37,691 nucleotides of DNA from IMG/VR virus record IMGVR_UViG_3300025316_000035, positions 1 to 37,691 of that record; one strand, 5' to 3'. Shown here in pieces: positions 1-37,691 of the stretch (positions are counted from its first letter, which is position 1; each line of letters opens with the position of its first letter). The position numbers and the translations under genes were made by a program. Below the pieces are notes generated by a model, which saw only the letters and a program-made list of their open reading frames with translations, was not told the origin of the DNA and ran no database searches. The stretch is from a virus.

Positions 1-368
1 GATCCTTTGCGTACCCGGTTTCCATGTCGTATGACAACATGTACACCTTCGCCATGGATCATGAATACCCCCGGGCCGCATGGCACGGTACCATTCCATG
101 GATCAAACTTTCATCATCCATTGTCAAGGTTCTCAATTCATTCAACCTTAACGCTGCAGCGATCAAGTATCACGTTACCTCTCCGGCAATCTACTGGGAA
201 CAGAAAGAAGAACTGCTGCGCAAGCAATGCCAGGAGGAAGACATCGAGTATACCGATGACATGCTGGAGGATCTCAAAGACGAGACCTTCAAGAAGATCA
301 CCGAAGCTTTGTCAGGAGCTGACAAAGTGGGCAAAATGGTCACAACGGAAAGTATCTTCGATCAGCAA
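1..368. repeat. Terminal overlap of a circular genome, left copy
   Basis: Bases 1-368 match 37323-37691 except for one base in a T run near base 8 and 12 substitutions. All 12 substitutions fall in 11 codons of the portal gene and all are synonymous, so they look like real strain variation rather than sequencing error. The simplest reading is a circular or circularly permuted phage genome of about 37,323 bp assembled from a mixed population. Confidence 0.85.
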
Positions 369-764
369 TCCGGGCAATATGTGGGATGGAAAATCGAAGC
401 CTTGGATCAGAAGGTAAAGGATTACATCGACGCACAGCTTAACATCGCTGAACGGGCCCAGTTTGAAACCACATCCGGAGCCGGTGTTCATCCGGCACTA
501 AGTAACCTGTCTAAGGATGGTAACCTGCCAAGCGGATCAGAGCAGCTTTACGCGTTCAAGTTATACCTGGCCACAGGAATCGACATTCCTGAGATGATCG
601 TAACTCGGCCGTTCAATAATACGCTTCGCTCGAACTTCATGGGTACCCAGTATCGGATCGGGTTCTATCACGAAAATGTAATGACGGAAGAAGCAACGTC
701 GCCGGCAAACCGTATGAAAAACAATACTGCCGGTAACCCGGCCGCAACTGTACCTCAAAATTAA
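1..764 (+). CDS. Phage portal protein, C-terminal part (continues from 36684 across the circle junction)
   Basis: This is the end of the gene that starts at 36684. Joined over the overlap, the protein is about 467 residues. The portal is the ring at one capsid vertex through which DNA is pumped in and to which the tail attaches. The call rests on size, on position in the late gene order (downstream of terminase, upstream of connector-type genes) and on general resemblance to portals of Bacteroidota siphophages; I see no short diagnostic motif. The C-terminal tail is rich in N, A, T and P and is probably disordered. The gap to the next gene is 5 bases. One base is missing from the T run near position 8 compared with the other copy, so only the first codons are out of frame here. 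Confidence 0.7.
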   Translation, partial: SFAYPVSMSYDNMYTFAMDHEYPRAAWHGTIPWIKLSSSIVKVLNSFNLNAAAIKYHVTSPAIYWEQKEELLRKQCQEEDIEYTDDMLEDLKDETFKKITEALSGADKVGKMVTTESIFDQQSGQYVGWKIEALDQKVKDYIDAQLNIAERAQFETTSGAGVHPALSNLSKDGNLPSGSEQLYAFKLYLATGIDIPEMIVTRPFNNTLRSNFMGTQYRIGFYHENVMTEEATSPANRMKNNTAGNPAATVPQN

Positions 765-769
765 AGGCC

Positions 770-1819
770 ATGATATTCAACAAAGACGGTAACGGAGCCC
801 AGGAATTAAAAGACAGGATCGGGTTCATCTATAAAAGCAATTCGTTTGAGAACCTGATCACATATCTCGACCTGGGAAAGAGCAACATCATCCAGGTAAT
901 AGGAAAGGGCGTGTATGATTGTGCTGAAGCTCATTACCTGAGCGATAATTACAACGTGGTCACGGTTGCCCCTGTTGGCGACGAACCTGACGCACATCCA
1001 GAGTATAAAATACTGGATGAACTGGTGCGCAAGATACAGGTGCCTTTGGCCTTGTATGCCTATACGCAGTATGCACCGAACAATGATCTTTCGCACAGTG
1101 AATCCGGAAGGCATATGATCGTAACGGCAGATGAGAAGAGCGCCTTCGAATGGATGATAAATAAATCAGACAAGAGTCTTTTAAACCTGGTCCACCGGTT
1201 CACAGATTTGCTGATCGATTTCCTTGACGCCAATATCGATGAAAAGGTAACGGTAGAAGGAAAAGAAAGTAACCTGATCCCCTGGCGGGACAGCGATGCC
1301 ATCAAGGAGATCAGATCCCTTTTCATCAAGAGTTCCCGTGAGTTTGACCGGGAATTCTCAATCGACGGGAGCCGGAGAGTATTTATTGCTGTTATCCCGT
1401 TCATGCGGCGTATCCAGGAAAATATCCTAAGACCAATTCTTGGAGAAGACCGGTACCAGGCACTTATTACCGGTATCACCTCAGGGGATTTGAACGCTGA
1501 TAACAAGGAACTTCTTTCGCTGATCCAGCCGGCATTGGCGATGCTTACCATGAGTAACGCGTGCCTGGGCCTGCATGCGCAGGTGTTGCCTGATGGCGTA
1601 TTCTCCAACTATGTCACCCTGACGATCGACTCAAAGAATTCTACTCTGAAGGCTGATCGCATAGAGCTTTCAGCCAATTTGAAGAAAATGGGCGATGAAG
1701 CCCTGGGTAAATTGAAGGAACGCCTGATCAAACTGAAGGCAGTTGCCTCCGGTAATGTGTATACGCCCAGGGATAAGTTCTCAGGGATCAAGAAAAACGA
1801 AAAGTTTATCCGTTTGTAA
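770..1819 (+). CDS. Phage structural protein of unknown function, possibly DUF6712-type, next to portal
   Basis: 349 residues, soluble, with no signal peptide or membrane segment. The N-terminal third is mixed and the C-terminal part (about 290-335) is strongly helical and Lys-rich. Proteins of this kind, which I tentatively link to the DUF6712 group, commonly follow the portal in Bacteroidota phages. A role in head-tail connection or head completion is inferred from position only. The stop codon TAA shares its last A with the ATG of the next gene (TAATG), which suggests translational coupling. No catalytic motif is visible. Confidence 0.5.
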   Translation: MIFNKDGNGAQELKDRIGFIYKSNSFENLITYLDLGKSNIIQVIGKGVYDCAEAHYLSDNYNVVTVAPVGDEPDAHPEYKILDELVRKIQVPLALYAYTQYAPNNDLSHSESGRHMIVTADEKSAFEWMINKSDKSLLNLVHRFTDLLIDFLDANIDEKVTVEGKESNLIPWRDSDAIKEIRSLFIKSSREFDREFSIDGSRRVFIAVIPFMRRIQENILRPILGEDRYQALITGITSGDLNADNKELLSLIQPALAMLTMSNACLGLHAQVLPDGVFSNYVTLTIDSKNSTLKADRIELSANLKKMGDEALGKLKERLIKLKAVASGNVYTPRDKFSGIKKNEKFIRL

Positions 1820-2745
1820 TGAACACCCTGGGATTTACCGGAAAAAAAGAGGTCATTTCCATTGTATCTGACATCACGGAGATGGATCAGAGGCAATGGA
1901 ATACTTATATCCGGCTTGTTCTGGCCTATGAAAACGAGGAGTTAACGGAAGAAAAACTTCGTTTGGAACTTCTATCAAGCCTGATCGATCTGAAATTCAC
2001 ATGGAAATGGGTGTTCTTTTCGAAGAAACGCAAGGAATTCTGCATGTCGCAGTTATCCCAACTAACTACATTGGTGAATTTCATCTTCGAGGAGAAGGAA
2101 AAAGACGGGGTTAAGACACGCGCCTTCATCATCCAGAGCATTAAGAACTTTAATCCGGTGATCTGTGGCCGGTACTACGGTCCGAAGGATGGTCTGCAGG
2201 ATTGCAACTTCGCGGAATACCGGATCGCATACGGTCACCTGGTGAATTATTTCCAGACAAAGAACGACGATGACCTTAACCGTCTGGTGGCAGTTCTGTA
2301 TCGCCGGCGCAAACCCTTATGGTTCTTGCTTCGGTTTTTTCCCCGCTGGGATGGCAATGTCCGGGAAGAATTTACCGCAGAGTTTAACCCCTTGCAGTTT
2401 GAGGGCAGGGTAAAGCGCATTGCCCGCATCCCGTTTCATATCCGGTATGCAATCATGCTATATTTCGCAGCTTGCGAAGATTACCTGAAGGAAGGAACCA
2501 TATTCATAGAGGGCAAAGAGATCAGCCTATCCATCATCTATCAGAAAAGCGGTGATGATGAGAAAAGCAAATCAGCGGATAAAGCCGATATCGGTCTGGT
2601 TGGGATCCTTTATTCCCTTGCCGAGAGCAAGGTATTCGGATCGCTGGCCGAAACGGACAAACAGAATCTTTGGGATATCCTCCTTCGATTATATCAATTG
2701 GTCAAACGAAACAAAGAAAGGTATGATTCCGGTAAGACAGTTTAA
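1819..2745 (+). CDS. Hypothetical phage protein in the connector region
   Basis: 308 residues. I do not recognise the family. The protein is helical and rich in aromatic residues (for example WKWVFFSKKRKEF near residue 63 and RRRKPLWFLLRFFPRW near 163), with a charged segment GDDEKSKSADKAD near 246. It has no clear signal peptide and the hydrophobic stretches are too short and too charged to be membrane spans. It starts on the stop of the upstream gene and overlaps the next gene by 23 bases, so it belongs to the same tightly packed structural operon. A head-tail joining or tail assembly role is possible from position alone. Confidence 0.45.
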   Translation: MNTLGFTGKKEVISIVSDITEMDQRQWNTYIRLVLAYENEELTEEKLRLELLSSLIDLKFTWKWVFFSKKRKEFCMSQLSQLTTLVNFIFEEKEKDGVKTRAFIIQSIKNFNPVICGRYYGPKDGLQDCNFAEYRIAYGHLVNYFQTKNDDDLNRLVAVLYRRRKPLWFLLRFFPRWDGNVREEFTAEFNPLQFEGRVKRIARIPFHIRYAIMLYFAACEDYLKEGTIFIEGKEISLSIIYQKSGDDEKSKSADKADIGLVGILYSLAESKVFGSLAETDKQNLWDILLRLYQLVKRNKERYDSGKTV

Positions 2746-3235
2746 AGAATTGTGGGATTACGTTGCTGATAACATCAGTGATACGCATGGCGATAAAATC
2801 ATCACAGGAGTTTACCTGGTGGATGATGAAAGCCACATGAATGCTATCGTGAAAAACAAGATCTCTAACAAGCAGATATTCCTTGTGGCCAGAACTCCGT
2901 CATCAGATGAGATCATGATTAACCAGGACAACTTCGCGGAGATGGATCAGGTTCTGATCTATGTCTTAAAGAAGATATCTGCCGGCGACATGAGCGAAGA
3001 AGACCTGATGGATGAACGCGAGCAGACTCAAGTGATCATGACCCGGATTAAGCAGTTCCTAAAGGATCTGATGGATGATACCGATGATTCCAATGAGTTT
3101 ACCATGATGCTTAAAAGTTTCTACCGGTCAAAGAAACATACGGACCGGGAACGGAATTTCCTTGAATGTAACGGCTGGAGCCTGTCCTTTGGCCTTCAGA
3201 CCAACTCCTACGATAACACAACTTTTATCCAATAA
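2723..3235 (+). CDS. Hypothetical small phage protein, possible tail completion or terminator protein
   Basis: 170 residues from ATG at 2723. I chose this start because the open frame further upstream lies inside the previous gene and reads as out-of-frame sequence. A purine-rich GAAAGG precedes the ATG. The mixed alpha/beta sequence ends in a beta-rich aromatic stretch (GWSLSFGLQTNSYDN). Tail terminator and completion proteins often have this size and occur between connector genes and the tape measure gene, but that assignment is inference from size and place. No enzymatic motif is visible. Confidence 0.45.
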   Translation: MIPVRQFKELWDYVADNISDTHGDKIITGVYLVDDESHMNAIVKNKISNKQIFLVARTPSSDEIMINQDNFAEMDQVLIYVLKKISAGDMSEEDLMDEREQTQVIMTRIKQFLKDLMDDTDDSNEFTMMLKSFYRSKKHTDRERNFLECNGWSLSFGLQTNSYDNTTFIQ

Positions 3236-3242
3236 TACTGCC

Positions 3243-3458
3243 ATGACAAACAGCGCCATCCTGATTCCCTCGCAATCATTCATCACCAAGGCATTCATTT
3301 TCCTGATCGCGTACTTTACCCCGATCAAGGAAATGGTTCATGTCATGCTGGTATTTATTCTCATCGATACCATATCCGGGATATGGGCATCGGTTAAGAT
3401 CGAATGTGACAAGGATAAAATTACGTTTAAGGACAATCCCTACAAACCGCCGCCATGA
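3243..3458 (+). CDS. Holin, N-terminal half (frame interrupted by an in-frame TGA)
   Basis: 71 residues from ATG 3243 to TGA 3456-3458. Hydrophobic segments at about 14-24 and 30-46 are followed by IDTISGIWASVK, which matches the D-x-I-x-G-I-W region of the Phage_holin_4 family of inner-membrane holins. The same frame continues after the TGA for 103 codons with the rest of a typical holin of this family (IESHKLRKTVYKF, then more hydrophobic segments). The gene is therefore either split by a nonsense mutation or read through; the base after the stop is C, and UGA-C is a leaky context. The next genes are also lysis-type, which supports the call. Confidence 0.6.
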   Translation: MTNSAILIPSQSFITKAFIFLIAYFTPIKEMVHVMLVFILIDTISGIWASVKIECDKDKITFKDNPYKPPP

Positions 3459-3527
3459 CATACCAAGATCGAAAGTCACAAGCTGCGCAAAACAGTATAC
3501 AAGTTCGTCTGGTATACCCTGGCCATC

Positions 3528-3770
3528 ATGGTTTCCCTGATGATGGAACAAACGTTTCACCTGGCATGGACCTCCCTGTCCAGCATCGTGGGCGGATTCA
3601 TTTGTTTTGTGGAGATGAAATCAATATTCGAAAACATCACCGTGATCACAAACGATCCGATTTTCATGAGAATTCTAAAGATGATCCAAAAGAAAGGATC
3701 TGAAACCATTCAGGAGATCGGTGAAGATGATAAACAAATAGGAGACAACACAAATGGAACTGATAAATGA
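3528..3770 (+). CDS. Holin, C-terminal half (same frame as 3243, after the TGA)
   Basis: 80 residues if started at ATG 3528. The frame is open back to the TGA at 3456, and the codons between (HTKIESHKLRKTVYKFVWYT, then LAI) look like true holin sequence, so an independent start at 3528 would cut through a membrane segment. Hydrophobic stretches lie around residues 1-30 and are followed by a charged cytoplasmic tail with many K, E and D, as in Phage_holin_4 proteins. It overlaps the next gene by 17 bases. Either this is the second half of a holin made by UGA readthrough, or the gene is a recent pseudogene, or the TGA is a sequence variant. Confidence 0.5.
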   Translation: MVSLMMEQTFHLAWTSLSSIVGGFICFVEMKSIFENITVITNDPIFMRILKMIQKKGSETIQEIGEDDKQIGDNTNGTDK

Positions 3771-4158
3771 ACGCCTGATAAAGGAGGAGAAATATACCAT
3801 CGGTAATTTCTCAGTAAACGGGAAGATCCTTTCAAACTGCCTTGAAGACAAAGAACGGATTCCGTTCGTTAAGATCCCGGGAGATACCGCGATCCCGGCC
3901 GGAAGGTATGAAGTGGTGCTGGACTTCTCTGACCGATTCCAGCGGATCATGCCCCATATCCTGAATGTGCCGCAGTTTGATGGCATCCGGATCCATGGAG
4001 GCAACACGGACAAGGATACCCATGGTTGCCTTCTGTTGGGTTGGTGGCGGGATGGTAAAGACTGGGTGGAAGATTCCACCATATGTAACGATATCCTGAT
4101 GGATATCCTGAACAGGGCCGTAACACGTAAGGAAAAAATTTATATCACCATAAAATGA
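3754..4158 (+). CDS. DUF5675 family protein, probable lysis-cassette cell-wall enzyme
   Basis: 134 residues. The pattern YTIGNF..., LEDKER, PAGRYEV, then IRIHGGNTDKDTHGC (H81 to C92) is the DUF5675 signature found in many Bacteroidota phages. The T-H-G-C tetrapeptide resembles the catalytic [ST]HGC of YkuD-type L,D-transpeptidases, with C92 as the would-be nucleophile. A peptidoglycan role would fit its place directly after the holin and before a membrane protein, but the activity is inferred. AGGAG is present about 9 bases before the ATG. The gene overlaps the holin end and shares ATGA with the next gene. Confidence 0.65.
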   Translation: MELINERLIKEEKYTIGNFSVNGKILSNCLEDKERIPFVKIPGDTAIPAGRYEVVLDFSDRFQRIMPHILNVPQFDGIRIHGGNTDKDTHGCLLLGWWRDGKDWVEDSTICNDILMDILNRAVTRKEKIYITIK

Positions 4159-4850
4159 ACGACAGGACAAAGAATTTAGGTAAAACAATTTTCCGGGTAA
4201 TCATATTCTGCCTTCTGTTATCGATGGCAGTATGGTTGATCCGTGATTTCTTTCCCAATCTGAATCCAAAATCCATGGTGAAGGTCATAAAAGGGGATAC
4301 CGTTTACCGGGAAAAGATCATTTCTGATCCCCGTTTGGTAGGTGAAATCCGCCCGACGGCTCCGGCCATCCATCCTGAACCTCCGGTGATCATCTATAAA
4401 AGGGATACTTCCGGACGGGTTTCTGTTGACACAAACGCGATTAAAACCCGCTATGAGTCAATTATACGGATGAAAGATTCACTTATAAGTGAACTTTTGA
4501 CGATCCGAATCTACCGGGATACGGTAAATGACAGCAGCGCCCAGGTGAGCGCCGTGATCAATGACCGGGTGCAGAATAACCGCCTTCAGGCAGGAAGGGA
4601 AGTGCAGTTCAAGAATTACCGTCCAAAGATAGAGATCACACCTCCGGTCATCGAACGCAAGTTCCATTATGGAATCAATGCTTTTGCAGGAACAGACCTT
4701 CTTGATAAGACGCCCATGGCGAAAGTAGGCGGGGAAGCCTTCATTGGTTTCAAGGTAATGCGTGCAAGCCTGGAACCGGGAATTACCGTTTCCGCACATC
4801 CGACTATGGGATTGGATTTTAAAATAGGTATTGGCATCTGGGGAAAGTAA
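4155..4850 (+). CDS. Membrane-anchored lysis-cassette protein, candidate spanin-like
   Basis: 231 residues. A single N-terminal membrane segment (about 11-29) follows a basic start (DRTKNLGK), so most of the protein should lie in the periplasm. The middle part (about 90-150) is helical and charged. The last 60 residues are glycine-rich with alternating hydrophobic residues and end in Lys, which looks like a beta-sheet domain. It follows the holin and DUF5675 genes with a 4-base overlap. An inner-membrane anchor with a long periplasmic rod and a distal beta domain would suit an envelope-spanning disruption protein, but I do not recognise a spanin family and this is inference. Confidence 0.45.
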   Translation: MNDRTKNLGKTIFRVIIFCLLLSMAVWLIRDFFPNLNPKSMVKVIKGDTVYREKIISDPRLVGEIRPTAPAIHPEPPVIIYKRDTSGRVSVDTNAIKTRYESIIRMKDSLISELLTIRIYRDTVNDSSAQVSAVINDRVQNNRLQAGREVQFKNYRPKIEITPPVIERKFHYGINAFAGTDLLDKTPMAKVGGEAFIGFKVMRASLEPGITVSAHPTMGLDFKIGIGIWGK

Positions 4851-4853
4851 GTA

Positions 4854-5309
4854 ATGGCACAGGAAGGGAAATATAACGAAATGGAACTACTCTTCATTGA
4901 AGAGGTGCTGGATCAGCATGGTGAATTCATTTGCGATCTTATGCGTGAACAGATCGAAAATAAAAAGCTGATCAAAAATGAAGATCTGTTGAATTCCATC
5001 GATTACAAGGTTTCCCATTACGGTATTAACCCGGTACTGCTGATATCCTTCATGGCCTATGGGCGTTTCATTGAGATCAACTATTTCAAACGCTCGCAGA
5101 ACTCACGTCAGATGGCATCGCCGGGAGTGAACCTGCTGATCATGGGAAGCCGGGAGAACCGTAAGCGCAGCCGAAAGAAAGATACACGCTGGTATGCAAA
5201 AACGGCTTATGGATCGGTAAACCGCCTTATCGCCATCCTTTCAAATGAGTTCACAGAGGCAGAAAAAACAAGGTTACAAACTATAATTACACGCCGCAAT
5301 GAGTCTTAA
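4854..5309 (+). CDS. Hypothetical protein upstream of tape measure
   Basis: 151 residues, no membrane segment. It has a helical N-terminus (MELLFIEEVLDQHGEFI), a basic middle (NRKRSRKKDTRWYAK, about 100-115), then YGSVNRLIAILSNEFTEAEK. Proteins with this layout are usual just upstream of the tape measure gene in Bacteroidota siphophages. The product may help tail assembly, but the exact role is unknown. It overlaps the tape measure start by 11 bases, which suggests coupled translation. Confidence 0.5.
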   Translation: MAQEGKYNEMELLFIEEVLDQHGEFICDLMREQIENKKLIKNEDLLNSIDYKVSHYGINPVLLISFMAYGRFIEINYFKRSQNSRQMASPGVNLLIMGSRENRKRSRKKDTRWYAKTAYGSVNRLIAILSNEFTEAEKTRLQTIITRRNES

Positions 5310-8300
5310 AGTAGATCGACTGGAACTTGAGATCGTCATTAACAACGATCAAAGCCGCAAGCAGCTGCGGGAACTCAACGAAGAAGCCTTACGTATTCAA
5401 AGCTCTATGAAAGGCATGGTAAAGGGCAGTGAAGAGTATGTACAGGCTTCTCAGAAACTCAACACCGTCAAGAATCAGATGGACGGTGTATATGAGAAGA
5501 TCGGCATAACCGGTTTGTCCCTGAAAGAACTCGTCGGGCGCCAGCGCGAGTTCAATATGATGCTGAACAATATGAATCCCTCAATGCCTCAGTATAAGAC
5601 CATGAAGGAAACATTGGATCAGATCAATGCGAGGATTAAGGAATTGAAGGGTAATGCCCAAAGTACACAGGTAGCATTAGGAGAAGGAGGATTCGCAGGG
5701 GCATTTACCAAACTGACCGAATGGGCCGTTAAGTTCGGTGCTGCAGCTCTTGCAGCATTTTCATTTGTTGCCTTGAAAAATTATGTTAAGGAAGGAATTG
5801 AATCGGCAATAAAACTGAGGGATACTGAAAAAATTATGCTTGACCTCCTGGATGGTGAGAAATCAAGGCAGAAAGAACTTATTGCACTGGCAAAAGAGAA
5901 AGCCGGTACAACGATGTTTGGCAGGCAAGAGATTGAAGAAGCTGAAAAATTTCTATTGATTCAGGGAAGATCACAGGAACAGATAAAAAGAACCATGCAA
6001 GCGGCAATGGATCTGAGTGCAGTTACAGGAAATGAATTGAAAAATTCAATCGAAGATCTGGATGGAACAATGGAAGGCAGAATGGGTAAGAGTTTGGGTA
6101 AACTGGAAAAGGATTTCAAGAATTTATCAAAGGAACAACTATACAATGGTGATGCCATTGAAATTGTTCGTAAGAAATATGCTGGCATTGCCGAAGGTGA
6201 AATGAACACAATCGAAGGAAAGGTCAACCTTCTTGAAAAATCATGGGGCGCATTGCAGCGAACCATTGGTGATTTTGCCATTGGTTCCGGAGGTATCTTC
6301 AATGCGGCCATTGAAGGAGCGACTTCATTTTTAGGTACCATTAAAAAAATTCTGGAAGTACCAATGTCTCAAAAAATGCAGGAAGAAAGTGATAAAGTAA
6401 ACATGCTTGCTTCATCACTAACCGATTTGAATCTTCCTGCAGCAGATCGTAATAAACTGTATGATGAACTCAATAAAATTGCTCCGGAAGTTTTGAAAGG
6501 AATCGATAAAGAGGCCATTTCATATACTACATTGACGAAGAATCTGCAGGAATATAATGATATGATGGTTAATAAGATAATCCTTCAAAAAGAGGATGAA
6601 AAGCTTGATGGTGTCAATGCTACGTATGCTAAGGCAAGAAAGGCAAGAATCGATCAGGAAAACTATATCCGTCAGAAAGCTTATGATAATTGGGCAAGAT
6701 GGACGGTTGAGTCCAAAAACCAAAATGCAGCGAACCAGGCTGATACCAAAAAGCAGATTGAGGATCAACGTACAATTTTAAATAATTCCAATCTCACTTT
6801 TTCTCAGAAAATGAACCAGCTTGGGAAGACCTCCGGGGCCTATTGGGCGGCCAACAATATGTACCAAATGTTAGCTGAAACTGAGAAGAAAGCATTAGTG
6901 GCTCAGACCATGGCCATAAATAATAAAAAGAAGCTTATTTCTGATTTAGGTATTGATGTGAATGCCCTGGATAAAGCAGAAGAAGAAAAACGCAGAAAGT
7001 CAGAAGAAGAAAGTAAGAAAGAAAATCATCATCTGATCGAAAAAAACGATTTATTAAAACAAACAACTGCTGAACTGGAGAATTTAATAGCAGTAGGAAA
7101 GGTACAAGGGGCATCCGAAGAAGACAAAAAGAATGCTGATGCTGCAGAGAAGGAAATAAAGCGAAGGGAAAAACTAGGTGATACAGAAGCCCAGTACCAT
7201 GAAAAGTACAAATCATTCATGGAAGAAATCCATGGAATGGAGCTTGAAAATTATGCCGATCATCTTTCTCAAACCGAATCAGAAATAAAATCCATCAATG
7301 AAAAGTATGATATTGAGATTAAAAGGATTGAAGAATTTAAAGAAAAAAATAAAGATAAAATTAAACCAAAAGAGGTTAAGGAACTGGATGATCAGAAAGG
7401 TCAGTTGGAGATTACCCGCAATGCACAGACAAAGCAGGTTCTTGAACAAGTTGAAGTTCAGTTTGCTGAAAAGGTAAAGCAGATCCATGAGGCTTTACGA
7501 GTAGCCAGATTAAGCATCACTGACCGGGAAGTATATGAGATCAATCAGAAATATGATGCCCTTCAAAAGGAGATTCTTGATGCGATTGAATACCGATATC
7601 AGCAAGAGGTTAAAGAGGCGGGGGGAAACAAGGATAAGTTAGCTGCAGCAGAGAAAAACAAGGCTGATGCTATTTCTAAGATAGATTCTGACCTAAACAA
7701 GTTAAAACAGGCAAGGTCTCAGGAGACAGATAAAGCCTTGGCAAGCGGTGCTCAGCGATTTGAAGATGAGCTGAAAAATCTTAAATTAAAATCAGATCAA
7801 TCACTTGCAAAGGGGAAAGAGAAGATACAGCTCGAAATCAATGCCAAATACAAGAAACTCCTTGATGATAATGTAAACGATGAGAAGCGAACTGCGGAGA
7901 TCAAGGCGCAGATGGCCGACGAACAACGGCAAAAAGAACAGGAGGCAAATAAGGAACATTTCCAAAAGCTTGCCCAGGATGCGGAAGCCTTTGCCAATAC
8001 GGTTATGTCATCAGTTCAGGGCCTTGAAAGTGCGTGGTCAGCATATGAGAATGCTATCCTTGCCAAAGACCAGGCATCCAATGACAAGAAGAAAGCTGAG
8101 TTAAAGAAACGGCTGGATTCCGGGAAAATCACCCAGAAGCAATATGATGCTGAAATCTCGAAGATGGATCTGGAAATGGATGCCAAAAAGAAGAAGATTC
8201 AGCATGATCAGGCCAAGCGTGCTAAGGATATATCGCTCATGCAGGCGATCATCTCTACAGCTGCAGGTATAGTCCAGGCATTGGCAAATCCGGGGGGTAT

Positions 8301-8835
8301 TGCCGGTATTGTTCTTGCTGCATTGGTTGGGATCCTTGGAGCCGTTCAAATTGGTGTGATCGCCAGTACCCCGGTTCCGGAAGCGGCAGAAGGAAGGTAT
8401 AACGTGATCGGACAGCAGAGCGGTAAGAAATATAATGATGTTCCTTATGTCCATAGTCCTAAGACCGGGAAGTATACCCAGCCGACCATATTCGGGGAGA
8501 CCGGTGATGAAATTATCATCGATCCGTTCCGTACCCGGGATCTTACCATGAATCATCCGCTGATCATCGATGCCATTATGAATCCGGGAGGCTATTCAGT
8601 ACTTCCGCAGCGTGCCGCAGGGAAATATCCTGACATGGGGAATACTCTTTCAGGGACATCAATGGGCGGTGCCCCGATGACTGTAGTTGTGGCCAGTGAT
8701 CCGGAGCACACCACAGCGCTCAATACCTTTAATAACCTTGTAATGTCCGGTAAGCTTCAGGCAGTAATTTCATATGATCATCTTATGGATGAGAATGCTA
8801 AGGTTTCAGCAATTCAGAGTGATGTTTTACATTAA
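5299..8835 (+). CDS. Tail tape measure protein
   Basis: 1178 residues, the longest protein in the window. Long coiled-coil stretches are rich in K, E, Q and A (about 20-120, 545-700 and 720-960). A hydrophobic segment lies near 145-165 (GAAALAAFSFVAL), and a second hydrophobic region near 980-1025 (IISTAAGIVQAL, GIVLAALVGILGAVQIG) is followed by the small C-terminal domain typical of phage tape measures. The protein sets tail length and passes into the cell envelope during DNA entry. It is followed by two large tail proteins. Codon use from about 5770 to 7500 is visibly more A/T-rich than in the flanking genes, which suggests this central part has a different history. Confidence 0.88.
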   Translation: MSLKVDRLELEIVINNDQSRKQLRELNEEALRIQSSMKGMVKGSEEYVQASQKLNTVKNQMDGVYEKIGITGLSLKELVGRQREFNMMLNNMNPSMPQYKTMKETLDQINARIKELKGNAQSTQVALGEGGFAGAFTKLTEWAVKFGAAALAAFSFVALKNYVKEGIESAIKLRDTEKIMLDLLDGEKSRQKELIALAKEKAGTTMFGRQEIEEAEKFLLIQGRSQEQIKRTMQAAMDLSAVTGNELKNSIEDLDGTMEGRMGKSLGKLEKDFKNLSKEQLYNGDAIEIVRKKYAGIAEGEMNTIEGKVNLLEKSWGALQRTIGDFAIGSGGIFNAAIEGATSFLGTIKKILEVPMSQKMQEESDKVNMLASSLTDLNLPAADRNKLYDELNKIAPEVLKGIDKEAISYTTLTKNLQEYNDMMVNKIILQKEDEKLDGVNATYAKARKARIDQENYIRQKAYDNWARWTVESKNQNAANQADTKKQIEDQRTILNNSNLTFSQKMNQLGKTSGAYWAANNMYQMLAETEKKALVAQTMAINNKKKLISDLGIDVNALDKAEEEKRRKSEEESKKENHHLIEKNDLLKQTTAELENLIAVGKVQGASEEDKKNADAAEKEIKRREKLGDTEAQYHEKYKSFMEEIHGMELENYADHLSQTESEIKSINEKYDIEIKRIEEFKEKNKDKIKPKEVKELDDQKGQLEITRNAQTKQVLEQVEVQFAEKVKQIHEALRVARLSITDREVYEINQKYDALQKEILDAIEYRYQQEVKEAGGNKDKLAAAEKNKADAISKIDSDLNKLKQARSQETDKALASGAQRFEDELKNLKLKSDQSLAKGKEKIQLEINAKYKKLLDDNVNDEKRTAEIKAQMADEQRQKEQEANKEHFQKLAQDAEAFANTVMSSVQGLESAWSAYENAILAKDQASNDKKKAELKKRLDSGKITQKQYDAEISKMDLEMDAKKKKIQHDQAKRAKDISLMQAIISTAAGIVQALANPGGIAGIVLAALVGILGAVQIGVIASTPVPEAAEGRYNVIGQQSGKKYNDVPYVHSPKTGKYTQPTIFGETGDEIIIDPFRTRDLTMNHPLIIDAIMNPGGYSVLPQRAAGKYPDMGNTLSGTSMGGAPMTVVVASDPEHTTALNTFNNLVMSGKLQAVISYDHLMDENAKVSAIQSDVLH

Positions 8836-8845
8836 AAAATAGGTT

Positions 8846-10405
8846 ATGCAATTCGACAGAGTTCCCTCACTACTATTTTTCGTTGGTAATCCGATGCGTT
8901 ACATTGTTTCATCGGGCACGGAGCCGCATGTTCCGCAGCTTTCCCAGATCAAGTTTGAATTTACCAATGTGCAAACAAATGGCGGAACAGACGATCACAT
9001 GGACATTACATTTGCCAGTTACTCTTTTACGTTGACAATTTCCGATAATCCTACAGAGAGGGATCAGCTCCCGGTGGCCGATGTCTCAGATACTCCCGGT
9101 ACCTGGATGATGAAAGTTTTTGAATTCATTAAAGGCAACCTACTCTTATGGAATCATTATACCATGGAAATGGTATTGGAAGGAGTAGATGTCCCATACA
9201 TTCTTCTCACTGCAAGAGAAGAAGGGGATCAGTGGGATATGGTGTTTCCAATCAACACCATTAGGGCTATTGAACCGCATACGATTGAAAATGGAATGGC
9301 ACCCGTCTCTATGGCAGTGGATGGTTATCTGCTGTATGTACTGGATGCTGATTCCAACCTGATCGGTTCTGATTACAAAATTGCCTATGAAACCAAGGCC
9401 ACGGTATTCGATGTGTCAGAATATTTGGCGGCAAAACTCAACTCACTGGTGGATACTCCATGCACGTTAGTGACAGGTTACAGTGTTGCACCACGTAATG
9501 CGTCTAATTTTACGATGTATTATACGGTAGGTATAGCACCTGTTACGAACGGTATAGCCGGAAGAATGGAGTGGGATTCACAAAAGATTGCACAACGTGG
9601 CGGTCTGAATCGTGAGATGTGGAATTACTGGGTTGATAAAGATTATTTTGCAACCCGCTTTCAAAAATTCGATACGCATTTCCCGGTTGTTAAGACAACG
9701 AGCAAAAATGCATTTGAATTCTTATACTTCTTCGCTTATGCAGACACCCTTATGCATCTTCGATTACGGGCCTACGTGATCAATACTGATGATACTCATG
9801 ACCTGGTTACCATCGTTGAATTTCATAAAGGAAATCGGCAAATGATTGAAATTCCTGTTGGTTACAAAAATCTGGCTCTACAAGAATATTATACGGCTAA
9901 ACCGGTAAAATATTGGGCCGTTTGGTTGGAGTTATTTGAGAACAATGTTTGGACTGTATTAACCAATATCAGAGAGTACGAGATCGACAGCAGGTACCGG
10001 CAGTATGAGAGATATTTCGTGTTCAGAAACTCTTTTGGGGTTTACGAGACTCTGATCATGAATGGCAAAGGGGAAAAGATCCTTGGCTATGATAAGGAGA
10101 ATATTACCCTTAACACCTTTGAGGATGAATCGATGTTTAACACGCCTAACCTGGAGAATAATATCCAGGAGACCCAACGTTTTAAATGTAATAGTGGGTT
10201 TGTCAGTAAAGAGGTAATTGACTGGATGCGTGAATTCCTTCTCTCACCTGAGAGATATGAGATCATCGATACAAACAGGTACCGGATCAGGATCACATCC
10301 AATAAGATTCAACCCTTCATGAAGGATGGAATCAATTATTACTCGATGGAAATTGAGTATGAAAGGGCATACCAGGACAAATTTTATTCAAATCAATTAA
10401 CTTAA
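8846..10405 (+). CDS. Distal tail protein (large, Bacteroidota siphophage type)
   Basis: 519 residues, beta-rich and aromatic, no signal peptide. It begins MQFDRVPSLLFFVGNPMRYIV and contains many beta-strand patterns and an N-terminal region like proteins that follow the tape measure in Bacteroidota phages. By position it should be a distal tail or tail-tip protein that joins the tube to the receptor-binding end. It lies 10 bases after the tape measure and 5 before the next tail gene. No fibre-like collagen repeats or enzymatic motif are visible. Confidence 0.6.
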   Translation: MQFDRVPSLLFFVGNPMRYIVSSGTEPHVPQLSQIKFEFTNVQTNGGTDDHMDITFASYSFTLTISDNPTERDQLPVADVSDTPGTWMMKVFEFIKGNLLLWNHYTMEMVLEGVDVPYILLTAREEGDQWDMVFPINTIRAIEPHTIENGMAPVSMAVDGYLLYVLDADSNLIGSDYKIAYETKATVFDVSEYLAAKLNSLVDTPCTLVTGYSVAPRNASNFTMYYTVGIAPVTNGIAGRMEWDSQKIAQRGGLNREMWNYWVDKDYFATRFQKFDTHFPVVKTTSKNAFEFLYFFAYADTLMHLRLRAYVINTDDTHDLVTIVEFHKGNRQMIEIPVGYKNLALQEYYTAKPVKYWAVWLELFENNVWTVLTNIREYEIDSRYRQYERYFVFRNSFGVYETLIMNGKGEKILGYDKENITLNTFEDESMFNTPNLENNIQETQRFKCNSGFVSKEVIDWMREFLLSPERYEIIDTNRYRIRITSNKIQPFMKDGINYYSMEIEYERAYQDKFYSNQLT

Positions 10406-10410
10406 AGCTC

Positions 10411-12018
10411 ATGCTCGGACTCTCAGCAAACGGCCAGTATCTGGATATTCCGGATGACTTTTCAATCACCATCAACGGGAAAAGCCCCATGTTCAACGAA
10501 CTGGGAAGCTATTCCTATCCTTTCAAGTTGAAGTATTCTCAGCGCAATGCCATGGTATTGGGATTCATGAACCGGCCTCAGAGTACAGGAGATCCCTATA
10601 AGACATTCTTCGGGGAGTTGCAATGGAACGGGATCACTTTCTTTTCCGGAACATTGAAAGTTACAATCGGCAACAGCGGAGCTTTTGAGGGTGCAATCTA
10701 TGCCCATGAAGGAGACTTCTGGTATTCGATTAAGAACACCAACCTTCAAAATGTGGATTTCGGTCATATGGTCTGGCCGAATGAATCACAGGCACTGGCT
10801 TATATCAACGGATGCAACAATGCATTTTATCCGACACGCCCGGTTTGTTTTCCTCAGATCTTCAACGATAATTATTTCGACCCGGTGTCGGATGATCCGG
10901 AGCAGCAGCATTTCAATAATTACCGTGGTGGTTATATTCATAATACGACTTTGCTTGGAAATCGCACGGTGATTGTTCCGATGATGTACCTCAGGTATAT
11001 GCTGGACAGGATCTTCGCACAGCTACAATTTTCTTACATTGACAATGTATTTGCCGTGGATGCTGATCTTTCGAAACTTGCCATCTTCAATAGCCTTTCC
11101 AATAATACCCTATGCCCTGATTTTGATTACACGCTCACGGATATTTACTTTAATCTTCATGTTCCGAAGGTGAAGCTGGATATGTTTCTAAATGCCTTGT
11201 GCAAGTTTTTCAACATGCACATCTTCATCGATTCGACCAGCCGGACAGCCAAACTTGTGAGCTTTAAGAATATCCTTTCATCGAAGGAAATCATCGATTT
11301 TTCTAAGAATATCATTTCCATTTCCGTTGAACTGGAGGATAAGATCACGGGGATTCACCTGTCTCTTACAAATGACGATGCAGATAGCGCCTTTGAGGAT
11401 ACTTCAACAGTTCAGGATGATCAGTTGAAACGATACAAGGGAGAACTCTCACATGTGAGCGATCTTCCTCAATTCCCTTACGCGGAGATCAATGATGTAT
11501 GGATGGTGCGTGATGACGGGTATTTTTATACTCTTAAACCTGATCATACCTGGGCTCAGGTACCGGTATTCGCAAATAACGTGTATTCGCATAAGATGTA
11601 TTTCAATATGACCGAGGAAACAAGCATTGAAATATGTTCTCTTCATTCCCCTGGGTTTTATATCGGGGAGTGCGACTGCAAGAACAAGATTGCTGATTAC
11701 AAGGAAATCACCCCTCGAATGTTCTTTACCACGTATGGAAGCGGGCTCATGTACGCGTCATCGGCAACACCCAGTTACGGATTGTGGTTCAACCAGTACA
11801 TGGATCCTTTCTTTAAGTTCTGGAAACCAATGGCAGACTTCTTAATGAAAACTGCCATGGTAAAAGTGCAACGCCAGTGTGATTTCGTTTCACTTCGGGA
11901 TCTGGATTTTTCAATGAAGTATGATATCAACGGGACGCTATACCTGATCCGGGATTACCAGGTAACACTGAAGAAAAACAGCATTTCCCCTACACTGTTT
12001 TCCCTGTATAAATTGTAA
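10411..12018 (+). CDS. Tail tip / baseplate hub-like protein
   Basis: 535 residues. The N-terminus (LGLSANGQYLDIP, then SITINGKSPMFNELGSYSYP) is a pattern I associate with baseplate hub-like proteins after the tape measure in Bacteroidota siphophages. The body is beta-rich with alternating helical parts. It is the last gene of the tail operon and is followed 17 bases later by a strong terminator. There is no separate receptor-binding fibre gene downstream, so host recognition may reside here or in the preceding protein. That last point is inference. Confidence 0.6.
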   Translation: MLGLSANGQYLDIPDDFSITINGKSPMFNELGSYSYPFKLKYSQRNAMVLGFMNRPQSTGDPYKTFFGELQWNGITFFSGTLKVTIGNSGAFEGAIYAHEGDFWYSIKNTNLQNVDFGHMVWPNESQALAYINGCNNAFYPTRPVCFPQIFNDNYFDPVSDDPEQQHFNNYRGGYIHNTTLLGNRTVIVPMMYLRYMLDRIFAQLQFSYIDNVFAVDADLSKLAIFNSLSNNTLCPDFDYTLTDIYFNLHVPKVKLDMFLNALCKFFNMHIFIDSTSRTAKLVSFKNILSSKEIIDFSKNIISISVELEDKITGIHLSLTNDDADSAFEDTSTVQDDQLKRYKGELSHVSDLPQFPYAEINDVWMVRDDGYFYTLKPDHTWAQVPVFANNVYSHKMYFNMTEETSIEICSLHSPGFYIGECDCKNKIADYKEITPRMFFTTYGSGLMYASSATPSYGLWFNQYMDPFFKFWKPMADFLMKTAMVKVQRQCDFVSLRDLDFSMKYDINGTLYLIRDYQVTLKKNSISPTLFSLYKL

Positions 12019-12035
12019 GGAAAGATCCTTTCAAT

Positions 12036-12070
12036 AAAAAAGACCGTATTCATAACGGTCTTTTTTTTTA
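12036..12070 (+). terminator. Intrinsic terminator of the tail operon
   Basis: The stem AGACCGT (12041-12047) pairs with ACGGTCT (12055-12061) and extends through flanking A5 and T5. It is followed by a T run to 12069. It lies 17 bases after the stop of the last tail gene. Confidence 0.9.
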
Positions 12071-12080
12071 CATTTACAGC

Positions 12081-12197
12081 GTCGCATTCACAATCACAAA
12101 TCGGGTAAGGCCTGGACCTGGAAGAGTAGGGAGGAAGACCCTACACTTAAAACCCGGTAGCGGATTGTGAGTGCGACACCTTCCAGGTCCAATTTTT
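12081..12197 (+). ncRNA. Candidate structured RNA, possibly pseudoknotted (or folded integration-site DNA)
   Basis: Four complementary pairs are visible. P1: 12081-12095 with 12163-12177, 15 pairs with one G-U. P2: 12101-12106 with 12152-12157, 6 pairs with one G-U. P3: 12126-12131 with 12139-12144, 6 pairs, 7-base loop. P4: 12113-12124 with 12180-12191, 12 perfect pairs. P4 crosses P1, so the two form a pseudoknot or exclude each other. A T5 run at 12193-12197 follows P4 directly, as in a terminator, and a weak promoter-like TACATTTA (12069-12076) sits just before P1. It does not match any RNA family I know. Because the integrase gene lies next to it, a DNA role as an attachment or arm site is a real alternative. 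Confidence 0.55.
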
Positions 12198-12202
12198 ACA
12201 GC

Positions 12203-12454
12203 ATGTCGCAAGATCAATTTACTGAAATATTCTCATTGTTCAGGGAGAAATTCCCGCCGGTTGAAAATATTCAACAGGCGTCATTAACCTTGACGACTGA
12301 GGAAATTATTGAGACATTCCATTCGTTTAATCCCGATATGGAATTTCCCAGTACTTCCCTGTACAGTTTTATGAAAGCCCAGAGTTACGTATTTCTTCCG
12401 CAGGAGAAAAACGAGCGTATTGTCTTTTATTGGCTGATAGGGCAGAGAGGTTAG
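12203..12454 (+). CDS. Small hypothetical protein, convergent with integrase
   Basis: 83 residues from ATG 12203. A GTG at 12167 is possible but would lie inside the structured element. The sequence looks like a real small soluble protein: acidic helix at the start, then TLTTEEIIETFHSF, then a C-terminal KNERIVFYWLIGQRG. It converges on the integrase gene and overlaps its 3' end by 86 bases. Directly upstream lies the structured element at 12081-12197, which could control it. Function unknown. Confidence 0.45.
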   Translation: MSQDQFTEIFSLFREKFPPVENIQQASLTLTTEEIIETFHSFNPDMEFPSTSLYSFMKAQSYVFLPQEKNERIVFYWLIGQRG

Positions 12455-13562
12455 GAAACGACCTTGAAAGTTTCTCCGACGGGTGACGTCGGAATTTATC
12501 AACGTAAACCTGGGTCATATCCAGCGAGCTGTGACGAAGCTGCAGCTGCAGATCCCTCAGGTTTATTCCCGCCTCGATTGCCATACCTACCCCGGTATGT
12601 TTTAATGAGTAGATGTTTTTGTTTATCGCGTGCTTGTCGGCCCATGCTCTCCATCGGCCGGCAATGCGCGTGGGGGCGATCTCCACGGTCCCCGGCATCA
12701 GATCCTTTGAAAATGCATAACGGTCCTGGGATCCTTCAAAGGGCAATAATCGCAGTACCGGAACCAAGGCATCAGGGATCTGAACCGTCTCATGCTTTCT
12801 GTTTTTGGAAATGGTACCCGCCACCACGATAGTATTGTTGTAAAAGTTGAAGTTCCGGATCCTCATTCGAACAATCTCAGCCGGTCGAAGGAAGCAATAG
12901 AAAATCAAACATGCAACGGCGTATAATTCAAAATCCTCTTCCGGAAGTTTGTCCTGCACCCGGATCAATTCATCAACTGTAAAGCAGGTTATCTCCGGTT
13001 CCTCAATCGGTAGTTTTTCAATGCACATGAAAGGATTTGACAATATCCAGTCCCGTTTCATTAAAAAACTGAAGAAACAACGCATGTGCATCCGGCGGTA
13101 ATTGTAGGTCCGGTTCGATAGTTTCAATACCATCTTGGAATAATCCATGAACTGTTGGGCATGCATTTGGTTAAATTCACCAACGCTCAGGTGCTGGTAT
13201 TTCATCTTGAAAAGCCACTTTTCAAAGCTGTGTACCTGGTAGCGGTAAGTATAGAAAGAACGTTTACGAAGCGTTGTTTCCTTGAATTCAAGGACAAACT
13301 TCATCGCTTGGATGATATTTGTGTGCCTTTTTTCTGTGAAGGAAAATGGGTTCCAACCCGTCAGAAGCCTTTTATTGATCTTCGACATATGATCATTCGC
13401 CCACTGGCGGCGTGAAATCGCTGTCTTAAAACGGGAAGGAATATTGTCTTTGAACCGGGTATTTTTATTTGTTTCCGGATTCTTGTAGAAGAAGTAAACG
13501 TACCAATGTTGTGAAAGATCTCCTTTCACATCGTAAAGCCTTGATAATTTGAATTTTTCCAT
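12369..13562 (-). CDS. int: Tyrosine-type phage integrase
   Basis: 397 residues from ATG at 13562. The longer open frame to 13727 adds an unlikely N-terminus, and the A-rich leader before 13562 suits Bacteroidota. An N-terminal SAM-like DNA-binding part is followed by the catalytic domain. Visible active-site parts are Arg I in FLRPAEIVRM, Lys in SKNRKHE, YSLKHTG at the HxxR box (His replaced by Tyr, Arg by Lys, a form I associate with Bacteroidota integrases), His in LRHSSLDM and the nucleophile Tyr in TQVYVDKF. It inserts and excises the phage at the host attachment site and shows that the phage is temperate. It is transcribed leftward from the repressor side. Confidence 0.9.
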   Translation of the reverse strand: MEKFKLSRLYDVKGDLSQHWYVYFFYKNPETNKNTRFKDNIPSRFKTAISRRQWANDHMSKINKRLLTGWNPFSFTEKRHTNIIQAMKFVLEFKETTLRKRSFYTYRYQVHSFEKWLFKMKYQHLSVGEFNQMHAQQFMDYSKMVLKLSNRTYNYRRMHMRCFFSFLMKRDWILSNPFMCIEKLPIEEPEITCFTVDELIRVQDKLPEEDFELYAVACLIFYCFLRPAEIVRMRIRNFNFYNNTIVVAGTISKNRKHETVQIPDALVPVLRLLPFEGSQDRYAFSKDLMPGTVEIAPTRIAGRWRAWADKHAINKNIYSLKHTGVGMAIEAGINLRDLQLQLRHSSLDMTQVYVDKFRRHPSEKLSRSFPNLSALSANKRQYARFSPAEEIRNSGLS

Positions 13563-13581
13563 GTTGTTTTTTTTGTTTGAA

Positions 13582-13677
13582 CCTCGCCAGGTAAACAAAA
13601 AGCCCGTCCATGGCTCATGGCCCACTGGGCCATGATTTTTTGATATAATTGTCTGAAAATCAAATGCAATTTTCAGA
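13582..13677. promoter_or_regulatory. Dyad-rich region upstream of integrase
   Basis: The intergenic stretch before the leftward integrase gene holds a copy of a 17-base repeat (13582-13598, second copy at 15415-15431), a perfect dyad CATGGCCC-act-GGGCCATG (13616-13634) followed on the plus strand by T6, and a second dyad TCTGAAAAT with ATTTTCAGA (13652-13677). The first dyad could end plus-strand transcription or bind a protein. The region may contain integrase promoter elements or part of the attachment site, which I cannot place from sequence alone. Confidence 0.4.
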
Positions 13678-13805
13678 AAGTAGCGGGATCGAGACATTTT
13701 TGTTGTCAACCTGTTATTGGATATCAATTAGTTACGTTTTGGAATGTGCCCGGAAACGGGCTGTTTTCAATGCCGTGGCTCAACTTGTGGCCCAGAAAAA
13801 GGAGG

Positions 13806-14180
13806 TTATTTAGAACGCTTTTTTGCATCTGGCTTTTCCTCTTTAATGACCTTGTGGCCTCCTTTTTTAATAAGCAGATCATCGAGTAAAGCGGTAAGTG
13901 TATTAGTAGTTTTTTGGGATTGTTCGAGTTTTTCTTTCAGTAAATTGTTTTCTGCTTTAAGTTCATTTAGCTCCTTTGATTCCATCGGGGTATCCTCCCA
14001 CCAGAACGACATTGGAAGTTCCAGTTCTTTGGATATCAATTCAAGGTCAGTAACCTTCAATGCCCCCTGTTTAATAGTGTTTGCGAATCCCTGAACGGTC
14101 ATGATACCGGTCTTTTCAAAGAAATGCTTCTTTGGAATATGACGTTTTTCCAACTCTGATTCTATCTTCTTGAAATCCAT
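13806..14180 (-). CDS. XRE/cI-like HTH repressor
   Basis: 124 residues from ATG at 14180. The open frame upstream (to 14375) reads as non-coding and covers the divergent promoter region. A predicted helix-turn-helix lies at about 20-55 (HFFEKTGIMTVQGFANTIKQ, then LISKELELPMSFWW). It is followed by a coiled coil (about 65-95, LNELKAENNLLKEKLEQ) that could dimerise the protein and a basic C-terminus. It is divergent from the early operon that starts at 14329 and lies between integrase and that operon, the usual place for a lysogeny repressor. There is no LexA-type peptidase domain, so induction probably does not depend on self-cleavage. Confidence 0.7.
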   Translation of the reverse strand: MDFKKIESELEKRHIPKKHFFEKTGIMTVQGFANTIKQGALKVTDLELISKELELPMSFWWEDTPMESKELNELKAENNLLKEKLEQSQKTTNTLTALLDDLLIKKGGHKVIKEEKPDAKKRSK

Positions 14181-14191
14181 AATTATAAATT

Positions 14192-14271
14192 TAGAATGAA
14201 TATTATAGAATGTAAACTTTAATTTAAGTGAAAGAAAACTTGCTTTTCGATGAAACTTTACTTTACCTTTG
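14192..14271 (+). promoter_or_regulatory. Rightward early promoter with repressor-type direct repeats
   Basis: TTG (14240-14242), 21 bases, then TACCTTTG (14264-14271) fits the Bacteroidota -33/-7 promoter and points at the gene starting at 14329. Between it and the divergent repressor start lie two direct copies of TAGAATG (14192-14198 and 14206-14212), 14 bases apart, which are candidate operator half-sites. I see no equally good promoter for the leftward repressor. Confidence 0.55.
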
Positions 14272-14328
14272 CTGTTCTTATTGCTAACAAATATACGACC
14301 ATTTAAGAACTTAATAAAATACCATAAA

Positions 14329-14556
14329 ATGGTAAGTAAAATAAAAATCAAAAAGTTGCGCGATGGCCTGCCCAAAGGTTATGCAAGAGTGATTCGCGAA
14401 AGATTATGTTCAGCAGGAATTGAATTTTCCGAGGATTATATCTACCAATGTCTTAATCCGGATTCAAGAAAATATTCTCTTCTAGTGGTTGAAGAGGCGA
14501 TCAAGGTAAGAGATGAATACAATGACAAGATAAAATATGTAGAGAATAAAATATAA
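14329..14556 (+). CDS. Small basic DNA-binding protein, Cro/Cox-like by position
   Basis: 75 residues from ATG 14329, about 58 bases after the rightward promoter. The start is Lys-rich (MVSKIKIKKLRDGLPKG), followed by YARVIRERL...EDYIYQCLNP and a helical end. The pattern suggests a small helix-turn-helix protein that acts on the divergent promoter region, as Cro does in lambdoid phages. The role is inferred from place and charge. It is the first gene of the early operon. Confidence 0.55.
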   Translation: MVSKIKIKKLRDGLPKGYARVIRERLCSAGIEFSEDYIYQCLNPDSRKYSLLVVEEAIKVRDEYNDKIKYVENKI

Positions 14557-14568
14557 TTCTGAATTGCT

Positions 14569-15135
14569 ATGACTGAGTTTTACGCCCATACCATACCATC
14601 CGGATTACTTGACAAGAACATTGAATTCATGGTCAACCACGGAGAATTGGTATTCACACAATTCGGTCAGATACATCCTTTCAAAGAACTTTCAATAGAA
14701 GCCTTTGAAATTCTGCAAAACATCCTTTCTAATGATGCCAAAGCCCAGAAGGGACTTGACATTCTTGGCATAACAGATCCATGTGACAGAATTCACCAAT
14801 TCGCATTCTGCCGCTTTGGCGGACTTGATGCTGTTGCCGACATCGACATGGAAACGGAGAAAGTAAACTTCGAATACTGGGATTGCGGATCCCGGCCATG
14901 TCCTGCCGATGGACTTCTTTGCCGGTTGCCTGAAGTTCCTAACGGCAAGCTTACAATTCATGAATCATCGATTATGCGCAAGATCGCCGGGGACTCCCTC
15001 AATAAGGAGATAGCCGACCAGCTTCACATCTCATGTGAGACGGTGAATAAGGAATGCCAGACCATCGTAAAGAAATTGGGTTGCTTCACAAAGAATGGCA
15101 TCGCTGCATTTGCAGCTAAAAACAATATCCTATGA
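14569..15135 (+). CDS. LuxR-type HTH transcriptional regulator
   Basis: 188 residues. The N-terminal domain (about 1-120) is unlike autoinducer or receiver domains and contains a Cys cluster CGSRPCPADGLLC (about 106-118). The C-terminal 60 residues (about 127-188) have the LuxR/GerE helix-turn-helix pattern: LTIHESSIMRKIA, then LNKEIADQLHISCETVN, then IVKKLGCFTKNGIAAF. Proteins with this layout are common in phages and mobile elements of Bacteroidota. It probably regulates early or late genes. The Cys cluster may bind metal, but that is a guess. It shares ATGA with the next gene. Confidence 0.75.
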   Translation: MTEFYAHTIPSGLLDKNIEFMVNHGELVFTQFGQIHPFKELSIEAFEILQNILSNDAKAQKGLDILGITDPCDRIHQFAFCRFGGLDAVADIDMETEKVNFEYWDCGSRPCPADGLLCRLPEVPNGKLTIHESSIMRKIAGDSLNKEIADQLHISCETVNKECQTIVKKLGCFTKNGIAAFAAKNNIL

Positions 15136-15413
15136 TTCCTCAATCACCATCAATTCCGGACCCCGTTCAGCTTGACCTTTCCTTTGGGGATAAAGAAGAG
15201 AAATCACCGGCATTAGGTGACCTCTCCGGACAAACTTTCTCGGGAGCGGTGCCCGAGGCTATGAGTCGCTCACCTACTAATGAGGATCAATGTAGCCTTC
15301 AGGTCAAGGAACCTGATGTTATGTACCAAAACTCGAGAAAACGGGCAAGGGCCCTTAACGATTACTCCAGGGCCCTTGTTTTAAAAAACTTCCAGAAGCA
15401 AAAAGACCTTTAA
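15132..15413 (+). CDS. Small hypothetical early protein
   Basis: 93 residues. The first half is rich in Pro, Ser and Asp and probably disordered (IPQSPSIPDPVQLDLSFGDK). The C-terminal 30 residues are basic and helical (MYQNSRKRARALNDYSRAL...NFQKQKDL). I do not recognise it. It overlaps the regulator upstream by 4 bases (ATGA), so the two are probably translated together. The basic helix may contact nucleic acid or a partner protein. Confidence 0.5.
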   Translation: MIPQSPSIPDPVQLDLSFGDKEEKSPALGDLSGQTFSGAVPEAMSRSPTNEDQCSLQVKEPDVMYQNSRKRARALNDYSRALVLKNFQKQKDL

Positions 15414-15430
15414 TCCTCGCCAGGTAAACA

Positions 15431-15664
15431 ATGAACCTCTTCGCCCAATTATCAGACCCTCTTTTAGAAACTATGCTCCACGCATTGACAACCTATGCTG
15501 TTATAATGGAAACCAAAGTAACTGGAAAAAAAATCGTAGGTGGAATTATTGTTGATGATCCGGAATTCATCAAAATATGTATGGAAGAGATTCAGCCACT
15601 CCATGAATTGCTGGATGCCTGCGATAAAGAATATACGCTTCGTCTTACCAAGAAAAACGGATGA
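15431..15664 (+). CDS. Small hypothetical early protein
   Basis: 77 residues, helical and acidic in the middle. No membrane segment and no motif I recognise. Its ATG lies at the end of the 17-base repeat (15415-15431) that also occurs at 13582-13598. It overlaps the next gene by 4 bases. Expressed as part of the early operon by position. Confidence 0.5.
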   Translation: MNLFAQLSDPLLETMLHALTTYAVIMETKVTGKKIVGGIIVDDPEFIKICMEEIQPLHELLDACDKEYTLRLTKKNG

Positions 15665-16008
15665 CCATGGACTTAAAGAAAAAAGACCTGATTAAAACGT
15701 ATTCCAACTTCATCACCCATTCGGAAATATTATTCCGCATCGGCAGGGATCCCCATTACAAAAGATCATTCCGGATCTATAGCCTGGACAGATTGCAGCG
15801 CATGAAACCTGCTCTTCCGGAAAGAACTTTCCTGGAGATCTGCGCGATGATCGTTAAACATCGGGAAGATCTTGAAAACATCCTTCCTTACTACGGTAAT
15901 TCATCGTATCTGAATTCCCTTCGCAGACTTGAAAATATCCTTCAGTACTGCACCAATGAATTATTGCTCAATTCACATCCTGTTCCATTCAACCAACTTA
16001 TCAACTAA
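15661..16008 (+). CDS. Small hypothetical early protein
   Basis: 115 residues from ATG 15661; a second ATG two codons later is also possible. Helical throughout, with KHREDLENILPYYGNSS and LRRLENILQYCTNELLL that look like paired helices. No catalytic or metal motif is seen. The stop TAA shares its last A with the ATG of the following gene. Function unknown. Confidence 0.5.
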   Translation: MTMDLKKKDLIKTYSNFITHSEILFRIGRDPHYKRSFRIYSLDRLQRMKPALPERTFLEICAMIVKHREDLENILPYYGNSSYLNSLRRLENILQYCTNELLLNSHPVPFNQLIN

Positions 16009-16445
16009 TGAAAGCAGAATTTCAAATCATCGGACATCACACCGCCATGAAACTCCATAGCCTTGGAATCCGCGTTAAGGCCTTGACGTATTACATGATC
16101 CTTAACAAAAACCAGATCAAGATCACAAAGGCTTCATTTCCATTGAATGGAAATACCATCGCTGCATATAGCATCGCTGAACTCGGAGAAATGATCCCCT
16201 GGGGATTCTTCCAGGCGGCTATCATCCACAAGATGCCCGGAGGTTTCTGGCAGGTAAAGCTCATCAATGGCCAGTGGGCATCCTTCCAGTTGGAAGTCGA
16301 GTGCCGGGCCGCATATTTGATCGATCTGATCGAGCATAAGCAGCTCACCATTGACGAGGTTAACCATCCCGAAAAATATAACCAACCGGTAAAAGCAGAA
16401 GAAAAGCCGGTAAAACAAAAGAAATTACCAAAGCTGACCACGTGA
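16008..16445 (+). CDS. Hypothetical early protein
   Basis: 145 residues. Alternating hydrophobic strands and short helices cover about 1-115 (KAEFQIIGHHTAMKLHSLGI, then GGFWQVKLINGQWASFQLEV). A Lys-rich, probably disordered tail follows (PVKAEEKPVKQKKLPKLTT). Similar proteins with a basic tail occur upstream of replication genes in Bacteroidota phages, but I cannot name a function. The stop lies 9 bases before the tRNA-like gene. Confidence 0.5.
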   Translation: MKAEFQIIGHHTAMKLHSLGIRVKALTYYMILNKNQIKITKASFPLNGNTIAAYSIAELGEMIPWGFFQAAIIHKMPGGFWQVKLINGQWASFQLEVECRAAYLIDLIEHKQLTIDEVNHPEKYNQPVKAEEKPVKQKKLPKLTT

Positions 16446-16454
16446 GCCAGCTCA

Positions 16455-16528
16455 TGCGCCGTGGAGAAGAGGCAACTCGGAGGGAGTCATAGCCCCTCAG
16501 ATCGCAGGTTCGAATCCTGCCGGCGCAA
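16455..16528 (+). tRNA. tRNA-like gene, CAU anticodon, unusual anticodon arm
   Basis: Acceptor TGCGCCG (16455-16461) pairs with CGGCGCA (16521-16527), 7 perfect pairs. The D arm is GAG/CTC with GG in the loop. The T arm GCAGG-TTCGAAT-CCTGC is canonical. CCA is not encoded. The anticodon arm is ambiguous. A 9-base loop closed by GAGGG/CCCTC gives a normal 5-base variable loop. A 7-base loop GTCATAG with U33 and A37 needs an A-C mismatch, an extra base near 26 and a 6-base variable loop. Either way CAU is the central triplet, so Met or Ile2 would be expected if it is functional. Confidence 0.7.
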
Positions 16529-16817
16529 CAACCCTTGACGATAGGGGGAATAATGGTTCTTTAAGGCGGTTAGGGATTGGGGATTCAGGGTCTGCGTACC
16601 TCTGCCCTGAATCAGAGACCTGGGAAATGTCACAGTTGTTCAATTTAGGTTTGGTTTATTGATCATCTGCCCCGGGTAAATACCTGCAAAGTGCGATGCC
16701 TTATTGAGCCACACCCGCTGAAGCGCGAAAACCCTGCAATGACACGCAGGTTGGCAGCCGGGAACAGACCGGCCCCCCATCGGGGGTTTATCAACCGACA
16801 AATACTAATACTGACCA
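16529..16817 (+). promoter_or_regulatory. Hairpin-rich leader between tRNA and primase gene
   Basis: 289 bases without an open frame. Visible hairpins are GATTCAGGG with CCCTGAATC (16582-16590 and 16605-16613), CCTGC with GCAGG (16733-16737 and 16746-16750), GCCGG with CCGGC (16757-16761 and 16769-16773), and a C-run/G-run stem (16773-16786) followed by TTT. This looks like an RNA leader with a weak terminator or attenuator before the primase gene. I could not derive one consistent fold and recognise no RNA family. Confidence 0.4.
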
Positions 16818-19800
16818 ATGATACCACAACAAACGATCGATGAAATTCTATCCCTTGATATTGCCGATGTGATCGGACGTCATATTGAGTTGAAACAAAA
16901 GGGAACTAACTTCCAGGGATCATGCCCATTTCATAAAGAGAAGACACCGTCTTTGTCCGTTTCTCCGGCAAAGAACGTATTCAAGTGTTTCGGATGCGGG
17001 GTTTCAGGAAATGCAATCAGCTTCGTAAAGGAATTAAAAAAGACTGATTTTGTTGGCGCCATCAAGAGTATTGCGGAAGATTTCAAGATCATCATTCCCC
17101 AGGAGGAGTATGATGATAAGCAGAAGGAAGTTCACAAGCACCGGGAATCTATGTTCACAGTGAACAAACTCGCTGCAGGGTTCTTTACCGATTCGTTGAA
17201 ATCTAATGTGAAAGCATTGGAGTATGTAAAGAGCCGGTGGAATGATTCTGCGATTGATGACTTTATGATTGGGTATGCTCCGGATGGTTGGGATAATCTT
17301 CGCACCTGGGCCCGGGACAATGGCATCAAGGAAGAAATCTTGCTGGAGGTTGGATTGCTTTCGGAAAAAAACAACAAGGTTTATGATTATTTCCGAGACC
17401 GTATCATCTTTCCGATCATTAACCGTACCGGGTTAATCACCGGTTTCACCGGCCGGGACTTTTCAGGTAAAGAAGGGACCCCGAAATATTTCAACACGCA
17501 CGATACAGAGATATACTCCAAGGGTAAGGTACTCTATGGGTTTAATACGGCATATCGTTCCATCCGGGAGCACCAGTACGTTCACCTGGTAGAAGGTAAT
17601 CCCGATGTGATCCGTCTGCAGTCGATTGGGAAATTGAATACCGTTGGGACTTGCGGAACATCTTTGACATCGGATCATATCGCTGAAATCGCAAAGTATG
17701 CAAAAAGCATCACTCTGATCGGAGATAACGATAAGGCCGGGGTGGCCGCCGTGATCAAGAACGGGAAGATGATCATTGAAGCGGGTATGTTCTGCAATGT
17801 CATCCCGCTTCCGGATTCAACCGATACGAAGAATGACCCGGATAGTTTCTTCTGCGATGACAAGCAGTTCGATACTTATGCCACCGAAAATATTAAGGAC
17901 TATATCATCTGGCTGGCACAACGGCGTCAAAGCAAATGCAAGAGTCCGGACTTGAAAACAAAGCTGATCGATGAACTGTCCGACCTGATCACCCACCTTC
18001 CTCAGAGTTCACACAGTGTTTTTGTCGAACAGCTCAGCGCCATCATCAAGCCTAAGAAGGCGTGGCTTGATCGCATTAAGACCATCATCCAGGAAGATGA
18101 GCCGGTGAAGGAAGACAAGGCCGGGTGGATCCCAACGCACGTTTCACTGTCGGATTGGGAGAAATACGGTTTCTATGAGGAAAACAACTGCTATTTTTTT
18201 AGGACAAAAGACGGTCCTAAGCGTGGTTGCAACTTCACCATGGATCCTTTGTTTCACATTTCATCGGTGATGAACGCCAAAAGGCTGTATAAGATCACCA
18301 ACGAATATGGGTTCTCCCAGGTGATCGAACTCAACCAAAGGGATCTGATCACCCTTGCCGGTTTCAAACTCCGGGTGGAGAGCCTTGGAAACTTTTTGTT
18401 TGAAGGATCTGATATGGACCTGAATAAACTCAAGCGTTTTTTGTATGAGAAAACCCAGACATGTTATGAAATCGTTCAACTGGGATGGCAGAAACAAGGG
18501 TTCTGGTCATGGTGCCACGGAATTTACAACGGTAAATTTCAAAACGCAGATCCAAACGGAATTGTCATGTTCGAGGATCGTAATTATTATCTGCCGGCAT
18601 CGAGCGAAATATACCGGGAAGAAGATACGCTGTTCATATCAGAACGAAGGTTCATGTTTCGCCCCAGCGATATCACCTTATATGACTACTGTCATCGCCT
18701 GATAGCAGTGTTCGGGGATAATGCAAAGTTTGCCATCTGTTTTTACATGGCAAGCCTTTTTCGCGATCACATCGCAAAGCTCTTTGGATTCTTTCCTATA
18801 CTCAATCTTTTTGGTCCCAAGGGAGCCGGTAAAACAGAACTGGCCATATCCATTATGCAGTTCTTTGGTCCTCAGGAAAAGGGTCCTAACATCACCAACA
18901 CATCAAAAGCTGCACTGGCCGATCATGTGGCACTGTTCTCTAACGCCTGTTGTCACATCGATGAATATAAGAACAGTCTGGAAATGGAAAAGATTGAATT
19001 CCTGAAAGGTCTGTGGGACGGCACTGGCCGTACCCGTATGAACATGGATAAGGATAAGAAGAAGGAAACGACCAAAGTGAATGTAGGGATCATCCTTTCG
19101 GGTCAGGAGATCCCTACCGCTGACATCGCCCTTTATTCACGACTTCTGTTTTTGTTCTTTACCAAGGTAGTCTATTCGGCCCAGGAGAAAATCCTTTTTA
19201 ACGAATTAAAGGATATTGAGAAGCTGGGAATATCTCACCTTACTCATGAATTGCTGAATTTCCGTTCATACTTCATCCAGCACTTTTATGAAAATTACAA
19301 TGAAGCCTCCAAGGAATTAGCCATCGAGTTGAAGGAGGATCAGATTGAAGACCGGATATTCCGCAATTGGCTGGTTATTATAGCCGCCTATCGGACATTA
19401 AGCAATAAGATCAGTGTACCATGGGAATTCACCGGACTAGTGAAAGAAGCTGCAAAACTAATCATCCGCCAGAATTTTGAAGTGAAGAGCCGCAATGAGA
19501 TATCCCAGTTCTGGAGCATCGTAGAATTCCTGGTTCAAAATGGTGATATCCGTGAAGAGGTGGATTATAAGGTTGATTTCGTAAGTATGCTTACTACCGA
19601 TACCATCAAGGAGGCTGAATACAGTGTTCCTAAAAATGTCCTGTTTATGGATCATACCAGAATATTTCAGTTTTATCGAACCCATGGCAAGCAATCCGAT
19701 ATGAAGGTACTTCCCCTTCCAACTCTGGAATATTATTTGAAAAACTCAAAAGAATACCTGGGGCGTAAAAATTCAGTGGGTTTTAAGGTGGAAATTAATA

Positions 19801-19937
19801 AAAGGATAGTAGAAGACACTGATTCAGTGGCTGGAATTAAGAAAAAAAGACATGTAACAACCGCAATGGCATTCGATTACGATGCATTGGGTATATCCAT
19901 CATTAACCAAAATACCATGGGTCAAAACGACTTTTAA
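16818..19937 (+). CDS. Fused DNA primase-helicase
   Basis: 1039 residues. The N-terminal CHC2 zinc finger has C36, H39, C57 and C60 (CPFHKEKTPSLSV, then FKCFGCG). A DnaG-type toprim core follows, with E259 in LVEGNPDVIRL and D303/D305 in IGDNDKAG. The C-terminal half is an ATPase with Walker A GPKGAGKT (666-673) and Walker B CCHIDEY (711-717), plus a later sensor-like region (VGIILSGQEIP). This is the single-chain primase-helicase layout used by many phages to prime DNA synthesis and unwind the fork. A repeat-rich probable origin follows directly. No separate polymerase gene is seen, so host polymerase is presumably used. Confidence 0.88.
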   Translation: MIPQQTIDEILSLDIADVIGRHIELKQKGTNFQGSCPFHKEKTPSLSVSPAKNVFKCFGCGVSGNAISFVKELKKTDFVGAIKSIAEDFKIIIPQEEYDDKQKEVHKHRESMFTVNKLAAGFFTDSLKSNVKALEYVKSRWNDSAIDDFMIGYAPDGWDNLRTWARDNGIKEEILLEVGLLSEKNNKVYDYFRDRIIFPIINRTGLITGFTGRDFSGKEGTPKYFNTHDTEIYSKGKVLYGFNTAYRSIREHQYVHLVEGNPDVIRLQSIGKLNTVGTCGTSLTSDHIAEIAKYAKSITLIGDNDKAGVAAVIKNGKMIIEAGMFCNVIPLPDSTDTKNDPDSFFCDDKQFDTYATENIKDYIIWLAQRRQSKCKSPDLKTKLIDELSDLITHLPQSSHSVFVEQLSAIIKPKKAWLDRIKTIIQEDEPVKEDKAGWIPTHVSLSDWEKYGFYEENNCYFFRTKDGPKRGCNFTMDPLFHISSVMNAKRLYKITNEYGFSQVIELNQRDLITLAGFKLRVESLGNFLFEGSDMDLNKLKRFLYEKTQTCYEIVQLGWQKQGFWSWCHGIYNGKFQNADPNGIVMFEDRNYYLPASSEIYREEDTLFISERRFMFRPSDITLYDYCHRLIAVFGDNAKFAICFYMASLFRDHIAKLFGFFPILNLFGPKGAGKTELAISIMQFFGPQEKGPNITNTSKAALADHVALFSNACCHIDEYKNSLEMEKIEFLKGLWDGTGRTRMNMDKDKKKETTKVNVGIILSGQEIPTADIALYSRLLFLFFTKVVYSAQEKILFNELKDIEKLGISHLTHELLNFRSYFIQHFYENYNEASKELAIELKEDQIEDRIFRNWLVIIAAYRTLSNKISVPWEFTGLVKEAAKLIIRQNFEVKSRNEISQFWSIVEFLVQNGDIREEVDYKVDFVSMLTTDTIKEAEYSVPKNVLFMDHTRIFQFYRTHGKQSDMKVLPLPTLEYYLKNSKEYLGRKNSVGFKVEINKRIVEDTDSVAGIKKKRHVTTAMAFDYDALGISIINQNTMGQNDF

Positions 19938-19970
19938 TTTTTTTAAAAAGTAATCCAGCTTCAAAAATGC

Positions 19971-20178
19971 CAACTACAACAACTACAACAACTACAAACT
20001 ATTATTTAACTATATATCAATTAATTATAAATATTTCATGTAGGTAAATGTCAACTATATGTAGCTACACACAGCTACACTTTTTTACATCGACTACAAA
20101 TAAACAGGGTAAAACTACACTTTAAAAAATCAATCAATTGTATTTCAGTATTTTATAGTTTGTAGTTGTTGTAGTTGT
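19971..20178. other. Probable replication origin: iterons within a 24-bp inverted repeat
   Basis: Three direct copies of CAACTACAA (19971-19997) stand at the left. A perfect 24-base inverted repeat joins 19979-20002 with 20155-20178. The A/T-rich interior holds further CTACA-type units, including AGCTACAC twice (20063-20070 and 20073-20080), GACTACAAA and AACTACAC. The region is non-coding, lies just after the primase-helicase gene, and has the look of iterons plus an AT-rich unwinding element. Origin function is inferred; an operator array is the alternative. Confidence 0.6.
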
Positions 20179-20223
20179 GAAATATGCCAAAAAAGGTATC
20201 CCCCGGGAAAAAAATAAAAAAAA

Positions 20224-20460
20224 ATGCAATGCTTAACAGATCAATTTGGTTGGAAATATTACCCCTCATTGCCCGATGGATATCGCCTGGCAAAGTTGGA
20301 TGACTTCCATACCAGCGGAAGAAAGAAGATTGGAATGGAATATCTGCTGGAAAATTCAAAAGGCGATCAATACGAGCTACACCAGGTAACAGAAGAAACA
20401 ACTTCAAATAAAATTAAACCATTAATAGAAGAATCAAGAGTTTATATCCTTAAACCATGA
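20224..20460 (+). CDS. Small hypothetical protein before the DUF5131 gene
   Basis: 78 residues from ATG 20224, mixed alpha/beta (GWKYYPSLPDGYRLAKLDDF, later KGDQYELHQV). I do not recognise it. An ATG at 20184 in another frame begins MPKKVSPGKKIKK and runs into an A9 tract just before 20224; slippage there would add a basic N-terminus, but this is only a possibility. The stop overlaps the ATG of the next gene (ATGA). Confidence 0.55.
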   Translation: MQCLTDQFGWKYYPSLPDGYRLAKLDDFHTSGRKKIGMEYLLENSKGDQYELHQVTEETTSNKIKPLIEESRVYILKP

Positions 20461-21065
20461 TGAATTACACCAACATAGAATTTACTGATCTAACCTGGAA
20501 CCCGATTGTAGGTTGCCAGATCGGATGCTCTTACTGCTGGGCCGAACGGTTCAACCGGTGGCATCGGTTTATTCCGGATTTCAAAAGGCCAACATTTTAT
20601 GAAAACCGGCTTCAGGATCCATATACCAACACGAAAAAAGGCCAGTTCGTTTTTGTGGTTGACATGGGAGATATCTTTTCTCCAGGCGTGGAAGACAAGT
20701 GGATTAACCGCATTCTTAACGTTTGCTTTGACAATCCAAAGTATACCTACCAATTCCTTACCAAGAATCCGAAAAGATTTCAGGACTTCAAATTCCCGTG
20801 CGGGTCCTGGCTGGGAGTGAGTGTGACCCGTAAGGAAGACGCATGGCGCCTGTCATATCTTCCTTCGTTGCCTTGCAAATACACAACCTTCGTGCTGGTT
20901 GAGCCGCTGCTTGGATCCATGGAAGGAGTTGACTTCTCTAAATCAGACTTGCTCTTTGTCGGAGCTCAGACCGGCCCGGGATCTGTCGCACCAAAAAATG
21001 AGTGGATAGATTCCATTCAGCATCATGCCATCACCAATAAAGAAAACATCAAGAAATTTTTATGA
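20457..21065 (+). CDS. DUF5131 (phage Gp37/Gp68-type) radical SAM-like protein
   Basis: 202 residues. C20, C24 and C27 in VGCQIGCSYCWAERF form the CxxxCxxC site that would hold a 4Fe-4S cluster for radical SAM chemistry. Further DUF5131 features are ITDLTWNPIVGC-like start, the region FVVDMGDIFSP, FLTKNPKRF, WLGVSVTR and LVEPLLG. The substrate is unknown. It lies in one operon with an ASCH-type protein (overlap of 4 bases), and these two often occur together in phages, which suggests a joint role, perhaps in nucleotide or RNA modification. That role is inference. Confidence 0.85.
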   Translation: MMNYTNIEFTDLTWNPIVGCQIGCSYCWAERFNRWHRFIPDFKRPTFYENRLQDPYTNTKKGQFVFVVDMGDIFSPGVEDKWINRILNVCFDNPKYTYQFLTKNPKRFQDFKFPCGSWLGVSVTRKEDAWRLSYLPSLPCKYTTFVLVEPLLGSMEGVDFSKSDLLFVGAQTGPGSVAPKNEWIDSIQHHAITNKENIKKFL

Positions 21066-21763
21066 AAGAGCGACCGATAATATTCAGTACTCCGATGGTT
21101 AAGGCCATCAACGCCGGTAATAAGTGGCAAACCAGACGTACTAGCGGACTGGAACAAATGAACGAGAATCCTGACAGGTGGATACCTGTACCGGGACAAC
21201 GGTTCATTGATGATTTGGGAAGGTTAAATCAAGAGTTCATTAATATTAAAAATGAATCTGTTTATGCCATCTGTCCTTATGGAATGCCCACAGCTGTACT
21301 TTGGGTGAGGGAAACATTCTCCAAATACCGGGGTTTTGCAGAAGATTTACTTCCCAATGCACCTTACATCTATAAAGCGGATGAAGATGAATGCGGACAG
21401 TTTCCCATTATCCAGGATGATGTAATTACTTATGTAAATGCCCGTGAATCATGGAAACCTTCAATTCATATGCCACATGCAGCTGCACGGATATTTCTCA
21501 AAATATTTGATATGGGTGTTGAGAGATTAAATGCCATCAGCGAAGATGATGCCCTGAATGAAGGAATCAGAGGAGTAATTGACAGGGACGGGGTATGTGG
21601 GTTTGTGGTAGTTCACTCTTATTATCATACCGCAAAAGAGGCTTTCTCTATAGTTTGGGAAAACATCAATGGTCCCGGATCATGGAGCCATAATCCGTGG
21701 GTATGGAAAATTAAATTCACAAGAATTCGTCATGAAAAAGCAATCCAAGAAATGTCTTTGTAA
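21062..21763 (+). CDS. ASCH-domain-type phage protein, partner of DUF5131
   Basis: 233 residues. The N-terminus KERPIIFSTPMVKAINAGNKWQTRRT matches the start of ASCH-domain phage proteins (PILFS-x-PMV-x-A-I-L-x-G-x-K-x-Q-T-R-R). Later features fit the family too: VLWVRETFS, MPHAAARIFLKI, ISEDDALNEGI and a C-terminal W-x-NP-WVW-x-IKF. ASCH domains have a PUA-like fold and are linked to RNA or modified nucleotide binding. It overlaps the DUF5131 gene by 4 bases. Function unproven. Confidence 0.75.
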   Translation: MKERPIIFSTPMVKAINAGNKWQTRRTSGLEQMNENPDRWIPVPGQRFIDDLGRLNQEFINIKNESVYAICPYGMPTAVLWVRETFSKYRGFAEDLLPNAPYIYKADEDECGQFPIIQDDVITYVNARESWKPSIHMPHAAARIFLKIFDMGVERLNAISEDDALNEGIRGVIDRDGVCGFVVVHSYYHTAKEAFSIVWENINGPGSWSHNPWVWKIKFTRIRHEKAIQEMSL

Positions 21764-21830
21764 GGTGATCCCGGTTGACTCCTGTGGGAGATTTCCCGAG
21801 TGTAAAAAGTGCAGTGAACTTAAAAAATAA
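21732..21830 (+). CDS. 32-residue Cys-rich mini-protein
   Basis: Short frame beginning at ATG 21732 and ending with TAA at 21830. It codes for a basic peptide with C8, C10, C18, C24 and C27 (CLC, then SCGRFPECKKC), a spacing compatible with a single zinc site. It overlaps the end of the ASCH gene by 32 bases and lies 3 bases before the next gene, so it fits the operon. It could still be a chance frame, but five Cys in 32 residues with a Lys-rich background argues for a real product. Confidence 0.45.
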   Translation: MKKQSKKCLCKVIPVDSCGRFPECKKCSELKK

Positions 21831-21833
21831 ACA

Positions 21834-22280
21834 ATGGAAACGATTAAGATAAGAATTGAATCCTTTACAAAGGAACAATCGTGCAGTTCATGTGATCGAT
21901 ATTCACATAGTGCTTTTATAAAAAAAATACCCAAAGGTGTTTTACCGTGCGATTATGATAAAAATGAAAAGCTTGTAGAAGTTGAGTTTATTGTAGACAC
22001 GGATAAATTCACTCCGGTTATGGCAAAGGAAATACTTGAATTCTTCACATGGGATTATAATGAAGAAGCTGATCCAATTGATGAAGTGATGAATAAATAT
22101 GCAATGTCTGCCATTAAGATTGCAACTTTTGAAGGCTATAACGAGAATGGTGTCATTTCTGAATTCGAAAATAAAGAAGGGTTTTATCCTTTGAATGAAA
22201 AGACAGGTATTCAACTGGTATCGGTATCAGGATATGAATTTGATGAAAGATTGTTATGTGTGACAATAGTTAAAAAATAG
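21834..22280 (+). CDS. Hypothetical early protein
   Basis: 148 residues, acidic, mixed alpha/beta. An N-terminal CSSC (about 17-20) could bind a metal with the later C39. No known motif is seen. The sequence ends in an alternating strand (LLCVTIVKK). It belongs to the rightward early operon. A/T content is higher than in the replication genes. Confidence 0.5.
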   Translation: METIKIRIESFTKEQSCSSCDRYSHSAFIKKIPKGVLPCDYDKNEKLVEVEFIVDTDKFTPVMAKEILEFFTWDYNEEADPIDEVMNKYAMSAIKIATFEGYNENGVISEFENKEGFYPLNEKTGIQLVSVSGYEFDERLLCVTIVKK

Positions 22281-22301
22281 TTATGAAAAACAAAAAGCAC
22301 C

Positions 22302-22724
22302 ATGAACTGTCCCAACTGTAACTCAGAATTATTGCGCCGGCCGGAAGGCCGCGTGATCAGAAGAAAGGGTTTTTCCCTTCACAGATATTGCATATTCACG
22401 CTTTTTTGTCCCAAGTGCGGATATAGCGTAGAATGCGAAGAAATTGATTCAGGGCCTAAAAGATTCCCTGACATTAGTAACCCACCCCCACCGCCGCCAG
22501 CGCCGGATAAATATGAATTCTATATGCCTGAAAGGAAGGTTCCAAGCAAGGAGGAATTAGCCTCAATGAGCGATGAATCTTTGATTGCGTTTATGGAGAC
22601 AACAAAGAGAGAATGCTATGATAGAATGCGGGAAATGTCTGATTGGGAATGTGGTTGGTATAGCGGCTATAAGTCAGCACTCGAACAATATATCAGGATT
22701 TTGAAATCAAGAGTAAAACAGTAA
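22302..22724 (+). CDS. Zinc-ribbon protein with proline linker
   Basis: 140 residues. N-terminal zinc ribbon: CPNC (C3, C6) and CPKC (C36, C39), typical spacing for a treble-clef or ribbon fold. A proline run (NPPPPPPAPD, about 60-70) links it to a helical C-terminal domain of about 60 residues (ESLIAFMETTKRECYDRMREM...YSGYKSALEQYIRIL). The layout suggests a nucleic-acid or protein-binding adaptor. Function unknown. Confidence 0.6.
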   Translation: MNCPNCNSELLRRPEGRVIRRKGFSLHRYCIFTLFCPKCGYSVECEEIDSGPKRFPDISNPPPPPPAPDKYEFYMPERKVPSKEELASMSDESLIAFMETTKRECYDRMREMSDWECGWYSGYKSALEQYIRILKSRVKQ

Positions 22725-22726
22725 TC

Positions 22727-22933
22727 ATGGAAAATTTAATCGAAGGATTGCAGCGTGAAATGAACAGGGTCAGGGAAATTATTAAAGACTATGAGAAGAT
22801 TTGCCCTGATGCCGGTAAAATGGCAATATGGATGATGAAAAACGATATTGAACGAGCTGAAAAATCAATTGCATCAGGATATACAATTGAAATGATGATA
22901 TGTTACCGATTGTTAAAGGAATACGAAGAATAA
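22727..22933 (+). CDS. Small helical hypothetical protein
   Basis: 68 residues, almost entirely helical with heptad-like spacing of hydrophobic residues (LQREMNRVREIIKDYEKI), so probably a coiled coil. It starts 2 bases after the preceding stop. Function unknown; expressed with the zinc-ribbon gene by position. Confidence 0.5.
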   Translation: MENLIEGLQREMNRVREIIKDYEKICPDAGKMAIWMMKNDIERAEKSIASGYTIEMMICYRLLKEYEE

Positions 22934-22951
22934 TCATTTAAAATCTAAGTC

Positions 22952-23521
22952 ATGGAAAACACAGAATTAACAATGTTCGCCGAAACAATTAAGTATTCAG
23001 GAAATCAAATTTGGGTAAGACCAGTGTGTGATTTTTTTAAATTGGATGTCCAAAACCAATACATTAAGATTAAAAAAGACCCAATTTTGGGTAAACTGTA
23101 CGGAAAAAACCGTACAGATTCATCAGAAAATGGAAATCTGTACGGAAAAAACCTACCAGATTCGTCTAAAAATGGGAATCTCGTAGGAAAAAACAAACCA
23201 GATTTGGGTGAAATTGATAAAAATGGGCGGATTCTGCTCGCAAAAAAGGGATTTATCCAGTGGATTCAGATCATAAATGTCAATACCATTATTGAGGAGT
23301 TGCGTGAAAAATTCCTTTTGTATCAATCTTTGGTCATTGATTACATCTATGGAAGTTTTGAGCGGGAAGAATTGATGAAGGTTGATTATTTAAGGCTTAA
23401 GAAATTGAAACGGTTGTATTCTGTCATCGGACGTGAAATTCAGAGGGTTGATGACCGTGTGAGGTTATACATGGATTCCCGGTTTTCCCAGTTAAACCTT
23501 CCACTAGATGATACCAGATAG
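22952..23521 (+). CDS. Antirepressor-like protein (P22_AR_N-type) with three internal repeats
   Basis: 189 residues. The N-terminal part (WVRPVCDFFKLDVQNQYIKI, then KKDPIL) matches the phage antirepressor N-terminal domain pattern (RP-x-C-x-x-L/F-x-x-D-x-x-Q-x-x-K...DP-x-L). Residues 49-93 hold three repeats of a 14-residue unit, LYGKNRTDSSENGN, then LYGKNLPDSSKNGN, then a diverged copy. The C-terminal part (about 105-175) is helical. It may relieve repression or sense induction. The first repeat is encoded by a perfect palindrome that recurs just after the stop codon, which suggests autoregulation. Confidence 0.6.
   Translation: MENTELTMFAETIKYSGNQIWVRPVCDFFKLDVQNQYIKIKKDPILGKLYGKNRTDSSENGNLYGKNLPDSSKNGNLVGKNKPDLGEIDKNGRILLAKKGFIQWIQIINVNTIIEELREKFLLYQSLVIDYIYGSFEREELMKVDYLRLKKLKRLYSVIGREIQRVDDRVRLYMDSRFSQLNLPLDDTR
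23096..23117. promoter_or_regulatory. Palindrome CTGTACGG-N6-CCGTACAG inside the antirepressor-like gene
   Basis: Perfect 8-base arms separated by AAAAAA. The next 42-base unit (from 23138) keeps the left arm but its right arm has decayed (CCTACCAG). The same TGTACGG-N6-CCGTACA core returns at 23528-23549. Likely protein-binding site; an RNA hairpin is the alternative. Confidence 0.5.
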
Positions 23522-23555
23522 GTTCAGTTGTACGGAAATTTCCGTACAACTGAAC
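23522..23555. promoter_or_regulatory. Perfect 34-bp palindrome after the antirepressor-like gene
   Basis: Arms 23522-23538 and 23539-23555 are exactly complementary, with no spacer, centred on AAA/TTT. It contains TTGTACGG-AAATTT-CCGTACAA, the same core and spacing as the site inside the gene. It begins one base after the stop codon. No T run follows, so an operator is more likely than a terminator. Confidence 0.6.
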
Positions 23556-23596
23556 TGAAATCTGCAAAAATTAACATTAATAAAGGAGGATAAATC

Positions 23597-23767
23597 ATGA
23601 ACATTAAAAGAGTAAAGGCCCATAGGTGTATCTATTTCAAACAAAATCACAATGTTTTTGGAGGTTGCAAGAATCCCTTAGTTTTTGGAGCTTGTTTGAA
23701 TTCGTTCCTTGATGAATGCGACAAATCAGAAGATATCAAGTTGAAAAGGAGGGAAAATGCCAATTAG
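23597..23767 (+). CDS. Small Cys-containing hypothetical protein
   Basis: 56 residues with a strong Shine-Dalgarno AAAGGAGGA (23582-23590) at good distance. Four Cys (C11, C24, C33, C41) could form a zinc site. Basic overall. It overlaps the next small gene by 11 bases. Function unknown, but the ribosome site, rare in Bacteroidota, argues that it is translated. Confidence 0.55.
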   Translation: MNIKRVKAHRCIYFKQNHNVFGGCKNPLVFGACLNSFLDECDKSEDIKLKRRENAN

Positions 23768-23897
23768 ATTTATTTTATTGATAATAATGACAGGTTTTGG
23801 AGTATTAGCCTGTTTCTCAGTTTTAGTAGTTATGTATAAATCCGAAAACCCCAATGACCATAGAAGAAATAATAACAGACCTGACCAAGAAGGCTGA
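23757..23897 (+). CDS. Small membrane protein
   Basis: 46 residues with one clear membrane segment (about 5-27, FILLIIMTGFGVLACFSVLV), then a short polar tail rich in Asn and Arg. AAGGAGGG lies a few bases before the ATG. It overlaps both neighbours. It could be a small membrane effector such as a superinfection-exclusion peptide, but there is no direct evidence for a role. Confidence 0.5.
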   Translation: MPIRFILLIIMTGFGVLACFSVLVVMYKSENPNDHRRNNNRPDQEG

Positions 23898-24129
23898 AGG
23901 CGTTCAGCGCTTCAAAGGAATACTTCCTAAAAAAGGTAGCCAGTACCAACGGTTAACCGGCAGATATTATGCCCTGTTGGAATGTGTTCAGGCATTAAGC
24001 CAGGTCAATGACCGGGATTCGGTCCGTAAAACTTTGATTGACTACAACGTTTGGTTGGATCACTCAGATTCAAATACGCATGTCAAAGCCTGTGAGGAAA
24101 ACGTCGATGAATACCTCAATTCCAAGTGA
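23854..24129 (+). CDS. Small hypothetical protein
   Basis: 91 residues, helical and charged (TIEEIITDLTKKAEGVQRF, then YYALLECVQALSQVNDRD). No motif that I recognise. It overlaps the small membrane-protein gene by 44 bases and is the last gene of the early set before the late genes start. Confidence 0.45.
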   Translation: MTIEEIITDLTKKAEGVQRFKGILPKKGSQYQRLTGRYYALLECVQALSQVNDRDSVRKTLIDYNVWLDHSDSNTHVKACEENVDEYLNSK

Positions 24130-24166
24130 CCTTTATTAATCCATAAACCCACCATAAATTTAGCCT

Positions 24167-24640
24167 ATGTCTGAAGTGATCATAAAAGTCCAGTGCGACC
24201 ATTACCTGGTGAAGTTCCTTGAAGCTTATTTCAATAGTTCCCCGGTCCGGTTTCCGCGAAATAACAACTTCCGCAACTTCCTCGAAATCTTCCTTGACTT
24301 CCCCCCGCTGGATCACCGTGAGTCAGATTACGGAAGAAACACCCTGACGGTTGAACTTCCTTTCTTCGAGGATAAGGATCCCCGTTCATACAACTTCCTC
24401 AATCCGATCCGCCAGCGGATCTTCGTTGACCACATCTGGATGTTCTTTAAGATCACATTTCGCAGCGAGATCAACAAATACCGCTTAACCGGCATCGGGC
24501 GCAATGATGCGATTGCCCTTTTCATGGACAAGTACAACATCCCGGATGAGTGCTGGGAAAGTCTGCTGAAGGATTATTCTCGTTATATGCAGAACCATTC
24601 CAAGAAGAAGTACCGTAAGAATCACAAACATGCTATTTAA
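24167..24640 (+). CDS. Hypothetical protein at the early-late junction
   Basis: 157 residues. Basic, aromatic, mixed alpha/beta, with the charged C-terminus KKKYRKNHKHAI. Proteins that look similar occur before the capsid protease genes of Bacteroidota phages, where they may be late regulators or packaging factors; I cannot decide. A weak promoter-like TAAATTTA lies in the 37-base gap upstream. The gene is followed by the tandem decamer repeats at 24681. Confidence 0.5.
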   Translation: MSEVIIKVQCDHYLVKFLEAYFNSSPVRFPRNNNFRNFLEIFLDFPPLDHRESDYGRNTLTVELPFFEDKDPRSYNFLNPIRQRIFVDHIWMFFKITFRSEINKYRLTGIGRNDAIALFMDKYNIPDECWESLLKDYSRYMQNHSKKKYRKNHKHAI

Positions 24641-24680
24641 AATAATTATAAATTATCGAGTTCAGGGGGCAGTTTGTCCT

Positions 24681-31807: not shown

Positions 31808-33476
31808 TAAAGAACAGGTAAGCATCCGCTATTCAAATCGTGTGGCAATTCTCATCGACATGATGAAGCCGGCTAACCTCTACCTTCTTGGAGGACGCGG
31901 AACCGGCAAGAGTACAGACATTCTTGCCAACCGGTTTATCGATGTGATGTATGACATGCCCGGAGCTCCCTTTGCCTGGGTAGCCGATACCTACATGAAC
32001 CTTATGACCAACATTATCCCGGAAATCAAAATGGCCTGGGAATCACGTCATGATTTCTTTGAGAACTATCACTATGTGATCGATAAAGAACCGCCGCCGC
32101 ATTTTAAAAAAGCCGGGGCAACGTTCAACTATAAGCATACCATCATCACCTGCCTTGGAAATAAGGTATTTTTGAAGTCCCTGGACAGGCCCTCCATCAA
32201 CGCCGGTATATCCGTGGTGCATCTTTTTGGCGATGAAGCCAAATACATGAAGGAAAGTTCACTTCGTAAACTCAACCCCACACTACGCGGTGACATTGTC
32301 AAATATGGCAAGTCACCTTTCTTTATGGGACAGACCTTCGTTTCTGACATGCCCGATTTGAGTGTCGGGGAACACGACTGGATGTATCGGATGAAAAAAA
32401 GAATGGATCCGGACAAGATTACAATGATTGTCCAGGCTGCCAGGATCCTCAATGAAGTAAACCTTGAACTCTACCAGGCAGAAACAATCAATGCGGATCC
32501 CCGTAAGATCGAACTCATTCGAAATAAACAGGGACGTTGGGAGGAACGTTGCAGAAAGGTGCGTTATGGCAGCACCTTTTTCCATGTGGTATCTTCCTTT
32601 GCAAATGTGGATGTCCTTACCATCAAGTATCTTCAGACACAGATGGAAACACTCACCCCCGAGGAATTCAAACTGGTAATCCTCTCCATCAAGAAAGAGA
32701 TGGAAGCAGGAGCCAAGTTCTATGCCAACCTTACTAATGATCACTTCTACAATGATGAGTATGACTATGACTACTATGATGCAGCAGGATACCAATCCAA
32801 CATCACAAGAACAAGTGCAGGATTGCGCCATGTCAATCCGGATATGGCAATAGAGGCAGGGTTTGATGCAGGGAACATGATGTCCCTGGTATTCGGGCAG
32901 GAACAGGGAGACACATACCGCGTGTTCAAGAACATCTATACCATATCCCCTGACTGGATAAGGGAACTGGCTAACAAGTTCCTGTCCTTCTTTGCAACAC
33001 ACAAAAAGAAGTTCTTGATACTGTACTATGACAGGGCGGCAAACAACTACAACAAATCCCGTAATGACTTTGCAAGCAACCTTAAACATGACATTGAGAA
33101 TGATGGCGCGGGCAAACGTACAGGATGGATCGTGCAACTGATGTCTGTAGGACAAGGCAACATAGCACATGCTGAAAAGTACCACCTTATGAATGTCCTG
33201 ATGAGTGGCAAGGAAAGGCGCCTTCCTAAACTAAGGATTGCAACATCAGAGTGTAAGGAACTCAAATCTGAGTTGGAGATATGCCCGGTCGAAAAGGATA
33301 AGACAGGGCAGATCAAGAAGGTTAAGAAGGGTGACAAACTTCAACCCTTGTCAAGGTTGCCATTAGAGAGTACCAACTTAACCGATGCCTTTGACTATTT
33401 GTTGTGCCGTCGCAAATGGATGGCCATAGTAAAGCAAAGGGGTGCACAGTCCTTTGGATCACTCAACGTGCGCTGA
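31797..33476 (+). CDS. terL: Terminase large subunit
   Basis: 559 residues from ATG 31797. N-terminal ATPase: Walker A GGRGTGKST (32-40) and Walker B VHLFGDEA with D146 and E147. C-terminal RNase H-like nuclease: EAGFDAGNM and LILYYDRAANNY give the acidic residues expected for the metal site. The enzyme pumps DNA into the head and cuts it. An upstream TTG at 31767 would add ten Lys-rich residues that overlap the small subunit gene and is less likely. A strong terminator follows the stop. Confidence 0.92.
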   Translation: MKIDKEQVSIRYSNRVAILIDMMKPANLYLLGGRGTGKSTDILANRFIDVMYDMPGAPFAWVADTYMNLMTNIIPEIKMAWESRHDFFENYHYVIDKEPPPHFKKAGATFNYKHTIITCLGNKVFLKSLDRPSINAGISVVHLFGDEAKYMKESSLRKLNPTLRGDIVKYGKSPFFMGQTFVSDMPDLSVGEHDWMYRMKKRMDPDKITMIVQAARILNEVNLELYQAETINADPRKIELIRNKQGRWEERCRKVRYGSTFFHVVSSFANVDVLTIKYLQTQMETLTPEEFKLVILSIKKEMEAGAKFYANLTNDHFYNDEYDYDYYDAAGYQSNITRTSAGLRHVNPDMAIEAGFDAGNMMSLVFGQEQGDTYRVFKNIYTISPDWIRELANKFLSFFATHKKKFLILYYDRAANNYNKSRNDFASNLKHDIENDGAGKRTGWIVQLMSVGQGNIAHAEKYHLMNVLMSGKERRLPKLRIATSECKELKSELEICPVEKDKTGQIKKVKKGDKLQPLSRLPLESTNLTDAFDYLLCRRKWMAIVKQRGAQSFGSLNVR

Positions 33477-33517
33477 CCATAGGCAAGAAACATCTAACTG
33501 ACATATTGACATTTACG

Positions 33518-33551
33518 AAATCCCATAGGCACGGCCTGTGGGATTTTTTGT
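33518..33551 (+). terminator. Intrinsic terminator after the large terminase gene
   Basis: AAATCCCATAGGC (33518-33530) pairs with GCCTGTGGGATTT (33534-33546), 13 pairs with one G-U, loop of 3, followed by more T. It closes the head and packaging operon. Confidence 0.9.
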
Positions 33552-34087
33552 CATATATCCACCCCCACCCCACCCCATGCCGGCACAAGGACGGGTAGAG
33601 CGGGTCGGCCATAACTGCGTTAAAAATGTGTTTTTTTTGGTTTTTTCGATGGTTTTTTGGTTGAAAAACGGTGTTTTATGTCATTTATTTGCAAAAAACA
33701 GGCGTTTTTATGCGGTTTTTAGTTCAAAACATGCTGTTTTGCTTCCTTTTTCTTTGATTATTTGCTGCAAAGTTAAAGGAAGCGAAAAAGAACACAGCGG
33801 TTCCGGACTCCCGGAACGGGGCAGCTTTTTGGAAACAAGGAAAAAGCAAGCAAAAAGCCAGCGCACGGCTACTCAAATTCAAGCAAAGTTACCTGCAAAT
33901 AATCACTGAAGTGCGTTTAAAACAGGAAAGGGCGACCTCCTTGACGGGAATTGTCGCTCTTCGAGTGTTTTCAGTTTGGAAATCAAACAGACCTACACCC
34001 TTGCCTTTATTTATTATTATCGGTAATGCTACTGGGCAAAATTTTTATTAACCAGTGGCCCAAAGGGTCGCATAAAACAAATGCGCT
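33552..34087. other. Non-coding region with phased A/T tracts and hairpins
   Basis: About 535 bases with no convincing gene. From 33631 to 33751 twelve A or T tracts are spaced 9-12 bases apart, mean near 10.5, which predicts a strong fixed bend. Then come a hairpin GTTCCGG-actc-CCGGAAC (33800-33817) and an imperfect stem AGGGCGAC/GTCGCTCT (about 33925-33958). TAACTTTGC on the minus strand (33768-33776) resembles a promoter -7 element without a good -33. The region may be a packaging, replication or regulatory site. Confidence 0.5.
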
Positions 34088-34546
34088 ATGAAAAACTTGT
34101 TTAATTCTTCCATTTCAGAAATTGAAATCACCTATCGGAACACAGTTCCGCGCAACCAGATGAGAACAGTAACCTCTTCACGCGATGCCGTTGATGCCTT
34201 CAGGGATATATGGAGCAATCAGATGGAACATGTAGAGCAATTCTACATCCTGATGATCAACAGGGCAAACAAAGTTTTGGGGTATACGCTCATTGCCACG
34301 GGCGGGGTTTCTGCCACGGTAGTGGATCCAAAGGTCATCTTTCAAGCTGCATTAAAGGCGAATGCATCATCTATCATCTGTGCACATAACCACCCCTCAG
34401 GAAATAACAAGCCCAGTGATGCTGACATTAAGATCACGGATAAAATCAAGGCAGCAGGCCAGTTCCTGGACATCAATCTGCTGGATCACGTGATCATGAC
34501 TCCGGATGACAACTTTTATTCATTTGCTGACGAAGGGAGGATCTGA
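34088..34546 (+). CDS. radC: RadC-like JAB/MPN-domain protein
   Basis: 152 residues. The MPN+ metal site is complete: E50, H100 and H102 in ICAHNHPSGN, S104 and D111 in PSDAD. The HNHPSG motif is the RadC hallmark. The short form without the N-terminal helix-hairpin-helix is common on phages and mobile elements in Bacteroidota. Suggested roles include DNA repair and anti-restriction; none is proven here. It follows the curved-DNA region and stands apart from the late operon. Confidence 0.88.
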   Translation: MKNLFNSSISEIEITYRNTVPRNQMRTVTSSRDAVDAFRDIWSNQMEHVEQFYILMINRANKVLGYTLIATGGVSATVVDPKVIFQAALKANASSIICAHNHPSGNNKPSDADIKITDKIKAAGQFLDINLLDHVIMTPDDNFYSFADEGRI

Positions 34547-34547
34547 T

Positions 34548-34685
34548 ATGGAAACGATAGTGGAAATATTCATTGTCATGGTAGATGAACTGTATTATGA
34601 AGGGTATGCTCAGGAGTTACAGGAAAGCGACCCGCAACGATTTGAATTTGAGTTGTCAGAGTTTACTTCTCAGTTCTCGATATGA
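34548..34685 (+). CDS. Small acidic protein after radC
   Basis: 45 residues, strongly acidic (ETIVEIFIVMVDELYYEGYA, later FEFELSEF). A GGGAGG-type ribosome site overlaps the end of radC, and the ATG is 1 base after the radC stop. It is followed by a strong terminator, so the pair forms one small operon. The acidity would suit a DNA-mimic or a partner of RadC, but this is speculation. Confidence 0.55.
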   Translation: METIVEIFIVMVDELYYEGYAQELQESDPQRFEFELSEFTSQFSI

Positions 34686-34691
34686 AATATT

Positions 34692-34722
34692 CCGGGACCG
34701 GGAAACCGGCCCCGGTTTTTTT
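34692..34722 (+). terminator. Intrinsic terminator after the radC operon
   Basis: 34692-34701 pairs with 34706-34715 (ten positions, one A-C mismatch), GAAA loop, then T7. Confidence 0.88.
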
Positions 34723-34744
34723 ATTCTCGTAAATGGAAAATATT

Positions 34745-34752
34745 TATATTTG
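34745..34752 (+). promoter_or_regulatory. Promoter -7 element of the secreted-protein gene
   Basis: TATATTTG fits TAnnTTTG and lies 24 bases before the ATG at 34776, after the terminator at 34692. No good -33 TTG is seen at the normal distance, so the call is moderate. Confidence 0.45.
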
Positions 34753-34775
34753 AGCAAACGTTAATCTATTGAAAT

Positions 34776-35297
34776 ATGAAAAAGACATTACTTATTTTGG
34801 TATTTGCTGTTATCAGCTTCACAAGTTTATTCTCTCAGCGAATCGCTGAAGATAAAATCGACGATTTTAACCACAAACACATTATCCGGACTTCATGGGG
34901 TGAGTATGATTTTGGATTAAGTTGGACTGGTTATATGAGGTTCAATAAAGTCGATTCCATGATGTTCATTGAACTCAAAATACAGGTTTCAAGAAGTTCA
35001 TTTGTTTCAGTAGCTGAAGGGAAAAATTTTTACCTAAAATTTGCTGATGATTCAATAATGGGTTTGGAAGTTTTGGAACATGAAATAACAACTATTGGGG
35101 GTGGAGCTGCAGGAATAATGGGTGCTGGGGTTCCTGGAATGATACTTAGATTGGAGGTTGACCCTAAACAAAGAATAAAAATGCTTTCAACTCCAATAAC
35201 GAAAATAAGAATGCAAACAGAGCAGGGTTTATGGGATGAAGAGTTTAATGATACGAAAGATCAAAGGCTTAAAGGCATTCTTAAATTAATAAATTGA
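34776..35297 (+). CDS. Secreted or periplasmic protein of unknown function, moron-like
   Basis: 173 residues. Clear Sec signal peptide: KK start, hydrophobic core LLILVFAVISFTSLF, probable cut after FSQ. The mature part is beta-rich with a Gly-rich hydrophobic stretch near 108-122 (IGGGAAGIMGAGVPGM). It lies between terminators with its own promoter element and is more A/T-rich than the late genes, so it looks like an added gene expressed in the prophage state. A role in lysogenic conversion is inferred. Confidence 0.6.
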   Translation: MKKTLLILVFAVISFTSLFSQRIAEDKIDDFNHKHIIRTSWGEYDFGLSWTGYMRFNKVDSMMFIELKIQVSRSSFVSVAEGKNFYLKFADDSIMGLEVLEHEITTIGGGAAGIMGAGVPGMILRLEVDPKQRIKMLSTPITKIRMQTEQGLWDEEFNDTKDQRLKGILKLIN

Positions 35298-35313
35298 TTC
35301 CATTAATTGGGTA

Positions 35314-35343
35314 TTGACTTTTTAATTCGAAGTTGTATATTTG
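35314..35343 (+). promoter_or_regulatory. Bacteroidota-type promoter for the structured RNA and the gene at 35479
   Basis: TTG (35314-35316), 19 bases, TATATTTG (35336-35343): the best match to the Bacteroidota consensus in the window. Transcription would start near 35350. Confidence 0.7.
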
Positions 35344-35363
35344 TTCCGTCAAACACGAGTCAC

Positions 35364-35462
35364 ATTGAGATTACAACTTCCAAATAGGAGAAATCCTCAG
35401 GTATTCCGACACCGTAAGGTGCGGACGGTTCTCGTGACCGGACAATGCCTGGGGATTTTTTC
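35364..35462 (+). ncRNA. Structured leader RNA, three-way junction with terminator
   Basis: The basal stem 35391-35405 with 35444-35458 has 15 pairs (two G-U) and ends in T6, so it can act as terminator. Two arms branch from it. Arm A, 35406-35424, has a GTAA tetraloop of GNRA type. Arm B is CGGT-tctcgtg-ACCG at 35426-35440. Its loop CTCGTG can pair with upstream CACGAG (35364-35369), a 6-pair pseudoknot. A good promoter lies just upstream and a gene with AAAGGAGGT just downstream. It could be a riboswitch, an attenuator or a free small RNA; I do not recognise the family. Confidence 0.65.
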
Positions 35463-35478
35463 ATAAAGGAGGTAACCT

Positions 35479-35715
35479 ATGTCTTCAAATGAAACCGTCA
35501 TTTCCATTGGCGGAATTGAAATCACCGATCAGCTGGTTCACGCCCTGCAAAACTTGCAGGGAGATTCTCAGGACGAAAAGTTTCTATCAAAGCAGTGCCT
35601 TATCCTGGCATCCATAGATCTGGATAAGTACGGCTTTGACCGGAAATTTTTTGAGGTAATGGTCCAATTACAGGATCTTCTGTCAGCACTGAACAAGGAA
35701 GGAGGTACAAAATGA
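35479..35715 (+). CDS. Small acidic protein under the structured leader
   Basis: 78 residues. ATG is preceded by AAAGGAGGT, a strong Shine-Dalgarno that is unusual in Bacteroidota. Helical and acidic (ITDQLVHALQNLQ..., EVMVQLQDLLSAL). No known family. Its expression is likely controlled by the leader RNA at 35364-35462. An 11-codon frame (ATG 35712) follows and is probably not a gene. A terminator closes the unit at 35752. Confidence 0.6.
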   Translation: MSSNETVISIGGIEITDQLVHALQNLQGDSQDEKFLSKQCLILASIDLDKYGFDRKFFEVMVQLQDLLSALNKEGGTK

Positions 35716-35751
35716 GTCGTACCACACGCAATCCTTCCAAAGTTTAATCAG

Positions 35752-35781
35752 AAACCGCCCCTTAACCAGGGCGGTTTTTTT
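35752..35781 (+). terminator. Intrinsic terminator
   Basis: AACCGCCC (35753-35760) pairs with GGGCGGTT (35769-35776), loop of 8, then T run. Confidence 0.92.
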
Positions 35782-35830
35782 ATGCTTTATCCATCTGATC
35801 AAAAATAACAGAAAATAAATCACATTTTAC

Positions 35831-35862
35831 TTGACAAATGGTATTACATTGTATTACCTTTA
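35831..35862 (+). promoter_or_regulatory. Promoter with direct repeats before the RHH operon
   Basis: TTG (35831-35833), 21 bases, TACCTTTA (35855-35862; one mismatch to TAnnTTTG). Two direct copies of GTATTAC (35841-35847 and 35851-35857) lie between, 10 bases apart. They are a candidate operator for the ribbon-helix-helix protein of this operon. Confidence 0.5.
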
Positions 35863-35890
35863 CATCATCAAACAATTAAAAAACCAAACC

Positions 35891-36160
35891 ATGAAAAATG
35901 TCACAGCAATTCAGATTTTGCCAGCCGGTTACGGTCACAACAAAATAGTGTTATCTATGCAGGAAGGTGCCGATCTATACCTCGTCACAAATAATACACG
36001 CCTGACTGATAGGATAAAAGGCGCGGAAGAAGGTGATGAAGATGCGGCAGATGCACGCATTCAGGCAATCGAATCAGTTCTTGATGCCAATGGAATAGAA
36101 TATTCAAGCGTAAAAGCTCATGAATCTTCAAGGTTAGGCACAACTTGGGATGTTATATGA
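35891..36160 (+). CDS. Small hypothetical protein, first gene of the RHH operon
   Basis: 89 residues from ATG 35891. The frame is open back to 35831 but that part holds the promoter. Mixed alpha/beta: N-terminal KNVTAIQILPAGYGHNKIVL, acidic middle (GAEEGDEDAADARI), C-terminal SSRLGTTWDVI. No known motif. It overlaps the next gene by 4 bases (ATGA), the arrangement often seen in regulator or toxin-antitoxin pairs, but no toxin fold is visible here. Confidence 0.55.
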   Translation: MKNVTAIQILPAGYGHNKIVLSMQEGADLYLVTNNTRLTDRIKGAEEGDEDAADARIQAIESVLDANGIEYSSVKAHESSRLGTTWDVI

Positions 36161-36300
36161 GGGAAGCTCCTTTTTCAATTCGCATCCCTTCAGAGTTAAT
36201 GGATAAGCTGAAGGGGGAAGCCCAGAAGGATGGGCGAACGGTAGGAAACCTTATTGTTCATATCCTTAAAAAGAATTTCACATCGAAACCGGGTAAATAA
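36157..36300 (+). CDS. Ribbon-helix-helix (Arc/CopG-like) regulator
   Basis: 47 residues. APFSIRIPSELMDKLKGEAQ, then KDGRTVGNLIVHILKKNF, fits the RHH pattern: one strand (FSIRI), helix 1 (SELMDKLKGEAQKDG), turn, helix 2 (TVGNLIVHILKKNF). Size equals that of Arc. It binds DNA as a dimer and is a likely autoregulator acting on the direct repeats at 35841-35857. Its stop codon lies inside the loop of the terminator at 36286. Confidence 0.75.
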   Translation: MREAPFSIRIPSELMDKLKGEAQKDGRTVGNLIVHILKKNFTSKPGK

Positions 36301-36312
36301 CCCGGTTTTTTT
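36286..36312 (+). terminator. Intrinsic terminator overlapping the RHH stop codon
   Basis: AAACCGGGT (36286-36294) pairs with ACCCGGTTT (36300-36308), loop of 5, then T run. Confidence 0.92.
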
Positions 36313-36382
36313 ATGCCTATTCCCTTCCCCAAAAAAGGTGTCCTTTTTTCATGCTTGGTTGCCCCTTATGTTTGTCTCTTAC

Positions 36383-36682
36383 ATGAGTGAATTGAACGAA
36401 CAGGAAACCATCGATCTGTGGGATGCAATCAAAGAGATGCGGAAGTTATCCCATGAGGGGATTACTTTCTCCTTTTCCCATGCCACCTATAACCGTGATA
36501 CCATGGTGAGCAACGGAATCCGTCACGTTCAATCGGCAATACTCCGGCCTGCAGCAAGGGGCGATGAAGTTAAGAATGCTGACTTCAAGCTATTCTACAC
36601 CGACGTGGATAATAATGAGAACCGCAATTGCTGGCAGGTCCTGGTCATGTATTTCAATGATAAAAAAGTAATTCTCAATTGA
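36383..36682 (+). CDS. Small hypothetical protein upstream of portal
   Basis: 99 residues from ATG 36383; an ATG at 36368 is also possible. Helical start (MSELNEQETIDLWDAIKEMRKLS), then beta-rich with a strand ending in VILN. TATGTTTG (36367-36374) before the ATG resembles a -7 element, so the message may be almost leaderless. It is followed by the portal gene after 1 base. A portal-linked assembly role is plausible by position only. Confidence 0.55.
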   Translation: MSELNEQETIDLWDAIKEMRKLSHEGITFSFSHATYNRDTMVSNGIRHVQSAILRPAARGDEVKNADFKLFYTDVDNNENRNCWQVLVMYFNDKKVILN

Positions 36683-36683
36683 A

Positions 36684-37691
36684 ATGGGAAAGAAAGAGAA
36701 AATAAATTACGTCCGTCACGGAAATAAAGCATTTGCACATACCTCCGTGGGGTGCTATACTTACGAGATCAGCTCAGATCCCAAAGGTTTTGACGGCATG
36801 AACGTGGTTCCTTTATATGGAAATCTACGGCAACGCCGGCCATTCCATGTCCTGGACAAAGAAATCGTAATGTATGGGGATGGAAACAACTATCCCGACC
36901 AGCTGCGAAGGATCCTTGATGAGAACAATCTCATGCCCGAACTCATCCAGAAACAAACAGATCTGCTCTGGGGACAGGGACCTGCTCTTTATCGCATTGA
37001 GCACAATGATGGCAAACGCACAAGGGTTTGGGAAGAGGATCCTGAAATCATGTCCTGGTTGGATACCTGGGATTACCGCAAGTATCTCATGCAGGCCATC
37101 ATAAATTTTAGAACAACCAATGGCCATTTCACAAAGTACTATCGCAACCGGGGATTAAGGACGGGACGCAAGCCCATGATCACCGAACTGCGTCAGGAAT
37201 CACCGGTATTCTCCCGGCTTGAATGGCCTGATGAATACTGGAATGTCTGTAACATCATCGTGGGCGACTTCGAGATGCCCGGATTATTGGGTCTTCGCAG
37301 CTATCCGGTGTTTGACCCGACTGATCCTTTTGCGTACCCGGTTTCCATGTCGTATGACAACATGTACACCTTCGCCATGGATCATGAATATCCCCGGGCC
37401 GCATGGCACGGTACCATTCCATGGATCAAACTTTCATCATCCATTGTCAAGGTCTTAAATTCCTTTAACCTTAACGCTGCAGCTATCAAGTATCACGTTA
37501 CCTCTCCGGCAATCTACTGGGAACAGAAGGAAGAGCTGCTGCGCAAGCAATGCCAGGAGGAAGACATTGAGTATACCGATGACATGCTGGAGGATCTTAA
37601 AGACGAGACATTCAAGAAGATCACCGAAGCTTTGTCAGGAGCTGACAAAGTGGGCAAAATGGTCACAACGGAAAGTATCTTCGATCAGCAA
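36684..37691 (+). CDS. Phage portal protein, N-terminal part (open at window end, continues at 1)
   Basis: 336 codons visible from ATG 36684, running off the window. Through the overlap it continues to 764, giving about 467 residues. Recognisable portal-like traits are the early helical part (YPDQLRRILDENNLMPELIQ, then KQTDLLWGQGP), a central wing with many aromatic and basic residues, and the start of a long helix (WEQKEELLRKQCQEEDI) that could be the channel-lining stem. Its place after the terminase block and before connector genes supports the call. Only this copy has the intact T run at 37328-37331. Confidence 0.72.
   Translation, partial: MGKKEKINYVRHGNKAFAHTSVGCYTYEISSDPKGFDGMNVVPLYGNLRQRRPFHVLDKEIVMYGDGNNYPDQLRRILDENNLMPELIQKQTDLLWGQGPALYRIEHNDGKRTRVWEEDPEIMSWLDTWDYRKYLMQAIINFRTTNGHFTKYYRNRGLRTGRKPMITELRQESPVFSRLEWPDEYWNVCNIIVGDFEMPGLLGLRSYPVFDPTDPFAYPVSMSYDNMYTFAMDHEYPRAAWHGTIPWIKLSSSIVKVLNSFNLNAAAIKYHVTSPAIYWEQKEELLRKQCQEEDIEYTDDMLEDLKDETFKKITEALSGADKVGKMVTTESIFDQQ
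37323..37691. repeat. Terminal overlap of a circular genome, right copy
   Basis: Second copy of bases 1-368, with one extra T and 12 synonymous differences. It shows that the contig closes on itself within the portal gene. Confidence 0.85.

Follow-up and report, generated by a model that had tools for sequence, protein, structure and literature searches.

Between the tail module and the integrase gene of the virus record IMGVR_UViG_3300025316_000035, analysed here over its whole length of 37,691 nt (the window), we found a conserved structured RNA directly preceding a gene for an 83-aa protein. The element combines nested helices with a crossing one, and its structure, its position and its co-occurrence with the gene are conserved in two further independent phages, L042 and the integrated prophage L072. 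We hold with moderate confidence that it is a conserved cis-acting two-state leader RNA (about 12081-12202) of this gene, the product of which is a predicted winged-helix protein; the switching and the direction of control are what we infer.

Features of the window (coordinates, strand, description):
12033..12069, +, intrinsic terminator of the upstream tail operon, directly before the element (inverted repeat AATAAAAAAGACCGT/ACGGTCTTTTTTTTT, terminator scan)
12069..12076, +, promoter-like -7 box TACATTTA (consensus TAnnTTTG), RNA start placed near 12081
12081..12095, +, P1, 5' strand (4/10 core pairs changed on both sides in three phages, 0 broken)
12100..12106, +, P2, 5' strand (5/5 core pairs compensatory in the hand alignment)
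12105..12110, +, P5, 5' strand, would lengthen P4 on its outer side in the alternative fold (proposed; shares two bases with P2)
12113..12124, +, P4, 5' strand, crosses P1 (4/9 core pairs changed on both sides)
12126..12144, +, P3 hairpin GTAGGG-AGGAAGA-CCCTAC, common to both alternative states (2/6 pairs compensatory)
12152..12158, +, P2, 3' strand (helix listing, core-pair comparison)
12163..12177, +, P1, 3' strand (12172-12178, TGCGACA, also complements the start-codon region 12204-12210, TGTCGCA)
12180..12191, +, P4, 3' strand (helix listing, core-pair comparison)
12193..12197, +, T5 run after P4, possible terminator tail (T6 in L042, TTATTTATT in L072)
12194..12199, +, P5, 3' strand, proposed (shortly 5' of the start codon at 12203)
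12203..12454, +, P0001, the 83-aa gene led by the element, predicted winged-helix protein (overlaps the integrase 3' end)
12369..13562, -, integrase, tyrosine recombinase (PF00589 E 5.5e-13, phrog_1 E 5.7e-35)
13680..13690, strand not assigned, putative attP core GTAGCGGGATC, resembling a tRNA 3' end and outside the element (compared with the tRNA-Met junction in L010 and L074)

Helices of the element

The helices were checked on the sequence and in an exhaustive helix listing. A preliminary description had placed P1 and P4 in pseudoknot order with P2 and P3 nested inside, and every one of these helices was recovered at the same positions. P1 has 15 pairs including one T-G, which is a mismatch in DNA and a wobble in the + strand RNA only, and P4 has 12 perfect pairs in crossing order relative to P1. 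The strands of P3 (12126-12131/12139-12144) have conserved flanks, AGUA and UACA. P5 is weak in the window (6 pairs, two of them G-U) and has 8 bp in L072. The T5 run described earlier as following P4 is present, but an A precedes TTTTT; the run is T5 in the window, T6 in L042 and only UUAUUUAUU in L072. The loop of the P4 hairpin measures 55 nt, and the terminator scan does not pick this hairpin up. At the ends of the element there is a near direct repeat (window 12074-12086 and 12195-12210, TTTACAGC-GTCGCA and TTTACAGCATGTCGCA), of which the relatives have only the GTCGC part.

Relatives and extent of the family

In all three phages the element lies between a Bacteroidota-type -7 box and the start codon of the homolog of the 83-aa gene. 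We define the class-1 leader family here by nested P1/P2/P3, a crossing P4 and a location between the -7 box and the ATGTCGC of a P0001 homolog, a definition that takes in the window, L042 and L072. L042 (IMGVR_UViG_3300045970_001080) was reached by alignment of the integrase of L010, the second phage of the same MAG (P0001 homolog 44%, integrase 51% identical), and it carries an element of the same plan directly 5' of its P0001 homolog. L010 itself is without the element, and its integrase-proximal P0001 copy survives as a C-terminal relic only. Searching 43 genomes from the same family with the protein alignment turned up a prophage, L072/L074, on a 332-kb contig. A covariance model (R1) built from the window and L042 only scored L072 with 60.1 bits (E 1.2e-15) directly before its P0001 homolog, and because this locus had been found via the protein, the score is an independent test of the RNA.

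Model searches of 393 genomes of the order (R1), 43 of the family and 395 of the class (R2), under stricter filters, gave no further class-1 member, and the family is therefore narrow as far as seen. Weak model matches in L054 and L077 lay inside coding genes and were rejected, as was a pattern match in L060 in which the P3 hairpin alone agreed. Viral contigs contained no exact DNA match of the region and yielded no useful matches to P0001 alone or the tail protein alone; blastn against phages and plasmids found no relatives of the element, and DNA similarity across 295 genomes of the order, with the matches judged collectively, was limited to short chance-like ones, except for G001. At the gathering cut-off, the Rfam 15 covariance models assigned the element to no family, the sole match being a host tRNA in L010, and permissive Rfam scans gave sub-threshold matches only. 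We classify the element as a new RNA family with a crossed plan as far as searched, whose general kind, phage leader or attenuator RNA, is known.

Covariation and chance expectation

In a hand alignment of the three sequences, the 30 core pairs were paired in 90 of 90 cells. Fifteen pairs had changed on both sides (P1 4, P2 5, P3 2 and P4 4), none was broken, and there was one one-sided change, from U-G to U-A; none of 20,000 permutations equalled this pairing result. The homologs were thereby examined for the one-sided pairing breaks that the preliminary description had proposed to look for, and the outcome clearly favours structure. As the hand alignment was structure-fitted, the cleaner tests are the R1 score on L072 and the count in a fixed MAFFT alignment of the window and L042, which gave 9 compensatory pairs versus 4.6 expected and no one-sided changes (0/500 shuffles). 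In that alignment P4 was entered in the second bracket type, and P2 was off by one column and thus counted as unpaired. The crossing P4 is supported as well as P1, since compensatory pairs number four of nine and four of ten, respectively. What is conserved here is an RNA structure rather than a site for DNA recombination. Compensatory changes by themselves cannot distinguish mutually exclusive helices from a static pseudoknot.

The complementarity within the element had been judged to be far beyond chance, and chance is indeed rejected by both shuffles and homologs. The nested fold has an energy of -49.3 kcal/mol (z -4.5), equalled by 0 of 200 shuffles. A scan looked for crossing helix pairs, each helix 8 bp or longer and the second followed by a T-run. 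In it the window element scored 41, the highest among 70 loci, and dinucleotide shuffles (1.26 Mb of single strand) gave no score above 28. Real genomic sequence has a few lower-scoring, uninterpreted matches (L048, L065 and L068), so that scores of about 30 alone are not significant. In Bacteroides phage BT-TP2 (L065, 42835-42750, - strand), the integrase gene is followed by a terminator hairpin that a helix of 10 bp (GAAGCGGGAA/TTCCCGCTTC) crosses, and this may be another crossed-helix terminator, or chance. At L048 (849-755, - strand), in a Bacteroidota genome, crossed helices without a match in Rfam include a perfect 12-bp terminator-like stem (CCCCTCTCCTGA/TCAGGAGAGGGG) with CTTTTT.

Gene neighbourhood, putative promoter and attachment site

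The 37.7-kb record represents a tailed temperate phage of Bacteroidales with modules in the order tail genes (to 12018), P0001, integrase (- strand), regulators, primase, head genes and terminase, and a near-identical copy of the region is found on a Bacteroidales MAG contig (L002/L003, 99%). The gene order agrees with that of Cellulophaga phage Ingeline_1 (Duneviridae), in which the integrase directly adjoins the last tail gene with no gene between them. Since Ingeline_1 has nothing at this place, the element and P0001 occupy an accessory slot between tail module and integrase. Elsewhere in the window we noted a loopless perfect palindrome of 17+17 bp (23522-23555, GTTCAGTTGTACGGAAA/TTTCCGTACAACTGAAC) directly after an ORF.

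Counterparts of the -7 box are found in L042 (TATATTTG) and L072 (TATCTTTG) with the same spacing to P1 (about 4 nt), and all three boxes agree or nearly agree with TAnnTTTG, the -7 consensus of Bacteroidota promoters (PMC7366714). Because the box stands about 4 nt upstream of P1, the RNA should start at about P1, and we infer from the sequence that this promoter is used. No -33 box was recognised upstream of the element; in Flavobacterium johnsoniae, too, a -33 box could not be identified (PMC7366714). The tail-operon terminator lies just upstream of the element in the window and in L042. In the window only 5 nt separate the T-run from the ATG, and no other promoter is visible for the downstream gene. 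Given the upstream terminator, this short gap and the lack of another visible promoter, the gene at 12203 must be read through the element.

A folded recombination site used by the neighbouring integrase was among the earlier proposals, and prophage junctions were compared for the position of attP. The integrated prophage L074 (order tail, element, gene, integrase, tRNA-Met at 8227-8299) and L010 both have the integrase facing a host tRNA-Met. The junction is at the 3' end of this tRNA, some 140 bp past the start codon of int and on the side of int away from the element. The putative attP motif of the window is 1.5 kb from the element. With the junctions on the far side of the integrase, attP is outside the element, and we rejected the element as a folded attachment site. 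The phage also carries its own tRNA-Met (CAT) gene (window 16455-16529), and related integrases adjoin host tRNA-Met.

The downstream protein

Homologs of P0001 were found in L010, L042 (two copies), L071, L072 and L033. Searches of phages, Pfam, PHROGs and PADLOC gave no match to P0001, and there was no credible match among PDB sequences. AlphaFold2 gave a helix-strand-helix-helix-strand-strand order with a mean pLDDT of 86 from a shallow alignment (about 70 for the other four models), and this order is that of a predicted winged helix. Foldseek returned nothing significant (best E 0.056, viral VirE-like proteins), and we therefore restrict the claim for P0001 to winged-helix topology. The distant homolog in L033, which adjoins a tape-measure gene, has a sub-threshold match to DUF3874. 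P0001 is probably a nucleic-acid-binding protein.

A two-state model for the leader

Helix energies were calculated without pseudoknots. State 1, consisting of P1, P2 and P3 or its variant, was the energy minimum in all three phages, and enforcing P4 led to a second fold (state 2) in which P4 is prolonged by P5. The energies of states 1 and 2 were -49.4 versus -41.6 kcal/mol in the window (gap 7.8), -54.8 versus -41.1 in L042 (gap 13.7) and -49.9 versus -48.1 in L072 (gap 1.8). The strands of P5 are GUAAGG/UUUUAC in the window, GGUUU/AAACC in L042 and AAAGGCUU/AAGCCUUU in L072; the U-rich run lies within this helix or is enclosed by it, and the helix stops a few nucleotides short of the start codon. 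Beside P3, the 5' strand of P4/P5 has a strong rival partner in L042 (-23.2 kcal/mol) and L072 (-19.9 kcal/mol), and in the window the corresponding pairing is weak (-9.3 kcal/mol). Energies and rival partner strands fit an either/or switch. In the window and L042, where state 1 forms first and has an advantage of 8-14 kcal/mol, switching would need an additional factor.

In the proposed mechanism, P1, P2 and P3 would form first as the RNA emerges, trapping the P4-making strand inside and leaving the region 5' of the start codon open, and the gene would be read and translated. In state 2 the same segment would pair downstream, giving P4 prolonged outwards by P5 and still enclosing P3. A stable hairpin would thereby stand against the U-rich run near the start codon, and transcription might stop early, ribosome entry might be blocked, or both. 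Candidate triggers are the protein itself, a phage or host RNA, and transcription speed, among which autoregulation by P0001 via its own leader would be attractive. A two-state terminator switch for the gene at 12203 had already been suggested in the preliminary description, and of the readings offered there it has the best support. Owing to the degenerate U-run of L072, however, termination is less well founded than the role as a leader.

The start codon context ATGTCGC is present in all three phages and is complementary to the end of the P1 3' strand, over 7 bases in the window, 9 in L042 and 7 in L072. In a shuffled-start control this was equalled in 186 of 20,000 cases for the window and 11 of 20,000 for L042; the L072 figure is by inspection. 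This pairing, picked after seeing the data, might directly occlude the start codon once P1 has opened.

Alternative explanations

Both crossing helices are strictly kept, as they would also be in a static pseudoknot with P1 and P4 formed together. Under this tentative alternative, which we regard as possible though on balance improbable, the element would be a free, compact small RNA with its 3' end at the U-run. It would act in trans or bind a protein, in the manner of IsrK or of the immunity RNA of phage P4, and the gene would be expressed by read-through only. The -7 box directly 5' of P1 would start such an RNA and P4 with the U-run would form its 3' end, giving a compact RNA of 115 nt, and in this form the free RNA offered by the preliminary description is possible. 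There is also a documented precedent in IsrK of Gifsy-1, whose single prophage promoter yields an RNA that is terminated and acts in trans as well as an mRNA by read-through, with alternative structures (PMC4825925). However, the U-run is poor in L072, where the two states are moreover nearly equal in energy and their strands conflict, no target was identified, and by our own hand geometric estimate the linkers seem short for P1/P2 together with a 12-bp P4 without a bend. Because IsrK combines both, the leader switch and the small RNA could both hold.

The other readings are far less probable than the two-state leader. Adjacency to the integrase might suggest a DNA site, such as an attachment site in folded form, arm sites of the integrase or operators bound by the winged-helix protein, and symmetric protein sites could also acquire paired changes. 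We nevertheless find such a site extremely doubtful: attP is placed at the tRNA-Met end past the int start codon, the wobble pairs suit the + strand RNA alone, and operators do not look like a set of four helices, nested or crossing, with a hairpin loop that is conserved and a placement between promoter and ATG. The wobbles, P3 with its conserved flanks and this placement argue for RNA. In a locus resembling type III toxin-antitoxin systems, a pseudoknotted RNA antitoxin would neutralise the 83-aa protein. The order of promoter, pseudoknotted RNA, terminator-like stem and small gene is as in type III loci (PMC5086642), and the position in an accessory slot of a temperate phage would suit such a system. 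However, type III loci have a tandem repeat array followed by the terminator (PMC5086642), whereas the element is single copy in the window with no tandem repeats visible. P0001 shows no ToxN, CptN or TenpN homology (Pfam, PHROG, PADLOC) and is predicted to be a winged helix rather than a ToxN fold, and in L042 a P0001 homolog is third in an operon without this RNA. We rejected this reading on the missing repeats and the missing ToxN-like gene and consider it very unlikely. We likewise give very little credence to a ligand-binding riboswitch with P1/P2/P3 as aptamer and P4/P5 as expression platform. It would share the logic of an aptamer with an alternative terminator or RBS helix, and there are conserved stretches around P3 (AGUA...GGRAG...UACA), but Rfam has no match, few unpaired bases are strictly conserved across the three sequences, and the element is limited to one small phage gene family without a metabolic neighbour.

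Companion leaders in related phages

Two additional structured leaders, which we term class 2 and class 3, occupy the accessory slot in L010 and L042:
L042 7945-7868 and L010 4301-4220, -, class-3 leader (P1 GATGGTACC/GGTACCATC or GATAGCCC/GGGCTATC)
L010 5250-5160, L042 8860-8775 and L073 upstream of the MAKQQDC gene, -, class-2 leader (conserved TATATAGG-GAAATCCC stem, compensatory changes)

Class 3 consists of crossed helices and a T6-7 run before antirepressor genes, Bro-N in L010 and P22_AR_N in L042. Its P4 (AGCCTTGCC/GGCGGGGCT or GAGCGTTGCC/GGCAGCGCTC) crosses P1 and is followed by the T-run; the core is GCCnAGTAGGGG...ATCCCGAAnGGC, with a promoter-like TTGAC...TAATTTTG upstream. In class 3, 4 of 18 pairs are compensatory (31/500 shuffles). 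The sequence is unrelated to class 1, and the plan of P1 crossed by P4 with a U-run is in common. Class 2 is a long stem that ends at an AGGAG motif (TTAGGAG) just 5' of the first gene of a three-gene operon, the last gene of which is a P0001 homolog. Neither class had an Rfam match. A duplicated or relic P0001 C-terminus with the integrase 3' end flanks the class-2/class-3 cassette (L042 9090-9010 and 7110-7060, L010 3636-3553), and judging from its arrangement the cassette looks as if inserted via recombination at the int 3' end.

Post-transcriptional control is little studied in Bacteroidota, and still less in their phages. The class-3 leader in front of antirepressors is a hint that lysogeny functions of these phages could be under the control of RNA switches. 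As a speculation that we think unlikely to hold in full, class 1 and class 3 might form a lineage-specific family of dual sRNA/leader switches in Bacteroidota phages. Such RNAs would govern the lysogeny decision or immunity to superinfection, and the terminated form would act in trans on the read-through mRNA of its own locus. The class-1 RNA is compact, comparison lends its two crossing helices strong support, and it comes with a promoter and one exactly defined partner gene, so that the question of pseudoknot versus either/or switch is directly testable.

Comparison with known systems

Phage RNAs that lie 5' of regulatory genes and act by alternative pairing include c4 RNA of phages P1/P7 and the CI/seqA RNAs of phage P4. 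The element resembles c4 antisense RNA (RF01695) and phage P4 CI/seqA in being a phage RNA upstream of its gene that would act by alternative pairing. Unlike c4, it has no Rfam match, pairs within the leader and is not followed by an antirepressor in the window. Both the c4 and the phage P4 systems are discussed as alternative-pairing phage RNAs in PMC4825925.

With the type III RNAs ToxI, CptI and TenpI (PMC5086642) the element shares helices in pseudoknot order followed by a terminator-like stem and a small gene, but it is single copy, larger and without a ToxN-like toxin. Pseudoknotted attenuators and riboswitches such as crcB/fluoride (RF01734) have mutually exclusive helices, as proposed for the element, and a U-run adjoining the start codon; the match to RF01734, however, had 14.3 bits against a cut-off of 34 and lay on the other strand and elsewhere, and none of this kind was above chance. 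STAXI are repeated pseudoknots close to integrase and single-strand-binding protein genes (PMC2864571). The pseudoknot close to an integrase gene is in common, whereas STAXI is tandemly repeated and enterobacterial and the element is single copy with no Rfam match.

From IsrK of the Salmonella prophage Gifsy-1 (PMC4825925), to which the Rfam comparison revealed no homology, the element differs in its crossed P1xP4 plan, its Bacteroidota host and its winged-helix downstream gene. Like IsrK, it is a prophage leader with its own, here putative, promoter and a small downstream ORF, in which alternative structures would open or close the downstream start region with partial termination, and, as in the IsrK system, a similar leader stands before antirepressor genes in the sister phages.

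Follow-up and report, generated by a model that had tools for sequence, protein, structure and literature searches.

A probable c4-type antisense-RNA leader in a Bacteroidota phage, with related cassettes in which an RNA strand is complementary to the start of the following gene

Introduction

What is the function of a tightly folded RNA that has its own promoter and lies directly ahead of a small open reading frame (ORF)? This question is raised by positions 35314–35478 of the window, by which we mean the whole stretch of DNA analyzed, a 37,691-base virus record of a Bacteroidota phage. The terminase encoded at 31767–33476 shares 40–44% identity with the terminases of Cellulophaga phage Ingeline (Ingelinevirus), Flavobacterium phage 6H (Duneviridae) and Bacteroides phage BT-TP2. 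The RNA locus sits in the terminase–portal interval, a place for accessory genes in BT-TP2 and 6H as well. A segment 3′ of the terminase (33737–33792) is 85–87% conserved in four other records (L006, L007, L011 and L013).

The original prediction, made from the sequence of the locus, described a promoter-driven structured leader with a pseudoknot ahead of a small accessory ORF, and interpreted it as a riboswitch-like attenuator ending in a terminator. The first part of this description stands, and our analysis confirms that the promoter-driven three-way-junction RNA with its pseudoknot is real; the attenuator and the terminator are not upheld. Among regulators of phage immunity, the c4 RNA is a classic, and its catalogued examples come chiefly from Proteobacteria. 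We consider that 35348–35478 is probably the leader of a c4-type antisense-RNA cassette (probability about 0.7, including the action proposed below), because the leader and the antisense strand covary, a wider family displays a three-way sequence match, and the layout equals that of phage P1 c4.

Results

The elements of the locus, all on the plus strand, are as follows.

35314–35343, plus strand: promoter of the Bacteroidota type, with TTG at −33 and TATATTTG at −7 (35336–35343)
35348–35359, plus strand: leader pairing strand (a1b1-like); GTC at 35348–35350 pairs with the junction GAC, and CACGAG with the arm-2 loop
35376–35381, plus strand: possible anti-Shine-Dalgarno strand ACTTCC, paired with GGAGGT (35468–35473) in the minimum free energy (MFE) fold
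35387–35462, plus strand: three-way-junction module (c4-like core, 76 nt) comprising a 19-pair basal helix, arm 1, arm 2 and the junction
35406–35424, plus strand: arm 1, consisting of CCG, a one-base bulged A on the 5′ side, CACC, a GTAA tetraloop, GGTG and CGG
35426–35440, plus strand: arm 2, whose loop TCTCGTG is the b′-like antisense loop
35441–35443, plus strand: junction GAC, the a′-like strand, pairing with the leader GTC; a′ of P1 lies in the same junction
35457–35462, plus strand: end of the T6 run and the following C, which pair with GGAGAA as the 3′ side of the basal helix and are not a free terminator tail
35479–35715, plus strand: 78-aa ORF (P0001), the likely regulated gene, with homologues behind the same RNA in L112 and L114

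The promoter had been called the best in the window. The sequence TTGACT-N16-TATATT matches 10 of 12 positions and was the top site in 33000–37691, the stretch that was scanned, so the call holds for that stretch. The Bacteroidota form TTG-N19-TAnnTTTG (35314 and 35336–35343) is a better fit than this arrangement. The transcript is likely to start at G35348, after the TTCC 3′ of the −7 box, because in 38 related cassettes TAnnTTT[GAC] is followed, after 4–5 nt, by the G that opens the match to the ORF start. A near-perfect inverted repeat with 9 bp exact (35323–35337, TAATTCGAAGTTGTA; 35372–35386, TACAACTTCCAAATA) flanks the −7 box and the start site, and could be an operator or due to chance.

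Folding of 35387–35462 gave an MFE of −39.9 kcal/mol (z −5.8), which none of 200 shuffled sequences equaled. The predicted 15-pair basal stem is present and extends to 19 pairs (35387–35405 with 35444–35462), and the two arms, one of them with the GTAA tetraloop, are both part of this fold. The six-pair pseudoknot between CACGAG (35354–35359) and CTCGTG (35431–35436) is weak when taken alone (p about 0.06 by shuffling); we accepted it because it is backed by covariation in the relatives described below.

A covariance model built from the window RNA as its single sequence found L042 (E 4e-7) and, weakly, L084. When these three sequences were combined, the model added L024 (E 3e-7), and a search of the whole records of the nearest phages yielded L112, L114 and L115. 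The last three are close relatives and the former three distant ones. The GTAA loop and bulge of arm 1 are kept in L042 and L024, and also in L084, where the bulge is larger. Across the seven RNAs the leader and loop sequences vary with their complementarity retained (CACGAG/CTCGTG, TCTAGG/CCTAGA, TCGAG/CTCGA, TCTATAG/CTATAGA, ACAAGAATAC/GTATTCTTGT, GAAATCTCAATG/CATTGGGATTTC and GATTAACATGC/GCATGTTAATC), and the second, leader–junction pairing covaries as well (GTC/GAC, GTCT/AGAC, GTTC/GAAC, TCC/GGA). Among all 5,040 permutations of leaders over loops, the native assignment scored highest. The original prediction had proposed that homologues lacking compensatory changes would reduce the element to a plain terminator; the covariance-model search instead revealed such changes in six relatives, and the pseudoknot is thereby borne out. 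Another hit, at 19829 of L091 (28.7 bits), lacked the leader pairing on inspection and was left out of the count. No match was obtained with model R2 in 35 further records or genomes, by blastn of the window RNA against phages and plasmids, or with an exact DNA pattern of the RNA in viral contigs.

To compare this architecture with a known system, phage P1 served as the control, its record annotating a1, b1, c4 (77 nt), a2, b2 and icd in that order. The folded P1 c4 has a 17-pair basal helix, a tetraloop arm, a second arm with b′ in its 9-nt loop, and a′ in the junction. The window RNA (76 nt) shares with c4 of P1/P7 (RF01695) the same succession of promoter, leader strands, three-way junction and small ORF, the same arms and the same places for a′ and b′, and, as in the c4 type, its leader is complementary to its own loop and junction; the corresponding leader motif has been described as c4-a1b1 (Weinberg 2010, PMC2864571). 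RNase P cuts c4 at a GGW at the bottom of the basal stem (PMC5320573), and the GGA at 35387 together with the 76-nt module would fit this rule. The two differ in host group (Proteobacteria versus Bacteroidota) and in the absence of any sequence or model match between them. They also differ downstream: P1 c4 is followed by icd/ant, whereas Pfam gives no match for the window ORF and an ant gene was not identified.

Rfam searches of the window RNA, both at the gathering cut-offs and at E 10, returned nothing meaningful, and neither c4 (RF01695) nor c4-2 (RF02944, clan CL00128) matched it up to E 10. Conversely, neither P1 c4 nor the c4-2 members were recovered by model R3. The c4-2 model (cut-off 41) recognized two of the 19 cassettes whose loci were given to Rfam, namely 15196–15274 of L037 (49.4 bits) and 21181–21258 of L033 (49.8 bits); L100 fell below the cut-off with 31 bits. 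The features shared with c4-2 are an arm 1 that is bulged on its 5′ side and capped by a four-base GAAA loop, a single base between the arms, a loop arm and a 4-nt junction, but the model matches neither the window RNA nor most of the scanned cassettes. The c4-like sRNAs of Acinetobacter baumannii (PMC5320573) likewise occur several to a genome with a variable recognition loop; they are host-borne, whereas those of Bacteroidota belong to phage cassettes that each have an ORF of their own.

A wider family was sought with a descriptor that requires a TAnnTTT[GAC] promoter, a leader complementary to an internal strand, and an ORF start identical to the leader. Applied to 1.7 Mb of DNA from related phages, it yielded 38 non-identical cassettes with the leader at +4 or +5 nt, some of which are close kin of one another. 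In each, the 5′ end of the transcript, an internal antisense strand and the ORF start (UG of the AUG plus codons 2–5) form a three-way match. The best score in a first-order Markov control was 19.2, which reaches the lower part of the list only; the top real scores were 22–31. In all 38 the leader, over its first six bases, is identical to the ORF counted from the G of ATG, and a target of the a2b2 type lies at the ORF start, both in part by selection. Two further measures lay outside the detection. Where leader and antisense mismatch within the first ten bases, the ORF start sides with the antisense 18 times and with the leader once; and in all 38 cassettes the U of AUG has a possible partner in the base 3′ of the antisense (32 Watson–Crick, six G–U), as against 23 of 38 by the same measure for the leader. 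Both comparisons point to selection on the antisense-to-start pairing itself. In P1, the icd start is preceded by a2 and b2, whereas most Bacteroidota members present one continuous antisense to the start codon and codons 2–5. Internal folds vary by subtype, with GAAA or GTAA arms, and the logic remains constant. The ORFs are mostly about 50–120 aa long and belong to at least two families, and the cassettes, often more than one per genome, come from phages as well as prophages of Flavobacteriia, Bacteroidales and their relatives. Cellulophaga phage Ingeline_1, an isolate, has such a cassette at 38164. We also considered whether the repeated 5′ end might be self-splicing, group I-like or HDV-like and discarded these readings, since the elements lack the necessary size and every part is accounted for by the c4 layout.

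One of the 38 cassettes (12069–12454) lies in the window itself. A plain search for multi-branch stems before T-runs, which otherwise returned hundreds of chance folds, had revealed its 12113–12191 stem.

12069–12191, plus strand: second c4-type leader RNA, with promoter TACATTTA, leader GTCGCATTCACAATC (12081–12095) and antisense GATTGTGAGTGCGAC (12163–12177)
12113–12124 and 12180–12191, plus strand: basal helix of the second RNA
12203–12454, plus strand: 83-aa ORF behind the second RNA, whose start ATGTCGCA pairs with TGCGACA of the antisense (7 bp)

Leader and antisense of this copy pair over 15 bp. Homologues of its ORF share an operon with a homologue of the 78-aa ORF in L112 and L114.

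The 78-aa ORF itself is 44% and 42% identical to its homologues in L112 and L114, each of which lies 3′ of the RNA. It has no Pfam match, protein scans with it alone, including one of a phage collection that contains P1, found no relative, and its AlphaFold model is poor (pLDDT 61). The strong ribosome site that had been predicted is indeed present (AAAGGAGG, 35465–35472, upstream of the ATG at 35479), in a phage where Shine-Dalgarno (SD) sequences are rare and most gene starts have none. A possible 11-codon ORF (MSRTTRNPSKV, 35713–35748) overlaps the end of the 78-aa ORF, with AGGAGG 5′ of it and a terminator after it.

The antisense of the 35348 copy was compared with the start of its own ORF. 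Over the first 20 nt the longest pairing is 6 bp (p about 0.06), or 7 bp if codons 6–8 are used (AACCGTC/GACGGTT, p about 0.04); UGUC/GACA gives 4 bp. Ranked by complementarity to the antisense, the ORF's own start is 282nd among 390 ORF starts, and no target elsewhere in the window stood out. By these counts the antisense-to-start pairing of this copy does not appear to go beyond chance. Its ACTTCC strand has counterparts at the same place in the alignment of L112, L114 and L115 (CTTTCT, TCTTCT and ACTTCT), but these carry little information because the SD itself hardly varies; the SD-pairing helix is thus drawn from one fold and four sequences.

Discussion

We propose that the promoter would start an RNA in which an a1b1-like stretch, the first ~12 bases, pairs with the b′ loop and the a′ junction. 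In most family members, the antisense strand is also complementary to the UG of the start codon and to codons 2–5 of the next small ORF, and would block translation of that ORF, in cis or on other copies, whenever it is not occupied by the leader. Removal of the leader would then arm the antisense, in cis or in trans, by analogy with P1, where RNase P cuts the leader off. In the window copy at 35348, the ACTTCC leader strand may hold the SD of the ORF across the basal helix, closing the junction, and the SD would be freed once the leader is displaced or cut at GG35387. Such SD sequestration, relieved by leader displacement or cutting, seems to us the most likely action of this copy, a view that we hold with modest confidence.

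Other explanations differ in what they make of the hairpin and of the gene behind it. The strong hairpin followed by T6, near other stem-and-T-run terminators, would suit a plain intrinsic terminator of the upstream gene (34776–35297), with an unrelated promoter in between and incidental arms. This is quite unlikely, since the promoter precedes the hairpin, the leader pairing covaries, and homologues of the 78-aa ORF follow the RNA in relatives. The predicted T6 exists but is paired within the basal helix, and its position reads UUUCUCC or UUUUUCC in the close relatives (UUUCUCC in L112) and is absent in L084 and L024. Termination is therefore not a conserved feature, and no conserved tract of unpaired U was found behind a GC-rich hairpin in the homologues. 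With the U-run paired in the helix and missing or interrupted in relatives, the terminator half of the predicted riboswitch-like attenuator is not supported either. A ligand-binding riboswitch or attenuator acting on the ORF at 35479 is suggested by the compact junction, the conserved GTAA loop and bulge, the pseudoknot and the SD downstream, but we regard it as very unlikely: no Rfam riboswitch or cis-regulatory family matched, no conserved pocket was seen, and the pairing sequences vary freely with pairing kept, tracking the ORF start in the family, which antisense recognition fits better.

Rather than its own ORF, the RNA might chiefly address other phages, as a free trans-acting sRNA providing c4-style immunity against related or superinfecting ones. 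In P1, c4 determines immunity and binds its target mRNAs once it has been processed (PMC5320573, citing Citron and Schuster), and the ORF start of the window copy is not complementary to the loop. This idea is nevertheless unlikely, given that in 38 relatives the target is carried by the ORF directly behind, and that the RNA and the family of the 78-aa ORF travel together. The combination of a promoter, a pseudoknotted RNA and a small gene behind a hairpin is superficially like a type III toxin–antitoxin system, with the RNA as antitoxin and the 78-aa protein as toxin. Type III toxins are far longer than this protein, tandem RNA repeats are missing, the protein has no Pfam match, and complementarity to ORF starts throughout a family is foreign to type III, which makes such a system highly improbable.

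The c4-type reading places the locus in a kind of regulator that is already known; as far as Rfam 15 and the literature searched extend, its breadth in Bacteroidota, the start-codon-centered target and the window subfamily are undescribed. These cassettes form a large, mostly uncatalogued group in which an RNA complementary to the start of the following gene probably switches that gene off. The c4 logic recurs in Bacteroidota phages and prophages, where nearly all copies escape the Rfam models, and this points to a set of small phage genes kept off by RNA. The rule that the leader equals the ORF start and is the reverse complement of a loop allows such cassettes to be found and tested. More tentatively, and with odds that we put below even, Bacteroidota phages may hold a large and diverse class of c4-like cis-switches controlling mostly SD-less translation, in which the 5′ end is a decoy of the ORF start that keeps the antisense off the start codon, each cassette carries an orthogonal "key" of its own, and the target has moved to the SD in the window subgroup.

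Two variants were noted within the family. L043 (394–568), L044 (14308–14486) and L071 (5008–5172) form a subtype whose basal helix contains AAGUAGUGG / CCACGAAAG, which resembles a loop-E (bulged-G) module; a loop-E-like AGUA/GAA module was noted by eye in L043 and L044. In the Alistipes-type prophages or phages L057 (20364), L065 (10206 and 10515) and L097 (20990), the matched ATG opens an ORF of 5–13 codons and a longer ORF starts 10–16 nt within it, and a leader peptide may thus mediate the action of the RNA; L057 and L065 each have two differently keyed cassettes nearby.
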